Source: an uncultured Ruminococcus sp. (GTDB taxonomy: Bacteria; Bacillota; Clostridia; Oscillospirales; Ruminococcaceae). From it: 64,000 nucleotides of DNA. Below the pieces are notes generated by a model. That model saw only the letters and a program-made list of their open reading frames with translations. It made no database searches and was not told where the DNA came from. This document shows positions 1-64,000 of the stretch, one piece after another (positions within the stretch are counted from its first letter, which is position 1; each line of letters begins with the position of its first letter). The position numbers and the translations under genes were made by a program. The stretch covers positions 62,001-126,000 of the forward strand of contig CANQJV010000002.1 of NCBI GenBank assembly GCA_947624295.1, read 5' to 3'.

Positions 1-84
1 ATTAAGGCGGTTTACTACAGTCCGGATTTGATTCCGGACTTGTATACAGTCTGTAAACGGCATTATGAGGGGTATTTTTTATGA
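1..84 (+). CDS. 3' end of an upstream gene, product unknown
   Basis: An open frame enters from the left edge and ends at TGA 82-84. The 27 visible residues contain SPDLIPDLYTVCKRHYEGYF. The stop overlaps the ATG of the next gene in an ATGA junction, which is typical of translational coupling. Position ahead of rbfA suggests the nusA-infB type operon, but the residues do not match the end of IF-2 as I know it. Function cannot be assigned from this fragment. Confidence 0.45.
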   Translation: MKAVYYSPDLIPDLYTVCKRHYEGYFL

Positions 85-485
85 ACGATGAAAGAATGAG
101 CAATGCGGATATGATTCAGTACTGCAATGAGGCTCTTGCGTGGGAGGATTTCGGACCTGTAGATATTTATTTTTTCGAGTCCGTTAAAAAAATCCTGCTG
201 GGCGAATCAAGTCAATTTGAGAATACGGATAATTTTCCTAACGAACTTATGGGAGTAGAAAGACCCGTAAGCGATATTGAACTTGAACCTGAATATCATA
301 AATTCGCTGATATATATTACGAGGAGGGCGACGAAAATCTTCCTGATTACAGTAAAACAGAAGATGAATATGATGACGACGAGGAGGGATTTTTTGCGAA
401 ACCTGATTCGGATTCATTGCAGAAACATTCTGAAAGGAAATCAGGCGGATTCAAAGTCAAGCTCCGTGCAGTAAAGAAAGGATAA
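81..485 (+). CDS. Hypothetical acidic protein upstream of rbfA
   Basis: This 134-residue protein is not one I recognise. The first two thirds look like a small folded domain rich in aromatic and acidic residues. It is followed by a strongly acidic stretch (residues about 80-105, with EDEYDDDEEG) and a basic tail ending KVKLRAVKKG. There is no signal peptide or membrane segment. The start at 81 overlaps the stop of the previous gene by four bases, with GAGGGG upstream as ribosome site, and rbfA begins two bases after its stop. Tight coupling suggests a role near translation initiation or ribosome maturation, but that is inference from position only. Confidence 0.7.
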   Translation: MNDERMSNADMIQYCNEALAWEDFGPVDIYFFESVKKILLGESSQFENTDNFPNELMGVERPVSDIELEPEYHKFADIYYEEGDENLPDYSKTEDEYDDDEEGFFAKPDSDSLQKHSERKSGGFKVKLRAVKKG

Positions 486-487
486 AT

Positions 488-826
488 ATGGCAAATTATA
501 AAACAAACCGTATGGCAGAAGATATAAAAAGAGAAATGACTGCTGTTCTGCGAGAACTGAAAGACCCACGTATTGACAAGATGCTTACTGTTGTAAGAGT
601 TGATTTATCGGGGGATATGTCTGTCTGTAAAGTATACGTTTCAAGTCTTGGCGGAATGGAAAAGACTGCTGAGTCAGTACAGGGGCTGAAAAGTGCAGCA
701 GGCTTTATCCGCCGTGAACTTTTTCACCGCCTGCAAATGAGGAAATCTCCCGAACTTACGTTCATAGCTGATAATTCAATCGAAAGAGGTGCGGAGATAA
801 GCAGGAAACTTAATGAAATTCTGTAG
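488..826 (+). CDS. rbfA: Ribosome-binding factor A
   Basis: RbfA binds the 30S subunit and helps late maturation of 16S rRNA around helix 1. The 112-residue length is normal. The family features are visible: an N-terminal RMAEDIKREMTAVLRELKDPR helix region, then a KH-like core with VDLSGDMSVCKVYVS, and the C-terminal RKSPELTFIADNSIERGAEI motif. It starts two bases after the preceding gene and is followed 20 bp later by an NrnA-type gene and then truB, the common Firmicutes order rbfA-nrnA-truB-ribF. Cytoplasmic. Confidence 0.97.
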   Translation: MANYKTNRMAEDIKREMTAVLRELKDPRIDKMLTVVRVDLSGDMSVCKVYVSSLGGMEKTAESVQGLKSAAGFIRRELFHRLQMRKSPELTFIADNSIERGAEISRKLNEIL

Positions 827-846
827 GAACAGCAGGAGGAATTACT

Positions 847-1800
847 ATGTTTATTAGTATGAATGAAGCCGTTGAGTTTCTGAAAAATTGCGATAATGTG
901 TATATTCTCACTCACCAGAGCCCTGACGGTGACTGTACCGGAGCAGGATTTGCACTTCACGATATTTTGCGGAATATGGACAAAAAAAGTGCTGTTCTAT
1001 GTTGTGACGAATTTCCCGATAAATTCAACTTTATGACTGATACTGAAAATAATGCCGATTTTACGCCGGAAACTTTTATTACTGTTGATGTTGCCGACAA
1101 AAGACTTCTCGGGAAATATGAGGAAATTTACGGCGATAAGATAAATCTCTGCATAGACCATCATATTTCGAACAAGGACTATGCTGAACGCACTTTACTT
1201 GAGGCAGATTCCGCAGCAGCTTGTCAGGTACTTTACAGATTATCGTGTGCTATGGGCGTGGAACTCTCTGACTATGCGGCTTGTTGTATATATACGGGCA
1301 TAGCTACAGATACGGGCTGTTTCAAATTTGAGAATGCAGGAGCGGAAACTCATAGGATAATTGCGGAAATCATGTATCGCCATAAACTGAAATATGCTGA
1401 TATTAACCGTAAAATGTTTGATATAAAATCAAAGGCGAGAATGATACTTGAATCGAGATTTATCAATCTTATGGAGGAATACCTTGATAACAGGCTTATT
1501 ATTGCCCCTGTAACTATCGATATAATAAATGAAATAGGTATAGATTACGATGAATTTGAAGGGCTTGCACCTATGACTATTGAACTTGACGGCACTGAAG
1601 TAGGTGTACTTATGAAAGAACGTGAACCTAATATATACAGATGTTCATTCCGTTCTGCAAACGACGTGAATGTTTCCGAAATATGTAAAATTCTTGACGG
1701 AGGAGGTCATGCAAAAGCAGCAGGCTGTACAATAGAGGGCTGTACTCTTGAGGAGGCTAAAAGACGTATTATAGAGGCTGTAAGAAAGGTGATGCCATGA
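847..1800 (+). CDS. nrnA: DHH/DHHA1 phosphoesterase, NrnA-type oligoribonuclease / pAp phosphatase
   Basis: NrnA-family enzymes degrade nano-RNAs and dephosphorylate pAp using two metal ions. The 317-residue protein shows the N-terminal HQSPDGDCTGAGFAL metal motif (residues about 23-37), the TVDVAD motif, the diagnostic DHH (CIDHHISNKDY, about residue 99) and a C-terminal DHHA1 domain with GGGHAKAAGC. RBS AGGAGG precedes ATG 847. Its stop overlaps the truB start by four bases (ATGA). The rbfA-nrnA-truB-ribF order is conserved in Clostridia. Whether both catalytic activities are present cannot be judged from sequence alone. Confidence 0.92.
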   Translation: MFISMNEAVEFLKNCDNVYILTHQSPDGDCTGAGFALHDILRNMDKKSAVLCCDEFPDKFNFMTDTENNADFTPETFITVDVADKRLLGKYEEIYGDKINLCIDHHISNKDYAERTLLEADSAAACQVLYRLSCAMGVELSDYAACCIYTGIATDTGCFKFENAGAETHRIIAEIMYRHKLKYADINRKMFDIKSKARMILESRFINLMEEYLDNRLIIAPVTIDIINEIGIDYDEFEGLAPMTIELDGTEVGVLMKEREPNIYRCSFRSANDVNVSEICKILDGGGHAKAAGCTIEGCTLEEAKRRIIEAVRKVMP

Positions 1801-2690
1801 ACGGTATATTGTGCGTGAACAAACCGCAGGGATTCACATCTTTTGACGTTGTCGCAAAATTGCGTGGTATACTGAAAATAAAGCGTATTGGTCACGGCGG
1901 TACTCTTGACCCTATGGCGACAGGTGTTCTGCCTGTATTCATAGGGACAGCTACAAAAGCGTGTGATATTGTGCCTGATACGTCTAAATCATATCGTGCA
2001 GGGTTCAGACTGGGGATTACTACAGATACGCTTGATATTACAGGGAAAATCACGGCGGAAAATCAGTCACGTGTTGCCGTAAAAGATATACTTGACGTAA
2101 TACCGCTGTTTACGGGCGATATAAAACAAGTACCGCCTATGTATTCAGCAATAAAAATAGGCGGACAGAAATTGTGTAATCTTGCAAGGAACGGTATTGA
2201 AATAGAACGTCCTGCACGGGATATAACTATTGACAGCATAAAACTTGAAAGTTTTGACGAAAATTCGCAGTCGGGAGTTATTTCTGTAATCTGTTCGAAA
2301 GGAACTTATATAAGAAGTCTTATTGACGATATTGGCGAGAAATTGGGCTGCGGAGGATTTATGACTTCACTTGTGAGGACAATGTCAGGCGGTTTTACGC
2401 TTGAGGACTGTTTTACGCTTGAGGAAATACAGAATCTCGCTGATACAGGGGAAATTGAAAATACGCTTTACAGCGTGGAATGCGTTTTCAATATGTTGCC
2501 GAAAATTATGCTGAACGAAGTACAGACAAGAATGTATAGAAACGGTGTAAAACTTGATTTGAACCGCATAGACGGTATCAAGCCTGAAATTCCCCGATAT
2601 TGCGTGTATGGCGATGATAACAGATTTATCGGAGTTGCGAGAACTGATTTTGTGAAATGCGAACTGAGAGTTGTTAAAAATTTTATCTGA
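1797..2690 (+). CDS. truB: tRNA pseudouridine(55) synthase TruB
   Basis: TruB converts U55 of the tRNA T loop to pseudouridine. The 297-residue protein carries the catalytic motif GGTLDPMATGVLP (Asp in GTLDP is the nucleophile), preceded by KPQGFTSFDVV, and later RSLIDDIG with KGTYIRSL, which are TruB signatures. The C-terminal part is the PUA-like/TruB-C region. The start overlaps the nrnA stop by four bases, and ribF follows nine bases after the stop, so all four genes are probably one transcript. Confidence 0.97.
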   Translation: MNGILCVNKPQGFTSFDVVAKLRGILKIKRIGHGGTLDPMATGVLPVFIGTATKACDIVPDTSKSYRAGFRLGITTDTLDITGKITAENQSRVAVKDILDVIPLFTGDIKQVPPMYSAIKIGGQKLCNLARNGIEIERPARDITIDSIKLESFDENSQSGVISVICSKGTYIRSLIDDIGEKLGCGGFMTSLVRTMSGGFTLEDCFTLEEIQNLADTGEIENTLYSVECVFNMLPKIMLNEVQTRMYRNGVKLDLNRIDGIKPEIPRYCVYGDDNRFIGVARTDFVKCELRVVKNFI

Positions 2691-2699
2691 GGTGAATTT

Positions 2700-3587
2700 A
2701 TGGAAAAAAGAAAATCTGCTGTTGCGCTTGGACTTTTTGACGGCATTCACCTCGGACATCGTGCGGTACTGAATCTTGCAATTGAGCAGGAGAAAAACGG
2801 CTATATTCCGTATGTTTTCACGTTCAATCCGGCAATGGCATCGAAAAAAAGCAAAGGCGAATACGGATATATCTACAATCACATAGACAAATATCATATG
2901 CTGTATGATTCAGGTTTCAAATCGCATATAGTGTCAGTATCATTTGACGAAATATGCAGTTTAAGCGGAGAGGAATTTGTTGAAAATATACTCATTGGTG
3001 AACTTAATGCAGGTGTTGTGTGTTGCGGAGATAGTTTCAGATTCGGGGAAAATGCCTCGTGCGGAGTGCATGAACTGCGTGAATTTGGCGAAAAGTATGG
3101 TTTTGAAGTATGTATTGCGGGTAATGTTGTATATGATGGCGAAATAGTATCGTCAACAGCTATCCGTAATATGCTTCTTGAGGGCGATACAGTGAGAGCA
3201 GGCAAATTTCTTGGCGAACCGTACACTATAAGAGGTGAAGTGGTTCACGGAGCTGAACTCGGCAGGACAATAGGATTCCCGACGATAAATCAGGTTTTCA
3301 GTAAGGGACAGCTTGTCCCGAAGTACGGAGTATATGCGAGCCGTGTGAAAATTGACGGGCGATATTACGGAGGAATGACGGATATAGGTAAAAAGCCGAC
3401 TGTTGATTACAAAGGAACACCGCTTGCTGAAACTCATATAATAGATTTTTCAGGTGATTTGTACGGGAAAAAAGTCTATACTGAAATTCTTGAGTTTGTA
3501 AGACCTGAACAAAAATTTGATTCAGTAGACAAACTAAAACAGCAAATTGCACAAGATATGGAAAAAATAAAATATATTTTGATATAA
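2700..3587 (+). CDS. ribF: Bifunctional riboflavin kinase / FAD synthetase
   Basis: RibF phosphorylates riboflavin to FMN and adenylates FMN to FAD. Residues 1-170 form the adenylyltransferase half, with GLFDGIHLGHR (HxGH nucleotide-binding motif) and SSTAIRNMLLEG. Residues about 175-290 form the riboflavin kinase half, with GRTIGFPTIN, which binds the flavin and Mg-ATP. Length 295 is slightly short of the usual 305-315 but both domains are complete. RBS GGTGA lies upstream of the ATG. It is the last gene of the operon; a long inverted repeat follows at 3602. Confidence 0.96.
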   Translation: MEKRKSAVALGLFDGIHLGHRAVLNLAIEQEKNGYIPYVFTFNPAMASKKSKGEYGYIYNHIDKYHMLYDSGFKSHIVSVSFDEICSLSGEEFVENILIGELNAGVVCCGDSFRFGENASCGVHELREFGEKYGFEVCIAGNVVYDGEIVSSTAIRNMLLEGDTVRAGKFLGEPYTIRGEVVHGAELGRTIGFPTINQVFSKGQLVPKYGVYASRVKIDGRYYGGMTDIGKKPTVDYKGTPLAETHIIDFSGDLYGKKVYTEILEFVRPEQKFDSVDKLKQQIAQDMEKIKYILI

Positions 3588-3601
3588 CATAGAAAATTCG
3601 T

Positions 3602-3651
3602 AATGCTTTCACAATTTTATCACATTAGTGCGATATTATTGTAAAAGCATT
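3602..3651 (+). terminator. Long inverted repeat after ribF, possible terminator or operator
   Basis: AATGCTTTCACAAT (3602-3615) is mirrored by ATTGTAAAAGCATT (3638-3651) with one mismatch, and the inner part (TATC/GATA) extends the stem. A clear T tract is absent on the plus strand, so termination is not certain; it could also be an operator or 5' structure for the ABC operon starting at 3682. Confidence 0.5.
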
Positions 3652-3681
3652 ATTATTAAAATATCAGGAGGGTAAAACTAA

Positions 3682-4752
3682 ATGATTGAGGTTAAAAACC
3701 TTGTCAAGCGATACGGCGATAAAAAAGCCGTCAATGACATCAGCTTTACGGTTGAAAAAGGCGAAATATTAGGTTTTCTCGGACCTAACGGCGCAGGCAA
3801 ATCAACCACCATGAATATGCTTACAGGCTATATTTCATCAACTTCGGGAAGTATCAAGATAAATGGAGTTGATATTCTGGAAGACCCTATAAAAGCTAAG
3901 TCGAATATAGGCTATCTCCCTGAAATCCCACCGCTTTATGTTGATATGACTGTTGACGGCTATCTTAATTTTATGTACGACTTGAAAAAATGCAAGCTGT
4001 CACGGAAAAAGCATCTTGAGGAAATATGTAATCTCTGCAAAATCAGTCACGTAAGGGGCAGACTTATACGTAACTTGTCAAAAGGTTACAAGCAGAGAGT
4101 AGGACTTGCGCAGGCACTTATAAATAATCCGCCTGTACTGATTCTTGACGAGCCTACAGTAGGACTTGACCCGAATCAGATTATTGAAATACGTACGCTT
4201 ATAAAGAAACTCGGCAAAAATCATACTGTTATACTTTCGTCGCATATTTTGCCTGAAATTCAAGCGGTATGTGACAGAATCATTATAATCAACAAAGGTG
4301 TAGTTGCCGCAAACGGTACAGCGCATGAAATTGCGGAGAGTATCACAAATCAGCATAAAATGACTATCAGAATTGAGGGGAAAACTCATACTAAAGCTGA
4401 CAAAGATGAAATTGTCAATGCAATTAAGAAAATAGACGGTATCAAATACGTGAGAGCTGATATGGAACGTGAAAAAGGCATATATGATTACGACGTTGAA
4501 ACGGACGGAAAAACTGATATACGCCGTGCAATAAACCTTATGTGCAGGGAAAATGACTGGAATATTCTTATGTTACAGCTGTCAGACCTTACGCTTGAGG
4601 ACATATTCCTTAAAATTACAGTAGGTGACGTTGTACCGGAAGATGCTGTCAGCAAACCGTCACCTGAACTTGATATAAGCGTTCAGGACGGCGAACTCAT
4701 AGCGGAGGAAAAATTAAGTCTTGATAAAGATAAAAAAGGAGGAGAAGAATAA
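3682..4752 (+). CDS. ABC transporter ATP-binding protein, GldA-like
   Basis: ATPase subunit of an ABC exporter. It shows Walker A GPNGAGKST (about residues 35-43), the Q-loop region, signature LSKGYKQR, Walker B LILDEPTVGLDP and the switch His in SSHILPE. At 356 residues it is longer than a usual GldA/CcmA ATPase (about 310) because of a C-terminal acidic/lysine-rich extension ending DKDKKGGEE. RBS GGAGGG precedes ATG 3682. The next gene starts on the last base of its stop (TAATG). The neighbours are GldF- and GldG-like, so this is the non-gliding Gld-type export cluster common in Clostridia; substrate unknown. Confidence 0.92.
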   Translation: MIEVKNLVKRYGDKKAVNDISFTVEKGEILGFLGPNGAGKSTTMNMLTGYISSTSGSIKINGVDILEDPIKAKSNIGYLPEIPPLYVDMTVDGYLNFMYDLKKCKLSRKKHLEEICNLCKISHVRGRLIRNLSKGYKQRVGLAQALINNPPVLILDEPTVGLDPNQIIEIRTLIKKLGKNHTVILSSHILPEIQAVCDRIIIINKGVVAANGTAHEIAESITNQHKMTIRIEGKTHTKADKDEIVNAIKKIDGIKYVRADMEREKGIYDYDVETDGKTDIRRAINLMCRENDWNILMLQLSDLTLEDIFLKITVGDVVPEDAVSKPSPELDISVQDGELIAEEKLSLDKDKKGGEE

Positions 4753-5456
4753 TGGGAGCTATATACAGACGTGAAATGGGTGCATTTTTTACATCGGGAC
4801 TTGCCTATGTATTCCTTACAGTGTTCACCCTTCTTTCAGGAATTTTCTTCTTTTTCGGAGTAATCGGTTCAGCTACTTCAAATATGTCGTCGATGTTCAG
4901 CAGTATGTTTATTATAGTACTTTTTCTTATTCCGATACTGACGATGAAACTGATGAGTGAGGAAAAGAAAAACCGTACTGACCAGGGATTACTTACTGCA
5001 CCAATAGGGTTGTGGTCAATCGTTCTTGGTAAATATTTTGCCGCACTTACTTTGTTTGTAATTGCAGAGAGTGTTGTGTTCATATACTCGATATTTATTG
5101 CAGTTTACGGTGAAGTGCAATGGGCATCGCTTTTAGGGAATTACTTTGCAATGCTGTTTTTAGGAGCTGCATTTATTGCAGTGGGAATTTTCGTATCATC
5201 GCTTACTGAAAATCAAATGGCATCAGCAGTTGCAAGTATGCTGACACTGTTTGTACTGTATTTGTTCGACTCACTTGCATCGAATATTGAGAACGAAACA
5301 ATACAGAAAGCAATGCTTTCGCTGTCATTTTATTCAAGATACATTGAGTTTACTCAGGGAGTTTTCAATCTCTCAAGTGTGGTATTTTTCATCAGTGCCG
5401 CTTTTATCTTTAACTTTTTTACTGTAAGAGTTCTTGATAAAAGACGCTGGAGTTAA
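4752..5456 (+). CDS. ABC transporter permease, GldF-like (ABC-2 family)
   Basis: Integral membrane subunit of 234 residues with about six hydrophobic segments (for example YVFLTVFTLLSGIFFFFGVI near residue 18 and MFIIVLFLIPILTMKLMSEE near 53). The MKLMSEEKKNRTDQGLLTAP stretch between segments 2 and 3 is characteristic of ABC-2/GldF permeases. The start codon overlaps the ATPase stop by one base. It should pair with the upstream ATPase and the downstream GldG-like protein. Substrate cannot be predicted. Confidence 0.9.
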   Translation: MGAIYRREMGAFFTSGLAYVFLTVFTLLSGIFFFFGVIGSATSNMSSMFSSMFIIVLFLIPILTMKLMSEEKKNRTDQGLLTAPIGLWSIVLGKYFAALTLFVIAESVVFIYSIFIAVYGEVQWASLLGNYFAMLFLGAAFIAVGIFVSSLTENQMASAVASMLTLFVLYLFDSLASNIENETIQKAMLSLSFYSRYIEFTQGVFNLSSVVFFISAAFIFNFFTVRVLDKRRWS

Positions 5457-5479
5457 TTACGGAAAGGGGACTGATACCA

Positions 5480-7105
5480 ATGAGCAAAAAAGAGAAAAAT
5501 AAGTTACCGGAAAATCCTGCTGAGGAAAATACCGGAGCAGAAAAAGTTAAAAAAGCTAAGAATTTCAAGAAACTGAAATTCGGTTCAATGTCGGTAGTAG
5601 TAGTTGTGCTTGTAATCGCAATTGTTATAGTAGCCAATCTTATGTGCGGACTTCTTATGAAACGCTACCCTATTAAGATTGACCTTACACCCGACAACAG
5701 ATATGAACTTTCAGACAAATCGATTGAGGCTGTAAAAGCGATAGACAAGGACGTTGAAATAACAGTAATGATGACAAAGGACTATTTTTCAGCAATGTCA
5801 CAACAATACGAATCAATGTACTATCAGTATTACGGAGTTATAGTCGATATGCCGTTTGAAATTATCCCTGAAATCCTTGACAAATATTCTGTTTATGCGG
5901 AGCAGGGTAAAGGCAGTATAACTGTTAAATATGTTGATATGAACAAAGACCCTGATATTGTCACACGATTCAGCAAATATTACAACGGTACAATTGAACA
6001 GGGCAGTATAGTATTGCAGTGCGGTGAACGTGTAAAAGTAATCACTCCTAACAGTGTTGCGGGAATGATAGCGCCTTCTCAGAACAGTACAGCAACTAAT
6101 ATAAATATGGTTTTTGCAGGTGAAAGTACACTTACTTCAGCTATCAGGGCAGTTACAGATGCAACACCGGTAAGAACTGCATTTGTTACTACGATGAACG
6201 GCAATTCTGTTCTTGATAACGCACACGCATCAATTGTTGCATCATTTGAGAATTTTCTCACAACAAACGGCTATGACTGTTCGGAAATTGACGTTGCTAC
6301 AGACGATTTAAGCGTTGATAACTATGATATGCTTGTTGTAGCATGTCCTGCTGTTGATTTTACGGAGGACATCATCACAAAAATCAGTGATTTCCTCTAT
6401 AACAGCGGAAAATACGAGAAAAATATGATTTATGTTCCGAATCTCAACGCAACAAACCTCCCGAATATCAGTTCATTGCTTGCGGACTGGAAAATAGAGA
6501 TACAGCAATCAGCGATAATGGATGAAAATATGGTTCAGGCTACATTCAGCTCACTTGGTTCAGTAAGCTATGCACCTGTATTGCAGGTTTCAGATACTGA
6601 AACAGTGGGAACTTTACCAAACGAGGCACTTCCGATTATAGCATCATTTGCGAAACCTGTAAATATTATAAGTAAAAATAATGACGGAATCACAAAAGAA
6701 ATTCTGAAATCTTCTGATACTTCTTATCTTGCTGACCTCGAAACAGGCGAAACATCAACAGATAAGAGCGCATATAACGTTGTTGTGAGTGCAAGACGTG
6801 AAACAGCTGAACAGTTTAATGTATACGGCAGCAACATACTTGTAATAAGCAGTCCGTTTATGCTTGACAGTGCTGTTTTAAGCAGTACAAGCACATATAA
6901 CAATGCGAGTGCTGTACTGAATATTGTGAATAATATTTCAGGAAAAGAGACAGCTGAAATTATTCCTGAGAAAGCACTCAATCAGACAACCCTTGCAATT
7001 ACAACTGCATCGGCGAGAGTTATACAGATAGTTGTTATTATCGTAATACCGCTTGTTATTGCGATTGCAGGTGCATTTGTATTGATATGGAGAAAAAATA
7101 AATGA
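5480..7105 (+). CDS. GldG-like ABC-associated protein
   Basis: This 541-residue protein has one transmembrane helix near the N-terminus (about residues 37-57), a large extracytoplasmic region and a second helix at the C-terminus (about 513-536) followed by RKNK. The region after the first helix contains IDLTPDNRYELSDKSIEAVK, typical of GldG-type proteins whose outer domain resembles a glutamine-amidotransferase-like fold. It lies 23 bp after the permease and overlaps the next gene by four bases (ATGA). It presumably forms the extracytoplasmic part of the exporter. Confidence 0.88.
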   Translation: MSKKEKNKLPENPAEENTGAEKVKKAKNFKKLKFGSMSVVVVVLVIAIVIVANLMCGLLMKRYPIKIDLTPDNRYELSDKSIEAVKAIDKDVEITVMMTKDYFSAMSQQYESMYYQYYGVIVDMPFEIIPEILDKYSVYAEQGKGSITVKYVDMNKDPDIVTRFSKYYNGTIEQGSIVLQCGERVKVITPNSVAGMIAPSQNSTATNINMVFAGESTLTSAIRAVTDATPVRTAFVTTMNGNSVLDNAHASIVASFENFLTTNGYDCSEIDVATDDLSVDNYDMLVVACPAVDFTEDIITKISDFLYNSGKYEKNMIYVPNLNATNLPNISSLLADWKIEIQQSAIMDENMVQATFSSLGSVSYAPVLQVSDTETVGTLPNEALPIIASFAKPVNIISKNNDGITKEILKSSDTSYLADLETGETSTDKSAYNVVVSARRETAEQFNVYGSNILVISSPFMLDSAVLSSTSTYNNASAVLNIVNNISGKETAEIIPEKALNQTTLAITTASARVIQIVVIIVIPLVIAIAGAFVLIWRKNK

Positions 7106-8607
7106 ATAAATCAGTTAAAGGAATTATCGGTCTTTGTGCAGTGCTTGCGGTTCTCGGGAGCGGGTATGCAGTACTCAAACTTACTCAGCCTGAAGAAAAT
7201 GCAAATGAAAACAGCAGTTCAGAAAGTTCAATTCCCGAACAAAAAAGCGTAGTTCTGATACAAGATGAAAATGCTGAAGATGCGAACGGTGTTGTTAAAA
7301 CAGTTGACATAAAAAATGCAACAGATGAGCTGCACGTTGTACAGAAAACGCCTGCTACAGACGATGCTGCCGCAACATACACATTTGACGGCTATCAGGA
7401 CGTTGAAATGAAAACGTCAGTAATAGGTACTCTTGTGAATAACGCTAACGGAATGACATCGGCAGATGTTATAGAGGAGAACTGCACAGATTTTGCAAAA
7501 TTCGGGCTTGATTCGCCTGAAGTCACTGTAGATATTGAGTACGAAACGGGTACAGAATACACATTGCTGATAGGGAATGAAGCACCTACGGGCAATGTAA
7601 CTTATGTTAAGCTTGAGGGCGGTAATACTGTATATACGGTGAACAATTCAACGCTTGCGAATTACAGTAAAACTTTTATGGATTTTGTTGATACAACTAT
7701 ATTGAAGAATCCCGATGAACAGCCGATTATAAACACGCTGAAAATAGAGAGGGAAGATATGGACTATGATATTCTTCTTGAGTACGTGGAAAAAGAAGAT
7801 GCTTACAGAGGCGGTACATCGGCATCGCATATTATGGTAGAACCGGTTGAGTCGTATCTTGGAGTTGAGAGGTCTGAGAAAGTTGTAACAGGAATGTTCG
7901 GTTTATCGGCGGAAGGAATATACAGTGTTCATTGTGAAGAGTCGGATATAGCGGAGGCAGGACTTGAAAATCCGTTTTGTACAGTAGAAATGGATTGCGA
8001 TGACGGAAATGACTATAAATTACTTTTCAGCGAATCGTTTACCGACAGCGAATACGGCAAATGTTGTTATGCGATGATTGACGGCGGAAATGTTATATTT
8101 ATAGTGAGTACGGAAAATGCGGTATGGACGACAGTACAGCCTGTTGACATTATATCATCAATGTTTATTGCGTCTTACGTGTGGGATATATCGGACCTTA
8201 AACTAAGTGCGAACGGAAAAGAGTACAGTTTTGAAATATCGCCTGTTGATGCTGAAAACACACCGGACTCACCTAAAGCAGAAGATTTCAATACAACTCT
8301 GAACGGCGAGAAATTTGACTCAGAACGCTACAGGAAATTTTACAGTTTCATAATAAGCGGAAATGCTGAAGATTTGGCGATTGACGAGGAAATCCCCGAT
8401 AGTGAGCCGTTAGCTGAACTTGAATATACTGATTCATACGATAAAAAGAAACGTAAGTTTACTTTTTATGAATATTCACCTATGACAGCAATTATTGCGG
8501 TTGACGGTAAGAGCAAATTTTTCATAGCGAAATCATATGTTGAAACGCTTATAGAAAATGCGGAGAAACTTAATACGGACGAAGATTTTGCGGAAACGTG
8601 GAAATAA
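7102..8607 (+). CDS. DUF4340-like extracytoplasmic protein
   Basis: A 501-residue protein with an N-terminal signal anchor (residues about 7-27, IIGLCAVLAVLGSGYAVLKL) followed by a Ser/Glu-rich linker and a long beta-rich outer domain. Internally it has two similar halves (EVTVDIEYETGTEYTLLIGNE and FCTVEMDCDDGNDYKLLFSE), as in DUF4340 proteins that accompany GldG-type genes. Start overlaps the gldG-like stop. It is probably an accessory subunit of the same exporter; no enzymatic motif is visible. Confidence 0.85.
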   Translation: MNKSVKGIIGLCAVLAVLGSGYAVLKLTQPEENANENSSSESSIPEQKSVVLIQDENAEDANGVVKTVDIKNATDELHVVQKTPATDDAAATYTFDGYQDVEMKTSVIGTLVNNANGMTSADVIEENCTDFAKFGLDSPEVTVDIEYETGTEYTLLIGNEAPTGNVTYVKLEGGNTVYTVNNSTLANYSKTFMDFVDTTILKNPDEQPIINTLKIEREDMDYDILLEYVEKEDAYRGGTSASHIMVEPVESYLGVERSEKVVTGMFGLSAEGIYSVHCEESDIAEAGLENPFCTVEMDCDDGNDYKLLFSESFTDSEYGKCCYAMIDGGNVIFIVSTENAVWTTVQPVDIISSMFIASYVWDISDLKLSANGKEYSFEISPVDAENTPDSPKAEDFNTTLNGEKFDSERYRKFYSFIISGNAEDLAIDEEIPDSEPLAELEYTDSYDKKKRKFTFYEYSPMTAIIAVDGKSKFFIAKSYVETLIENAEKLNTDEDFAETWK

Positions 8608-8640
8608 TATCGGTAAAATAATTTAATAAGGAGGATAACT

Positions 8641-8922
8641 ATGGGCAGAAAATTCATAAAATACAGAGGATATCCGCTTGTAAGGAACGGTAATCAGCTT
8701 TATTACGGCTATATGTCCGACCCTTATGTAATATGGATACAGATACTTGAAACGAAAGATATTGACGGAGAGAAGATAACGAGTAAAGTGAGAGTACTTG
8801 AGCTTGACACGAAAGAAACAGACCCTATGAAACAGATTGTAAAGCGTTCGGATCGTGATGCAGGTCTTTACGAAGCACTTGACATTGCGAAAGTGTGGCT
8901 TGATAAAGCGCTTGCGGGCTGA
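8641..8922 (+). CDS. Hypothetical 93-residue protein
   Basis: A small soluble protein, not recognised. It begins MGRKFIKYRGYPLVRNGNQL and contains the tract PYVIWIQILETKDIDGE, giving a predicted beta-rich half followed by a helix (DAGLYEALDIAKVWLDKALA). RBS AAGGAGG at spacing 7 is strong. It follows the DUF4340-like gene by 33 bp and is followed by a terminator, so it is probably the last cistron of the exporter operon. Confidence 0.8.
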   Translation: MGRKFIKYRGYPLVRNGNQLYYGYMSDPYVIWIQILETKDIDGEKITSKVRVLELDTKETDPMKQIVKRSDRDAGLYEALDIAKVWLDKALAG

Positions 8923-8925
8923 TAA

Positions 8926-8956
8926 AAAAATCCTCTGCTTTTTAGCAGGGGATTTT
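8926..8956 (+). terminator. Intrinsic terminator of the Gld-type operon
   Basis: Stem AAAATCCTCTGC / GCAGGGGATTTT (one G-T pair) with loop TTTTTAG directly after the stop at 8922. Confidence 0.85.
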
Positions 8957-9040
8957 GTGATGTTTCAACAAAAAAACAGTGATTTATTTGTGTATAAATA
9001 CAAAATTTTGAAATTGTCAATATTTTTTTGCAAAAAAATA

Positions 9041-9069
9041 TTGTAAAATTTCCCGAAAAGATTTATAAT
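9041..9069 (+). promoter_or_regulatory. Promoter of the GH26-dockerin gene
   Basis: TTGTAA (9041-9046), 17-bp spacer, TATAAT (9064-9069), 63 bp upstream of the start codon. A second weaker -35-like TTGTCA lies at 9014. The region is very AT-rich. Confidence 0.7.
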
Positions 9070-9132
9070 TAAATAAATAGGACTTTTCCTATTTTTCAGA
9101 GGGATAATTATTTTAATCAGGAGGCAATTGAA

Positions 9133-11034
9133 ATGAGAAATTCAATTAAAAAATTCATATCATCTCTTTCAGCAATGGCGATAGCAACGGCTTCTATGCC
9201 ATGTATTGCAGTTATGGCGGAAGATACTGCTTTAACATCATTCCCTTATACGATTGAGGGCGAAGATATGGAGGGAGCAACGTTATGGGAGTCGATTTAC
9301 GAGAATAAAATTGACGGCTATAGCGGAAAAGGTTTTGCTTATCTTACGAGTGATGCGTTAAGTTTCAAGGTTACGGTTCCGGAGGACGGAATGTATCAGA
9401 TAAACGCAAGATGTGCGCAGATACTTGACGAGGGCGGACGTTTTGAGACTATCGCTATAAACGGCGTTGAGTATTCAAAGACAGTGCCGTATTATGATAA
9501 GTGGACGGACGTTGATTTTGGAGTTGTACGACTGAGGAAAGGCGAAAATGAGATTTCTTTCCTGAACAAGTACGGCTATCTTGCGATAGACACGGTTACA
9601 GTTTCCGACGCAGTATTCCCTGATGTAACGAAAGCTACAGGAGTACCGTGCGATAAAGATGCGACAGACGAGGCGAAGGCACTGCTTAGTTACCTGCAAA
9701 GCGTTTACGGAAGTCATATTCTTTCGGGACAGCAGGAAATTTACGGCGGAGGTCACGACAATGAGCCGAATAAATACGATGAAGAATTTGAGTATCTGAA
9801 AGACCTTACAGGTTCATATCCTGCAATAAGAGGATTTGACTTTATGAACTACAATCCGCTGTACGGCTGGGACGACGGTTCAACTGAACGAGCAATTGAC
9901 TGGGTCAAGAACAAGAACGGTATCATAACGACTTCATGGCATATAAATTTGCCGACTGATTTTGAGAATTACGAAGTAGGCGAGCCTGTTGACTGGACGG
10001 AGTGTTCATACAAGAATAATCCGCAGTTCAAAATTGCGAACGCTGTAAAAGAGGGTACAAAAGAAAATGAATATCTTAATCTTGCGATAGAGGATTTAGC
10101 GGAGCAATTCCTTATACTTCAGGAGAATAATGTTCCGATAATGTTCAGACCGTTCCATGAAGCAGAGGGTAATGGCGGAACAGACGGAGCAGGAGCGTGG
10201 TTCTGGTGGTCGCAGGACGGTGCGGAGGATTACAAAGAGTTATGGAAGTACTTGTATAATAAATTAACAAACGAATACGGACTTCATAACATAATCTGGT
10301 TGCAGAATCTGTATGCGTGGTCTGACGAATCAGCAGAGTGGTATGTTGGCGATGACTATGTTGACATTGTAGGATTTGACAAATACGACACTGTTTATAA
10401 CCGTCACGACGGATTAACGAGCGGACCTAACGAAGATTGTAACAGCAATGTATACTGGTCACTTGTTAACTATGTCAAGAATAACAAAATGGTTGCTGTA
10501 ATGGAGAACAGTACGATACCAAGTCTTTCCAATATGCTGACTGAAAAAGCATCATGGCTTTATTTCTGTACATGGTACGACAACGGACAGGATAACTTTA
10601 TTTCAGGCGACAACTATAATAATCCTGATACAGTCAAGGAGCTTATGACAGATGACTACTGTATCAATCTTGAGGATTTGCCGGCTGATTTGTACACATT
10701 CAAGGGTGAAAACACTCCGGGAGTCACAACAACTAAGCCTGTTGAAACTGAAAAGCCGAGCGGAAGCGAAACGACAACTGTTAAGCCGTCGGCAAGCGGA
10801 GATAAAGTTGAGGTTACGATTTTAGGCGATGCTAACGAGGACGGCAAAGTAAACATGGCAGATGTAGCGTCAATAATCCAGAGTATAGGCAATCAAGACA
10901 TATATGCGCTTTCGGAGCAAGGTTTTGCGAATGCTGAACTTTGCGATAATGCGGAGGGACTTACAGGAGCAGATGCGCTTGCAATACAACTGTTTGTAGC
11001 GAAACAGATTACAGAACTCCCGTATGTTGAGTAA
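9133..11034 (+). CDS. Dockerin-bearing GH26 beta-mannanase with N-terminal CBM35-like module
   Basis: Secreted endo-mannanase predicted to cut beta-1,4-mannan. Domains in order: signal peptide (1-29, ending VMAEDT), CBM35-like beta-sandwich (about 37-157, starting FPYTIEGEDMEG), GH26 barrel (about 165-520), Thr/Pro/Ser linker, and type I dockerin (about 563-633). The GH26 acid/base Glu is E343 in FRPFHEAEG and the nucleophile is E458 in VMENST. The first dockerin loop is GDANEDGKVNMAD; the second (CDNAEGLTGADA) is a variant spacing. Own promoter and terminator. AGGAGG precedes ATG 9133. The paralogue at 61813 has the same GH26-dockerin plan. The dockerin would anchor the enzyme to a cohesin scaffold not present here. 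Confidence 0.93.
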   Translation: MRNSIKKFISSLSAMAIATASMPCIAVMAEDTALTSFPYTIEGEDMEGATLWESIYENKIDGYSGKGFAYLTSDALSFKVTVPEDGMYQINARCAQILDEGGRFETIAINGVEYSKTVPYYDKWTDVDFGVVRLRKGENEISFLNKYGYLAIDTVTVSDAVFPDVTKATGVPCDKDATDEAKALLSYLQSVYGSHILSGQQEIYGGGHDNEPNKYDEEFEYLKDLTGSYPAIRGFDFMNYNPLYGWDDGSTERAIDWVKNKNGIITTSWHINLPTDFENYEVGEPVDWTECSYKNNPQFKIANAVKEGTKENEYLNLAIEDLAEQFLILQENNVPIMFRPFHEAEGNGGTDGAGAWFWWSQDGAEDYKELWKYLYNKLTNEYGLHNIIWLQNLYAWSDESAEWYVGDDYVDIVGFDKYDTVYNRHDGLTSGPNEDCNSNVYWSLVNYVKNNKMVAVMENSTIPSLSNMLTEKASWLYFCTWYDNGQDNFISGDNYNNPDTVKELMTDDYCINLEDLPADLYTFKGENTPGVTTTKPVETEKPSGSETTTVKPSASGDKVEVTILGDANEDGKVNMADVASIIQSIGNQDIYALSEQGFANAELCDNAEGLTGADALAIQLFVAKQITELPYVE

Positions 11035-11055
11035 TGTAAATTATATAACAAAAGC

Positions 11056-11084
11056 TGAACCTGATTTTTCAGGTTCACTTTTTT
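11056..11084 (+). terminator. Intrinsic terminator of the GH26 gene
   Basis: TGAACCTGA (11056-11064), TTTT loop, TCAGGTTCA (11069-11077) followed by CTTTTTT. It shares the TGAACCT/AGGTTCA stem with the terminators at 11755 and 12554. Confidence 0.9.
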
Positions 11085-11147
11085 ATTTGTATTTCACAAT
11101 TTTTTATAATAAAATTTGTGTATAACATAGAATATGTTTATAAATTA

Positions 11148-11176
11148 TAGACAAAATAGGATTGATATGATATAAT
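11148..11176 (+). promoter_or_regulatory. Promoter of the orphan gene at 11248
   Basis: TAGACA (11148-11153), 17-bp spacer, TATAAT (11171-11176), about 70 bp before the start codon. Confidence 0.6.
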
Positions 11177-11247
11177 AAACTAAATTTTATTGCAACATTA
11201 CAACAAATTTGTGTAGCATAAAGCAATTATTTTGCAAAGGTGATTTT

Positions 11248-11754
11248 ATGAAAGAAGATTTGTCTGAAATTATTGAAATTTTTAAGTTTAATATTGAATG
11301 TGATGATACTATTATTAAGGCATTATATGATTATATTGAGTCATATCCTTTTGCTTTTCCATCGATTTGCGATGAAATTATGAATGAGATTCATTTCAAA
11401 TGCCATAAATACCATGATTTTATGTATCAGTGTATAGAAATAATGTCTTCATTATTTATTTTTGAAGAATATGACTACACATCTGAAAATTTTTTGGAAA
11501 AACTTAAAGAACTTATAAATAAATTGGAAGAACTATTGTATCTTATTGAAAATGTAATATGTGTTTTTGAAGAAGCAAACTGTATATTCAAAAAAGGAAC
11601 GTATTTATTAAGATATATTGAAATATTGGAGGATACTATTAAAAAAACAAGATATTCAACACTATGTTTTATTGATAAATTAAAAAATATATATAATTAT
11701 AATGAAGATTTGTTAAATAAAAGGAAAATAGATTTCAATAAAATTAAATTTTGA
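11248..11754 (+). CDS. Hypothetical helical protein, AT-rich orphan
   Basis: I do not recognise this 168-residue protein. I chose ATG 11248 (MKEDLSEIIEIF) rather than the in-frame ATG 11209 because AAAGGTGA sits at the proper distance before 11248. The sequence is almost entirely predicted helix with heptad-like Leu/Ile spacing (for example FLEKLKELINKLEELLYLIE), a cysteine-bearing middle (CVFEEANC) and no signal peptide or clear membrane span. Codon use is far more AT-rich than in the flanking mannanase and miaB genes. It has its own promoter and terminator, so it is monocistronic. Together with the next gene it looks like recently acquired accessory DNA. Confidence 0.65.
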   Translation: MKEDLSEIIEIFKFNIECDDTIIKALYDYIESYPFAFPSICDEIMNEIHFKCHKYHDFMYQCIEIMSSLFIFEEYDYTSENFLEKLKELINKLEELLYLIENVICVFEEANCIFKKGTYLLRYIEILEDTIKKTRYSTLCFIDKLKNIYNYNEDLLNKRKIDFNKIKF

Positions 11755-11781
11755 GTGAACCTTAAAACAGGTTCACTTTTT
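11755..11781 (+). terminator. Intrinsic terminator of the orphan gene
   Basis: GTGAACCT (11755-11762), loop TAAAAC, AGGTTCAC (11769-11776), then TTTTTATTT. It begins on the base after the stop codon. Confidence 0.9.
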
Positions 11782-11854
11782 ATTTACTTTTTTCAACAAA
11801 ATTATTTAATTTTTGTATAAAATATAGAATTTTTGTATATTTTTTACATATTAC

Positions 11855-11883
11855 TTGACAAAAAAAAAAAAAAAAACTATTAT
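11855..11883 (+). promoter_or_regulatory. Promoter with poly-A spacer upstream of the membrane orphan
   Basis: TTGACA (11855-11860) and TATTAT (11878-11883) are separated by 17 bp of which 16 are A; with the last base of the -35 the run is 17 A (11860-11876). The -35 hexamer is perfect. A TATAAT at 11881 would give 20-bp spacing. Length change of the run by slippage would alter the spacing. Confidence 0.65.
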
Positions 11884-11947
11884 AATTATATAAGTGTTTT
11901 TAACGTTGTAGTCAATAAATTTTATAAATAAAAAGGAATTATATACT

Positions 11948-12508
11948 ATGGAAGAAAAAAAGCAACTTCTTGAAAAATTTTATTCGTCAAAACAGGTAAT
12001 TGACCAGATGCGACCTATTGAGAACAGAAGAAATGAACTTCAAAATAAAGTAACCCAAGGCGAAAGCAGAAGACATGGGTGTATAAACTTAATTTTTTTA
12101 GTATGGTTTTCAGCTACTTTAATGATATTTATTCCAATAGTTTTCAATTCAGACGATTCTTCATTAGCTTCTAAAATAGAACTTTTAGCCGGCTTTATAA
12201 TACTTCTTAATGTTATTCCGATAATTTGGTTTATTGCAAGTATAATTAAAATAATTGTCTTGAAAATATGGAAAAAAGAAATTAAACGTAAAGATGATGA
12301 GCTGAATATTATAAGACAAAATAAGGAATTGGAATGGTTGCCATTTATTTATCGCACATCACCAGCATTTGATTCATTTTATATGTATCTTTCAACCGGA
12401 CGTGCAGATACATTAAAAGAGGCGATGAACATATTTGAAACAGAATTAAATGCTCAGCGTATGGGTACTGCTGCTGCAATCGGTGCATTTTACGGGGCAC
12501 AGCAATAG
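11948..12508 (+). CDS. Hypothetical membrane protein with two transmembrane helices
   Basis: A 186-residue protein, not recognised. Residues 1-42 are charged and helical, then two hydrophobic spans (about 45-66, CINLIFLVWFSATLMIFIPIVF, and 78-106), then a cytoplasmic-type charged helix (KKEIKRKDDELNIIRQNKEL) and a C-terminal Ala/Gly-rich end GTAAAIGAFYGAQQ. AAGGA precedes ATG 11948. It is monocistronic: promoter with A-tract spacer upstream, terminator downstream. Codon use is AT-rich like the preceding orphan. Predicted inner-membrane location; function unknown. Confidence 0.68.
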   Translation: MEEKKQLLEKFYSSKQVIDQMRPIENRRNELQNKVTQGESRRHGCINLIFLVWFSATLMIFIPIVFNSDDSSLASKIELLAGFIILLNVIPIIWFIASIIKIIVLKIWKKEIKRKDDELNIIRQNKELEWLPFIYRTSPAFDSFYMYLSTGRADTLKEAMNIFETELNAQRMGTAAAIGAFYGAQQ

Positions 12509-12553
12509 GGGTCTGTCTTTTTGAAAATATAAAAAAATTAACAAATGGTAAAA

Positions 12554-12581
12554 GTGAATCTGTAAAGGTTCACTTTTTTAT
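12554..12581 (+). terminator. Intrinsic terminator of the membrane orphan
   Basis: GTGAATCT (12554-12561), loop GTAA, AGGTTCAC (12566-12573), then TTTTTTATTT. It is the third copy of this stem in 1.5 kb. Confidence 0.85.
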
Positions 12582-12763
12582 TTCACGGAAATCAATTTTC
12601 AAAAAACATCTGTTTTGTAACAGTGTTTTTATAGCATTTTGACGAGTAATTTCATTCAAAATCATCTGAAAATGATTCTAATTCTAACATAAACCATATA
12701 AAATTAAAATAGTTAAATAATTTTATTAGCAAAATTGATTTCCGTGTTTTATTTTTGTGACAC

Positions 12764-12792
12764 TTGCATAAGTGCCGAAATTGTGATATAAT
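12764..12792 (+). promoter_or_regulatory. Promoter of miaB with overlapping palindrome
   Basis: TTGCAT (12764-12769), 17-bp spacer, TATAAT (12787-12792) with an extended TGTGA just before it. The palindrome CACTT-GCAT-AAGTG (12761-12774) covers the -35 and could be an operator. The rest of the 12509-12822 gap holds only the terminator at 12554. Confidence 0.65.
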
Positions 12793-12822
12793 TATATAGT
12801 TAAGTAAAAGGAGATGTCTGAT

Positions 12823-14169
12823 ATGTTGAATGAAATAAAAAATATAATCGGTGAAGGGAAATACGCATATGTGAGGAGTTTCGGCTGTCAGCTCAATATA
12901 TCGGACGGCGAGAAAATCAAAGGCTTGCTTATGCAAATGGGGTATAACTTCACGGACGATGAAGCAAAGGCGGATTTGATTATTCTGAACACGTGTGCAG
13001 TGCGTGAAAATGCGGAGGACAGAGTTTTCGGGATAGTCGGCAGTATGAAGAAACTCAAAGAAATCAAGCCGTCGCTGATAATCGGAATATCGGGGTGTAT
13101 GACAGCGCAGGCGCATATTGCGGAGAAGATAAGGAAATCATATCCGCAAGTTGATTTTGTGGTAGGGACGTCAGCGATAAGCAGTATCCCGAAACTTTTG
13201 TTCGATTGCCTCAGAGGAGAGAAATTCGGAGTTGATATTGCGGAATACGATGATTTTTCGGAAGTTGAACAGGTACGGGAGAGCAAATTCAAAGCGAGTG
13301 TACCAATAATGTTTGGCTGTAATAATTTTTGTACTTATTGTATAGTGCCGTATGTTCGGGGACGTGAGAGGAGCCGTAAGCAGGAAGATATAGTTACTGA
13401 AGTGAGGGATCTTGTGCAAAATGGCTATAAAGAGGTAATGCTTTTAGGGCAGAATGTCAATTCATACGGCAATGATTTTGGAGAAAAGGGAGCATTCCCG
13501 AAACTTTTGAGGGAACTCAATAAAATAGAGGGAGATTTTGTTATAAGATTTATGTCATCGCACCCGAAAGATGCGACAGAGGAGTTAATAGATACAATAT
13601 TTGAGTGCAACAAAGTAGCGAAACATCTGCATTTACCGTTGCAGAGCGGGAGCAGTGACGTATTAGCCCGTATGAACCGCCGATATACAGTAGAGAAGTA
13701 CCTTGAAATCGTGGAATATATCAGGAGCAGGGATAGTGGATTTTCGTTGACGACAGATTTAATAGTAGGATTCCCTGACGAAACTGACGCTGATTTTCAA
13801 GCGACACTGGACGTAATAAAGAGAGTTAAGTATGATAATATATATTCATTTATTTACTCAAAGCGTTCAGGGACGAAAGCAGCTGAAATGGCTGATTTTA
13901 CGTCGGACGAAGTAAAGAGCGCACGAATGAGGGAACTGCTTGAATTACAGCGTGAAATTTCGACGGAGAATTACAAGCGGTTTATAGGCAAAAGAATGCG
14001 GGTACTTGTAGATGACGTATCGAAGAAACGCAAGGGGTATGTTACGGGCAAGAGCAATGAGTATATCATAGTTGAATTTGAGGGTGACGAAACGCTTATA
14101 GGGCGATTTGTGGACATTGAGGTAACGGACTCTATGAATTGGGCGGTTATCGGGAAAATGGTCAAATAA
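12823..14169 (+). CDS. miaB: tRNA-2-methylthio-N6-dimethylallyladenosine synthase MiaB
   Basis: Radical SAM methylthiotransferase that adds the 2-methylthio group to i6A37 of tRNA, downstream of MiaA (encoded at 20157). I prefer ATG 12823 over ATG 12814, because AAAGGAG abuts 12814 but lies nine bases before 12823. Domains: UPF0004 N-terminal part with three cluster Cys (FGCQLN, NTCAVREN, SGCMTAQ), radical SAM core with CNNFCTYC, and a C-terminal TRAM domain (KRFIGKRMRVLVDD onward). At 448 residues it is full length. It is separated from mutS only by ylbF and a repeat region. Confidence 0.96.
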   Translation: MLNEIKNIIGEGKYAYVRSFGCQLNISDGEKIKGLLMQMGYNFTDDEAKADLIILNTCAVRENAEDRVFGIVGSMKKLKEIKPSLIIGISGCMTAQAHIAEKIRKSYPQVDFVVGTSAISSIPKLLFDCLRGEKFGVDIAEYDDFSEVEQVRESKFKASVPIMFGCNNFCTYCIVPYVRGRERSRKQEDIVTEVRDLVQNGYKEVMLLGQNVNSYGNDFGEKGAFPKLLRELNKIEGDFVIRFMSSHPKDATEELIDTIFECNKVAKHLHLPLQSGSSDVLARMNRRYTVEKYLEIVEYIRSRDSGFSLTTDLIVGFPDETDADFQATLDVIKRVKYDNIYSFIYSKRSGTKAAEMADFTSDEVKSARMRELLELQREISTENYKRFIGKRMRVLVDDVSKKRKGYVTGKSNEYIIVEFEGDETLIGRFVDIEVTDSMNWAVIGKMVK

Positions 14170-14256
14170 TTTACTGAGATGTTTACGGCTAAGCCGTTAA
14201 TATACTCTCCACTGTTGCAAAGTGTCCAAAGAATGCTGAACAGAAAATTCGTATGT

Positions 14257-14342
14257 CAAGGAAGAGGACGAAAGCATACTGTCGTATGGTGAGGTGACTC
14301 CCTTCAGTGAAGGGAGATGTCACGAAGTGACAGAGGTGCCCG
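14257..14342 (+). repeat. Intergenic repeat with two hairpins, downstream of miaB
   Basis: The region contains a core CAAGGAAGAGGACGAAAG followed by CATACTGTCGTATG, then two perfect hairpins: CTCCCTTC-AGT-GAAGGGAG (14298-14316) and TGTCAC-GAA-GTGACA (14318-14332). The core resembles positions 36828-36870 inside the 162-bp palindrome at 36773. The tandem hairpin part resembles short intergenic repeats that I recall from gut Firmicutes genomes. The 282-bp miaB-ylbF gap holds no gene. Confidence 0.65.
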
Positions 14343-14451
14343 ACCCGATTAGGGTGATGACGCAGACAGACGGATTTTATGTCAGTATTACTGGATAGTT
14401 TCTAACAGCGGAGAGTACAAATAAAAAGTTTTAATTAAAGGAGAAATTGAA

Positions 14452-14853
14452 ATGGATATTATTGAAATGACAAGGGAATTGGGCAAGGCATTACAGGAGG
14501 ACGACAGATATACAGCGTATATGCTTGCAAAGCAGGCGAACGACAACGACAAAGTATTGCAGGCACTTATAAACGGTTTTGAGAATATGCGTTTGCAGTT
14601 AAACGAAGAACTTGCTAAGGACGACAAAGACACGGAGCGAATCAAGGAACTTGACGAAGGAATCAAGTCGAATTACAAGCAGATTATGTCAAACAAGAAT
14701 ATGATTGTTTTCACAGCAGCGCAAGGTTCACTGGAGGCACTTGTGAACAATATACAGCAGATAATCACACTTTGTGCTAACGGTGAAGACCCTGCTACTT
14801 GTCAGCCGTCGAGTTGTACGGGAAGTTGTGCAACTTGCGGAGGTTGTGGCTGA
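14452..14853 (+). CDS. ylbF: YlbF/YmcA-family regulator with cysteine-rich tail (RicF-like)
   Basis: A 133-residue helical protein of the YlbF/YmcA (Ric) family, which in Bacillus forms a complex with RicA and RicT that supports RNase Y-dependent RNA maturation. The body is helical (MDIIEMTRELGKALQEDDRY). The C-terminus carries five closely spaced Cys (CQPSSCTGSCATCGGCG), a likely iron-sulfur ligand set as described for Bacillus RicF. AAAGGAG precedes the ATG. It sits immediately before mutS, a common arrangement in Clostridia. No RicA or RicT gene is in the window. Confidence 0.85.
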   Translation: MDIIEMTRELGKALQEDDRYTAYMLAKQANDNDKVLQALINGFENMRLQLNEELAKDDKDTERIKELDEGIKSNYKQIMSNKNMIVFTAAQGSLEALVNNIQQIITLCANGEDPATCQPSSCTGSCATCGGCG

Positions 14854-14883
14854 TGAAAAAGAGAGAGGGAGAGGAGAATGCTC

Positions 14884-17493
14884 ATGGAGATTGACAGAAG
14901 CAAGATTTCGCCAATGATGAGGCAATATCTGGAAATAAAGGACAAATATAGTGACTGCATATTATTTTTCAGATTAGGTGATTTTTACGAGATGTTTTTT
15001 GACGATGCGATAGTAGTATCGAAAGCACTTGAACTGACGCTTACGGGGAAAGACTGCGGACTTGAGGAAAGGGCACCTATGTGCGGAATACCGTATCATG
15101 CGAGTGATATGTATATAAAGAAACTCATTGATATGGGTTATAAAGTAGCTGTTTGTGAGCAATTTGCAGACCCGAATGATACGAAAGGCATTTTTGTGCG
15201 AGATGTCATGAGGGTAGTGACACCGGGAACAATAACAGAATCGAGTATGCTTGATGACGGTAAAAACAATTATATATGCAGTATCTTCTACAATGAGGAA
15301 GAAAAAACTTGTGGTATAGCGTCGGCGGATATATCAACAGGCGATGCTGATTTGAGTTTATTTCAGGGGAAAGGGCTTGAATCGGGGATAATAAACGAAT
15401 TATCGAGATGTCAGCCTGCTGAAATCATATTCACTGAAAGTTTTTTATCGCTTAAATCGGTAGCTGATTTTATAAAACTCAGGCTGAATTGTGCGGTTAC
15501 TTTACGTGACAGGGAATGTTTTGATGTTGAGGCGAAAAGGTCATATATTGAGAGTGTTTTCAATGTGCAGTCGGTACGTGAACTCGGGATTTCAGAAACG
15601 GGAGCGGATTGTTCAGCGATATGCGGACTTTTCGACTATATACACGACACACAGAAAACGTCTGTATCGAGGTTCACGTCGATAAACCTGCTTAATATAG
15701 ATGCTTTTGTAGGGCTTGACCTGAATGCAAGGCGTAATCTTGAACTCACTGAAACTATGCGTAACAAAGAGAAAAAGGGCTCATTATTCTGGGTACTTGA
15801 TTCAACGCATACAGCGATGGGCAGACGTTTACTGAAGAACTGGATTGAACAGCCGTTGAAAAGTCCTGCAAAGATTATAGAAAGGCACGATGCTGTAGAA
15901 ACTCTGTACAGGAGGAGTGTTGACTTAGCTGAAACGGGCGATTTACTTGACAGAGCGTATGACCTTGAAAGGCTTATGACTAAAATCATGTATAAATCAG
16001 CGACACCACGAGATGTGAAGTCATTATCGCAGACAGCTATGCAGTTACCGAGTTTGAAGAATATACTGGAAAAATTCACGGAATCGAAACTGCTTGCGAG
16101 ATATAACAGTGAAATATCTGATTTAAGCGAGATAGTGAATCTTGTGGAGAATGCTATAACAGACGAACCGCCTGTATCGGTGAAAGACGGGGGAGTAATC
16201 AAAGACGGATTCAACAAAGAACTTGATATGCAGAGGCATATTATGAATCACGGGCAGGAGATTATTGACGGAATAGTACAGCGGGAGAGAGATGCTACAG
16301 GGATAAAGACATTGAAAGTAGGCTTTAACAGGGTATTCGGGTATTATCTTGAAGTAACCCGTTCATATTATGATTTCATACCTGATAACTGGATACGTAA
16401 GCAAACGCTTGCGAATGCGGAGAGGTTTATTACGGAGGAATTGAAAAACGCTGAGAACTCAATTCTGAGTGCAAAAGACAAAGCCCTTGCACTTGAGGCA
16501 GATATTTTTGCGGAAGTCCGAGATTTCATAGCTACGAAGCTTGCGGAAGTACAGAAAACAGCATCAGCAGTTGCGGCGGTAGACGTATTATGTTCATTTG
16601 CGGAAGTCTCATTGCGTAACCAATACACAAAGCCTGATATATCAATAGACGGTTCGATTGACATAAGAGGGGGTCGTCACCCTGTAGTAGAATTGATGTT
16701 GAAAGACGAAATGTTTGTACCGAACGACGTATATATAGACAATAAATCCAACAGAATGTCAATTATAACGGGACCGAATATGTCAGGAAAATCGACATAT
16801 ATGAGGCAGACTGCGCTTATAGTAATCATGGCGCAGATAGGGTGTTTTGTGCCTGCTGATTCAGCGAAAATTTCGGTAGTGGACAAGATTTTCACACGAG
16901 TGGGAGCGTCGGACGACCTTACAGCAGGACAATCTACATTTATGGTAGAGATGAGCGAAGTAGCGGACATACTGAACAATGCCACCCATGAGAGCCTTGT
17001 TATACTTGACGAAGTAGGGCGGGGAACGTCTACATTTGACGGAATAAGCATAGCGAGGGCGGTAGCGGAGTACATATGCGAGAGCAAGAAATTAGGCTGT
17101 AAGACGTTATTTGCGACGCATTATCATGAACTCATAGGGCTTGAGAATGAGATAGATGGCGTAAAGAATTACAGTATAGCGGTGAACAAGCATAATGGCA
17201 GTATACGATTTTTGCGGAAGATAGTGCGGGGAGGAGTAGACGACAGTTATGGAGTAGACGTTGCGAAGCTTGCAGGACTTCCGACGAAAGTAGTAAACAG
17301 AGCGAAGGAACTTTTGCGTGAAATGGAGGAATCGCATGAAAAGCCTGTAATCAAGGAAACTGATTCGCAAATCAGTTTCAGCAGTATGAACCGTGAAAAA
17401 GCGATTTTGATGCTTGAAAAGACGAATATAGAGGAATTGAGTGACAGTGAGTGCAGGGAACTTTTGAGAGATATGGCAGAAATGCTGAAATAA
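14884..17493 (+). CDS. mutS: DNA mismatch repair protein MutS
   Basis: MutS recognises mismatches and loops and recruits MutL. I place the start at ATG 14884 (MEIDRSKISPMMRQY), as GAGGAG lies seven bases upstream; ATG 14878 is too close. The 869-residue protein has the mismatch-binding domain I with the FYEMFFDDA motif (Phe and Glu contact the mismatch; about residues 35-43), connector, lever/clamp, and ATPase with Walker A GPNMSGKST and Walker B VILDEVGRGTSTFDG. The C-terminal HTH follows. mutL begins 26 bp after the stop, so the two are cotranscribed. Coding strand is notably G-rich compared with genes after 20 kb. Confidence 0.97.
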   Translation: MEIDRSKISPMMRQYLEIKDKYSDCILFFRLGDFYEMFFDDAIVVSKALELTLTGKDCGLEERAPMCGIPYHASDMYIKKLIDMGYKVAVCEQFADPNDTKGIFVRDVMRVVTPGTITESSMLDDGKNNYICSIFYNEEEKTCGIASADISTGDADLSLFQGKGLESGIINELSRCQPAEIIFTESFLSLKSVADFIKLRLNCAVTLRDRECFDVEAKRSYIESVFNVQSVRELGISETGADCSAICGLFDYIHDTQKTSVSRFTSINLLNIDAFVGLDLNARRNLELTETMRNKEKKGSLFWVLDSTHTAMGRRLLKNWIEQPLKSPAKIIERHDAVETLYRRSVDLAETGDLLDRAYDLERLMTKIMYKSATPRDVKSLSQTAMQLPSLKNILEKFTESKLLARYNSEISDLSEIVNLVENAITDEPPVSVKDGGVIKDGFNKELDMQRHIMNHGQEIIDGIVQRERDATGIKTLKVGFNRVFGYYLEVTRSYYDFIPDNWIRKQTLANAERFITEELKNAENSILSAKDKALALEADIFAEVRDFIATKLAEVQKTASAVAAVDVLCSFAEVSLRNQYTKPDISIDGSIDIRGGRHPVVELMLKDEMFVPNDVYIDNKSNRMSIITGPNMSGKSTYMRQTALIVIMAQIGCFVPADSAKISVVDKIFTRVGASDDLTAGQSTFMVEMSEVADILNNATHESLVILDEVGRGTSTFDGISIARAVAEYICESKKLGCKTLFATHYHELIGLENEIDGVKNYSIAVNKHNGSIRFLRKIVRGGVDDSYGVDVAKLAGLPTKVVNRAKELLREMEESHEKPVIKETDSQISFSSMNREKAILMLEKTNIEELSDSECRELLRDMAEMLK

Positions 17494-17518
17494 AATTGCA
17501 GAAAGGGGAGGAATCCGA

Positions 17519-19546
17519 ATGCCTTCAATAAATGTTCTTAGCAAGGAAATATCCGAACTTATAGCGGCAGGGGAAGTGATAGAGCGACCTGCATCTGTAA
17601 TAAAGGAGCTTGTAGAAAATTCGATAGATGCGGGAGCTGAACACATTACGGTTGAAATCAAAAACGGCGGTACTACGTATATGCGAGTGACGGACGACGG
17701 TATAGGAATGTCATTTGAAGATGTTCCGAAAGCGTTTCTCCGTCATGCGACGAGTAAAGTATTCACAAAAGATGATTTGGAGAATATAAATACGCTTGGA
17801 TTCAGGGGAGAAGCACTTGCGTCTGTATCGGCAGTAAGTAAAGTGGAGTTAATGACAAAGCAGAAAGGCGATACTTACGGGACACTGTATTCAATTGCGG
17901 GAAGTGAAGAAATTTCGCATGAAAAGAGTGGTTGTCCTGATGGAACGACTATAGTTATCCGTGACTTGTTTTACAACGTACCTGCGAGGGCGAAATTCAT
18001 GAAAAAGGACGTAACAGAGGCGAATGCGATAAGTAATATAATGCAGAAAATCACGTTATCGCACCCTGAAATATCGTTTAAGATGATACGAGACAACAGG
18101 ATTGAATTTAATTCAGCAGGTGACGGGGAATTATATTCAGCGGTGTATGCAATATACGGCAAAGATTTTGTAAAAGATTTAATGAGTGTTGACTATGAGT
18201 ATAACGGCGTACACGTAAGCGGATACATCGTGAAACCGCTTTATTCGAAAGGGAACAGGACTTTCCAGAATTTTTTTGTGAACGGGAGATATGTGCGTTC
18301 GAAACTATGTTCATCAGCGGTTGAAAACGCATATAAAAACATGGTAATGACGGGAAAATTTCCTGCTTGTGTACTGATGATTGATATGTCATCGCATGAT
18401 ATAGATGTAAACATTCACCCTGCTAAAGCGGAAGTAAGATTTACTGATGAAAAGAAAGTGACAGATGCTATATATTTTGCAGTAAAGAATGCGCTTATGA
18501 GTAATGGGCTTATATATGAATTTGAGATGAAACAGGAGCAGGATTGGCGGAAAACTGAAGAAACGGGTGAAATTTTACAGCAGAAGATACAATACAGACC
18601 GCTTGAGAACACCGGAGCAAACAAACAGCTTGAGGAAGTTATCTGTAAAACGGAGCAAGAATTTTCGGAGATGTATGCAGATAAAAAGCCGGCGGAGGAT
18701 TTCCCCGGAAAATTGCATGAAAATCCATTTGAATCAACCGGAGAATCTGCTGAAAAATTGCACGAAAATTCACCTGAATCAACTGAAGAATCTACTGGAG
18801 AATTGCATAAAAATTCACTTGAATCAACTGAAGAATCTGCTGGAGAACTGCACGAAAATCCACCTGAATCAACTGAAAAAACTGTTGAAAGCTACAAATA
18901 TATAACTCCCGAAAATTTTGAAAAGCACCCTGAAAAAACAGATGTTCCACGTGGAACACAAGAGCCGTCAGAAGAAAAGCCCGATATAAAGATAATAGGG
19001 GAGGCATTTGGTCTGTATATTCTTGCGGAATACGATAAAAAAATAATAATGATTGACAAACACGCTGCCCATGAACGTATAATTTTCGAGAGATTAAAAA
19101 AAGGCAACGGTAAACAGTATGGACAGGCACTTATTACGGGGATAAAAGTACTCCTTACGGCGGAAGAAATAGATGTTATGGAGAATAATAAGGAAATCCT
19201 CGAAAATCTGGGCTTTATATTCGATTTTTCCGAAAAACCGTGTATTATCGCTACTGCTGTCCCTACTTTTATTATGGATTCCGATATAGAAAGCATTATT
19301 TGCGAAATTGCAGGTAATTTGCGAATGTATAAACAAAATCCGCAGTCAGAATTACTTGACGATATTCTCCATAATATGGCTTGCAAAGCCGCTATAAAAG
19401 CTAATGACAAATGTTCTCCCGAAGAAATGAAGTCCCTCGTTGAACAGATTTTAGCTGACGAAAATATCCGCCATTGCCCTCACGGTCGCCCTGTTATGTT
19501 TACTATGACAAAATCTAATATTGACCACCAGTTCAGACGGACATAA
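17519..19546 (+). CDS. mutL: DNA mismatch repair protein MutL (endonuclease type)
   Basis: MutL couples MutS to strand incision. The N-terminal GHKL ATPase (residues 1-330) has ELVENSIDAGA, DDGIGM, ATSKV and GFRGEALASVSAVS. The C-terminal domain has DKHAAHERIIFE, ACKAAIKAND and CPHGRP, matching the metal-binding motifs of nuclease-proficient MutL. The linker between them (about 345-485) contains a four-copy 15-residue repeat (residues 398-457). GGGGAGG precedes ATG 17519. Length 675 is normal to slightly long because of the repeat. The last 18 codons are duplicated 238 bp downstream. Codon use changes toward C-ending codons in the last 400 bp. Confidence 0.96.
   Translation: MPSINVLSKEISELIAAGEVIERPASVIKELVENSIDAGAEHITVEIKNGGTTYMRVTDDGIGMSFEDVPKAFLRHATSKVFTKDDLENINTLGFRGEALASVSAVSKVELMTKQKGDTYGTLYSIAGSEEISHEKSGCPDGTTIVIRDLFYNVPARAKFMKKDVTEANAISNIMQKITLSHPEISFKMIRDNRIEFNSAGDGELYSAVYAIYGKDFVKDLMSVDYEYNGVHVSGYIVKPLYSKGNRTFQNFFVNGRYVRSKLCSSAVENAYKNMVMTGKFPACVLMIDMSSHDIDVNIHPAKAEVRFTDEKKVTDAIYFAVKNALMSNGLIYEFEMKQEQDWRKTEETGEILQQKIQYRPLENTGANKQLEEVICKTEQEFSEMYADKKPAEDFPGKLHENPFESTGESAEKLHENSPESTEESTGELHKNSLESTEESAGELHENPPESTEKTVESYKYITPENFEKHPEKTDVPRGTQEPSEEKPDIKIIGEAFGLYILAEYDKKIIMIDKHAAHERIIFERLKKGNGKQYGQALITGIKVLLTAEEIDVMENNKEILENLGFIFDFSEKPCIIATAVPTFIMDSDIESIICEIAGNLRMYKQNPQSELLDDILHNMACKAAIKANDKCSPEEMKSLVEQILADENIRHCPHGRPVMFTMTKSNIDHQFRRT
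18710..18889 (+). repeat. 45-bp x 4 tandem repeat within the mutL linker
   Basis: Four in-frame 45-bp units encode KLHENPFESTGESAE, KLHENSPESTEESTG, ELHKNSLESTEESAG and ELHENPPESTEKTVE. Units 2 and 3 are closest. The unit length is a multiple of three, so copy-number change keeps the frame. Confidence 0.9.
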
Positions 19547-19572
19547 CAAGTTAAATCAATTAAAAATATAAA
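19490..19572 (+). repeat. Copy 1 of an 83-bp direct repeat spanning the mutL 3' end
   Basis: From CCTGTTATG to ATATAAA this segment covers the last 18 mutL codons, the stop and 26 bp beyond. It matches 19728-19810 with five differences in 83 bp. Confidence 0.88.
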
Positions 19573-19727
19573 CGCATTTTTCCGTTTTATTGACTTTTTA
19601 ACAAAAAATTGTTTTTGCTATTGCATATTATTGTATAAATCACCAAAAATCACCGCTGAATTAGTTGAGAATATAACGGATTTTCAACAGTTTATTGACT
19701 TACTTGACAAAAAATATTGTTTTTACG

Positions 19728-19810
19728 CCTGTTATGTTTACTATGACAAAATCAAATATTGACCACCAGTTCAGACGTACATAATAAATTAAATCAGTTA
19801 AAAATATAAA
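19728..19810 (+). pseudogene. Duplicated mutL 3' end (gene fragment)
   Basis: It encodes MFTMTKSNIDHQFRRT followed by a stop, identical in protein to the MutL C-terminus, plus 26 bp of trailer. No start region or ribosome site belongs to it. It probably arose by segmental duplication of the mutL end. Confidence 0.85.
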
Positions 19811-20057
19811 TTATTTTGTTGATTCAATCTAAATTTATAAAAAATTTGATTTTGTCGTTGCCAAACTGTCTATCAATAAAGTGTATTGATTCTTCAACAA
19901 AAAAATCCCCTGTTATTATTAGCAATACAAATTTACTACTTAGTAACGCTATATAAATCAATTTTTCGTGATTTTATACAATAATCTCTGAATAAACAGG
20001 TTATTTAAGTAATAAATAAAACTAATTTTCTCCAAAAAAATTTATTAAAATAGATTT

Positions 20058-20085
20058 TTGAAAAAATATTTGTGCAATATATACA
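20058..20085 (+). promoter_or_regulatory. Possible promoter of miaA
   Basis: TTGAAA (20058-20063), 16-bp spacer, TATACA (20080-20085). Weak match, but the only reasonable pair near the start at 20157. Confidence 0.4.
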
Positions 20086-20156
20086 AAAAAGTTGATTTTC
20101 GTGCGATAATGTGAAGTTTTCAGATACAAAATTTCCCCTTAGGAGTTGATTTCTCT

Positions 20157-21107
20157 ATGAATAAAAAACCTTTTGTTCTCGCAATATGCGGTCCTACTGC
20201 CTCCGGTAAAACTTGGCTCGGCGTTGAATTGGCTAAAAAATATAACGGGGAAATTGTTTCGGCTGATTCAATTCAGATTTACAAAGGGCTTGACATTGCT
20301 TCCGCTAAACCGTCCGCTGACGAAATGCAGGGCGTTCCTCATCACCTTATTGACTTCCTCGACAGAAATACCGCCTTCAGTGTCGCTGATTATGTGCAAA
20401 TCGCTAATAAAAAAATTACCGATGTCCTCAACAGAAAAAAATTACCAATAATCGTCGGCGGTACTGGTCTGTATATAGATTCACTGCTCGATAATGTCAG
20501 ATTCTCAGACGCTAAAAATGACGATGATTACAGAAATTCTCTCTACGAATTTGCTCAGAATTATGGCAATCACGCTCTCTATCTGAAACTCGCTGAACTT
20601 GACCCCCCCGCCGCTGAAATAATTCACGAAAATAATCTCGTGCGTGTAGTACGGGCTCTTGAGGTGATTCACTCAACAGGTCGTAAATTCAGCGAACTTA
20701 AAGCCGAAAGCCGTGCCGTTCAAAGCCCATATGATTCCCTCATAATCGGTCTTTGCCCTCGTGACCGCTCCGCCCTCTATGACAGAATTAACAAAAGAGT
20801 CGATATAATGGTGCAAAATGGTCTCGTTCAGGAGGCAAAAGCTCTCTGGAACGAAAATATTAACTCCCAAATGAAAACTTCCGCTAATGCTATCGGTTTC
20901 AAGGAACTTATCCCCTATTTCGAAAATACCGCCTCCCTCGATGACTGCATTGACAAGATTAAACTCGAAACAAGACACTACGCTAAACGCCAACTCACTT
21001 GGTTCAGACGGAATAAACGCATAGTTTGGATTACTATCGATGATTTCAACAGAAAATCTGAAATTCTACAGAACGCTCAATGCATTATTGAAAATTACAG
21101 GCAGTAA
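20157..21107 (+). CDS. miaA: tRNA dimethylallyltransferase MiaA
   Basis: MiaA transfers the dimethylallyl group from DMAPP to A37 of tRNAs reading UNN codons, the substrate step before MiaB (12823). The 316-residue protein has the P-loop GPTASGKTW (residues 11-19), SADSIQIYKGLDI with the catalytic Asp, VGGTGLYIDSLLD and RHYAKRQLTWFRR. TAGGAG precedes ATG 20157. Synonymous codon choice (many CTC, GCC, TCC) differs clearly from mutS, which uses more G-ending and AGG codons. The gene order mutL-miaA-hfq is conserved. Confidence 0.97.
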   Translation: MNKKPFVLAICGPTASGKTWLGVELAKKYNGEIVSADSIQIYKGLDIASAKPSADEMQGVPHHLIDFLDRNTAFSVADYVQIANKKITDVLNRKKLPIIVGGTGLYIDSLLDNVRFSDAKNDDDYRNSLYEFAQNYGNHALYLKLAELDPPAAEIIHENNLVRVVRALEVIHSTGRKFSELKAESRAVQSPYDSLIIGLCPRDRSALYDRINKRVDIMVQNGLVQEAKALWNENINSQMKTSANAIGFKELIPYFENTASLDDCIDKIKLETRHYAKRQLTWFRRNKRIVWITIDDFNRKSEILQNAQCIIENYRQ

Positions 21108-21224
21108 TTTTACTCCCCCTCGTCACATTTTTGCAATATTGGCAGAATTATTTCTATTTCGTGAATCTATGTTGGCAATTTCTTATGAAGTTGATTTGTA
21201 TTATTAAAATTTTCCCCAAAACTA

Positions 21225-21253
21225 TTGCAATATAAGCAAATATGTGTTATAAT
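21225..21253 (+). promoter_or_regulatory. Promoter of hfq
   Basis: TTGCAA (21225-21230), 17-bp spacer, TATAAT (21248-21253) preceded by TGTGT (extended -10). It lies in the 224-bp miaA-hfq gap and leaves a leader of about 75 nt. Confidence 0.75.
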
Positions 21254-21331
21254 GTATTGTGTGTAATTGTATATCTCTTTAATATCGATATAGTTTACAC
21301 ATTAAATAAATATATAGAACGGAGAATGTGT

Positions 21332-21571
21332 ATGAACAAAACTATTAACTTACAGGACGTTTTCCTGAATCAGTGCAGGAGAGAAAAAATTGCTGTCACT
21401 ATTATCCTCACAAACGGCTTCCAGTTCAGGGGGATGGTCAAGGGATTCGACAGCTATGTCGCTATCTTCGATTGCGATGGGAAACAACAACTCGTATATA
21501 AACACGCTATCTCTACTATTATCCCTACTAAAGCTGTTTCTATCCTCGATGCCTCCGAAAAAGGCGAATAA
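21332..21571 (+). CDS. hfq: RNA chaperone Hfq
   Basis: Hfq forms a hexameric Sm ring that binds AU-rich RNA and small RNAs. Start ATG 21332 is chosen because GGAG lies seven bases before it; upstream in-frame ATGs (21242, 21326) lack a ribosome site at proper distance. The 79-residue protein shows [20 protein letters not shown], the Sm1 motif [18 protein letters not shown] and the Sm2 motif YKHAISTI (KH variant retained). It lacks a long C-terminal tail, as in Gram-positive Hfq. Located directly after miaA as in many bacteria. Confidence 0.97.
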
Positions 21572-21583
21572 TCGGTGGTCTGA

Positions 21584-22849
21584 ATGCGTTCTAATAAGTC
21601 GGACAGCGTGTTTATCGTGAAACTCCTCAGAAATGGCGTGCTTATCCTCATACTCATCGTCCTCTGCAGTATCGTCTATAACTTCAATAACAAACGCATG
21701 GCTACTGAAACCGCTCTCATGTCAAACGCTGTTTCCTCTAAAGATTTCAAGGGCGTTTTCATCAGAGATGAAAAAATGATTACTTTCAGCGGTAACGGCG
21801 TCCTCAGCTATAACGTTGCAGACGGCGGTAAAGTAGGTAACAATACCATTATCGCCGAAGTTTACCCCGATGATGAACAAATAGGCAGAAACAGGGAAAT
21901 TCAACACTTAGAAAAAGAACTCGATATTCTTAAAAAAATTCAGAACCCCGGTACCCTCGAATCAGCTCAGCCCGCAAGTTTATCCGAAAATATCGGCGAA
22001 AGCTACAGAAGTCTCATCTACAACCGTGATATGCATAATTATAACGAATTACGTGACGAAATGGAAAATCTCGTCGTCTATATGAGTACTTATCAGATTA
22101 TAACTAAAAGCGTTTCAGGATTCGAACAGCAAATTGTTGATATAAATAATCAACTCGCTGAACTTAAAAAGGCTTCTGTTAATTCAACCGAAATTATTAA
22201 GTCCGATGAATCGGCTTATTTCGTGAGCTACTGCGACGGCTATGAGTCGGAACTTTCTCCCGATAAACTCGACGAAATAACTATTGACGATATAAACAGT
22301 ATCTCCGACCGCCGCAGTAACGAAAATACAATCGTCGGGAAAATGATTGACGGCTACAGCTGGTATCTCGCCGGTATCGTCGATAACTCAAATAAAGAAT
22401 ACGCTGTCGGGAATAATGTTCAAATTAAATTCGATTCCTCTGATGAAAATTTCAACGCCGTTATTACTGATGTCCGTGATGAGGGTGACCCTCAGCAAAG
22501 TATAATCATTATGCAATGCAATCAGTTCAATTATGACCTCGTTCAGCATCGTGCCGAAAACGCTAAACTGATAAAAGGTGAATACAACGGTCTTAAAGTA
22601 CCCCGTGATTCTATCCGTTTCGACGATATTGAAGAAGATGTCTACGACGATAACGGCGAAAAAGTCGGTACTAAAACAACAAATTACAAGGGCGTGCGTA
22701 TACTCAAGGGCGAACAAATTGTGTTCAAAAAAATTGACGTTATCTATGAGGGCAGTGACTACGTTCTCTCAAAAGTACATGACGATGATTCAGGCTACCT
22801 CGCTCTCTACGATGATATTATTACTGAAGGTGAAGAAAATGTCGGATAA
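21584..22849 (+). CDS. HlyD-like membrane-anchored protein next to the sepF cluster
   Basis: A 421-residue protein with one N-terminal membrane helix (about 16-36, VLILILIVLCSIVYNF) and a long outer region. It contains a lipoyl/barrel-sandwich-like half (GVLSYNVADGGKVGNNTIIAEVY), a coiled-coil insert (IQHLEKELDILKKI... QQIVDINNQLAELKK) and a C-terminal beta domain, the plan of HlyD/membrane-fusion adaptors. No partner transporter is adjacent. Such a gene commonly lies just upstream of yggS-sepF in Clostridia, so a role at the septum or envelope is plausible but unproven. The stop overlaps the yggS start by 11 bp. Confidence 0.75.
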   Translation: MRSNKSDSVFIVKLLRNGVLILILIVLCSIVYNFNNKRMATETALMSNAVSSKDFKGVFIRDEKMITFSGNGVLSYNVADGGKVGNNTIIAEVYPDDEQIGRNREIQHLEKELDILKKIQNPGTLESAQPASLSENIGESYRSLIYNRDMHNYNELRDEMENLVVYMSTYQIITKSVSGFEQQIVDINNQLAELKKASVNSTEIIKSDESAYFVSYCDGYESELSPDKLDEITIDDINSISDRRSNENTIVGKMIDGYSWYLAGIVDNSNKEYAVGNNVQIKFDSSDENFNAVITDVRDEGDPQQSIIIMQCNQFNYDLVQHRAENAKLIKGEYNGLKVPRDSIRFDDIEEDVYDDNGEKVGTKTTNYKGVRILKGEQIVFKKIDVIYEGSDYVLSKVHDDDSGYLALYDDIITEGEENVG

Positions 22850-23537
22850 TTGCTACGAATATGTTGAAAAAAATCTTTCGGCAATTCGTGAAAATATTGC
22901 TGAAACTGCTGAAAAATACGGCAGAAATACAGATTCGGTACGCCTTATGGCTGTTACTAAAACTGTACCTCCCGATATTGTGAATTATGCCGTCTCTCTC
23001 GGTATTGACCTGCTCGGCGAAAATAAAGTACAGGAATTTCTCTCAAAACAACCTGTATACAATAAAGCCGCTGATGTGCACTTTATCGGGCATCTGCAAA
23101 CTAATAAAGTTAAATATATTATAGAAAATGTGAGCCTGATTCAGTCCGTTGACAGCCTGAAACTCGCTCATGAAATAAATCGCCTCGCTATCGCCCATAA
23201 TAAAATTATGGATATTCTCTGTGAGGTGAATATAGGCGGTGAGGTCTCTAAAAGCGGTGTCCCTCCTGAAAACCTTATCTCGCTGATTGAACAGATTTCT
23301 TTACTTCAGGGCGTTCGTGTCAAGGGTCTTATGACTATCCCGCCTCCCTCCAACAGCGACGTTTTCCTCGGTAAAATGGAGGAATTGTTCAATAAAGTTA
23401 AATCTGCCAATATTGAAAACGTCTCTATGGACGAGCTTTCAATGGGTATGTCCGGCGATTATCAACAGGCAATAATCCACGGCTCTACTATTGTAAGAAT
23501 CGGTACGGGACTTTTCGGCAAAAGAATTTATAATTAA
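22839..23537 (+). CDS. PLP-binding homeostasis protein YggS/YlmE
   Basis: YggS-type proteins bind pyridoxal phosphate without known enzymatic activity and balance vitamin B6 and amino-acid pools. I use ATG 22839 (MSDNCYEYVEKNLSAIREN) with GAAGGTGAAG upstream, as the frame before it is non-coding HlyD-gene sequence. The 232-residue protein has VRLMAVTKTVPPD (PLP lysine in AVTK), GENKVQEF, HFIGHLQTNK, MGMSGDYQQAI and VRIGTGLFG, all family signatures. It overlaps the HlyD-like gene and precedes sepF, as in Bacillus ylmE-ylmF. Confidence 0.95.
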   Translation: MSDNCYEYVEKNLSAIRENIAETAEKYGRNTDSVRLMAVTKTVPPDIVNYAVSLGIDLLGENKVQEFLSKQPVYNKAADVHFIGHLQTNKVKYIIENVSLIQSVDSLKLAHEINRLAIAHNKIMDILCEVNIGGEVSKSGVPPENLISLIEQISLLQGVRVKGLMTIPPPSNSDVFLGKMEELFNKVKSANIENVSMDELSMGMSGDYQQAIIHGSTIVRIGTGLFGKRIYN

Positions 23538-23617
23538 CTCAAAATGCGTTTCCGGATTTTCCGCATGAATCTTGTGAAGCGATAAAATTAAGCATATGCG
23601 GAGAATGGAGAAAAATT

Positions 23618-24136
23618 ATGAAAATTTTTGACAGTATCAAGGACTTCTTTTTTGCCTCGGATGAGGACGATGATGAAATTGTATCAGATACAAAGCCTGT
23701 TCAGTCCGATTCAAGAAGCGAAAGAGCCGCTGCTTCAACCGCAGCTTACAACATTAGCAATAATCAGAATGTTAATAATAACACTCCCGATGATTACGAT
23801 GAACCTGCTCCCGAACCAACAGGCAGAAGAAATAAAGTTGTCAATATCCAGACAACTGCTCAGCTTCAGGTCGTTCTCGTGAAACCGTCAGCTTTCACCG
23901 ACGCTAAACAAATCGCTGACCACCTTATCGCTAAGAAAACTGTCGTCCTTAACCTCGAAACTGCTTCACCCGAAAATAAAAGAAGAATTATCGATTTCCT
24001 CGTAGGTGTCGCTTACGCTAACGGCGGTAGTCTTAAACCTGTCGCAAATCTTACCTATATCATCACTCCCTATAACGTCGGCTTTATCGGTGAGGACCTC
24101 GTCGGCGAACTCGAAAACAATGGTGTGTTTATATGA
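23618..24136 (+). CDS. sepF: Cell division protein SepF
   Basis: SepF tethers FtsZ to the membrane and shapes the septum. The 172-residue protein has an N-terminal amphipathic helix (MKIFDSIKDFFFASDED), an acidic/Asn-rich linker (about 20-75) and the C-terminal SepF core with VVLVKPSAFTDAKQIADHL, VVLNLETASPENKRRIIDFL and GVAYANGGSLKPV, ending with YIITPYNVGFIGE. Its stop overlaps the ylmH start by four bases. ylmG, usually between sepF and ylmH, is missing. Confidence 0.95.
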   Translation: MKIFDSIKDFFFASDEDDDEIVSDTKPVQSDSRSERAAASTAAYNISNNQNVNNNTPDDYDEPAPEPTGRRNKVVNIQTTAQLQVVLVKPSAFTDAKQIADHLIAKKTVVLNLETASPENKRRIIDFLVGVAYANGGSLKPVANLTYIITPYNVGFIGEDLVGELENNGVFI

Positions 24137-24900
24137 TGTCTCAACAACAAGATAAGATTTTTTTCGCAAAATTGGCTGATATGGTTGACCACTGCGAACG
24201 TACAGGCTCTTACTCTTTCTCGAATTTCTTCGACGAAAGACAATCGGCTATGGCTGATTTATGGTGCAGACAAAATACAGGTAATCTCCTTTACTCTTTC
24301 TACGGCGGTTTCCCTCAGGCAAACAGAAAAATTCTCGCCGTTTACCCCGATTACTGCAAAGATTATCTGTATGACGATTTCCCCATTAAATGTGTCACTT
24401 TCCGCTACAGAAAAGAAGATGACCTTAAACACAAGGATTTCCTCGGGACTTTTATGGGGATGAATTTCAAACGTGAAGTTATCGGCGATATAGTCGTTAG
24501 TCAGGGCTTGACTCAGGCTTTCGTCACTGAAACCGCCGCTAAGCTTATAACGTCCCTCCTCTCCAAAATCGGAAGAACAGGCGTTAAAGTTTCAGATGAT
24601 GAACCGTTTGAAATACCAATCTCCGATGTGCAGAAATTCAAGGATATAACAGGCACTGTCGCCTCTCTGCGCCTTGACTGCATTACCGCTCTCGCCTGCA
24701 ATATCAGCCGTGAAAAAGCTGTATCACTGATACAGGCTGATAAAGTCGATGTGAACCACTTCACCGTCTCTTCAGTTTCACGTGAACTGAAAAAAGATGA
24801 CGTTCTCTCAATTCGTGGTCACGGGAGATTTATTCTCTCCGATATCGTCGGCTTGACAAGAAAAAATCGTATACACATTATTTTGAAAAAATATATTTAA
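24133..24900 (+). CDS. ylmH: YlmH-type S4-domain RNA-binding protein
   Basis: YlmH proteins carry a C-terminal S4 domain and bind ribosomal particles; they belong to the division-cluster context. The 255-residue protein has the YlmH body (FYGGFPQANRKILAVYPDY, DFLGTFMGMNFKREVIGDI) and an S4 RNA-binding segment near the C-terminus (LRLDCITALACNISREKAVS ... LIQADKVDVNHFTVSS, SIRGHGRFILSDI). The start is coupled to sepF by an ATGA overlap; a second ATG three bases later is also possible. divIVA follows after 16 bp. Confidence 0.93.
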   Translation: MMSQQQDKIFFAKLADMVDHCERTGSYSFSNFFDERQSAMADLWCRQNTGNLLYSFYGGFPQANRKILAVYPDYCKDYLYDDFPIKCVTFRYRKEDDLKHKDFLGTFMGMNFKREVIGDIVVSQGLTQAFVTETAAKLITSLLSKIGRTGVKVSDDEPFEIPISDVQKFKDITGTVASLRLDCITALACNISREKAVSLIQADKVDVNHFTVSSVSRELKKDDVLSIRGHGRFILSDIVGLTRKNRIHIILKKYI

Positions 24901-24916
24901 TCAGAGGTGAATATTT

Positions 24917-25453
24917 ATGATTACGTCTAAAGATGTAAGAAATAAAAGATTTGAAAAGGCTGCTTTCGGTTACAAACAAGAGGAAATTGATGAGTTTCTT
25001 TCTCAGCTTGAGGCAGAACTTGATGAAATGGAACGTGAACGTACTGAGGCTAACAGCAAAATACAGATTCTCGCTGATAAAGTCAGAGAATATATGAAGG
25101 ATGAGGACGCTATCAAAGATGCTATCCTTACCGTTCAAAAACAAAAACACGAAATTATTAACGACGCTAACGCTCAGGCTGAAAAAATTCTCGCTGATGC
25201 TCAGGCTAAAGCCGATGAACTCGAAGATGAGGCTGTCCGTCAGCACGCTGTAGCTATGGAAAAAAACAGGGCTGAAATCGCTAAGGAACAGGAAAGCCTT
25301 ATTGAAGCTCGCCGTCAGGTTTCTGATTTCAAAAAAAGCCTTTTCGATATGTACAAAACTCATCTTGAAATGATTTCTACTATGCCCGAATATTACGAAG
25401 ATGAGGAAACCGCTGAGGAAATTGCTGTCGCAGTTGCCTCCGAAGATGAATGA
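24917..25453 (+). CDS. divIVA: DivIVA-domain protein
   Basis: DivIVA proteins recognise negatively curved membranes at poles and septa and organise division machinery. The 178-residue protein has the N-terminal lipid-binding motif (MITSKDVRNKRFEKAAFGYK, then QEEIDEFLSQLEAEL) followed by coiled coil (about 30-150) and an acidic C-terminus. AGAGGTGA precedes the ATG. It lies between ylmH and ileS exactly as in Bacillus and many Clostridia. Confidence 0.95.
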   Translation: MITSKDVRNKRFEKAAFGYKQEEIDEFLSQLEAELDEMERERTEANSKIQILADKVREYMKDEDAIKDAILTVQKQKHEIINDANAQAEKILADAQAKADELEDEAVRQHAVAMEKNRAEIAKEQESLIEARRQVSDFKKSLFDMYKTHLEMISTMPEYYEDEETAEEIAVAVASEDE

Positions 25454-25491
25454 TTTATCATAACTACTAAAAACTAAAAGGAGTGTTACCA

Positions 25492-28263
25492 ATGGCTCAG
25501 GATTATAATTCAACTATCAATTTGCCTAAAACGGATTTCCCTATGCGTGGGAATCTTCCGAAAAGAGAACCCGAAACTCTTGAAAAATGGGAAAATGACA
25601 GACTTTATTATAAAATGATTGAAAAAAATGCCGGTAAACCGTCTTTTATCCTCCACGATGGCCCTCCCTACGCAAACGGTGAAATTCACCTCGGAACGGC
25701 TCTCAATAAAACTCTTAAGGACTTTATTGTTAAATATAAAAATATGACCGGCTTTTGTGCGCCTTATGTCCCCGGCTGGGATACTCACGGTCTGCCAATC
25801 GAATTAAAAGCTATAAAGGCTATAGGCGTTGAAAACGGCGCAATTCCTCCCGTGGAACTCAGAAAACATTGCCACGATTACGCCATGACACATGTCGCTA
25901 ACCAAATGAAACAATTCAAAAGACTCGGCTCTCTCGGCGACTACGATTACCCTTACCTCACTCTCCGCCCTGAATATGAGGCAAGACAAGTTGAAGTGTT
26001 CGGGGCTATGGCTAAAAAAGGCTATATGTACAAAGGTCTTAAACCCGTTTACTGGTGCCCCGATTGTAATACCGCTCTCGCTGAGGCTGAAATCGAATAC
26101 TCAAATGACCCTTGCTACTCTATCTATGTTAAATTCAATGTGACCGACGATAAGGGCATTTTCACTAATATCGGTCTTGATTTGTCAAAAATCTATTTCG
26201 TTATCTGGACTACTACTACTTGGACTATCCCCGGTAACCTCGCTATTTGCCTCGGTCCTGATTATAACTATACTCTCGTCCACGCAAACGGTGAATATTA
26301 CGTTATGGCTGAGGAACTCGTCAGAACAGTTATGGATACGGCAGGTATCTCTGATTACACAACAGAACATATTTTCACGGGTGCTGAACTTGAGGGTATC
26401 AAAACTAAACACCCTCTCTATGACCGTCCGTCACCTATTATCGTCGGCGACCACGTAACTCTCGAAAGCGGTACAGGTTGTGTTCATACAGCTCCCGGCT
26501 ACGGCGTTGAGGACTTCGAAGTGTGTAAAAATTACGACGATATCGGCATAATCGTATGCGTTGATTCCAAAGGCAGACAAACCGCTGAAGCAGGCGAATT
26601 TGAGGGTATGGATACCGATCAGGCAAATAAGGCTATCGCCGAAAAACTCGTTGAAGTCGGTGCTATGCTCGCTACACAGAAAATTGTACACCAATATCCG
26701 CATTGCTGGAGATGTAACAGCCCGATTATTTACCGTGCTACTGAACAATGGTTCTGCTCCGTGAACGGTTTCAAGGACGAGGCTATAAAAGCTATCGAGT
26801 CTGTTCAATGGATTCCTGAATGGGGTGAGGACAGAATAAAAGGTATGGTTCGTGACAGAAGTGACTGGTGCATTTCCCGGCAGAGAACCTGGGGCGTTCC
26901 TATCCCCGTAATCTATTGCAAAGATTGCGGAAAACCTATTTACACTGACGAAACTATAAAAGCTATTGCAGATTTATTCCGTGCTGAGGGTTCAGATGCA
27001 TGGTGGACAAAAGAAGTAAATGAATTCATTCCCTCATCTGTTAAATGCGATTGCGGCTGCAGTGAATTTACAAAAGAATATGACATTATGGACGTATGGT
27101 TCGACAGCGGTGTTTCCCATACTTCCGTTATGGAACAGTTCGATTGCCTCAGTTTCCCCGCTGATTTGTATCTGGAAGGCGCAGACCAGTACAGAGGTTG
27201 GTTCCAGTCCTCCCTCCTCACATCTGTCGTTTACCACGGTTGCGCTCCATATAAAGCTGTATGCACTCACGGTTGGGTAGTTGACGGCGAGGGCAAAGTT
27301 ATGCATAAATCCCTCGGTAACGGTATAGACCCTCACGAAATTACTGACCAGTACGGTGCCGATATCCTCAGATTATGGGTCGCTTCTTCCGATTACCATA
27401 GCGATATAAGAATTTCAAAAACAATCCTCGGTCAACTTTCCGACGCTTACAAGAAAATCAGAAATACTGCAAGATTTATTCTCGGTAACCTCGGCAACGG
27501 CAACGGTTTCAACCCCGATACAGACAGCGTTACAGACGATAAACTGACTGAACTCGATAAATGGGCAATGATGAAACTCGATAGGCTGATTGACGAAGTA
27601 AAAGGCGGTTACGAAAAATATGATTTCCATATCGCTTTCCACGCTATCCATAATTTCTGCGTTGTCGATATGTCCAATTTCTACCTCGATATTATCAAGG
27701 ACAGACTCTATTGCGAAAAAGAAAATTCCGTTATCAGACGTGCCGCTCAGACCGTTATGTACCGCATTCTCAGCGCATTAACAAGACTTTCAGCTCCCAT
27801 TATTTCGTTTACAGCAGAGGAAATCTGGAAATTTATGCCACATAGTTCCGCTGACGACACTGAAAGCGTATTCCTGAATCAGATGCCCGAAAAATCAGGT
27901 ATCCGGTACAGTGACGACTTTACAGCTAAATGGGAATTTATTTACAATATCCGTGAATCTGCTAACAAATCACTCGAAGATGCAAGAAATGCTAAAACTA
28001 TCGGAAAATCTCTTGAGGCTAAAATTGTAGTAAAATGCTCCGATGCTGATTACGACAAGTATTCTGAACTCGCCGGACAATTGAAGGAAATTCTTATTGT
28101 TTCTGATGTGTCTGTAGAAAAATCAGGCGCAGAAACTCAGTTTGTTGTCGAAAAAGCAGAGGGCGGAAAATGCGAACGCTGCTGGTGCTATTCAAATTAT
28201 GTCGGCACAAATTGCAATCACCCTACACTTTGCGAAAGATGTGCTGTTGTCGTTGAAGCATAA
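25492..28263 (+). CDS. ileS: Isoleucyl-tRNA synthetase
   Basis: Class I synthetase charging tRNA-Ile with a CP1 editing domain. I start at ATG 25492 (MAQDYNSTINLPKTDFPMRG): AAGGAG lies eight bases upstream, and the in-frame GTG at 25483 overlaps that site. The 923-residue protein has the HIGH-type motif (PPYANGEIHLGTAL), editing-domain motifs (TTTWTIPGN, HTAPGYG), the KMSKS-type loop as VMHKSLGNG, and a C-terminal zinc ribbon (CERCWCY ... CERC). The KMSKS first residues are changed to MHKS, as in several bacterial IleS. No T-box leader precedes it. Confidence 0.97.
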   Translation: MAQDYNSTINLPKTDFPMRGNLPKREPETLEKWENDRLYYKMIEKNAGKPSFILHDGPPYANGEIHLGTALNKTLKDFIVKYKNMTGFCAPYVPGWDTHGLPIELKAIKAIGVENGAIPPVELRKHCHDYAMTHVANQMKQFKRLGSLGDYDYPYLTLRPEYEARQVEVFGAMAKKGYMYKGLKPVYWCPDCNTALAEAEIEYSNDPCYSIYVKFNVTDDKGIFTNIGLDLSKIYFVIWTTTTWTIPGNLAICLGPDYNYTLVHANGEYYVMAEELVRTVMDTAGISDYTTEHIFTGAELEGIKTKHPLYDRPSPIIVGDHVTLESGTGCVHTAPGYGVEDFEVCKNYDDIGIIVCVDSKGRQTAEAGEFEGMDTDQANKAIAEKLVEVGAMLATQKIVHQYPHCWRCNSPIIYRATEQWFCSVNGFKDEAIKAIESVQWIPEWGEDRIKGMVRDRSDWCISRQRTWGVPIPVIYCKDCGKPIYTDETIKAIADLFRAEGSDAWWTKEVNEFIPSSVKCDCGCSEFTKEYDIMDVWFDSGVSHTSVMEQFDCLSFPADLYLEGADQYRGWFQSSLLTSVVYHGCAPYKAVCTHGWVVDGEGKVMHKSLGNGIDPHEITDQYGADILRLWVASSDYHSDIRISKTILGQLSDAYKKIRNTARFILGNLGNGNGFNPDTDSVTDDKLTELDKWAMMKLDRLIDEVKGGYEKYDFHIAFHAIHNFCVVDMSNFYLDIIKDRLYCEKENSVIRRAAQTVMYRILSALTRLSAPIISFTAEEIWKFMPHSSADDTESVFLNQMPEKSGIRYSDDFTAKWEFIYNIRESANKSLEDARNAKTIGKSLEAKIVVKCSDADYDKYSELAGQLKEILIVSDVSVEKSGAETQFVVEKAEGGKCERCWCYSNYVGTNCNHPTLCERCAVVVEA

Positions 28264-28310
28264 ATCATTACGGATTCATTCTGCGAATCTTGCTCCCCAA
28301 CCTAAAAAAT

Positions 28311-28336
28311 TGCCTGCTGTTGCGTTTCAGCAGGCA
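28311..28336 (+). terminator. Hairpin between ileS and lspA
   Basis: Perfect 9-bp stem TGCCTGCTG (28311-28319) / CAGCAGGCA (28328-28336), loop TTGCGTTT, followed by TTATTGTG. The T tract is weak, so it may attenuate rather than stop transcription. Confidence 0.65.
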
Positions 28337-28355
28337 TTATTGTGAAAGGAAAAAT

Positions 28356-28859
28356 ATGATTGTATTGCTTATTATATCTGCTGTTGCCCTTGTCGCTGTT
28401 GACCAGATTGTGAAATATTGGGCTGTTAATACTCTGCAGCCTGTCCATACTATGGATTTTATTAAATTCGGCGATTTCAAAGTAATTGATTTGACTTATC
28501 TCGAAAATAAAGGCGCAATTTTCGGCAGTATGTCCGGACAAAAATGGTTCCTCATAGGGGTTACTTCAATTATTATAGCTGTCGGTATCGCCGCTATGTT
28601 CTTTACTGCTAAAAAATCAAAGTTTTTCAGTACCTGTATTATGCTTTTCGTTTCAGGCGGTATGGGGAATCTCATAGACCGTGTGCGTTTAGGTTACGTC
28701 GTCGATATGTTCGAAATAAAACTCTTTCGCTTCGCTATATTCAATTTCGCCGATATTTGCGTTACTTGCGCTTTTGTAATGATGTTTATATATCTGTTCT
28801 TTATTGAACCTCACAACGAAAAAAAATTGAAAGCTACAGAGGCTGAAGAAAATGTGTGA
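28356..28859 (+). CDS. lspA: Lipoprotein signal peptidase LspA
   Basis: Membrane aspartyl peptidase that removes lipoprotein signal peptides after lipidation. Start ATG 28356 (MIVLLIISAVALVAVDQ) has AAAGGA upstream; longer in-frame extensions run through the hairpin. The 167-residue protein has four membrane spans and the catalytic aspartates in GGMGNLIDRV and FNFADICVT, with VDQIVKYW near the N-terminus. The lipoprotein at 35077 is a likely substrate. It overlaps rluD by eight bases. Confidence 0.96.
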   Translation: MIVLLIISAVALVAVDQIVKYWAVNTLQPVHTMDFIKFGDFKVIDLTYLENKGAIFGSMSGQKWFLIGVTSIIIAVGIAAMFFTAKKSKFFSTCIMLFVSGGMGNLIDRVRLGYVVDMFEIKLFRFAIFNFADICVTCAFVMMFIYLFFIEPHNEKKLKATEAEENV

Positions 28860-29763
28860 AATTATTACTATTCAGTGTGAATCAACTGATTCGGGCTTGA
28901 GAATAGACAAGTTTATCCCTCAGAATACTGAACTCACTCGTTCGGCTGTTCAAGGGATTATTTCAAAGGGCGGTGTCCTTGCGGACGGTGCTGAAATTAA
29001 CAAAAATTACAAAATAAAAGGCTTTGAGAAAATTACCGTTCAGCTCCCCGAACTTCAGCCTATGAACGCTGTACCTGAAAATATTCCGCTTGATATAGTC
29101 TACGAAGATGATGATTTACTCGTCGTGAATAAGCCTAAAGGTATGGTCGTTCACCCTGCACACGGTAACTACAGCGGTACTCTCGTCAATGCTCTGCTCT
29201 TTCACTGCGGTGAAAGCCTGTCAGGGATAAACGGTGTAATCCGCCCCGGAATAGTCCATAGAATTGACAAAAATACAAGCGGTCTGCTTATAGTCGCTAA
29301 AAATGATAAATCTCATATGCTCCTCGCTGAACAAATTAAAGCACATACTTTCACTCGTGAATACGAGGCTGTCGCAAACGGTTACTTCAAAGAAAACTCC
29401 GGAACAGTTGATGCACCTATAGGCAGACATAAGGTTGACCGCAAAAAAATGTGCGTCACTCCTGAAAATTCACGCAACGCTGTTACTCATTACACCGTAA
29501 TAAAACAGTACGGCGGTTACGCTCACATAAGATTACAGCTTGAAACGGGTCGCACTCATCAGATTCGTGTTCACCTTGCTTATATAGGGCACCCTGTTCT
29601 TGGTGACGATGTCTACGGTAAGGCTTACAAGGGTATTGACGGGCAATGCTTACACGCACGCAAAATAGGGTTCATTCACCCGTCTACAAATGAATATATG
29701 GAGTTTACAAGCGATTTGCCTGACTACTTTATTGCAATACTTAACAAACTCGAAAAACAATAG
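28852..29763 (+). CDS. RluD-family 23S rRNA pseudouridine synthase (YlyB-like)
   Basis: The 303-residue protein has an N-terminal S4 domain (SGLRIDKFIPQNTELTRS), the RluA-family catalytic motif GIVHRIDKNTSGLLIVAKN (Asp is the nucleophile) and GRTHQIRVHLAYIGHPVLGD. It is the last gene of the classical division cluster order ileS-lspA-rluD. It starts within the lspA end by eight bases with AGAGG upstream. The exact uridines modified cannot be inferred. Confidence 0.95.
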   Translation: MCEIITIQCESTDSGLRIDKFIPQNTELTRSAVQGIISKGGVLADGAEINKNYKIKGFEKITVQLPELQPMNAVPENIPLDIVYEDDDLLVVNKPKGMVVHPAHGNYSGTLVNALLFHCGESLSGINGVIRPGIVHRIDKNTSGLLIVAKNDKSHMLLAEQIKAHTFTREYEAVANGYFKENSGTVDAPIGRHKVDRKKMCVTPENSRNAVTHYTVIKQYGGYAHIRLQLETGRTHQIRVHLAYIGHPVLGDDVYGKAYKGIDGQCLHARKIGFIHPSTNEYMEFTSDLPDYFIAILNKLEKQ

Positions 29764-29773
29764 GAGTGATGAT

Positions 29774-30181
29774 ATGTTCAGATTTTCAGAAATACGTGAT
29801 GAAAATGAGAAAATGGCAAGAGAATATGTTAAAAAAATTGTTGATATGCTCGCAAATGCAGATTATGAGGGAGTATTTTCAATTGTTGATGATTTCGATA
29901 ACGGCTGGACAAAAGAAGATTTGAGTGAATTTGCTGAAATGCTGGAATTTTATCAGAAAGACAATGATGTGAAAACTTTACCTTATGATACCGCTGAAAT
30001 ACCCGATATAACTTACAAAAACGGCTCTAAATATGAACGTGAATCTATCTTGTATCATGAGGAAAGTAATGATTTTTATTATGATTGTGACCTTCTGCCG
30101 ACTGATTTGACATTGATGCTTGATTTCATCTGCGACAACGGTATGTATAAAGTCGTTTTCTGTGACGTTCATCAAATGTAA
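29774..30181 (+). CDS. Hypothetical small acidic protein
   Basis: A 135-residue soluble protein, not recognised. The start is ATG 29774 (MFRFSEIRDENEK) with TAGGAG upstream; the longer in-frame extension lies inside rluD. It begins with a helix (KMAREYVKKIVDMLANADYE) and continues as alternating strands and helices rich in Asp, Glu and Tyr, ending in YKVVFCDVHQM. It follows rluD by 10 bp and precedes a HAD hydrolase, so it is probably cotranscribed with both. Confidence 0.75.
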   Translation: MFRFSEIRDENEKMAREYVKKIVDMLANADYEGVFSIVDDFDNGWTKEDLSEFAEMLEFYQKDNDVKTLPYDTAEIPDITYKNGSKYERESILYHEESNDFYYDCDLLPTDLTLMLDFICDNGMYKVVFCDVHQM

Positions 30182-30204
30182 TTGCTTTTAAGGAGGTCTG
30201 CTGT

Positions 30205-31032
30205 TTGTTTGAAGATATATCAAAAATAATAATTCTCAGCGATATGGACGGGACACTTCTCACATACGACAAAAAAATAAATGAACAAGACCTGTATGCT
30301 ATTCGGAAATTCACGGATATGGGCGGTAAATTTACAGTCGCAACAGGCAGGACAATACAGACGTTCGAACAGTATCAGCGTGCGCTTGACCTGCATATGC
30401 CCGTTATAATGTACAATGGCGCAATGATTTACGACTACGTCAACAGGAAAATTCTCTATTCACAAGCATTGCCCGATATAAGCCGTGAAATTACTGCTGA
30501 AATTATGGGCTTTATGGACGAGTGCGGCGGCGAAGTCCTGAGAAGTGACGGGACTTACGTTTTCAGCTTGAATGAATATGAAAATCTGCACACAATTTTG
30601 TGTAATATAGAACCTGAATATATGAGTATTGACCAAATCCCTGAAGGCGACTGGCTGAAAGTACTTTTCGCCCTCAAACACGAAAGAATCCCTTTGCTCG
30701 AAAATAAAATAAAACGCCTCGGATATTATCAGTTCGCCGATTTTGTGCGGTCTTCTGATATTTTCCTCGAAATGCTCCCTAAAGGTATAAGTAAAGGTTC
30801 GGCTTTGAATCAGTACAGGAAACTTGACGGTATGGCGGATTTTACTTTCGTCGCAATAGGCGATTTCGATAACGATATTGAAATGATTGCTAACGCTGAT
30901 ATTGGCGTTTGCCCTGCAAATGCAGAAGAATTAGTTAAAACTGTTGCCGATATTGTGCTGAAAAATACAAACGATGAGGGCGCAGTAGCTGAATTGATAG
31001 AATATATTATTACGGAGTGTGGAAAATTATGA
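30205..31032 (+). CDS. HAD-superfamily Cof-type phosphatase
   Basis: The 275-residue protein has the HAD nucleophile motif SDMDGTLLTYD (residues 11-21), motif II TVATGR, a C2-type cap, conserved Lys in MLPKGISKGSAL and the acidic motif GDFDNDIEMI. It matches Cof-type sugar-phosphate phosphatases; the substrate is unknown. The start codon is TTG 30205, supported by AAGGAGG eight bases upstream. The stop overlaps a 50-residue ORF by four bases. Confidence 0.9.
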   Translation: MFEDISKIIILSDMDGTLLTYDKKINEQDLYAIRKFTDMGGKFTVATGRTIQTFEQYQRALDLHMPVIMYNGAMIYDYVNRKILYSQALPDISREITAEIMGFMDECGGEVLRSDGTYVFSLNEYENLHTILCNIEPEYMSIDQIPEGDWLKVLFALKHERIPLLENKIKRLGYYQFADFVRSSDIFLEMLPKGISKGSALNQYRKLDGMADFTFVAIGDFDNDIEMIANADIGVCPANAEELVKTVADIVLKNTNDEGAVAELIEYIITECGKL

Positions 31033-31181
31033 AAAATTTGCCGTTTATTTTAATCCTTATGATGATTCTCGTGCCGTCTATGCTCGGATACGTAAATAAG
31101 GCAAAGGCAGTAAGAGAAAATACTAAAACTACGCCTTATGATACATATGAAGAATATGATGATACAGGTTGGGACGATTGA
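31029..31181 (+). CDS. Small membrane or secreted protein, 50 residues
   Basis: ATG 31029 overlaps the HAD gene stop (ATGA), a typical coupling. The protein begins MKNLPFILILMMILVPSMLG, a hydrophobic signal-anchor, followed by a short basic stretch (NKAKAVREN) and an acidic Tyr-rich tail EEYDDTGWDD. It ends 24 bp before the transketolase start. No homology recognised; small size makes it easy to overlook. Confidence 0.6.
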   Translation: MKNLPFILILMMILVPSMLGYVNKAKAVRENTKTTPYDTYEEYDDTGWDD

Positions 31182-31205
31182 TTATAAATTTTAACGGAGG
31201 TAACT

Positions 31206-32045
31206 ATGGAAAGTTCAATGAAAAAAAATTTGCAGAAAATTGCCTGCAAAACAAGAATGGGCGTTATTGAGGGGACTTATAACGCAAAATCAGGTCACCC
31301 CGGCGGTTCTCTCTCTATATGCGAACTGCTTGCTTATCTTTATTTCAATAAGATGAACGTTGACCCGGCTGACCCTGAAAATCCTGACAGAGACAGGTTC
31401 GTGCTCTCAAAAGGTCACACTGCTCCCGCACTTTACGCTGTACTCGCACAAAAAGGCTATTTTGCAGAAGATGAACTGAAATCTCTCAGGCATATAGGCT
31501 CATCTCTGCAAGGTCACCCTTGTATCAAAACAAACGGTATCGATATGTCAAGCGGTTCTCTCGGTCAGGGTATTTCAACTGCCTGCGGTATGGCTCTCGC
31601 AGGAAAACTCGATAATAAAAATTACAAGGTCTATACTGTCCTCGGTGACGGCGAAGTAGAAGAAGGTCAGGTCTGGGAAGCAGCTATGTTCGCTGCACAC
31701 TATAAACTCGATAATCTCATCGCAATCGTTGACAGAAATGGTCTGCAAATTGACGGCGCAATTACTGAAGTATGCTCCCCTGAACCTATTACAGATAAAT
31801 TTACAGCTTTCGGCTGGCACGTAATCACTATGAATGCTCACGATTTCGATAGCATTGAATCAGCTTTCAATGAGGCTGATTCAGTAACAGGTAAACCTGT
31901 CGCAATAATTCAGCAGTCCGTTAAGGGTAAAGGCGTATCATTTATGGAAAATCAGGTCGGCTGGCACGGTAAAGCTCCCAATAAAGAGGAGTATGAACAG
32001 GCTATGGCTGAACTTTCCGCTCAGTTAAAGGAATTGGAGGACTAA
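31206..32045 (+). CDS. Transketolase, N-terminal subunit
   Basis: Split transketolase alpha half (279 residues) carrying the thiamine-diphosphate pyrophosphate-binding part: GHPGGSLSICELLAYLYF, DRFVLSKGHTAPALYAVL, GSLGQGISTACGMAL and the GDGEVEEGQVWEAA metal site. ACGGAGG precedes ATG 31206. The C-terminal half follows five bases after. Together they act in the non-oxidative pentose phosphate pathway, important where pentoses from plant fibre are used. Confidence 0.95.
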   Translation: MESSMKKNLQKIACKTRMGVIEGTYNAKSGHPGGSLSICELLAYLYFNKMNVDPADPENPDRDRFVLSKGHTAPALYAVLAQKGYFAEDELKSLRHIGSSLQGHPCIKTNGIDMSSGSLGQGISTACGMALAGKLDNKNYKVYTVLGDGEVEEGQVWEAAMFAAHYKLDNLIAIVDRNGLQIDGAITEVCSPEPITDKFTAFGWHVITMNAHDFDSIESAFNEADSVTGKPVAIIQQSVKGKGVSFMENQVGWHGKAPNKEEYEQAMAELSAQLKELED

Positions 32046-32049
32046 TATA

Positions 32050-32997
32050 ATGGCAGATGTATTGAAAAAAGCTACCAGAGAAAGTTATGGCGAAACACTT
32101 AAGGAACTTGCTGAGGAATATAAGGATTTAGTCGTCCTTGACGCTGACCTCGCCGCCGCTACAAAAACAGGTATCTTCAAAAAGGCTTACCCTGAACGTT
32201 TCTTTGACTGCGGTATTGCTGAGGCTAATATGATGGGCGTTGCAGCAGGTCTTGCAACTTGCGGGAAAATACCTTTCGCAAGCACTTTCGCAATGTTCGC
32301 CGCAGGCAGAGCTTATGAAATCGTAAGAAATTCTATAGGCTACCCTCACCTTAATGTCAAAATCGGTGCTACTCACGCAGGAATTTCAGTCGGTGAGGAC
32401 GGTGCTACTCACCAGTGTAATGAGGATATTGCTCTTATGAGAACTATCCCCGGTATGACCATTATTAACCCTTGCGATGATGTTGAGGCTAAAGCTGCTG
32501 TAAGAGCTGCTGTTGAATTTAATGGTCCCGTGTATATGCGCTTCGGCAGACTCGCTGTCCCCGTAATCAATGACAAGGATAATTATAAATTCGAAATCGG
32601 TAAAGGCGTTGTGCTTAGGGACGGCAGTGACGTTACTATAGTCGCAACAGGTCTTATGGTGAATGAGGCTCTACAGGCTTCTCAAATGCTTGAATCTGAC
32701 GGCATTTCAGCAAGAGTTGTCAATATCCATACAATAAAACCACTCGACAAGGAACTTATATGCAGATGTGCTAAGGAAACAGGCGTTATCGTTACAGCTG
32801 AGGAACATAGCATAATCGGCGGTCTTGGTTCGGCTGTCGCTGAAACTGTTACAGAATGCTGCCCCGTACCCGTTATTAAAATCGGCGTAAATGATGTGTA
32901 CGGCTACTCCGGTCCTGCTGTTGATTTGCTCAAAAAATTCGGGCTTTCAGCAGAAAATATCGCCGATAAAGTCAAACAAGTGTATAAATTAAAATAA
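32050..32997 (+). CDS. Transketolase, C-terminal subunit
   Basis: Split transketolase beta half (315 residues) with the pyrimidine-binding and C-terminal domains. DADLAAATKTGIFKKAYPER, FFDCGIAEANMMGVAAGLA (catalytic Glu in GIAEANM), GATHAGISVGEDGATHQ and EEHSIIGGLGSAVAE are visible. It starts five bases after the N-terminal subunit, so the two halves are cotranscribed. A hairpin follows the stop. Confidence 0.95.
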   Translation: MADVLKKATRESYGETLKELAEEYKDLVVLDADLAAATKTGIFKKAYPERFFDCGIAEANMMGVAAGLATCGKIPFASTFAMFAAGRAYEIVRNSIGYPHLNVKIGATHAGISVGEDGATHQCNEDIALMRTIPGMTIINPCDDVEAKAAVRAAVEFNGPVYMRFGRLAVPVINDKDNYKFEIGKGVVLRDGSDVTIVATGLMVNEALQASQMLESDGISARVVNIHTIKPLDKELICRCAKETGVIVTAEEHSIIGGLGSAVAETVTECCPVPVIKIGVNDVYGYSGPAVDLLKKFGLSAENIADKVKQVYKLK

Positions 32998-33004
32998 TTG
33001 CTTA

Positions 33005-33036
33005 CACCGCACAAGGTAATATTACTTTGTGCGGTG
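33005..33036 (+). terminator. Strong hairpin after the transketolase genes
   Basis: CACCGCACAA (33005-33014) pairs with TTGTGCGGTG (33027-33036); the inner GTAATATTAC extends the stem. No T tract follows (CTTGATTAAGG), so it may be a processing or partial termination structure. Confidence 0.6.
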
Positions 33037-33057
33037 CTTGATTAAGGGATGATTATA

Positions 33058-33867
33058 ATGAAGATTACCAATATAACTCTTAGCGTAAGGAAAAATGAGA
33101 CTGTAAGGGATTTACAAATACAGGATTATTGCCTGTACCTTTTCCGTAATCCCGTTATATTCAGAATAGACAGCATTGAAAGAGAATACAACGGCTGTAC
33201 AGCTATAATTTACAGGAGCAGTTCTAAACAGTGTTTCAGAGGGAACGTAGTTAAAGGACTGAAATATGATATGGTCTGTTTCCGTCTGTCATCGTCAGAT
33301 AAACAGTACATGGCTGATATGGATATTCCGTTCGATACGCCCGTTGAACTTCACGACGATTTTATTATAGCCTCCGCTATTAAAAGTATGAAAATTCATT
33401 GCGATATGTCGGAACGCAGAAAAACTGAATTTTCTGAACTGTATATGCGGATTATATTCATCGCTATAGAAGACGCTCATAGCAGTATAAAACTTGAAAA
33501 AAACAGTATACCTAAATACCCTTTGTTAAAAAAATTACGTGATTATATATACGATGAACCTCCCGCTGAATTGTCTGTTGATGTTGTATGCCGTAGATTC
33601 GGGATAAGTAAAACTTATTTTCATAGAATATATATGGATACTTTCGGGACTACTTTCACTCAGGATATCATCGAAAGCCGTCTGATATATGCAACATCAC
33701 TCCTCGTCAATACGGAACTCTCTATAAGCGCAATCGCTGAAAAATGTGGGTATGAGAGCGATTCCTATTTTATGCGACAATTCCGTCAGCGCAGAGGCTG
33801 TACTCCGTCTGAATACAGAAAGAAAAAAATGTCGGTTTCGGTAAATGAAAAAATTGTGAAAAAATAG
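33058..33867 (+). CDS. AraC-family transcriptional regulator
   Basis: The 269-residue protein has an N-terminal sensor part (residues 1-165, predicted beta-rich then helical) and a C-terminal double helix-turn-helix (about 170-262) with LSVDVVCRRFGISKTYFHRI and ISAIAEKCGYESDSYFMRQF, ending with the AraC signature RGCTPSEYRKK. I start at ATG 33058 because AAGGG lies nine bases upstream; ATG 33049 overlaps it. It follows transketolase and precedes a VanY-type gene with its own promoter. Target unknown. Confidence 0.9.
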   Translation: MKITNITLSVRKNETVRDLQIQDYCLYLFRNPVIFRIDSIEREYNGCTAIIYRSSSKQCFRGNVVKGLKYDMVCFRLSSSDKQYMADMDIPFDTPVELHDDFIIASAIKSMKIHCDMSERRKTEFSELYMRIIFIAIEDAHSSIKLEKNSIPKYPLLKKLRDYIYDEPPAELSVDVVCRRFGISKTYFHRIYMDTFGTTFTQDIIESRLIYATSLLVNTELSISAIAEKCGYESDSYFMRQFRQRRGCTPSEYRKKKMSVSVNEKIVKK

Positions 33868-33875
33868 AAAAACTA

Positions 33876-33904
33876 TTTACATAATCTGCCATTTGTGATA
33901 TAAT
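33876..33904 (+). promoter_or_regulatory. Promoter of the VanY-type gene
   Basis: TTTACA (33876-33881), 17-bp spacer, TATAAT (33899-33904) with TGTGA before it. Confidence 0.7.
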
Positions 33905-33941
33905 TTATAAATAAAGAAATAACAAAAGATAGGAGAATAAA

Positions 33942-35027
33942 ATGGCAAACGAAGCAAAAAAAAGAAAGTATCGTGTCAGATACGACAGAATTGTTATTGT
34001 AATGCTTATAATGGTGACGATTGCTGTAGTCGCCTCGTCATTCATAAAGGCTGTTTTCGGCGGAAATAACAGTAATATTTCACCTAATAATCCGTATACG
34101 GCAAATCTCCCCGAAAATTCAGGCACTGAAACTGAACCGCCTACTGAATATGTTGCAGTCACTGAACCTGAAATAACAGAAGTTGATACGGAAACTGAAT
34201 CAGAAACAGAATCTGAATCTGAAATCGAAACTGAACCGCCGACTGATTCGGATGTACCTGACGGCTACAAAAAAGAATATCACCCTCATGATGATATTTA
34301 TAAGGGCGACCTCATTCTCGTGAACGCTGACTATGAATATAAATTCCTCGAAGATGATATTGACGTTGTTACTCTCGTCGGTAACAGAAATGATTACTAT
34401 TCCGCAGGCGATTATGTTACTTCACTCGACAGAACCGTCCTACATCAGCTTAATTCAATGATTAAAGCATTTGCCCTCGAAAATAACCTCGAAACTACAG
34501 ATATATTCGTGCAGGACGGATACAGGACTTACGAAGAACAGGTTGACCGCCATAATACCGGTAAATCAAGAACTTTTGAGGCAGGGCATACCGATTACCA
34601 TACAGGACGTACTTTCGATATGTTCCGCAACGACAGCGAAAGCGGTACAGGTGTCGCATATTTTTCCGCTGAAGGCGATTACGAATGGTTTGCGGAAAAT
34701 GCAGGAAATTACGGTTTCATTGTGCGTTTCCCTGAAGGTAAACAGGAAATTACAGGCGAAAATCCTCGTGCTTATACGTACCGCTATGTCGGTATTCCGC
34801 ACGCAGTCTATATGAATTCAAATAATCTATGTATGGAGGAGTATATTGAAGAATTAAAATCATATACTATTGATAATCCGCTTGAAATTACGGCAAATGG
34901 ACGGGATTACGGTGTGTACTATACAAAGGCTGATTTTTCGGGCGAAACTGAAGTAATCGTTCCGCAAAGTAAAATGTACACCGTTTCGGGAAATAATATA
35001 GACGGATTTATTGTGACAGTATACTAA
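33942..35027 (+). CDS. Membrane-anchored D-Ala-D-Ala carboxypeptidase, VanY/M15B-like
   Basis: The 361-residue protein has a cytoplasmic basic start (KKRKYRVRYDR), one membrane helix (about 18-36), a low-complexity Thr/Glu/Ser/Pro linker (about 55-105) and an extracytoplasmic M15-type peptidase domain. Zinc and active-site motifs are visible: QDGYRTYEEQ, HTDYHTGRTFDM (His and Asp ligands) and YVGIPHAVYM (third His). It should trim peptidoglycan stem peptides. AGGAG precedes ATG 33942. It does not lie in a van resistance cluster, so a wall-remodelling role is more likely than glycopeptide resistance. Confidence 0.88.
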   Translation: MANEAKKRKYRVRYDRIVIVMLIMVTIAVVASSFIKAVFGGNNSNISPNNPYTANLPENSGTETEPPTEYVAVTEPEITEVDTETESETESESEIETEPPTDSDVPDGYKKEYHPHDDIYKGDLILVNADYEYKFLEDDIDVVTLVGNRNDYYSAGDYVTSLDRTVLHQLNSMIKAFALENNLETTDIFVQDGYRTYEEQVDRHNTGKSRTFEAGHTDYHTGRTFDMFRNDSESGTGVAYFSAEGDYEWFAENAGNYGFIVRFPEGKQEITGENPRAYTYRYVGIPHAVYMNSNNLCMEEYIEELKSYTIDNPLEITANGRDYGVYYTKADFSGETEVIVPQSKMYTVSGNNIDGFIVTVY

Positions 35028-35076
35028 ATTCTGATATAATTGCAGAATTTATATAACAGAATAATCAGAAAGAAAT

Positions 35077-36723
35077 GTGAGTAATTTGAAAAAAATATCA
35101 TTTATTTTAGGTATAATAATATGTGCTGTTTCCCTCGTGTCCTGCAGAAATGACAGCAAAGGTGACGGTACAGGTCATATGTACGATGTACCGTTACTCG
35201 GTAATCCTCAAAGCCTTGACCCGCAATTTGCCAATGACCCGTCATCTAATACGGTTATCAGAAATCTCTACAGCGGTTTGATGCAAATCGACAACAACGG
35301 GAATGTTGTCTGCTGTAACGCTGAAAGCTATACTGTTTCAGATGACGGTCTTATATATACTTTCAGGTTGAAAGATGATAATTTCTGGTTCTTTGATACA
35401 AATAATGATGATATAATTACAGAAGATGAGTATTTCCCGGTAACAGCGCAGGATTACGTTTTCGCATTACAGCGTGTCCTTGACCCTAAAATGAAATCAC
35501 CTTATGCAGAGGATTTTATTTGCATAATGGGTGCTTCGTCAGTGATTTACGGCGAAAAACCTGTCACTACAGCCGAAATACTCGCCGCAGACAGCCGTAC
35601 TCTTATGATAGTGCTTGAAAGACCAAATGCAGAGTTTCTGAATCTTATGGCATCTCCTGCCGCTTACCCTTGCAATGAGGAGTTTTTTAATTCCACAAAA
35701 GGCAGATACGGGCTTGACGATAAATCCGTTATGTCAAATGGTGCGTTTTACGTACGGCAATGGTTCTACGACGATTACGGCGATAACAATATCCTCTATA
35801 TGAAAAGAAATGATGCAAACTGGAGCGAAACTTTTGATATTGCGCCGTCATTCCTCAGTTTCACAATCGAAAGAAGTGAGGACGATATACGTGAACTTTT
35901 CAGGCAGGAAGAAATAGAATGCTTTACATCTGCTGACGCAAGCCTGTATAATACGGAAAAATATTCCGTGAACGCTGTCAGCGCAACAACTTTGGGACTT
36001 ATTTTCAATAAAGATAACAAACACTACTCAAACGGGAATTTGCGGAAAGCTCTCGCTCTTGCGATAAACAGGGATTTGCTTGATACTTCATCTGATAATG
36101 ATTTGCAGACCGCAGGAGGTATAATTCCGCCCGCAATAAAATTCCACGGCGAAATTTACAGGGAACTTGTTTCAGATAAACAGTTTTACTCCTACGATGA
36201 GGAAAAAGCTGTTGAATACCTTAATACAGCAAAAAAAGAATTGAAAACTGAAAATTTTGTTCCGGTTAAAATACTCGTGAACGCTGAAATTGTAAATTCC
36301 TCGTATCTGCAAACTATTGCTCAGCAATGGCAGGACGTTTTAGGCTTGAATGTGGGTATTGAGGACGTGACATCAGATGAATTCTATCAGCGTATCGAAA
36401 ACGGTGACTATACTATTGCACTTTACCCCGTAAAAGCAAAAAGTGCTGATATTATTTCCGTAATCCGTGAATTTGAAAAAACAAATTGCCTTGTAAATGC
36501 AATCCCTGAAGAAAAATTATCTCCGTCTCTGATGAGCAGTAACTCGGTTGACGAAATATTGCAGTCATATATTACAGCAGAAAAAACAATTGCAGATAGT
36601 AATCAGTTTATACCGCTGTTCTATAGAAATTCGTATCTTATAGCTTATAATGATAATGAACAGATAATATATGACCCGTTCACTGAATCAATTGACTACA
36701 GACTTGCTCTTAATTACGATTAA
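35077..36723 (+). CDS. Oligopeptide-binding lipoprotein (OppA-like, ABC solute-binding family 5)
   Basis: The 548-residue lipoprotein has a signal peptide with lipobox LVSC (Cys at about 23), then a family-5 solute-binding fold with PQSLDPQFANDPSSNTVIRN, VTAQDYVFALQRVLDP and LRKALALAINRDLL. Start GTG 35077 follows AGAAAGAA; TTG 35086 is an alternative. An EF-hand-like loop DTNNDDIITEDE lies at 35395-35430. No permease or ATPase gene is adjacent, so it is an orphan binding protein that must use components encoded elsewhere or act as a receptor. Confidence 0.88.
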   Translation: MSNLKKISFILGIIICAVSLVSCRNDSKGDGTGHMYDVPLLGNPQSLDPQFANDPSSNTVIRNLYSGLMQIDNNGNVVCCNAESYTVSDDGLIYTFRLKDDNFWFFDTNNDDIITEDEYFPVTAQDYVFALQRVLDPKMKSPYAEDFICIMGASSVIYGEKPVTTAEILAADSRTLMIVLERPNAEFLNLMASPAAYPCNEEFFNSTKGRYGLDDKSVMSNGAFYVRQWFYDDYGDNNILYMKRNDANWSETFDIAPSFLSFTIERSEDDIRELFRQEEIECFTSADASLYNTEKYSVNAVSATTLGLIFNKDNKHYSNGNLRKALALAINRDLLDTSSDNDLQTAGGIIPPAIKFHGEIYRELVSDKQFYSYDEEKAVEYLNTAKKELKTENFVPVKILVNAEIVNSSYLQTIAQQWQDVLGLNVGIEDVTSDEFYQRIENGDYTIALYPVKAKSADIISVIREFEKTNCLVNAIPEEKLSPSLMSSNSVDEILQSYITAEKTIADSNQFIPLFYRNSYLIAYNDNEQIIYDPFTESIDYRLALNYD

Positions 36724-36734
36724 AGAGTATTTCC

Positions 36735-36773
36735 CAAAAAAACGCATTCCCGTAAAGAGAATGCGTTTTTTTA
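36735..36773 (+). terminator. Intrinsic terminator of the OppA-like gene
   Basis: Stem AACGCATTC (36741-36749) / GAATGCGTT (36759-36767) flanked by A and T runs (AAAAAA...TTTTTTT), so it can work in both directions. Confidence 0.9.
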
Positions 36774-36934
36774 TACTAATTTCGTTCTAAAAAACGTGCA
36801 AGATTTGCGAATAGATTGTGCCTGTTACAAGGAAAAGTGACGAAGCCATACTAACGTATGTCGAGTTACTTTGACGCAGTAACAGGTGCGAGATAGTCGC
36901 AAAGATTGTCGTGTTTTTAGAATGAAATTAGTAT
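36773..36934. repeat. 162-bp imperfect palindromic element (MITE-like)
   Basis: The element begins ATACTAATTTCGTTCTAAAA and ends with the inverse TTTTAGAATGAAATTAGTAT. The outer 56-nt arms (36773-36828 and 36879-36934) are inverted copies with about 75 percent identity, both ending in CCTGTTAC inwards. The middle (36829-36878) is also palindromic around CATACTAACGTATG. There is no ORF. It sits between convergent genes and its right end touches the TetR stop codon. The core resembles the repeat at 14257. Confidence 0.8.
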
Positions 36935-37473
36935 CATTTGCCTTTGTGCATTTCGGTAATCGCACTTGAGAAATTTTCAATCACGTTGAATACGGAGTCA
37001 ACACTCTGGTCGTGATATTTGAAATATGTATAGTATCCGCCGTATATCAGAAATGTCATTGTCATTTTATTTTCAATACTCGGCTTGTAATCGGGATATG
37101 CAGTGTAGATTATTTTATACAGTTCCTTTTCAAGCAAATCTATAAAACTACTGCTTCTGTTACCCTCAAACAGAATTTTTATCAGCTGTTCGTTTGCAAC
37201 GAAAGTTTGTGTAAGTTCTTTTATGAAACTTTTGTTATTCCTGAAAATATTTTCAGGGTGTTCTATACCGTCAAGACAGCTTTGTACAACATCACGCTCA
37301 AGAGTTTCAGATAAATCGTAAATATCACTGTAGTGCAGATAAAAAGTAGCTTTGTTGATATTTGCAAGTTCAGTGAGCTCCTTGACCGTGATTTTTTCGA
37401 GCGGCTTTTTTGAGCGCAACTGCAAAAAAGCATTCCTGATAGCACATCTTGTTTTTTCAATTCGTAAATCCAT
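36934..37473 (-). CDS. TetR/AcrR-family regulator
   Basis: A 179-residue regulator. The N-terminal HTH (residues about 8-52) reads RCAIRNAFLQLRSKKPLEKI then TVKELTELANINKATFYLHY, a classical TetR recognition helix. The C-terminal part is helical and would bind a ligand. It is divergent from glgB with 185 bp between, in which an inverted repeat GACAATAGTT/AACTATTGTC lies. It probably represses its own promoter and possibly glgB. The stop codon lies at the end of the palindromic repeat. Confidence 0.9.
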   Translation of the reverse strand: MDLRIEKTRCAIRNAFLQLRSKKPLEKITVKELTELANINKATFYLHYSDIYDLSETLERDVVQSCLDGIEHPENIFRNNKSFIKELTQTFVANEQLIKILFEGNRSSSFIDLLEKELYKIIYTAYPDYKPSIENKMTMTFLIYGGYYTYFKYHDQSVDSVFNVIENFSSAITEMHKGK

Positions 37474-37535
37474 ATTATCACTTCCCCATTTATTATATAA
37501 ATTTTTAGACTTTTTTATACTGTAGTTGCTTAATC

Positions 37536-37579
37536 GACAATAGTTAAAAATTGCTTATTGAAAATTATAAACTATTGTC
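37536..37579. promoter_or_regulatory. Candidate TetR operator and divergent promoter region
   Basis: GACAATAGTT (37536-37545) and AACTATTGTC (37570-37579) are perfect 10-bp inverted repeats 24 bp apart. Downstream, TTGTCT (37575) and TATAAT (37596-37601) may form a glgB promoter with 15-bp spacing. A related half site AATAGTC lies at about 37602. Confidence 0.55.
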
Positions 37580-37658
37580 TTATAATATATTATAGTATAA
37601 TAATAGTCTTTTGTCAATATATTTTCAGTTAAAATTTTTTTAAGAAAAGGTGAATTTA

Positions 37659-39452
37659 ATGGATATTTACGGTTTCTATAAAGGCGATTGCTTTAACGCT
37701 TATGAATACCTCGGCGCACATATTGAAAACAGAGGGACAATGTTCAGGACGTACGCTCCGAATGCAATGAAAGTCTCTGTTATAGGCGATTTCAGCGGCT
37801 GGAAAGATTTACCTATGCTGCAAATTATGGACGGGAATTTCTATGAACTCTATTGCCCCGACGCAAAAGAAGGTATGCGCTATAAGTACAGGATTTACAA
37901 TAAAAAAGGCGATTTCATAGACCATTGTGACCCTTACGGCTACAGCAGTGAATTACGCCCCGGAACGTGTTCAGTTATACGCAGTCTTGATTATAAATTC
38001 CATGATACAAGGTGGCTGAATAAGCGTACAGACGGCAGGGATAAGCCTATGAATATATATGAAGTACATCTTGGTTCGTGGCGGAAACCTGAACAAAAAG
38101 AGGGTTGTGCTGAATGGTACAATTATTCCGAAATATCAGATGAGTTGATTAGTTATGTAAAAAAATATGGCTATAATTATATAGAATTTATGCCGTTGAG
38201 TGAACACCCTTGCGATGAATCGTGGGGGTATCAGATAACAGGTTTTTTTGCACCAACTTCACGTTACGGTACTCCGCAGCAGTTAATGGAACTCGTTGAC
38301 AAATGTCACAAAAATGATATAGGCGTTATAATGGATTTTGTACCGGTTCACTTCGCAGTTGACCACTACGGTCTAACAGAATACGACGGTACTAAGTTAT
38401 ATGAATACCCTGATGATTCAGCAGGATATAACGAGTGGGGAAGCCGTAACTTTATGCACTCAAAAGGCGAAGTGCGCTCATTTTTGCAGTCGTCAGCTGA
38501 TTATTGGCTGAATATGTACCATTTCGACGGCTTACGAATGGACGCAATAAGAAATATAATTTACTGGAACGGCGACGAACATCGTGGCGAAAATCATATA
38601 GCTATGAATTTCATAAGAAATCTGAACAGAGGTCTTAAACAACGTCACCCGTCAGCATTTTTAATAGCAGAAGATTCGTCAGCATATCCCCATGTAACTG
38701 AATCTCTTGAAAACGGCGGACTTGGATTTGATTATAAATGGGATTTAGGCTGGATGCACGATACACTTGAATATTTCCAGAGTTCACCAATGTACCGCAC
38801 TCGTGACTACCATAAACTTACTTTTTCAATGCTTTACTTTTACAGCGAAAGATTTATTATGCCGTTTTCTCATGACGAAGTCGTACACGGAAAAGCAACT
38901 ATTGTCCAGAAAATGAACGGGGATTATGATGACAAATTCCCTCAGGCAAAGGCAATGTATATGTATATGACTGTACACCCCGGTAAAAAATTAAACTTTA
39001 TGGGGAATGAATTCGGACAATTGCGTGAATGGGACGAAAAACGTGAACAGGATTGGGATATGCTGAAATACCCTGTACACGATTCTTTCCGTGAATATAT
39101 AAAAGCATTGAATATGATTTACCTGAAATACAACGCTTTGCACTATGATTACGACCCTCTTAATTTTGAATGGTCTGATTGTAATTCTGCTGACAGATGT
39201 GTGTACGCAATCCGCCGTAAAAGTGAACAGGGGCATATTTTAGCTGTTCTTAATTTTTCCGACTGGAATCAGAAAGACTATTCTGTTATAGTAGGGGACG
39301 ACTGGAAAGAAAAATTACTGCTTGATTCAGATGAATGCAAATACGGCGGTAATACTGTTGATGTGAAAAACAATTACACAAGAAACGGTGACAGGCTTAT
39401 TATGGATATTCCTGCATACAGCGGAAGAATATTTTTACTGAAAAAGAAATAA
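37659..39452 (+). CDS. glgB: 1,4-alpha-glucan branching enzyme
   Basis: GlgB introduces alpha-1,6 branches into glycogen. I use ATG 37659; the in-frame GTG at 37650 is part of the ribosome site AAAGGTGA. The 597-residue protein has an N-terminal CBM48 (FRTYAPNAMKVSVIGDFSGW), a GH13 barrel with YEVHLGSWR and DFVPVHFA, catalytic Asp295 (DGLRMDA), Glu338 (IAEDSSA) and Asp406 (FSHDEVVHGK), and a C-terminal beta domain. It is shorter than E. coli GlgB (about 730) because the extra N-terminal module is absent. No other glg gene is in the window. Confidence 0.95.
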   Translation: MDIYGFYKGDCFNAYEYLGAHIENRGTMFRTYAPNAMKVSVIGDFSGWKDLPMLQIMDGNFYELYCPDAKEGMRYKYRIYNKKGDFIDHCDPYGYSSELRPGTCSVIRSLDYKFHDTRWLNKRTDGRDKPMNIYEVHLGSWRKPEQKEGCAEWYNYSEISDELISYVKKYGYNYIEFMPLSEHPCDESWGYQITGFFAPTSRYGTPQQLMELVDKCHKNDIGVIMDFVPVHFAVDHYGLTEYDGTKLYEYPDDSAGYNEWGSRNFMHSKGEVRSFLQSSADYWLNMYHFDGLRMDAIRNIIYWNGDEHRGENHIAMNFIRNLNRGLKQRHPSAFLIAEDSSAYPHVTESLENGGLGFDYKWDLGWMHDTLEYFQSSPMYRTRDYHKLTFSMLYFYSERFIMPFSHDEVVHGKATIVQKMNGDYDDKFPQAKAMYMYMTVHPGKKLNFMGNEFGQLREWDEKREQDWDMLKYPVHDSFREYIKALNMIYLKYNALHYDYDPLNFEWSDCNSADRCVYAIRRKSEQGHILAVLNFSDWNQKDYSVIVGDDWKEKLLLDSDECKYGGNTVDVKNNYTRNGDRLIMDIPAYSGRIFLLKKK

Positions 39453-39511
39453 TTAACTTGAAATTCAGCAACTGAAAAATATGTTGCCGGATTTGCTTAT
39501 ATAAAATAACA

Positions 39512-39549
39512 AAAAAGGCGTTCCGCATATCACGGAACGCCGTTATTTT
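39512..39549. terminator. Bidirectional terminator between glgB and the regulator
   Basis: GGCGTTCCG (39517-39525), loop CATATCA, CGGAACGCC (39533-39541), flanked by AAAAAA and TTATTTTT. The last codons of the minus-strand regulator lie within the stem. Confidence 0.85.
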
Positions 39550-41746
39550 TAGCGTTTGTACGGTATTCGGACGGCGAAATGCCTACAGATGTCCTGAATT
39601 GCCTTGCAAAGTAGTTATATGAGGAATATCCGCATTCTTTCGCTATGTCCGTGACGGTTATATCAGTCGTTTCAAGGAGTTCTTTTGCTTTTTCGATACG
39701 GAATATTATCATTTCCTCGATGATACTTTTACCAAAATATGATTTGTATATTTTTTGCAGGTAACTTTTACTTAAATAGAGATTTTTGGCGATTTCATCT
39801 ATATTCCACGGAAGTTCAGGGTTTTTCATAATTTTACTGCGGAGCATACATAATTTTTCAAAATGCGGATTCAGATTATTTTCGGAAATGTTATAGTTGT
39901 ATATCCTGTTTACTGAAGCTCTGTGCATAGAATCACTGATACATATTTTCTGATTGACTTCACCGCTGTAAAGCCCTGCTACAAAATCAATATTACAGTT
40001 TTCGTCAGCGGAAAATTGCGTTCCCCTGATTTTATTCACAAGTTCGGGGATAATCTCATCATTACGATTGTTGGCTGTTGTGATGATACAAAATGTATCG
40101 TCAGCCCAAAAACCGCATATTTCACCGGATTTCGCAATTTCCCTGAGAAATCCCGCAAAATGTGCAGTTATTTCAAGACATTTCTTTTCACCGCTTTTGA
40201 AATATATTTTACTAAGACCTGTAAGCTGAATACGAATAAAATTAACTGATATACCTTGCCCGTCAAGTGTTTTAACCATATCCGTGAAAACTTTTTCAAT
40301 GCCTGCCCTGTTGAGTAAATGCGTATTTTCGTCGTATATTGCAGTATTTCTTGTGTTCGCTGATATATTGCTGGATATTGATTTTATACGGAGATGTTCA
40401 AGAGAAAAATTCACATTATTCAGCCAATATAAGTACGGTTTGCTGAAACTCATGGGTTCTTTGCCGAACGATAAGGCACTATAGCCGAAAAATTTGTTAT
40501 TATAGTGCAATGGTGAAATGTAATACGCACATGGGTATGGCAGATTCTGATTAAAAGCAGGGATAATTTCGGACGAACTGAAATATTCACCTGAAATATC
40601 TTTTCTTTTTACTTCTGATTTGGACATGATAATTTTCACATCGTCACCGTTCCTGAAAGTAAGGCTTTCCTCTGATTCAAGATATTTCCTTGTGAGGCAT
40701 ATTTCAAGGCGTTTCATCTTATATATATAATATGTGTAATTGTCAAGGCGGTCAGCAAAATCAGCTATATTGTCAGTATTCGATATGTCAAAAAGCATAT
40801 CACGGTTAAGAATATCAGTTTCAAGGCGTGAATTTACCTTGTTTTTTCTTGTAATGCTTTTGTCTGTATGGATTTCCTGACTACAGCCGCAACTGCACCC
40901 GAATATGATTCCGCCATTATTATTGAGTATTTTGCTTGATATTTTGCCTGTAATTATCCTGTAAAGCCGTCTGAAAGATTCCGCACCAAGCTGGAAATTA
41001 GGTCTGCTGAATGTAGTTATTGACGGGGAATTATTTTTAGCATCTTCCGTATTGTCGTACCCTGTAACAGCTATATCTTCAGGGACTTTTATTCCGCTGT
41101 TTATAAGGCGTTCTATGAGTACTATAGCAGAATGGTCATTCCCACACACAACAGCATCAGGTTTTTCAATTTCATTGTTGATGATTCTGTCAGCAAGTGC
41201 TTTTGCGGCATCTTCCCAGAAATCACCATAAATACAGCTTTTGCGGTCGTAATAAAGTCCGTGTTTTTTCATCGAAATTTTGTAGCCGTTCAGGCGTTCG
41301 TAAGATACAAATGCATTTTTAGGTCCTGTAAGGCAGTAGATTTTATTACACCCGTGTACGTCAATCAAATGGTCTGTAATTTGTTCGAATGCAGAACAAT
41401 CGTCAATAGCAGTTGATTCAAAACGTTCGTGGTCAGGGGAATCAAGCAGCATTACAGGCTTTTCTGAACTCTCAAGCAGGCGGTCAATATAGTTTATAAT
41501 TTTCTCATTGCAAAAAGTATTTCTTTCGTATAAAAAGCCGTCAAATTTATCGGACAAAATAAGTTCAAATATTTTCTTATCGTACTCTTTTTGCGGAGTG
41601 TCAAGCGAAAAATTATGTGTTGCTGTAAGTACAGCGATATTGCAGTTACTTTTGAATGCCTGCGTGATTATTCCCTTCAGGATTTCCTCCTGAAAATCAA
41701 AGTGGCACGATGTTATGACAACACCTATAAGCAGTCTTTTTTTCAA
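39530..41746 (-). CDS. Three-part regulator: LacI-type sugar-binding domain, degenerate GGDEF, AraC HTH
   Basis: A 738-residue cytoplasmic regulator. Residues 1-275 are a LacI/XylR-type periplasmic-binding-protein fold without the N-terminal LacI HTH (RLLIGVVITSCHFDFQEEIL, EDIAVTGYDNTED, TTFSRPNFQLG). A CSCGCS motif follows. Residues about 300-460 look GAF-like (AYYISPLHYNNKFFGYSALS). Residues about 470-620 match a GGDEF domain (ENTHLLNRAGIEKVF), but the active site is GFWADDTF, so cyclase activity is unlikely. The C-terminus is an AraC HTH (IDEIAKNLYLSKSYLQKIY, VTDIAKECGYSSYNYFARQF). Start TTG 41746 with AAAGGAGG upstream. It is divergent from the PL11 lyase, its likely target. Confidence 0.88.
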   Translation of the reverse strand: MKKRLLIGVVITSCHFDFQEEILKGIITQAFKSNCNIAVLTATHNFSLDTPQKEYDKKIFELILSDKFDGFLYERNTFCNEKIINYIDRLLESSEKPVMLLDSPDHERFESTAIDDCSAFEQITDHLIDVHGCNKIYCLTGPKNAFVSYERLNGYKISMKKHGLYYDRKSCIYGDFWEDAAKALADRIINNEIEKPDAVVCGNDHSAIVLIERLINSGIKVPEDIAVTGYDNTEDAKNNSPSITTFSRPNFQLGAESFRRLYRIITGKISSKILNNNGGIIFGCSCGCSQEIHTDKSITRKNKVNSRLETDILNRDMLFDISNTDNIADFADRLDNYTYYIYKMKRLEICLTRKYLESEESLTFRNGDDVKIIMSKSEVKRKDISGEYFSSSEIIPAFNQNLPYPCAYYISPLHYNNKFFGYSALSFGKEPMSFSKPYLYWLNNVNFSLEHLRIKSISSNISANTRNTAIYDENTHLLNRAGIEKVFTDMVKTLDGQGISVNFIRIQLTGLSKIYFKSGEKKCLEITAHFAGFLREIAKSGEICGFWADDTFCIITTANNRNDEIIPELVNKIRGTQFSADENCNIDFVAGLYSGEVNQKICISDSMHRASVNRIYNYNISENNLNPHFEKLCMLRSKIMKNPELPWNIDEIAKNLYLSKSYLQKIYKSYFGKSIIEEMIIFRIEKAKELLETTDITVTDIAKECGYSSYNYFARQFRTSVGISPSEYRTNAKNNGVP

Positions 41747-41892
41747 GGCGTACCTCCTTTATTTTATATGATTACAACAGATTTCGTTATATATGTACTA
41801 TTATATCATATTATTACATAAAATGCAAGATTAAATTGAACATATTTTGCCGGAAAGTAAAAATAATCTTTTTAATAAGATATAATAATTCA

Positions 41893-41921
41893 TTGCCAAA
41901 TATGAAAAAATTGTGTATAAT
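41893..41921 (+). promoter_or_regulatory. Promoter of the PL11 lyase gene
   Basis: TTGCCA (41893-41898), 17-bp spacer, TATAAT (41916-41921). A second TATAAT lies at 41881. The 209-bp divergent gap is otherwise AT-rich; I see no clean operator. Confidence 0.7.
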
Positions 41922-41955
41922 AATATTGATGTAATAAATTTAAGGGGGATGTTTT

Positions 41956-44900
41956 ATGAAATTAAACCTAAAACGTGCTGTTTCCGCAATGTCTGCTATG
42001 ATAATTGCCTCAACTACTGTCGCTGTTCCGAAAGCTGTTGAGAATTTTTCGGCAAATGCAGCATCAAATGTAATGCTTGAGTACCTTAACAGAGGAATTT
42101 CAGCAGTCAATACCAGAAACGGAATGCTTGTAAGCTGGCGTTACCTTGCGAACGATGACGATAATGCAGTATATAAACTGTATCGTGACGGTTCACTTGT
42201 GTACACAAGCGAGGCAGGTCAGTCAACCTGCTATCTCGATAAGGAGGGAAGCGCATCTTCAAAATATCGTGTAGATACGCTTTCAGGCGGGAAAGTTGTC
42301 GGTTCGGAGGAATGTAAACTCATTTCAGATAATGCGTACTTTGATATTCCCATGACACCGCCGACAAGTTCAGATTGCTCCTACAGCCCGAATGATATGT
42401 CTGTAGGCGATATTGACGGTGACGGTCAATATGAACTTTTTGTTAAATGGGACCCGTCAAATTCAAAAGATAACTCTCAGAAAGGTAAAACAGGCAATGT
42501 TTTTATTGATTGCGTAAGGCTTGACGGCACAAGAGTATGGAGAATTGATTTAGGTAAAAATATCCGTGCAGGTGCGCATTATACGCAATTTTACGTTGCG
42601 GATTTTGACCTTGACGGTAAAGCTGAAATGACTTGCAAGACTGCTGATGGAACAGTTGACGGTACAGGCAAAGTAATAGGCGATGCATCGAAAGATTACA
42701 GAAATTCAAGCGGATATATTCTTTCAGGTCCTGAATATTACACACTTTTTGACGGTGCGACAGGTGCAGCACTTGATACTGTTGACTACGTACCCCAGAG
42801 AGGTGAAGTATCAAAGAAAACATGGGGCGATGATTACGGAAACCGTGTTGACAGATTCTGGGGTTCTGTTGCGTATGTTGACGGCGTTCACCCTTGTGTA
42901 ATAACGGGACGTGGCTATTATACAAGAATGAGTGCGACTTGCTACGGCGTTGAAAATAAAAAACTCGTTCAGAAATGGGCATTTGATACGGGACATAATT
43001 CGTCTGCCGCAGGATATGGCGACGGTAACCATAACAGTATGCCTGCTGACGTTGACGGCGACGGTAAACAGGAAATCGTAACAGGTTCAAGCTGTATTGA
43101 TGATAACGGTAAAATTCTCTGGAATACAGACCAGGGTCACGGCGATGCAATGCACCTTGCTGATTTAGACCCGACAAGAGAAGGTCTTGAGTTATGGATT
43201 TGTCACGAGGAAAGTAAATCAGGTTTTGGCGTAAGTTATATAGATGCTAAAACAGGTGAAATTATTTTCCACGATAACGGCTCTAAAGATACAGGAAGAT
43301 GTGCTGCCGATAACATATGGACAGGTAACCCCGGAGCTGAAATGTGGGGAAATGGTAACGACGTTAAGAATGTAAAAGGCGAACTGCTTTCGTGCAGAAG
43401 ACCGTCTATCAACTTCTTCAGCTATTGGGACGGCGACCTTGAGCGTGAACTCCTTGACGGCTCAACAGATTCGCCTGCAACAATTACAAAGATGAAAGAG
43501 GACGGAACTCTCACACAACTCCTCTCAACAGACGGCTATTATACCTGCAATACTACTAAAGGAACGCCTTGCCTTTCAGCTGATATTTTCGGTGACTGGC
43601 GTGAGGAACTCATTGTTCGTGCAGCTGACAGTAAGTCGGTAAGAGTTTATTGCACACCGTATGATACAGATTACAGAATAACAACGCTTATGCACGATGC
43701 ACAATACAGAATGCAGGTATCTTCGCAGAATACCGCTTATAACCAGCCTCCGCACCCGAGCTTCTTCTTAGGTACAGGGTACGATTTACCGGCAAGACCG
43801 ACAGATACTGTAAATACAAACGGTGTTGTTGCAACTCCCTCAAAACAGGGTGCTGAAGTTAATACAAAATACAAATACAAGATAAAGAACAAAAACAGCG
43901 GACTTTACCTTGAAGTTGCCGATTCAAAGGCTGAAAACGGCGCAAATGTACAGCAGGGTACAACAGGCGCAATGAACTGGACTTTTGTTGAATCCGAAAC
44001 TCCCGGATATTATTACATTTACTCCGAACTTGGCGACGGTAAAACATTCCTGCTTGATATTGACTACGGTAAAACTGAAAACGGTACAAATATAGGCATT
44101 TACGGTAATACAGACAGTGACGCTCAGCTTTTCAAACTCGTTGACAATGGTGACGGTACATATGCAATCTGCACAAAAGTTACAAATGATGGAAGCGGTA
44201 TAGGCGTAACATCAGGTTCAAAAGAAAACGGTGCAAACGTTATTGAGTGGGAATGCAATGACAGCGATGACCAGAAATGGATTCTTGAAATCAGTATCGA
44301 TAAACTTAACGGCAAATTGATAAAAGATTTAGCTGTAAAAGATTTAGATAACTACCAGAACTGGAAAATCGATGATTCAGCAGAAACAGGCGACCTTGTT
44401 TTCGGTGACCGTGATGTGACATATTTGTCAATTCCTGAATCGCTTATCGGTGCGGAAATGATACAGACAGCTTGCGATTCAAAGAACAGCAAGGAAGATT
44501 TAGCTGAATTTACATCAGATAAGGATATTACAGTATACGTTGCAATCGATACACGTGTAGAAAGTTCAATGGGTACTGTTCCGGAATGGCTGAAAGACTG
44601 GACAAAAACAGGCGAACAGGCTACAAACAGCGGAGATGTGACATTTGACATTTATGAGAAATCATATAAAGCAGGTGAAAAAGTTACTCTTGGTGCAAAC
44701 AGTACAAATTACAACGTTGTAAACTACACAGTTTTTGTGAAAGAATCCAAAACTGAACCTGTTGAAGCAACGACAGTACCAACAACTGCACAGCCGACTG
44801 TTTCGACAACAACTACTACAGTAACTACTACCGTAACAGAAACGCCGGTAAAATCAAATATCGGTGATGCAAATGAGGACGGTGTTATCAATATGGCTGA

Positions 44901-45069
44901 TACAGCTGCAATTATACAGTATATCGGCAATAAAGATACATACGGACTTACAGAGCAAGGCATTTTGAATGCTGATACAAACGCAGACGGACAAATTACA
45001 GGTGTTGATGCGTTCATAGTGCAGAGATTACTTGCACATGAAATAGACAAACTGCCTTATTTGGAATAA
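41956..45069 (+). CDS. Dockerin-bearing PL11 rhamnogalacturonan lyase
   Basis: Secreted pectin-degrading lyase (1037 residues). Domains in order: signal peptide (1-35), PL11 catalytic propeller (about 38-620; RGISAVNTRNGMLVSWRYLA, DIDGDGQYELFVKWDPSN, DFDLDGKAEMTCKTADG, HGDAMHLADLDP, DIFGDWREELIVR), ricin-B/CBM13-like module (about 635-775; KNSGLYLEVADSKAENGANV), a further beta domain often seen in pectinolytic proteins (about 790-925; VYVAIDTRVE), Thr-rich linker, and type I dockerin (about 970-1037; GDANEDGVINMAD and NADGQITGVDA). The many DxDxDG loops fit the calcium needs of PL11. It would cleave the rhamnogalacturonan I backbone while bound to a cohesin scaffold. Confidence 0.94.
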   Translation: MKLNLKRAVSAMSAMIIASTTVAVPKAVENFSANAASNVMLEYLNRGISAVNTRNGMLVSWRYLANDDDNAVYKLYRDGSLVYTSEAGQSTCYLDKEGSASSKYRVDTLSGGKVVGSEECKLISDNAYFDIPMTPPTSSDCSYSPNDMSVGDIDGDGQYELFVKWDPSNSKDNSQKGKTGNVFIDCVRLDGTRVWRIDLGKNIRAGAHYTQFYVADFDLDGKAEMTCKTADGTVDGTGKVIGDASKDYRNSSGYILSGPEYYTLFDGATGAALDTVDYVPQRGEVSKKTWGDDYGNRVDRFWGSVAYVDGVHPCVITGRGYYTRMSATCYGVENKKLVQKWAFDTGHNSSAAGYGDGNHNSMPADVDGDGKQEIVTGSSCIDDNGKILWNTDQGHGDAMHLADLDPTREGLELWICHEESKSGFGVSYIDAKTGEIIFHDNGSKDTGRCAADNIWTGNPGAEMWGNGNDVKNVKGELLSCRRPSINFFSYWDGDLERELLDGSTDSPATITKMKEDGTLTQLLSTDGYYTCNTTKGTPCLSADIFGDWREELIVRAADSKSVRVYCTPYDTDYRITTLMHDAQYRMQVSSQNTAYNQPPHPSFFLGTGYDLPARPTDTVNTNGVVATPSKQGAEVNTKYKYKIKNKNSGLYLEVADSKAENGANVQQGTTGAMNWTFVESETPGYYYIYSELGDGKTFLLDIDYGKTENGTNIGIYGNTDSDAQLFKLVDNGDGTYAICTKVTNDGSGIGVTSGSKENGANVIEWECNDSDDQKWILEISIDKLNGKLIKDLAVKDLDNYQNWKIDDSAETGDLVFGDRDVTYLSIPESLIGAEMIQTACDSKNSKEDLAEFTSDKDITVYVAIDTRVESSMGTVPEWLKDWTKTGEQATNSGDVTFDIYEKSYKAGEKVTLGANSTNYNVVNYTVFVKESKTEPVEATTVPTTAQPTVSTTTTTVTTTVTETPVKSNIGDANEDGVINMADTAAIIQYIGNKDTYGLTEQGILNADTNADGQITGVDAFIVQRLLAHEIDKLPYLE

Positions 45070-45100
45070 GTTATTTCTTTGAATTTATATAACCTCTCCC

Positions 45101-45134
45101 AAAAAAACTCTCCTGAATTGCAGGGGAGTTTTTT
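45101..45134 (+). terminator. Intrinsic terminator of the PL11 gene
   Basis: AACTCTCCTG (45106-45115), loop AATTG, CAGGGGAGTT (45121-45130) with one G-T pair, then TTTT. Confidence 0.88.
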
Positions 45135-45136
45135 AC

Positions 45137-45165
45137 TTGATTTCAGTGAAAAAATGTGATATAAT
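45137..45165 (+). promoter_or_regulatory. Promoter of the ABC-F gene
   Basis: TTGATT (45137-45142), 17-bp spacer, TATAAT (45160-45165), with TGTGA preceding the -10. It begins right after the PL11 terminator. Confidence 0.7.
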
Positions 45166-45194
45166 ATATAAACTGAAAGTGAAAGGAGAATTTT

Positions 45195-47111
45195 ATGCTT
45201 GTTAGTTTAAGTAATATAAATAAATTTTATAACGGAAATCAGATACTTAAAAATATTTCCCTTACGATTGATGAAAATGATAAAATAGGTCTTGTGGGGA
45301 ATAACGGTTGTGGGAAATCGACTTTGCTGAAAATATTGACAGGTAATATTGAGGCTGAAAATGGTAGTATTATTTCGCTTGCCTCTAAAACTACAATCGG
45401 CTATCTGGAACAAATGGGCGGACTTGATTCGGAGAATACTGTCATAGACGAAATGTGGAAAGTGTTTGAACCTGTACAGAAAGCAATTGACAGATTACGT
45501 GAAATAGAACTTGAAATAGAATCAGGGGATAATTCGTCGGCTGATGAGTATCAACAGTTATCATCGTGGATAGAGGCAAATGACGGCTATAATACGGACG
45601 TGAAAATACGTATGATACTTAACGGTATGGGATTTTCGGAGCAGGAACTCAACAGAACAGTTTCAGGATTCAGCGGAGGTGAAAAAACACGTCTTTGTAT
45701 AGCGAGATTACTTCTTGAGGAACCAAATCTCCTTATACTTGATGAGCCTACGAATCATCTTGATTTCAAAACAATAATGTGGCTGGAGGATTACCTTAAA
45801 AGTTACAGAGGAGCAGTTTTAATAGTAAGCCACGACAGGTATTTTCTTGATAAACTCTGCACGTCAATATGCGAGATAGAAAGGGGAGTGCTGAAACGTT
45901 ACAAGGGGAATTATTCAGCATTTGTCCGTCAGCGTGAAGAAAATGATACTCGTCAGGAAAGGGAATACGAACAGCAACAGAAACAAATTGCCAAAATGGA
46001 AGATTATGTTGCGAGGAATCTCGTCCGTGCCTCAACGACGAAAATGGCTCAGAGCAGGCGGAAACAGCTTGAAAAAATCGAACGCATAGAAAAGCCGTTC
46101 CACGACGAAAAACACGCTAAAATAAGTTTCACGTATGCGATTGAACCGCCGTTGGAAGTGCTTAAAGTAAAAAATATTGACATATCAGTCGGCGAAGGTG
46201 TTGGAAGAAAAACGCTTATTGATAATGTCAGTTTCGAAGTAAGGCGTGGCGAAAAAGTCGGGATTATAGGCGATAACGGTATAGGCAAATCAACATTGCT
46301 GAAAATAATTCAGGGGCTTTTGCCTCACGAGGGGAAAATTCACTGGAATACAAATGTAAAAATATCTTACTTTGAACAGGAAAGCACAAATCTTAACCGT
46401 GAACTCACTGTAATGGAGGAATTGCATAGCCGTTATCCGCTTCTGTCTGATTTGGAAGTGCGGAATCTGCTTGCACAAGTGCGGTTTGTAGGCGAAAACG
46501 TGTTCAAAGAAACAGGCGTTATAAGCGGTGGAGAACGTGCGAAATTATGTTTTGCGATAATGATGCAGGAACACGGTAACGTGCTGATACTCGACGAACC
46601 TACGAATCATCTTGATTTGAGTTCAAAAGAGGCGATAGAAACAGCGTTACAGGAGTACACGGGAACAGTGATTTTTGTATCACACGACAGGTATTTGTTA
46701 AGCAAAATAGCGGACAGGTTAATTGAATTAACAGACGGCGGATACAGGGAACATAACTACGGTTTTGAAAAATATCTTGACGTACTGCGTTCTGAACAGG
46801 CTGAAGAAAAACGTATTGCTGAACTCGAAAAGACTGCGAAAGCTGTTGAAAATGCAAAGGAAAAACAGGCGAAAACTTACAGGAGCAAACAACAGCGGAG
46901 TGCTGATACAGCACGCAAAAATGAAATGAAACGCCTTGAAAAAGAAATAGATGATTTTCAGATGCGGATTGATTCGCTCACGGAGGAAATCGCAAAAGAA
47001 GAAGTGTATACAAATTACGAACTTATGAACGCAAAATGTGCTGAAATTGATGAACTTAAACGCAAAATAGATGACAATTTTGACAAACTCATTGAACTTG
47101 ATTCGGAATGA
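45195..47111 (+). CDS. ABC-F family ATPase (translation factor type)
   Basis: A 638-residue protein with two ABC cassettes and no membrane span, as in ABC-F factors that act on the ribosome E site. Cassette 1: Walker A GNNGCGKST, signature FSGGEKTR, LLILDEPTNHLDF. Cassette 2: GDNGIGKST, SGGERAK, VLILDEPTNHLDL. The interdomain arm (about 240-310) is charged and helical. A C-terminal coiled coil (about 545-635, KRLEKEIDDFQMRIDSLTEE) matches Uup/YdiF-type members. AAGGAG precedes ATG 45195. The subgroup, and whether it confers antibiotic protection, cannot be decided from sequence. Confidence 0.92.
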   Translation: MLVSLSNINKFYNGNQILKNISLTIDENDKIGLVGNNGCGKSTLLKILTGNIEAENGSIISLASKTTIGYLEQMGGLDSENTVIDEMWKVFEPVQKAIDRLREIELEIESGDNSSADEYQQLSSWIEANDGYNTDVKIRMILNGMGFSEQELNRTVSGFSGGEKTRLCIARLLLEEPNLLILDEPTNHLDFKTIMWLEDYLKSYRGAVLIVSHDRYFLDKLCTSICEIERGVLKRYKGNYSAFVRQREENDTRQEREYEQQQKQIAKMEDYVARNLVRASTTKMAQSRRKQLEKIERIEKPFHDEKHAKISFTYAIEPPLEVLKVKNIDISVGEGVGRKTLIDNVSFEVRRGEKVGIIGDNGIGKSTLLKIIQGLLPHEGKIHWNTNVKISYFEQESTNLNRELTVMEELHSRYPLLSDLEVRNLLAQVRFVGENVFKETGVISGGERAKLCFAIMMQEHGNVLILDEPTNHLDLSSKEAIETALQEYTGTVIFVSHDRYLLSKIADRLIELTDGGYREHNYGFEKYLDVLRSEQAEEKRIAELEKTAKAVENAKEKQAKTYRSKQQRSADTARKNEMKRLEKEIDDFQMRIDSLTEEIAKEEVYTNYELMNAKCAEIDELKRKIDDNFDKLIELDSE

Positions 47112-47175
47112 TTGTCATAATATACATTTATAAACGATAAATATTATCTAAAACGCCTAAAATTCAAAAAAACAC

Positions 47176-47204
47176 TTGAAAAATTTGCAGAAATGTGTTA
47201 TAAT
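47176..47204 (+). promoter_or_regulatory. Promoter of the SCIFF gene
   Basis: TTGAAA (47176-47181), 17-bp spacer, TATAAT (47199-47204), preceded by TGTGT (extended -10). Confidence 0.75.
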
Positions 47205-47237
47205 AAAGTCCAACATATTTTTAAGGAGGAATTGAAA

Positions 47238-47375
47238 ATGAAACATATCAGAACTATCAACAAAGCTAATCTCAAGGAGTCAGCTCAAAAGGGCGGTTGT
47301 GGTAAGTGTCAGGCTTCATGTCAGTCTGCTTGCAAGACTTCGTGTACAGTTGCTAACCAGAAGTGCGAGAGATAA
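47238..47375 (+). CDS. scfA: SCIFF ranthipeptide precursor (six cysteines in forty-five residues)
   Basis: The product is exactly 45 residues and has six Cys at positions 21, 24, 28, 32, 36 and 43, with the conserved leader MKHIRTINKANLKE. This is the signature of SCIFF, a near-universal clostridial ribosomal peptide in which Cys thiols are linked to non-alpha carbons of partner residues (often Thr). AAGGAGG precedes ATG 47238; in-frame extension to 47193 lacks a ribosome site. The maturase follows 64 bp later beyond a terminator hairpin. The biological role of SCIFF is still unclear; signalling has been suggested. Confidence 0.96.
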   Translation: MKHIRTINKANLKESAQKGGCGKCQASCQSACKTSCTVANQKCER

Positions 47376-47391
47376 GGCGATTCAGTCTGTC

Positions 47392-47420
47392 AGGGCAGTC
47401 TTGAACTGCCCTCTATTTTT
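47392..47420 (+). terminator. Attenuator-like terminator between scfA and scfB
   Basis: AGGGCAGT (47392-47399), loop CTTGA, ACTGCCCT (47405-47412), then CTATTTTTTA. Partial read-through would make more peptide than maturase transcript. Confidence 0.85.
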
Positions 47421-47439
47421 TACAGTGAGGATGTTGAGT

Positions 47440-48810
47440 ATGATACATAAATATAAACTTAATGGGTTCAATATCGTTCTTGATGTCAACAGCGGAGGAG
47501 TGCATATTGTTGATGAACTCACATATGACCTGCTTGATAATGTTGAACCGCCTTTTGATGAAAAATGTCCGGAAGATGTTGTCGAAAAGCTGTCAAAAGT
47601 CTATACTCCTGAAGATATTGAGTCTTGCTATCAGGAAATTGTTGAACTTTATAATGACAAGATACTTTTTGCAGAAGATGATTACGAGAAATACGCTGAA
47701 TATTCAGTCGCATCACCTGTTAAAGCTATGTGCCTGAATATAGCCCACGATTGTCAGCTGAGATGTAAGTACTGCTTTGCATCTATGGGCGATTTCGGGA
47801 AAGGACGTAAACTTATGTCGTTCGAAACGGGAAAGCACGCTATTGATTTTCTGCTTGAAAATTCAGGCGACAGACCTAATCTTGAAGTTGACTTTTTCGG
47901 CGGTGAACCGCTTATGAATTTCAACACGGTGAAGCAAATCGTTGAATATGCACGTTCCCGTGAAAATGAATACGGCAAAAAATTCAGGTTTACGATAACA
48001 ACAAACGGGCTTCTTCTTGACGACGATAAAATTGAATTTATTAACAAAGAAATGTCAAACGTTGTGCTGTCAATCGACGGCAGAAAGGAAGTAAATGACT
48101 ATTTCCGTGTATTGCCGAACGGTCAGGGTTGTTATGATATGATTTTGCCGAAATATAAGAAACTTGTCGAGGGCAGAGGTGATAAGGAGTACTATGTCAG
48201 GGGAACTTTCACGAATAAGAACCTTGATTTTTCGAACGACGTTTTCGCCCTGTATGAGGCAGGTTTTGACCAGATTTCAATTGAACCTGTTGTGGGTAAC
48301 GATGACGAGTATGCGCTTACTGAAAAAGAATTGCCTGCTGTATTCAAAGAATATGAGGTGCTTGCGAAAAAAATTATTGACAACGAGAAAAAAGGTAATA
48401 AATTCAACTTTTTCCACTTTATGATTGATTTAGACCAAGGTCCGTGCGCTATAAAAAGATTACGTGGATGTGGATGTGGTAACGATTACGTAGCAATTAC
48501 ACCGGACGGAGATATTTTCCCGTGTCATCAGTTTGTCGGAGTTGACGAGTATAAAATGGGCAATATAGACGAAGGTACGTTCAATCAGGAGATGAAAGCT
48601 GATTTTTCGAAATGCCATATATATTCGAAACCCGATTGCCGCAGATGCTGGGCGAAATTCTATTGCAGCGGCGGCTGTAATGCGAATAACTACAAATATA
48701 TGGGCGATGTGCGTTCAGCGCATAAGATTTCGTGTGAACTCGAAAAAAAGCGTCTTGAATGTGCCATAATGATAAAAGCAGTCCGTACATTTGGCGAACA
48801 GGAAGAATAA
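47440..48810 (+). CDS. scfB: SCIFF maturase, radical SAM/SPASM thioether synthase
   Basis: A 456-residue enzyme that forms thioether bonds in SCIFF. I choose ATG 47440 (MIHKYKLNGFNIVLDVNSGG) because GTGAGG lies nine bases upstream and ATG 47431 directly abuts it. An N-terminal RRE-like part (residues 1-85) precedes the radical SAM core with CQLRCKYC and the FFGGEP motif. The C-terminal SPASM region carries Cys-rich auxiliary cluster sites (CGCGNDYVAITPDGDIFPC, CRRCWAKFYCSGGC). Length and motifs match the family found beside SCIFF. Transcription comes through the attenuator from the scfA promoter. Confidence 0.95.
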   Translation: MIHKYKLNGFNIVLDVNSGGVHIVDELTYDLLDNVEPPFDEKCPEDVVEKLSKVYTPEDIESCYQEIVELYNDKILFAEDDYEKYAEYSVASPVKAMCLNIAHDCQLRCKYCFASMGDFGKGRKLMSFETGKHAIDFLLENSGDRPNLEVDFFGGEPLMNFNTVKQIVEYARSRENEYGKKFRFTITTNGLLLDDDKIEFINKEMSNVVLSIDGRKEVNDYFRVLPNGQGCYDMILPKYKKLVEGRGDKEYYVRGTFTNKNLDFSNDVFALYEAGFDQISIEPVVGNDDEYALTEKELPAVFKEYEVLAKKIIDNEKKGNKFNFFHFMIDLDQGPCAIKRLRGCGCGNDYVAITPDGDIFPCHQFVGVDEYKMGNIDEGTFNQEMKADFSKCHIYSKPDCRRCWAKFYCSGGCNANNYKYMGDVRSAHKISCELEKKRLECAIMIKAVRTFGEQEE

Positions 48811-48874
48811 TTCAACAAAAAATCCGCTGCATTTCAGGGAATTTATGCGCAGTTTACCGAAAATATGCAGACAA

Positions 48875-48914
48875 AAAAGCTGTTGTACTTTACTATAGAA
48901 GTATAACAGCTTTT
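48875..48914. terminator. Bidirectional terminator between scfB and rodA
   Basis: AAAAGCTGTTGTACTT pairs with AAGTATAACAGCTTTT (mostly perfect 16-bp arms) around TACTATAG. Both flanks provide T runs on the respective strands. It serves the convergent scfB and rodA genes. Confidence 0.88.
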
Positions 48915-48925
48915 GTTTATAAAAT

Positions 48926-50080
48926 CTAATCTTCATCGTAAAACATATTGTAGTTCATAGCACGGTGACTGTAAGTGCTGAGGACAAGCCCTATAATAGT
49001 GTACATACTCACCATAGCAGTACCTCCTCCGCTTATGAACGGCAACGGAACGCCAATAACAGGCGCAACTTTAAGAACCATTCCTATGTTCATAAGACAG
49101 TGAGTGAAAAATAATCCGAAAGCACCCATACAGATGAACCGCCCAAGACGGTCACGGGCAACACGGCTGTCCGCAAATACTTTGAGGCAAATATAAGCAA
49201 GTACAATCAGTATGCCTATTGAGCCGACAAAACCGAAAACTTGTCCCGCATGAGCGAAAATGAAGTCGTTATGAAGTTCAGGGACGTATATATACTCATT
49301 TTGTCCTGCGAAAATCCCTTTACCGAAAATACCTCCCGACTGTATTGCTGTAAGCCCTAAATCCTGCTGATATTCGATATTTTCGGGGTCTGTACCGGGC
49401 TTGAAAAGAATCAGTATTCGTTCTTTGTGGAAATTGTCAAGGAAATTGAACCACATAAATGCCACGCCTCCTGCAATTATAAACGGAGCTGCAAGCAGAT
49501 ATTTCCACGATATATGGGCGGATATAATCATAAATCCAAGCATAGCGGCGAATACGATAGCTGTACCGTAGTCGCCCTGAATCGCAACAATTCCGATAGG
49601 AACGGCACCATGCAGGAGTAATAGCAACATATTCAGAGGTTTGTTCATTTTCTCCTCGACTTTTGAAAGATGATAGCTGAAAGTAAGAATAAAGGCGATT
49701 TTCATAATTTCAGATGGCTGCATACTTATCCCGAAAACGCTTATCCATGCACGGTCGTCAGCACCGTCCCTTGTGATACCGAGTGAAGTGAAAGTGAGTC
49801 CGACAACAGCAAGTGAAAGCGGAGCGAAAATCCACCATAATTTTACAAGTTTCCTGTAATCGATTTTTGAGAATATCAGTGAAGAAATAAATCCCAGACA
49901 CATTGAAACAAATTGCGTATGCCAATATTTTTCGCCTATATTTTCGCTTTCGCTTATACCGCTTGCTGTAATTGAATATATGAGCATTGTGCCGATAACG
50001 GCGCATACAGTGACGGCAAAAAGCAGACCTGCATCAATAGGGTGTTTATTTGCAGGCAAATTTTTGAATGCAGATTTCAT
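48926..50080 (-). CDS. rodA: SEDS peptidoglycan polymerase, RodA-type
   Basis: A 384-residue membrane protein with about ten transmembrane spans. RodA/FtsW landmarks are visible: GADDRAWISVFGISMQPSEI, the polymerase loop region EYQQDLGLTAIQSGGIFGKG, and the C-terminal PLPFISGGGTAMVS. It builds glycan strands with a class B PBP encoded elsewhere. AGAGGAG lies six bases before ATG 50080. It is the last gene of a minus-strand operon behind comM (12 bp gap). RodA rather than FtsW is inferred from the short tail and context. Confidence 0.9.
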   Translation of the reverse strand: MKSAFKNLPANKHPIDAGLLFAVTVCAVIGTMLIYSITASGISESENIGEKYWHTQFVSMCLGFISSLIFSKIDYRKLVKLWWIFAPLSLAVVGLTFTSLGITRDGADDRAWISVFGISMQPSEIMKIAFILTFSYHLSKVEEKMNKPLNMLLLLLHGAVPIGIVAIQGDYGTAIVFAAMLGFMIISAHISWKYLLAAPFIIAGGVAFMWFNFLDNFHKERILILFKPGTDPENIEYQQDLGLTAIQSGGIFGKGIFAGQNEYIYVPELHNDFIFAHAGQVFGFVGSIGILIVLAYICLKVFADSRVARDRLGRFICMGAFGLFFTHCLMNIGMVLKVAPVIGVPLPFISGGGTAMVSMYTIIGLVLSTYSHRAMNYNMFYDED

Positions 50081-50092
50081 TGTACTCCTCTT

Positions 50093-51622
50093 TCATTTTT
50101 CATTCCAGTATTTTCTGTCAAGACTTCTGTACTGAACAGCTGCCGCAACGTGTTGACGGTGTATTATTTCGCTTTTATCGAGGTCAGCAATAGTACGTGC
50201 TACTTTCAGTATTCTGTTGTAAGCTCGTCCGCTTAAGCCCATATTATCGATGACGTTTTGCAATATACGTTCACCGCCGACATCAATCTGACAAAATTCA
50301 TTTATTTTATCATCAGTTATGAACGCATTACAGGTGATAGAAGTACCCCTGAAACGTTCAGTCTGTATTTTTCTTGCGGAAATTACTCTCCTGCGGATTT
50401 CAGCTGAAGTTTCTTCTTTGCCTTTTGACGAAAGGTCCTTAAATTCCACGGGAGCGGCTTCAATATGCAAATCTATTCTGTCAAGCAAAGGTCCTGATAT
50501 TTTCGAGAGATAATGTGATACTTGTTTTTGTGAACAGGTGCATTTTATTTTAGGGTGTCCGAAATAACCGCACGGACAAGGGTTCATAGCGGCGATAAGC
50601 ATAAGACGGCACGGGTAAGTTGCTGTACCTGCTGCCCTTGAAATAGTCACTTTGCCGTCCTCTATAGGCTGGCGGAGCATTTCGAGGGTATGGCGGTCAA
50701 ATTCAGCGAGTTCGTCAAGGAAAAGAAGACCGTTATGAGCAAGTGAAACTTCGCCGGGTTGTGGGATTGTACCGCCTCCCGTAAGTCCTGCCGATGAAAT
50801 TGTATGGTGAGGCGCACGGAAAGGGCGAGTTGTGAGAATAGGGTTTTCGGGAGTAAGCAGACCTGATATTGAATGAATTTTAGTAGTTTCAAGAGCCTCC
50901 TCGAAAGTCAGCGGAGGTAAAATAGAGGGCATTCTTTTTGCAAGCATACTTTTACCACTACCGGGAGGACCTATCAGAATTGCATTATGACCGCCTGCTG
51001 CTGCAATTTCGAGAGCTTTTTTAGCTGACTGCTGACCTTTTACGTCGCAGAAATCAAGCACATCATTATAAGCAGCCTCAGGCGGTATGTAGTGTTCGCA
51101 CGGAGTAAGCGGTTTTTCGTTGCGGAAATGCCTGATAAGTTCCAGTGCATTTTTTACGGCGTAAATGTCAACTCCCTGTATTACCGACGCTTCATAAGCG
51201 TTTGCGGAGGGTACAAAGACTGATTTTATACCTTTTTCCCTTGCAAGCATAACCATAGGGAGAACACCGTTGATATATCTGCAATCGCCATTGAGGGAGA
51301 GTTCGCCTATAAAAGCGCAGTTATCTGTCGGAATATCAATCATTTTCATAGCGGAAAGTATCGCCATAAATATCGCCATATCGTGTACAGAACCGCTTTT
51401 TTTCGTATTTGCGGGCGCAAGATTGACCATTACAGAGGCAATAGGGAATTTTATATCGCACGCACGCAAAGATGCACGTATTCTGTCACGGCTTTCTTTT
51501 ACGACGGTATCAGGCAGTCCGACAATATCAAATTGCGGTTGACCTCTGCTTATATCTATTTCCACATCAACGGGGAAAGCATTCAGACCAAAAAGTCCAA
51601 GACTTGAAATTTTCGAGAACAA
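50093..51622 (-). CDS. comM: YifB/ComM family Mg chelatase-like AAA ATPase
   Basis: A 509-residue protein with N-terminal lon-protease-like fold (FPVDVEIDISRGQPQFDIVG), central Mg-chelatase AAA domain with Walker A GPPGSGKSMLAKRMPSIL, Walker B LLFLDELAEF, a CPCGYFGHPKIKCTC zinc-like cluster and a C-terminal helical domain. ComM homologues are helicases that promote branch migration in natural transformation. I place the start at TTG 51622 (FSKISSLGLFGLNAF) because AAAGGAGG precedes it; the in-frame ATG at 51649 lies upstream of that site. Organised as hyp-comM-rodA. Confidence 0.92.
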   Translation of the reverse strand: MFSKISSLGLFGLNAFPVDVEIDISRGQPQFDIVGLPDTVVKESRDRIRASLRACDIKFPIASVMVNLAPANTKKSGSVHDMAIFMAILSAMKMIDIPTDNCAFIGELSLNGDCRYINGVLPMVMLAREKGIKSVFVPSANAYEASVIQGVDIYAVKNALELIRHFRNEKPLTPCEHYIPPEAAYNDVLDFCDVKGQQSAKKALEIAAAGGHNAILIGPPGSGKSMLAKRMPSILPPLTFEEALETTKIHSISGLLTPENPILTTRPFRAPHHTISSAGLTGGGTIPQPGEVSLAHNGLLFLDELAEFDRHTLEMLRQPIEDGKVTISRAAGTATYPCRLMLIAAMNPCPCGYFGHPKIKCTCSQKQVSHYLSKISGPLLDRIDLHIEAAPVEFKDLSSKGKEETSAEIRRRVISARKIQTERFRGTSITCNAFITDDKINEFCQIDVGGERILQNVIDNMGLSGRAYNRILKVARTIADLDKSEIIHRQHVAAAVQYRSLDRKYWNEK

Positions 51623-51645
51623 ATTAAAACCTCCTTTATAAATCA

Positions 51646-52281
51646 TCATAAATCATCCATATATATTTTTTCAGACGTTGAAACAGGCTGTATATTGGGA
51701 TTTGTTTTTTCGGGTACGGGGATAAAATCCTTGTTTTCGTTACTGTAATATTGTTTGCTGTAATCTGAAACAAATTCAGGGTTATCATCTGTATCAGCAA
51801 GTAAATTATTGAATTGCGGAAAGCCTTCAGTGTGCATAAGCTGTCTGTAATCAAGATACGCACTTATTGAGGGGGAAGCCGTAACAGAGCCGATTATTCC
51901 TATGAGAAATGGGAAAGTGTTTACAGTCCTGAATCCGCCTAAAAAACAACCAATTACAATAATGCATTGTATTGCAAAGAAAATAACAGTGCAGATTTTA
52001 TATTTCCCGCAGCCTGCAAACGCAATAACAGGCAACAGGATTATTTCAACAGCATAGGCGAAAATATTCGGGATTGTGAAAGGTTCACCGCAAAGTGACG
52101 GAATCCACGACAATGCGCTCAGCCATAGACCGAACATTATCATTACAGCAAATACTGCTGATTCAGCTATTGAAAAGAAAAAAATTTTACGGCAGAATTT
52201 TTCTATATCCTTTTTTCTTTGCAGGCAGGCAAGATAATGTGCGTGATTAGGCTGTTCTATGAGTTTTTCGTTTATTTTCAT
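51646..52281 (-). CDS. Hypothetical membrane protein with four transmembrane spans
   Basis: A 211-residue protein, not recognised. It begins with a charged cytoplasmic segment (MKINEKLIEQPNHAHYLACL), then four hydrophobic spans between about residues 33 and 140 (for example NIFAYAVEIILLPVIAFAG and ICTVIFFAIQCIIVIGCFLG), then a polar C-terminal tail of about 70 residues with Asn/Asp/Pro. GGGAGG precedes the ATG. It is the first gene of the minus-strand operon with comM and rodA. Function unknown. Confidence 0.75.
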   Translation of the reverse strand: MKINEKLIEQPNHAHYLACLQRKKDIEKFCRKIFFFSIAESAVFAVMIMFGLWLSALSWIPSLCGEPFTIPNIFAYAVEIILLPVIAFAGCGKYKICTVIFFAIQCIIVIGCFLGGFRTVNTFPFLIGIIGSVTASPSISAYLDYRQLMHTEGFPQFNNLLADTDDNPEFVSDYSKQYYSNENKDFIPVPEKTNPNIQPVSTSEKIYMDDL

Positions 52282-52326
52282 GAAATTCCTCCCTGCAATC
52301 TGATATAGTAAGTTTATTATAATTAT

Positions 52327-52355
52327 AGTATACCACTTTTCTGTAAAAATGTAAA
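52327..52355 (-). promoter_or_regulatory. Promoter of the hyp-comM-rodA operon
   Basis: On the minus strand TTTACA (52355-52350), 17-bp spacer and TATACT (52332-52327) with a TGG extended -10. Confidence 0.65.
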
Positions 52356-52475
52356 TATAAACGGATAATTTTTACTGAATATTTTTGTGGGAAACTATAA
52401 TTGTATAAAAATAACAAAAAACCGGATATTTATATGTAAAAATCCGGCGTATTTACTGAAAATGCAAAAAACATC

Positions 52476-52504
52476 TTGACAAATTTGGAATAATATGATA
52501 AAAT
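52476..52504 (+). promoter_or_regulatory. Promoter of rpoB
   Basis: TTGACA (52476-52481), 17-bp spacer, TAAAAT (52499-52504). A hairpin CCGGAT/ATCCGG lies just upstream (52422-52447). Transcription from here gives a leader of roughly 250 nt before the rpoB start. Confidence 0.65.
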
Positions 52505-52619
52505 AATATAGTATATCGATAGAAAAATACTGCTTTTTCTTTGCAAGATATTATATCACATATTCAGCATATTGTCAATAGTTTTTGCAGAATTTTTTTA
52601 TCACCAATACAAAAATTAT

Positions 52620-52681
52620 CGGACTTCCACGGAAAACAGTGCAATAAACAGCAAAAATCCATTATTTTCCGGAGAAGTCCG
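52620..52681 (+). promoter_or_regulatory. rpoB leader hairpin A (repeated before rpoC)
   Basis: Outer stem CGGACTTC (52620-52627) / GAAGTCCG (52674-52681), a CA/GA internal loop, inner stem CGGAAAA (52630-52636) / TTTTCCG (52665-52671), and a 28-nt apical loop beginning CAGTGC. The same architecture and the sequence TTCCACGGAAAAC occur at 56713-56761. Confidence 0.75.
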
Positions 52682-52694
52682 TCAGCAATTGCAA

Positions 52695-52727
52695 TATATC
52701 TGCTGTTTATTTTTAACAACAGATATA
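52695..52727 (+). promoter_or_regulatory. rpoB leader hairpin B
   Basis: TATATCTG (52695-52702) / CAGATATA (52720-52727), one C-A mismatch, then TGTT/AACA. It sits between hairpin A and the ribosome site AAGGAGG at 52745. Confidence 0.65.
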
Positions 52728-52759
52728 AAGTCCAAAATAAATATAAGGAGGTTTCGCCT

Positions 52760-55700
52760 ATGGTGAAAGTTACACCTAAACAGCTGGGAAAAAATGTCAG
52801 AATGAGTTTCGGTAAAATTACCGAACCGCTGGAAATGCCGAACCTTATTGAAGTTCAGAAAAACTCATATAAGTGGTTCAGGGAAGAGGGCTTGAAAGAA
52901 GTATTCCGTGATATGACGGCAATTACAGACTATAACGGCAATCTCGTCCTCAATTTCAAAGACTACCGTTTTGATGATACTCCCAAATATACCCTCGCTG
53001 AATGTAAGGCAAGAGGTGCTACGTATCAGGTTTCGATGTGGGCAACTGCTATACTCTGTAATAAAGAAACAGGTGAAGTCAAGAAAAATGATGAGATTTA
53101 TATGGGCGATTTCCCTCTTATGACCGACAGCGGAACTTTCATTATCAACGGTGCTGAACGTGTTATCGTATCACAACTTGTGCGTTCACCGGGTGTTTAT
53201 TATTCAGTCGAAAAGGATAAAACCGGTAAGGACCTTTTCAGTACGACGGTTATCCCGAACAGAGGTGCATGGCTTGAGTACGAAATGGACTCGAATGATA
53301 TTGTGTACGTCCGTATCGATAAGAACAGGAAAATCCCGATTACTACATTTATACGTGCTTTAGGTATAAGTACAGATGATGATATATATGAATTTTTCGG
53401 CGAAGACGAAAGACTGAAACAGACTATTCTCCAGAAAGACCAGACGAAAAACAATTCCGAGGCACTTATTGACGTTTACAAGAAACTCCGTCCGGGCGAA
53501 CCTCCTACAGTTGAGAGTGCTGTAACTCATCTGAATAATCTTTTCTTTGATGCGAAAAGATATGACCTTTGCCGATTCGGAAGATATAAGTACAATAAAA
53601 AATTAGGTATAGCTTCACGTCTTGCAGGACATACGCTTTCAGCACCTGTTGTGAATCCGATTACAGGCGAAGTTATGGCGGATACAGGCGAAACAGTAAG
53701 CTACAGCAAGGCTTGTGAAATCGAACAGGCAGGCGTATACAGTGCATTTGTTACTGTAGAAGCAAAAGAATATTACACAAATGAAAACGGCGAAACACAA
53801 GTACGTTTTGTTGAAAGAGTTGCTAAAATTATCGGCAACGGTATGGTTGACATAAAGGGCTATGTTGATTTTGATGCCGAAAAATATGGCATAAACGAAA
53901 AAGTTTCGTTCAAAGTCCTCCGTGAAATCATTGAAAATTCAGCTGATGCCGAAGAACTTGAAGAAAATGTCAGGAAAAAGGCTGACGAACTTGTTCCGAA
54001 ACATATTATTCTTGACGATATTTTTGCAACAATCAGCTATTTCATCAATCTTTGCGAAGGTGTAGGCACTGTTGATGATATTGACCACCTCGGTAACAGA
54101 CGTATACGTTCAGTCGGCGAACTTCTTCAGAATCAATTCCGTATAGGTTACGCACGTATGGAGCGTGGTATCCGTGAGAGAATGAATATTCAGACTCAGG
54201 ACGGAAGTGCCCTCACACCGCAGTCACTTATCAATATAAGACCTATTTCCTCATCAATGAAAGAATTTTTCTGTTCGTCACCGCTTTCGCAGTTCATGGA
54301 CCAGAATAACCCGCTTGCCGAACTCACTCACAAAAGACGACTTTCAGCACTCGGACCGGGAGGACTTTCAAGAGACCGTGCCGGATTTGAAGTACGTGAC
54401 GTACACTACAGCCACTACGGAAGAATGTGTCCTATCGAAACGCCCGAAGGTCCTAACATCGGACTTATCTCGTATCTTGCAACTTTCGCAAGAATAAACG
54501 AATACGGCTTTATTGAAGCTCCGTACAGGAAAGTTGACAAGAAAACAGGAATTGTAACTAATGAAGTTGAGTACATGACAGCTGATGTCGAGGATAATTT
54601 TGTAGTAGCGCAGGCGAATGAACCGCTTACAGAGGACGGTAAACTTGCAAGACCACGTGTAAATGCACGTCACCGTGACCAGATTCTTGAATGTGACCGT
54701 GATATAGTTGACTACATGGACGTTTCTCCGAAAATGGTTGTATCAGTTGCAACTTCAATGATACCGTTCCTTGAAAACGATGACGCAAACCGTGCCCTTA
54801 TGGGTTCGAACATGCAGAGACAGGCAGTACCGCTCCTCAAGACCGAAAGACCATTTGTCGGCACAGGTATGGAGTATAAAGCTGCTGTTGACTCGGGAGT
54901 ATGTATTGTATCTGACTGCGACGGTACAATAAGTTATGTTGATGCTGATAAAATCAATGTTATCGGTGACGACGGCATTGAACGCAAATACGAACTTATC
55001 AAATTCAAGCGTTCAAATCAGGGTACTTGCGTAAATCAGCGACCTATTGTTTCAGTAGGTGACAGTGTGAAAAAAGGCGATGTACTTGCAGACGGACCTG
55101 CTACGGCAGACGGTGAAATTTCCCTCGGAAAAAATGCACTCATCGGCTTTATGACGTGGGAAGGCTACAATTACGAAGATGCCGTACTTCTTAATGAAAG
55201 ACTTGTCCGTGAAGATGTATTCACTTCTGTTCATATCGAGGAATATGAGATAGAATGCCGTGATACTAAACTCGGACCTGAAGAAATCACCCGTGATATA
55301 CCTAACGTAGGTGATGATGCACTTGCAAATCTTGACGAAAACGGTATTATCAGAATCGGCTCGGAAGTTACAGCAGGTGATATTCTTGTTGGTAAAGTAA
55401 CTCCTAAGGGCGAAACTGAACTGACAGCAGAAGAACGTCTCCTCCGTGCGATTTTCGGCGAAAAAGCACGTGAAGTGCGTGATAATTCGCTTAAAGTACC
55501 TCACGGTGAAGCCGGTGTTATAGTGGACGTAAAAGTGTTCACAAGGGAAAACTGCGAGGAACTCAGCGCAGGTGTAAATATGCGTGTTATCTGCTATATT
55601 GCGCAGAAACGTAAGATAACAGTCGGCGATAAAATGGCAGGCCGTCACGGAAATAAGGGTGTTGTATCGAGAATACTCCCTGAAGAAGATATGCCGTTCC

Positions 55701-56707
55701 TCCCGGACGGAACTCCGCTTGATATCGTTCTTAACCCTCTGGGCGTACCGTCACGTATGAACATCGGACAGGTACTTGAAGTACATCTCGGTATGGCTTG
55801 TAAAGCACTCGGCTGGCATATTATGACACCTGTATTTGACGGCGCACATGAGGACGATATAAGAGAATGTTTCAAGCAGGCAAATGAATATAACAAAATG
55901 CACAAAAATGACCCGTTTGAACTTAAAACTATGGACAAAGTCATAAACCCGAAAGCCCTTGAATTTACTGAAGACTGTAAGTTCACCCTCTACGACGGAC
56001 GTACAGGTGAAAAATTTGATAACCGTGTAACAGTCGGCTATATGTATTACCTCAAACTGCATCACCTTGTTGATGATAAGATTCACGCACGTTCCGTAGG
56101 ACCTTATGCACTCGTAACACAACAGCCTCTTGGCGGTAAAGCACAATTCGGCGGACAGCGTTTCGGTGAAATGGAAGTATGGGCTCTTGAAGCATACGGT
56201 GCAGCTTATACACTTCAGGAAATCCTTACTGTAAAATCAGATGATACAATCGGACGTGTGAACACATATGAGGCTATTGTAAAAGGTCAGAATGTACCTA
56301 CTCCGGGTATCCCTGAATCATTCAAGGTTCTTATCAAGGAAATGCAGTCACTCGGACTTGATGTGAGAGTGCTTGACGAAAATCAGGAAGAAATTGACCT
56401 CAAACAGGAATTTGATGATGACCCGATTCCCGCAAAAGACACTTACACGGAAGAAGAAACTAATGACCTTAACAGTTATTCTGATGATGAAATGGGCGAC
56501 AGCGGATTCAGAGTCGGCGAAGATGAAAAAGATATTGACATGAATATTGATATGGACGATGATTTTGACCTTGATTCCCTTGATAAGGATGAGGAGTATA
56601 ATTTTGATGCCGACGAAAACGAAAATGATGATGACCTTTTCGGCAGTGACAGCGAAGATGATGAAAATTTCGATATTCTTGATATTGATGACCCGTTTGA
56701 CGAATAA
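52760..56707 (+). CDS. rpoB: RNA polymerase beta subunit
   Basis: Catalytic core subunit with RpoC. I start at ATG 52760 ([20 protein letters not shown]), with AAGGAGG upstream. The 1315-residue protein shows the rifampicin-region motifs ([39 protein letters not shown]), [10 protein letters not shown] and the C-terminal [20 protein letters not shown]. It is about 120 residues longer than Bacillus RpoB, mainly due to an acidic C-terminal tail of roughly 95 residues (last 70 mostly Asp/Glu, with [13 protein letters not shown]). It has its own promoter rather than following rplJL in this window. Confidence 0.97.
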
Positions 56708-56712
56708 TTAAA

Positions 56713-56761
56713 CAGATTTCCACGGAAAACGGTGCTGTATGCCTGTTTTCCGGGAAGTCTG
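56713..56761 (+). promoter_or_regulatory. rpoB-rpoC spacer hairpin A'
   Basis: Outer stem CAGATTTC (56713-56720) / GAAGTCTG (56754-56761), inner stem CGGAAAAC (56723-56730) / GTTTTCCG (56745-56752), apical loop GGTGCTGTATGCCT. Compared with the rpoB leader hairpin, outer pair 2 changes from G-C to A-T, a compensatory substitution, and pair 5 from C-G to T-G. Confidence 0.75.
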
Positions 56762-56771
56762 ATAAGAAGCC

Positions 56772-56846
56772 ATACACGGTGGAGATTATACTGAACTTTT
56801 TTGCGGAATTATAACAGATTTGGTATATCTGCCGTGTACCGTGTAT
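56772..56846 (+). promoter_or_regulatory. rpoB-rpoC spacer long-range stem with alternative partners
   Basis: ATACACGGT (56772-56780) pairs perfectly with ACCGTGTAT (56838-56846). A second copy CCGTGTA (56832-56838) immediately before can also pair with TACACGG. Inside lies CAGAT...ATCTG, echoing rpoB leader hairpin B. It ends about 24 nt before the rpoC ribosome site. Confidence 0.6.
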
Positions 56847-56882
56847 AACAGTATTCAGCATTGAATTGCAGGAGGTAGCAGT

Positions 56883-59800
56883 TTGAAATTTAATACTTTT
56901 GAATCAATTAAAATCGGTCTTGCTTCGCCGGAACAAATCAGAAGCTGGTCATATGGTATTGTTACAAGACCTGAAACCATAAACTACAGAACACAAAAAC
57001 CTGAAAAAGACGGTCTTTTCTGCGAAAAAATATTCGGACCAACTAAAGACTGGGAATGCCACTGCGGAAAATTCAAGAAAATCCGTTTCAAAGGAAAAAT
57101 ATGTGACCGTTGCGGAGTTGAGGTAACAAGGGCAAGAGTACGCCGTGAAAGAATGGGCAGAATTGAACTTGCAGCACCTGTTTCACATATATGGTATTTC
57201 AAAGGTACTCCCTCAAGAATCGGTCAAGTGCTTGAAATTTCGCAGAAACGTCTTGAAGAAGTCCTCTACTTCACAAAGTACATCGTTACAGACCCCGGTA
57301 CTACCGAACTTACTAAAAAACAGCTCCTTTCAGAAAAAGAATATCTCTCGTATCTCGAAAAATACGGCGATGATTTCAAAGCTGAAATGGGTGCGGAGGC
57401 TATTCAGAAACTCCTCAATGAATATGACCCCGAAAGATACGATGCTCACAAGGAAAGACTTGTTGAACTCGGTAAAGTTGCGATTACAGGCAGAAAAGTA
57501 GAGTGCCGTAAGAATCCTCTTGAGTGCGGCTGCGAGGAATGCCGGAAATTCGCACTTCTTACTGATGTTGAATGGAAAAATAATATAGAACTTTGTGCCG
57601 ATGACCTCAAAAATGAACTTGTCGGACTTCCGGCAGGTCAGAAAAAAGTAAAACTTATAAAAAGATTGCAGATTATAGAGGCTTTCCGTATTTCAGGCAA
57701 TAAGCCCGAATGGATGATACTGAACGTTATCCCCGTAATTCCGCCTGACCTCCGTCCTATGATTATGCTTGACGGCGGACGTTATGCGACTTCAGACCTG
57801 AATGACCTCTACAGACGTGTTATCAACAGAAATAACCGCCTTATCAAAATGATTGAACTCGATGCCCCTGATATTATCGTGAGAAATGAAAAACGTATGC
57901 TTCAGGAGGCTGTAGATGCTCTCATCGACAACGGCAGACACGGCAGACCTGTTACAGGTCCAAGCAACCGTGCATTGAAATCGCTTTCAGATATGCTGAA
58001 AGGTAAACAGGGACGTTTCAGACAGAATCTTCTTGGTAAACGTGTTGACTATTCGGGACGTTCTGTTATTGTCGTAGGTCCTGAACTCAAAATGTATCAG
58101 TGCGGACTTCCGAAAGAAATGGCTCTCGAACTTTTCAAGCCGTTTGTACTCAAAAGACTTGTCGATAAAAAGGCAATTGCAAATATCAAGTCCGCAAGAA
58201 AACTGATTGACCGTGCAGATAATAAAGTATGGGACGCTCTTGAGGACGTTATCAAAGACCACCCTGTAATGCTTAACCGTGCCCCTACACTGCACCGTCT
58301 CGGCATTCAGGCTTTTGAACCGATACTTGTTGAGGGACGTGCAATCAAGCTCCACCCGCTTGTATGTTCAGCATTCAACGCCGATTTTGACGGTGACCAG
58401 ATGGCTGTACACCTTCCGCTTTCCGCTGAGGCGCAGGCAGAAGCAAGATTCCTTATGCTTGCGGCAAATAACCTGCTCAAGCCGTCGGACGGTAAACCGG
58501 TAGCAGTTCCGTCGCAGGATATGGTACTCGGCTCGTATTACCTTACAATGGCAAAACCGGGTGAACTTGGCGAGGGTAAAGTGTTCCGTGATGTGAATGA
58601 GGCTCTTATGGCTTATAATGAACATGATGTTTCGCTCCACGCAAATATCAAGGTCAGAATTACAAAGGATATAGGCGATAAGAAAGTTTCAAAGATTATC
58701 GATGCAACTGTCGGCAGGCTTATTTTCAATGAAAATATTCCGCAGAATCTCGGTTACGTTGACAGAACAAATTCAGATAAGCAGTTTGACCTTGAAATTT
58801 CGTTCCTCGTAGGCAAAAAGAAACTTTCCGATATTATCGAACGCTGTATCAAAATCCACGGTACTACAACGACTTCGGAGGTACTCGACAGAATAAAGGC
58901 TCTCGGCTATAAGTACTCAACAAGAGCAGCTCTTACAGTTGCTGTATGCGATGCCACAATTCCTCCGCAGAAAAAGGAAATCCTTGCAAAAGCAGATGAG
59001 GAAGTACAGGAAATTACTGAAGAATATAACTACGGCTATATTTCCGCACAAGAAAAATCATCTAAAATAGTAGCACTCTGGACGGCAACAACAGACGCTG
59101 TTACAAATGCACTTAAAGCGAATTTCGACCCGTATAACCCTATCTGGATGATGGCTGACTCCGGTGCGAGAGGTTCTATTTCACAAATCAGACAGCTTGC
59201 CGGAATGCGTGGACTTATCGCCAATACTTCGGGTGCTGTTATTGAAATCCCTATCAGAGCTAATTACCGTGAGGGACTTAATATCCTCGAATACTTCATT
59301 GCATCACGTGGCGCAAGAAAAGGTCTTGCTGATACGGCACTCCGTACGGCTGACTCAGGCTACCTGACAAGACGACTTGTTGATGTTTCGCAGGACGTTA
59401 TTATCCGTGAGGAAGATTGCGGTACTACTGACGGCATAGAAGTATTTGAAATCACAAACGGCAAGGAAGTAGTAGAACCGTTGTCAGAAAGACTTGTCGG
59501 CAGATTCCTTGTTGATGATTTGAGAGATGACTCCGGTGAACTTATCGTTTCAAAGAATAAACTGATAAATGACGCTGATGCAAAGAAAATTATAGATGCA
59601 GGAATCGAAAAAATAAAAATCCGTTCAGTACTCCACTGTAAGGCGAAAACAGGCGTATGCGCAAAGTGCTACGGTGCTAACCTTGCATTCAATAACATTG
59701 TATCAGTCGGTGAGGCTGTCGGCGTAATTGCAGCGCAGTCAATCGGTGAACCCGGTACACAGCTTACAATGAGAACGTTCCATACAGGCGGTGTTGCTTC

Positions 59801-60611
59801 AGCTGATGCGGAAGATATTACACAAGGTCTGCCTCGTGTAGAGGAACTCTTTGAAAGCAGACGTCCGAAAGGTGCGGCTATTCTTTCAAGAATTTCGGGA
59901 ATTGTTCATATTGAGGAAGTAAAAACAACAACAAATATCATTGTAACAAATGACGAAACAGGCGAATCAGAAAATTACATGATACCTTATAACCTCAAGA
60001 AACGTGTTACAGAGGGCGAAAAAATTACAAAGGGTACAAGGCTTACTGAAGGTAATGTTTACCCGACAGATATTCTCAATATCCTCGGTATACAGGACGT
60101 TCAGAACTACATCATCAACGAAGTACAGAAAGTTTATCGTTTACAGGGTGTTGACATCAATGACAAGCATATTGAAGTAATCGTCCGCCAGATGTTACGT
60201 AAAGTCAAGATTGATGAGAGCGGTTCAAGCTATCTGCTCCCCGGAACTCTTGTCGATTACAAGGAAATTGCAGAGATAAATGCCGAAATACAGGCACGTA
60301 TAGATGCAGGCGAATATGATTTGCAACTCGTGCAGTATACTCCCGTTCTTCAGGGTATCACGAAAGCATCATCAAATTCAGACAGTTTCATGTCGGCAGC
60401 ATCATTCCAGGAAACAACTAAGGCACTTACAGATGCAGCAATCAGAGGTAAGAGCGATAAACTTCTCGGACTCAAGGAGAACGTTATTATCGGTAAACTT
60501 ATTCCTGCCGGTACAGGTATGGACTGCTATAACCACGTGAAAGTTGTGAAAAGCGACTCATCATCTTCTGTAATTGACCATAGCGTAAATGTAACAAATC
60601 AGATAGGCTGA
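56883..60611 (+). CDS. rpoC: RNA polymerase beta' subunit
   Basis: Catalytic subunit with the active-site Mg motif [13 protein letters not shown]-terminal zinc site ([20 protein letters not shown]), [20 protein letters not shown], the trigger-loop region ([20 protein letters not shown]) and the second zinc site ([17 protein letters not shown]). The start is TTG 56883 with AGGAGG seven bases upstream. At 1242 residues it is normal for Firmicutes. It lies 175 bp after rpoB, an unusually long spacer that contains hairpins. A bidirectional terminator follows. Confidence 0.97.
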
Positions 60612-60625
60612 AATGCATAAAAAAT

Positions 60626-60654
60626 GACCGGATAAAAAAATCCGGTCGTTTTTG
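60626..60654. terminator. Bidirectional terminator after rpoC
   Basis: GACCGGAT (60626-60633), AAAAAA loop, ATCCGGTC (60640-60647), then GTTTTTG; on the minus strand the run is ATTTTTT. It serves rpoC and the convergent LRR-dockerin gene. Confidence 0.9.
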
Positions 60655-60662
60655 TTATATTA

Positions 60663-61652
60663 TTAACCATTATTTGCCATAAATGTTTCTATGCTGTTTG
60701 TTCCGCCTGTTGAAACGTAAGCGTAATATGCGAGAATTGTTGATGCGTCGCTTGCGTCAGTCAGACCGTCGCCGTTGACATCAGCCGATAAAAGCTGTTC
60801 TGCTGATTCATCGGGTGTACCGCCAGTTGACTGCACTGAGTAGATAGCGAGTACCTGCGAAGCGTCGCTTGCGTCAATCAGATTATCGCCGTTGACATCT
60901 CCAACGACAAAAGCAGGCTTTTCGGGGATATTTTGCAGAATTTCAAATGTGTAGCCGTTTTTTTCGGCATATGTTTGTGCGGTTGAACCCTCATAGCCGT
61001 AAATTGTGCCGTTATATACACCGTCAGCGTTCGAAATTGTCTTATTATTAGAGCCTATTTTACAATCAGGGTTCAGAAAAGTTATTTTTGTTAAATTTGT
61101 ACAGTTGTTAAAACACCATAAGCCTATTTCTGTAACATTTTCGGGGATTATTATTTCAGTCAGACTTGAACAATCTTCAAAAGCCTCACCACCTATTTTT
61201 GTAACGCTATTCGGGATTGTGATTTTGGTAAGGCTTGTACAATCTCCAAAAATAAAGCCGGATAATTCTGTAATATTTTCAGAGAGTGTTATTTTAGTAA
61301 GATTTGAACAGAAAGCAAAAGCACCCAAATCTATTTCCGTAACGCTGTTCGGGATTGTGATTTCAGTGAGGCTTGAACAGGTCTGAAAAGCCCATGCGTC
61401 TATTTCTGTAACACTGTCAGGGATTGTTATATCAGTCAGACTTGAACAGTTCTTAAAAGCCTGATAACCTATTGATGTAACAGGCAAACCCTCTATTTCG
61501 GCAGGAATGTCAACCGTAACAACTGTAGAGTCGCAGTCGCTGATAGACACATAGTCCGAATATTTCCGATAAGTGAGGTCGCCCAATTCGCCCTCGGTGT
61601 AGTCAAGTGCCATTGCAACGTTAGTTAAATTTTTTGCTGTACTGAACGGCAT
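60663..61652 (-). CDS. BspA-type leucine-rich-repeat protein with C-terminal dockerin
   Basis: The open frame from 61652 encodes 329 residues: a short leader (residues 1-35), then six to seven BspA-type LRR units of about 23 residues (pattern CSSLTEITIPNSVTEI), a closing beta segment (TIYGYEGSTAQTYAEKNGYT) typical of such proteins, and a dockerin-like pair of calcium loops (DVNGDNLIDASDAS and DVNGDGLTDASDAS). BspA repeats usually bind proteins or surfaces, so this may be a non-enzymatic scaffold component. The true start is probably 56 bp upstream at ATG 61708 but the frame is broken there (see 61653-61708). Confidence 0.85.
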   Translation of the reverse strand: MPFSTAKNLTNVAMALDYTEGELGDLTYRKYSDYVSISDCDSTVVTVDIPAEIEGLPVTSIGYQAFKNCSSLTDITIPDSVTEIDAWAFQTCSSLTEITIPNSVTEIDLGAFAFCSNLTKITLSENITELSGFIFGDCTSLTKITIPNSVTKIGGEAFEDCSSLTEIIIPENVTEIGLWCFNNCTNLTKITFLNPDCKIGSNNKTISNADGVYNGTIYGYEGSTAQTYAEKNGYTFEILQNIPEKPAFVVGDVNGDNLIDASDASQVLAIYSVQSTGGTPDESAEQLLSADVNGDGLTDASDASTILAYYAYVSTGGTNSIETFMANNG

Positions 61653-61708
61653 AACTCCTCCGACAACACAACAAGCAAGAACCCCTGCGACAAGTTTTTG
61701 ATATTCAT
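61653..61708 (-). other. Frame-disrupted signal-peptide region of the LRR-dockerin gene
   Basis: ACGGAGG and ATG (minus strand, 61708-61706) form a proper start, but the frame from it reads MNIKNLSQGF and does not enter the LRR frame. The correct frame just downstream reads KLVAGVLACCVVGGVMPFS, a good signal-peptide core. Adding one A to the A5 run at 61699-61695 would give MNIKKLVAGVLACCVVGG and join both. So a one-base deletion, a slippage tract or a sequencing error is likely. Confidence 0.75.
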
Positions 61709-61735
61709 ATAAACTACCTCCGTGAATTTTTTTTA

Positions 61736-61764
61736 ATTATAACATATTTTTTAACAATTGTCAA
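61736..61764 (-). promoter_or_regulatory. Consensus promoter of the LRR-dockerin gene
   Basis: On the minus strand TTGACA (61764-61759), 17-bp spacer, TATAAT (61741-61736): a perfect sigma-A consensus, 28 bp before ATG 61708. Confidence 0.85.
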
Positions 61765-61773
61765 GCAGATTTC

Positions 61774-61805
61774 CAAAAAAAAGCGAACCCCGTAGGATTC
61801 GCTTT
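61774..61805 (-). terminator. Intrinsic terminator of the second GH26 gene
   Basis: On the minus strand AAAGCGAATCC, loop TACGG, GGTTCGCTTT followed by TTTTTGG. It lies just past the stop at 61813. Confidence 0.85.
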
Positions 61806-61812
61806 TGTTATA

Positions 61813-64000
61813 TCATTCAACATATGGGAGTTTAGTAATCTGTTTTGCCACAAGTAATTGCACCGCTAATGCGTCATTGCCCGTGATACCGGCAGTGCCG
61901 TCGCACATATCTGTATTTGCCTCACCCTGCGCTGATAATGCATATGCGTCATGATTGCCTATGTGCTGGATAATCGATGCAACGTCAGCCATATTAACTT
62001 CGCCGTCGCAATTTGCATCACCGAGGAGAGTAACTTCTACAGTTTCACCGCCTGTTGTGGGCTTTTCAGTTTCGGTAGTAGTTGTTGTTGAGGATTCGTC
62101 CTTGAGGTAAGCAGATACTATCTTGACACCGTCTGTCGGTGCGGATTCCTCATTTTCCTGAGCGTACCATATCTGACCTTCGTAAACAGTAGCTTTGCCG
62201 AGTTCAGCCTTGATTTTCTTGATAAGAGCCTCGTCCTCGATGACTTCCGTACCAAGTGAGCAGTTGAGGAAATTGTCAAGTACGTTAATTTTAACATCAC
62301 CGCTCTTTGTAGCCTCCCACTGGAGATTTACCCAGTAGTATTCGCCGTCAAGTTCAACATTCACGCCGAGACCGCCGTTAGCGTACTCGATATTTTTGGG
62401 GAGTTCCACTTCAATATAGAAATCTTTCGCTGCTTTCGGGAGTGTCACCTGATAGCTGTTCTTAGTCTTGTCGTAGACAACTTTTCCATAAGTTTTAGAC
62501 GGGTCAGCCTCTGTAGTGACTGTAGTTGTAGTCTTAGCAGGGTCTTTGGTAGTAGTTGCCGTTGTCGGAATCGGGTCAGGTTTAGGAGTATCCTTTGTGT
62601 AGAGGTCAGCAGGGAGTTCGTCAAGAGTTATGCAGTAGTCGCTCTGATACATAGCGATTGTATCTTCTTCCGTGTTGAAACGTGGGTCTGATACAAAATT
62701 TATATCAGGACTTCCGCCGTCATACCACGTCATAAAGTACAGCCAGCCTGCTTTTTCGCCGGTGAGATTTTCGAGAGTTGAGAAACTGTCATTTTCAGCC
62801 ATTGAGACCATTTTCTTGCTGTCGTATTTCTCCATAATGTTGTAGAAAGTACTTGAATAAGCACTGTCATCGTGTGTAATTGAAGGCTGCCAGTTGTTTT
62901 CAGCGAGATACTTTGTACAGCTGTACTTATCATAGCCGATTATGTCAACATATTCGTCGCCGGGATACCAGTCTGCTGATGTAGCGAAATCATAGCTGTT
63001 CCATTCCCAGATGAGGTTGTGCAAGCCGAATTTTTCGGTGAGTGTCTTGTAAGTATAAATCCAGAGTTCTTTGTAAGCCTCTGAACCCTCTCTGCCCCAC
63101 CAGAACCATGAGCCTGTTTCACCGCCGCCGCCTTCAGCCTCGTGGAGAGGTCTCCAGATTATCGGAATACCCTCGTCCTGAAGTTTGCTGAACTGTTCAG
63201 CGAGAGTTGTGAGAGCCTGCATATAGTACTGATTTTCCTTTGTACCCTCCTGTACAGCTTTGGACGGTGAGAAGTCTGTTTTTTCGCTGTAAGTTGTCTG
63301 CGCAAAATCAATTCTGCTGCCTATTTCGTAACTGCTCATATCAACGGGCACATTCAGGTGGAAAGTAGATTCAGCGATACCGTTTTTATTTTTAACCCAG
63401 TCGATTACACGTTCTGTAGAGCCGTCGTCACTGCCGAATGCAGGACAGCAGAAGTTACCATAATCAAAGCCTCTGAGAGCAGGATAGTGACCTGTAAGGT
63501 CATTGAGGTACTCAAACTCATACTCGAAATCGTGCGGTCCGTAGTTATAGATTTCCTGCTGACCTGAAATTATATGTTCCCCGTAAACGCTTGCGAGATA
63601 TGACATCAGAGCTCTTGTTTCGTCTGTAGCGTTGACATCACAACAAGTTGTCTGAGTTGCCTTTATTTCAGCAAGTTCAGCAGGTTCAATGGTGAGGTAG
63701 TCGAAATTCGTCCAGCCCCATGATTTTTCGATAAGGACAGTATTTTTGCCCTCGTTGAGTTTCACAACAGGAACTACTATCTTCTCAAAGCTGTCGCTTG
63801 CAGGAACAGCAAGAGTACCTACAGATGTGCCGTTTACAGAGAGATTCTGTTGTTTTGCACCGCCTATTCCTCCTGCGTATATGATGATGTTGTACATACC
63901 TGCGGACGGTGCATCAACTTCAATGCTGATAGAACCGTCATCTTCCATACGAGCGACTTTACCGCCGCTTGCATTGCTGTCGTCTGTCACTGCGACTGTA
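61813..64000 (-). CDS. Dockerin-bearing GH26 mannanase, N-terminus beyond the window
   Basis: The frame is open to the window edge; the GTG at 63990 is internal to a carbohydrate-binding domain. Visible parts: most of a CBM35-like module (SISIEVDAPSAGMYNIIIYA), GH26 barrel with acid/base Glu in IWRPLHEAEGGGG and nucleophile in VSMAENDS, a Thr-rich linker, an extra beta domain of about 130 residues (YGKVVYDKTKNSYQVTLPKA; unknown CBM-like), a second Thr linker, and a type I dockerin (GDANCDGEVNMAD; second loop CDGTAGITGNDA). It is a paralogue of the enzyme at 9133 with one additional module. Secreted mannan degradation is expected. Confidence 0.92.
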   Translation of the reverse strand, partial: TVAVTDDSNASGGKVARMEDDGSISIEVDAPSAGMYNIIIYAGGIGGAKQQNLSVNGTSVGTLAVPASDSFEKIVVPVVKLNEGKNTVLIEKSWGWTNFDYLTIEPAELAEIKATQTTCCDVNATDETRALMSYLASVYGEHIISGQQEIYNYGPHDFEYEFEYLNDLTGHYPALRGFDYGNFCCPAFGSDDGSTERVIDWVKNKNGIAESTFHLNVPVDMSSYEIGSRIDFAQTTYSEKTDFSPSKAVQEGTKENQYYMQALTTLAEQFSKLQDEGIPIIWRPLHEAEGGGGETGSWFWWGREGSEAYKELWIYTYKTLTEKFGLHNLIWEWNSYDFATSADWYPGDEYVDIIGYDKYSCTKYLAENNWQPSITHDDSAYSSTFYNIMEKYDSKKMVSMAENDSFSTLENLTGEKAGWLYFMTWYDGGSPDINFVSDPRFNTEEDTIAMYQSDYCITLDELPADLYTKDTPKPDPIPTTATTTKDPAKTTTTVTTEADPSKTYGKVVYDKTKNSYQVTLPKAAKDFYIEVELPKNIEYANGGLGVNVELDGEYYWVNLQWEATKSGDVKINVLDNFLNCSLGTEVIEDEALIKKIKAELGKATVYEGQIWYAQENEESAPTDGVKIVSAYLKDESSTTTTTETEKPTTGGETVEVTLLGDANCDGEVNMADVASIIQHIGNHDAYALSAQGEANTDMCDGTAGITGNDALAVQLLVAKQITKLPYVE

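Follow-up and report, generated by a model that had tools for sequence, protein, structure and literature searches.

Does the rpoBC operon of an uncultured Ruminococcus species carry the same RNA element ahead of each of its two genes, and, if so, what is the element for? To our knowledge, how the amount of RNA polymerase is set outside E. coli is poorly understood, and in many bacteria the L10 leader heads an operon that includes rplJL and rpoBC. An initial annotation of the 64,000-nt stretch of DNA analysed here (the window) described hairpins on one two-stem plan in the rpoB leader and in the 175-nt rpoB-rpoC spacer, regarded them as probable RNA structure that it did not recognise as a known leader, and suggested an RNase III processing site, a protein-binding site or an element that equalises β and β′ synthesis.

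Results

Within the window, rpoB (52,760–56,707, + strand; ATG start, by agreement with relatives) is followed by rpoC (56,883–60,611, +; TTG start, common in relatives). The annotated positions, common sequences and spacer length were correct on recheck of the sequence: one hairpin, E1, lies in the rpoB 5′ UTR (52,620–52,681, +), and the other, E2, in the rpoB-rpoC spacer (56,713–56,761, +), starting at the sixth nucleotide 3′ of the rpoB stop. E1 folds at −23.7 kcal/mol (z = −6.2), with outer stem CGGACTTC/GAAGTCCG and inner stem CGGAAAA/TTTTCCG, and E2 folds at −31.6 kcal/mol (z = −7.6), with a predicted stem of 21 pairs; in each case none of 200 dinucleotide shuffles equalled the fold, which upholds the claim of real RNA structure. 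The leader and the spacer have GAYTTCCACGGAAAACRGTGC in common, identical in 19 of 21 columns, and their local score of 17 was attained by 3 of 3000 shuffled pairs. This was the top score of any genome's own leader and spacer among 77 genus genomes (runner-up 11), yet the score alone is not unique, because among all cross-genome pairs one reached 18 and one 16. The equal register of the two stems adds weight to their relatedness, and the differences between them preserve pairing, including the outer-stem changes from G-C to A-T and from C-G to T-G that had been pointed out before. Their layout is similar rather than identical, because a 2×2 internal loop (CA/GA) separates outer from inner stem in E1 where E2 has a single bulged A. 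No U-run follows either stem (TCAGCAATTGC lies directly 3′ of E1 and ATAAGAAGCC directly 3′ of E2), so neither is an intrinsic terminator. Both elements are confirmed as strong RNA hairpins that are related to each other.

A covariance model of E1 and E2 (R1) gave strong scores in its own genome for these two copies only, and no credible match across 124 other genus genomes, which were searched with stricter filters than the own genome. Matches with E ≤ 0.1 in 13 other genus genomes (L201–L213) were unrelated hairpins or coding-like or AT-rich stretches; the best of them (L201, in genome G225; E = 1.6 × 10−4) is a strong stem 6 kb from the rpoC start that has only the short CGGAAA/TTTCCG core in common. 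When up to one mismatch was allowed, no family region out of 60 (some clipped by contig ends) contained the E1/E2 core, and among 80 genus regions it turned up once, in L163, as a 5′ arm by itself. The exact core was absent around the rpoB start from all 80 named loci, R. flavefaciens FD-1 (L289) among them. Same-strand similarity between a genome's own leader and spacer fell under rank 0.05 in 2 of 77 genus genomes (mean rank 0.61) and was not raised in the 76 genomes other than that of the window, with one marginal exception (L040); after one of the two sides was reverse-complemented, 7 of the 77 fell under this rank, slightly above chance. The closest relatives, 99% identical across 139 aa of RpoC, are without E1 and E2, and their 84-nt spacer has one strong hairpin. 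A conserved leader/spacer pair is rejected on the R1, core, exact-core and own-pair similarity searches. Absence of the paired elements from relatives, the outcome that the initial annotation had named as telling against it, is what was found so far as searched, and a conserved pair that equalises β and β′ synthesis is unsupported.

The own assembly (2.06 Mb, 85% complete) holds only two copies of the element, both in rpoBC, and not the many dispersed copies of a REP- or MITE-like repeat. Among 18-mer near-matches in this genome (the eight best inspected, eight weaker left out), the 3′ arm was found at E1 and E2 only. Unlike the Rfam L10 leader, with which a comparison had been proposed, and other curated leaders, the window and the regions of 20 relatives gave no Rfam match at the gathering cut-off; with the threshold relaxed to E = 10, seven weak matches appeared in the window (snoRNA-like, RT-2, thermometer), none of which covered E1 or E2, consistent with the view that this is not a known leader. 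Searches of phages, plasmids and viral contigs gave nothing credible in favour of a mobile origin: IMG/VR held no exact-pattern match, plasmids had no match to E1, and phages yielded one 20-base match at E = 0.7, which is not credible.

A long stem of variable sequence just 3′ of rpoB recurs across the genus, with z < −2 in 66 and z < −3 in 52 of 79 spacers (window included; 4 of 83 skipped for length). Median z was −4.16 in 77 rpoBC spacers compared to −1.31 in 61 control spacers that lie between other codirectional genes (from a simple ORF caller) and have no terminator-like site, 15 of them with z < −3; the terminator-free sets (62 rpoBC and 61 control spacers) differed at a one-sided P of 1.6 × 10−7, with phylogeny ignored. 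Controls that include terminator-like spacers (n = 101) had a median z of −2.50. The stem has a median length of 16 bp, an onset at the 17th nucleotide past the rpoB stop and at least 11 bp in 69 of 75 genus spacers, and the hairpin is weak or absent in L050, L135, L150, L153 and L157. Covariation was assessed in two (A2 and A3) of four listed subclades: 6 of 13 pairs changed on both sides in A2 (13 sequences; 96.4% of cells paired) and 4 of 12 in A3 (6 sequences; 100% paired), and paired cells fell to 23–56% in all slid versions of these alignments. Some measures of spacer-stem covariation are less clean: A2 slid by −3 had 5 such pairs against 6 in true register, and 27 of 500 shuffles of A3 attained 4. 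For the spacer hairpin as a class, covariation is nonetheless present in these relatives, the reverse of the second outcome that the initial annotation had named as telling against it. RNase III processing stems are about 11–20 bp or more in length, and double-stranded stems of this size in an untranslated region are found here both in E2 and at the genus median. The genome of the window also codes for an RNase III domain (PF14622, E = 1.2 × 10−43).

Leaders were far less structured than spacers (z < −2 in 31 of 78), which leaves E1 without a clear class of counterparts. In a MAFFT alignment, E2 appears as an insertion relative to the closest relatives, whose main spacer hairpin aligns with a second spacer hairpin of the window (56,772–56,846, +) that has ~40 nt extra in its loop. 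As an alternative to insertion, E2 could descend from the ancestral spacer hairpin, and both contain AGATT..CACGG..AAGTC. A second leader hairpin (52,695–52,727, +), between E1 and the rpoB Shine-Dalgarno, is aligned at the leader hairpin of a close relative (L100). The stretch AATAAACAGCA in the apical loop of E1 (52,643–52,653, +) is the exact complement of positions 52,701–52,711 (shuffle frequency 0.001), a possible pseudoknot or switch on the evidence of the window's own sequence. Pairing of the E2 loop with the rpoC ribosome site, seen by eye, was not above chance in a shuffle comparison. We discarded the idea of a leaderless peptide across the rpoB transcript start, since the two −10 boxes are not kept in frame with each other and the window's frame has an early stop.

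Outside the E1 and E2 coordinates, the leader contains what appears from its sequence to be a stronger feature than either hairpin. The forward rpoB promoter-like site (TTGACA-17-TAAAAT; 52,476–52,504, +) is faced, from within the rpoB 5′ UTR, by a reverse promoter-like site with an extended −10 (TTGACA-17-TATAAT, TGA; 52,550–52,578, −), and an intrinsic-terminator-like hairpin for the reverse transcript (CCGGAT..ATCCGG, then TTTTTTG; 52,413–52,449, −) lies beyond, such that an antisense RNA of about 120–130 nt is predicted. All 12 consensus positions of the reverse promoter were matched in 75 of 76 genus members and in 78 of 80 named loci, at spacings of 16–18 bp, the only ones scored (17 bp in the window). 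As to the relative strength of the two promoters, judged by sequence only, an extended −10 accompanied 75/75 reverse but 21/75 forward promoters in a set selected for the whole module. In 53 of 75 cases, against 5 of 225 shuffles, the best terminator-like site lay at a distance of 117–133 nt from the reverse start; the occurrence of any terminator-like site (73/75 versus 137/225 shuffles) is weak evidence. The reading that the reverse promoter merely serves the divergent gene is weakened, since the promoter is retained where the upstream gene runs codirectional with rpoB, and since the window's divergent 211-aa gene has a promoter-like site of its own, read from sequence, past the terminator-like hairpin (TTTACA-17-TATACT, extended −10; 52,327–52,355, −). 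The predicted promoter is not general in the wider family, where 12 of 56 scored regions (two from genus members) reached at least 11 of 12 positions, one at another offset (L066). The strict pattern occurred in 8 of 145 family genomes outside the genus, on a contig other than that of the rpoC match or, in G113, 1 Mb from it.

Discussion

E1 and E2 are best regarded as a pair of the variable spacer-stem kind that is specific to this lineage, and we give a rough probability of 45% to the reading that they are related hairpins of this lineage in a class of spacer stems used for RNase III-type processing or separation of message stability. On this reading, the lineage acquired two related copies of a single mRNA hairpin, one ahead of each gene, either through duplication inside the operon or because a palindromic unit inserted. 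E2 is placed just past the rpoB stop, where most examined Ruminococcus carry one long stem of unrelated sequence. The role of the spacer stem would be independent of sequence, as double-stranded RNA cut by RNase III or as a barrier to exonucleases, and would separate the rpoB and rpoC messages and let their stability differ; E1 may play the same role at the rpoB 5′ end. Both processing at the stems and any effect on expression are what we infer from these structures, and RNase III processing is our best guess among the three original suggestions. In 1980, Barry et al. reportedly described that RNase III processes the rplJL-rpoBC transcript of E. coli, at a site said to lie between rplL and rpoB. 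The Ruminococcus stem is likewise a candidate processing site in an operon of RNA polymerase genes, but is located in the rpoB-rpoC spacer, and its look-alike belongs to a separate leader of rpoB. Taken alone, E1 and E2 are an unremarkable variant, specific to this lineage, of a structured rpoB-rpoC spacer.

The 19/21 identity of E1 and E2 exceeds what a sequence-blind role needs, which points to a recent copying event or a site for a protein. A small palindrome without function, either mobile or produced by template switching and inserted twice in the operon, would account for common sequence stronger than structure alone demands, for its absence from the closest relatives, and for alignment gap boundaries at or near the hairpin ends; we nevertheless consider it unlikely, if the most serious competitor, as the incomplete assembly has the two rpoBC copies only, the IMG/VR, plasmid and phage searches gave nothing credible, the differences between E1 and E2 preserve pairing, and no target-site duplication was seen by eye. 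Less probable again is that both hairpins are bound by the same protein, be it RNA polymerase, a ribosomal protein or some other factor, which would couple β and β′ synthesis. The common sequence of the two stems at equivalent places ahead of both genes, together with the complementarity of the E1 loop to leader sequence that lies between this hairpin and the rpoB ribosome site, speaks for such binding, but the E2 loop has no comparable complementarity, Rfam gave no match, none of the relatives examined yielded the pair, and own-pair similarity on the same strand was not raised elsewhere in the genus apart from the marginal L040. Intrinsic terminators or attenuators might be expected among strong hairpins in untranslated regions; the missing U-run disfavours them to the point that we give this explanation almost no weight.

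Beyond the favoured processing role of the stems, analogy points tentatively, at somewhat less than even odds, to a Ruminococcus rpoBC operon governed by RNA polymerase itself through face-to-face promoters and antisense interference, in an architecture like that of helD and pps, with the hairpins adding a layer. The near-ideal antisense promoter in the rpoB leader would fire a terminated RNA of ~120 nt back through the rpoB promoter. Plentiful active polymerase would hold rpoBC down by antisense interference, and a shortage of polymerase, or its arrest by a rifamycin for instance, would stop the antisense traffic and let rpoBC rise; lineage-specific hairpins such as E1 and E2 would add post-transcriptional control. 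If true, this would be a polymerase-homeostasis circuit without a dedicated regulator, and the helD/pps alarm architecture would sit on the drug target's own genes, such that one element could both keep polymerase constant and answer polymerase-targeting antibiotics in gut and rumen bacteria. The genus-wide reverse promoter makes for a simple test of whether polymerase occupancy of a convergent promoter controls rpoBC.

As described in PMC12802891, B. subtilis helD and pps form a convergent-promoter alarm induced by sub-inhibitory rifampicin, in which a sense promoter is faced by a stronger antisense promoter with an extended −10 in the 5′ UTR, and a short antisense RNA ends at an intrinsic terminator before the upstream gene. 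The rpoB leader likewise has a sense promoter-like site and, facing it in the 5′ UTR at similar spacing, an antisense promoter-like site with an extended −10, and a short antisense RNA terminated before the upstream gene is predicted. Unlike that system, the Ruminococcus module sits on rpoBC itself, occurs in almost every genus member examined, and has an antisense promoter of perfect consensus with a 16–18-bp rather than a 19-bp spacer. The passages of PMC12802891 in which rpoB occurs (six occurrences) do not name it as a target. The estimated start-to-start distance is ~32 bp in the rpoB leader and 39 bp in helD and pps.

The hairpin pair of the rpoBC operon

The source assembly, 2.06 Mb in 69 contigs and 85% complete, has Ruminococcus MAGs as its nearest named relatives, including Ruminococcus sp. 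SC0345_S12_1 and R. flavefaciens NALB_7863_3. In the window, rpoB (52760–56707) and rpoC (56883–60611) are separated by 175 nt, and RpoB carries a long, very acidic, D/E-rich C-terminal extension (56430–56707). Folding against dinucleotide shuffles confirmed the hairpins that the initial annotation had placed in the rpoB leader (E1, 52620–52681; z = −6.2) and in the rpoB-rpoC spacer (E2, 56713–56761; z = −7.6). The two have GAYTTCCACGGAAAACRGTGC in common, with 19 of 21 columns identical, and a leader/spacer likeness as high as that of the window arose in 3 of 3000 shuffled pairs.

The further proposal that the hairpins form a conserved matched pair, perhaps equalising beta and beta' synthesis, found no support in the genomes searched, whether with a covariance model of the two hairpins (R1), with the core motif or with scores between the leader and spacer of one genome (own pairs). 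R1 recovered both copies in the window's own genome (E = 1.7 × 10−22 and 1.8 × 10−14) and, besides their reverse strands, nothing there below E = 3. Under stricter filters, R1 matched 13 other genus genomes at E ≤ 0.1 (best 1.6 × 10−4), which we rejected as relatives of E1/E2, every sequence inspected looking unrelated. With up to one mismatch, the core occurred in 0 of 60 family rpoBC regions (some truncated at contig ends) and in 1 of 80 regions from the genus (L163, which lacks the 3' arm), while the exact core was found in 0 of 80 named loci searched around the rpoB start. Among 77 genus genomes with both leader and spacer, the own-pair score was distinctive in the window only (17; next L040, 11), and own pairs had a mean rank of 0.61, with 2 of 77 below 0.05. 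Running weakly counter to non-conservation, 7 of 77 own pairs fell below rank 0.05 when one side was reverse-complemented, and scores of 18 and 16 occurred among 5852 cross-genome pairs. The top local-alignment score, 18, joined the leader hairpin of one species (L131) to the spacer hairpin of a relative (L111), which could hint at leader/spacer kinship in another subclade or reflect chance among so many pairs. One genome (G203) had two rpoBC loci (L129 and L173) with leaders and spacers unlike each other, possibly a mixed assembly.

The sequence match between E1 and E2 is best explained by copying within the window's lineage. In the two closest genomes, whose RpoC is 99% identical over 139 aa, both hairpins are absent, the spacer is 84 nt and the leader is shorter, and alignment gaps end at or close to the hairpin boundaries. 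The spacer hairpin of relatives is similar to E2 in its outer part, so that insertion and local derivation of E2 are indistinguishable. No dispersed copies of E1/E2 were found in the own genome at 85% completeness, and a search for a phage, plasmid or viral source found none.

Spacer structure across the genus

Besides the window, 82 genus regions supplied rpoB leaders and rpoB-rpoC spacers; folding was scored in 79 of the spacers, four being skipped for length. Spacer sequence differed almost wholly from subclade to subclade, and z was below −2 in 66 of 79 and below −3 in 52 of 79, the stem having a median length of 16 bp and a median start at nt 17 past the rpoB stop codon. Leaders were less structured than spacers (31 of 78 with z < −2, median −1.6). 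As controls, ORFs were called in the window and in two relatives, each relative being sampled as ten 20-kb pieces, yielding 101 codirectional spacers with a median z of −2.50; the 61 without a terminator-like site had a median of −1.31, with 15 below −3. The 77 rpoBC spacers within the controls' length range had a median z of −4.16, and 15 contained a terminator-like site; of the other 62, 43 were below −3, differing from the terminator-free controls at p = 1.6 × 10−7, phylogeny being ignored.

Covariation of the stem was seen in both subclades examined. In subclade 1 (13 sequences), 96.4% of cells were paired and both sides had changed in 6 of 13 pairs, one slid version of the stem keeping 5; in subclade 2 (6 sequences), 100% were paired and both sides had changed in 4 of 12 pairs, a number matched by 27 of 500 shuffles. 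Slid versions of the stem paired 23–56% of cells.

The genus retains a stem and not a sequence, which suggests a sequence-blind role. Termination was ruled out for E1 and E2, because neither stem then runs into a U-run on its 3' side. We suggest that the spacer stem would act as an RNase III cutting site or an exonuclease barrier separating rpoB from rpoC; the own genome encodes an RNase III domain. E2 falls within this class of spacer stem and E1 resembles it upstream of rpoB, both likely being RNA structures with a putative processing-type role. The E1 loop (52643–52653) is exactly complementary over 11 nt to 52701–52711 (shuffle frequency 0.001) and could form a pseudoknot or switch with it. 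In the latter stretch lies the 5' arm of a second leader hairpin, with which such pairing would compete.

A predicted reverse promoter facing the rpoB promoter

In nearly every genus member the rpoB 5' UTR harbours a minus-strand promoter-like site; in the window this site lies at 52550–52578, has a perfect consensus and an extended −10, faces the rpoB promoter-like site (52476–52504, plus strand) and, with a terminator-like hairpin, spans 52413–52578 (−). Scored on 12 consensus positions (TTGACA, 16–18 bp, TATAAT) without forcing a match, it reached 12/12 in 75 of the 76 genus members scored (the window among them), 41–47 nt from the forward −10. For the lone exception (L123) the scoring had picked a different forward promoter, and inspection of that leader shows the motif. 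Among 375 shuffled regions, 11/12 occurred once and 12/12 never. In another, overlapping collection of 80 named loci the site was present in 78, all 78 with an extended −10, and the two exceptions each had under 200 nt of upstream sequence. Among 75 genomes selected for a whole-module match, the extended −10 accompanied 75 reverse vs. 21 forward promoters. The exact two-promoter pattern matched 88 of 125 genus genomes and its reversed control none. This promoter, predicted from sequence, is very strongly conserved.

Eight of the genus matches lie away from rpoB. A family sample of 148 genomes gave the strict pattern in 9, of which one belongs to the genus and eight carry it at a distance from rpoC. 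Five of six retrieved off-rpoB matches (L344 1076, L345, L346 2812, L347 2575, L349) precede an XRE-type regulator gene; in the two with ORFs listed (L344, L347), the face-to-face promoters are flanked on their opposite side by a divergent gene.

The site might merely be the promoter of a divergent gene. By an ORF rule applied to 74 loci, the upstream neighbour was divergent in 27 (often comM or a 211-aa gene), codirectional in 12 and unclear in the rest. The upstream gene varies among species, and the reverse promoter is kept at 12/12 in four loci where a recognisable upstream gene is codirectional with rpoB (L28 ribosomal protein, L122; release factor, L164; DUF5662, L110; TraB-family, L168), which argues against this reading. 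L157, with a codirectional ftsW farther upstream, was left out of this count because the rule called its nearer stretch divergent. In the window, the promoter-like site of the divergent 211-aa gene (52327–52355) lies beyond the reverse terminator-like hairpin (52413–52449). Such hairpins followed the reverse promoter in 73 of 75 genomes, a count uninformative by itself since shuffles gave 137 of 225; placement 117–133 nt from the reverse start (53 of 75 vs. 5 of 225 shuffles) is beyond chance. In 53 of 75 the stretch also reads as terminator-like in the forward direction, so that the upstream gene may use some of these hairpins as well.

Rifampicin reportedly alters rpoB transcription in mycobacteria, going by the title of one study (PMC6181997). 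A literature search with limited coverage of subscription journals gave one close precedent, the convergent promoters of B. subtilis helD and pps (PMC12802891), and no paper that treats this module at rpoB or the stem in the rpoB-rpoC spacer. There, the helD antisense promoter is dominant, has an extended −10, yields an RNA of ~90 nt (94 in vitro) ending at a putative intrinsic terminator, and represses the sense promoter until polymerase is arrested there by rifampicin. The Ruminococcus architecture, predicted from sequence, is alike in outline, but differs from helD and pps in promoter spacing (16–18 bp with perfect consensus vs. 19), start-to-start distance (estimated 32 vs. 39 bp) and putative target (rpoBC vs. 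helD and pps); where passages of the paper touch on rpoB, they do not list this gene among the targets.

The rpoB transcript start region (52505–52530; AATGTATCAATATGG and variants) is conserved genus-wide, and its GTATCATAATGG also occurs in family members without the reverse promoter. The window's copy has diverged to AGTATATCGATAG.
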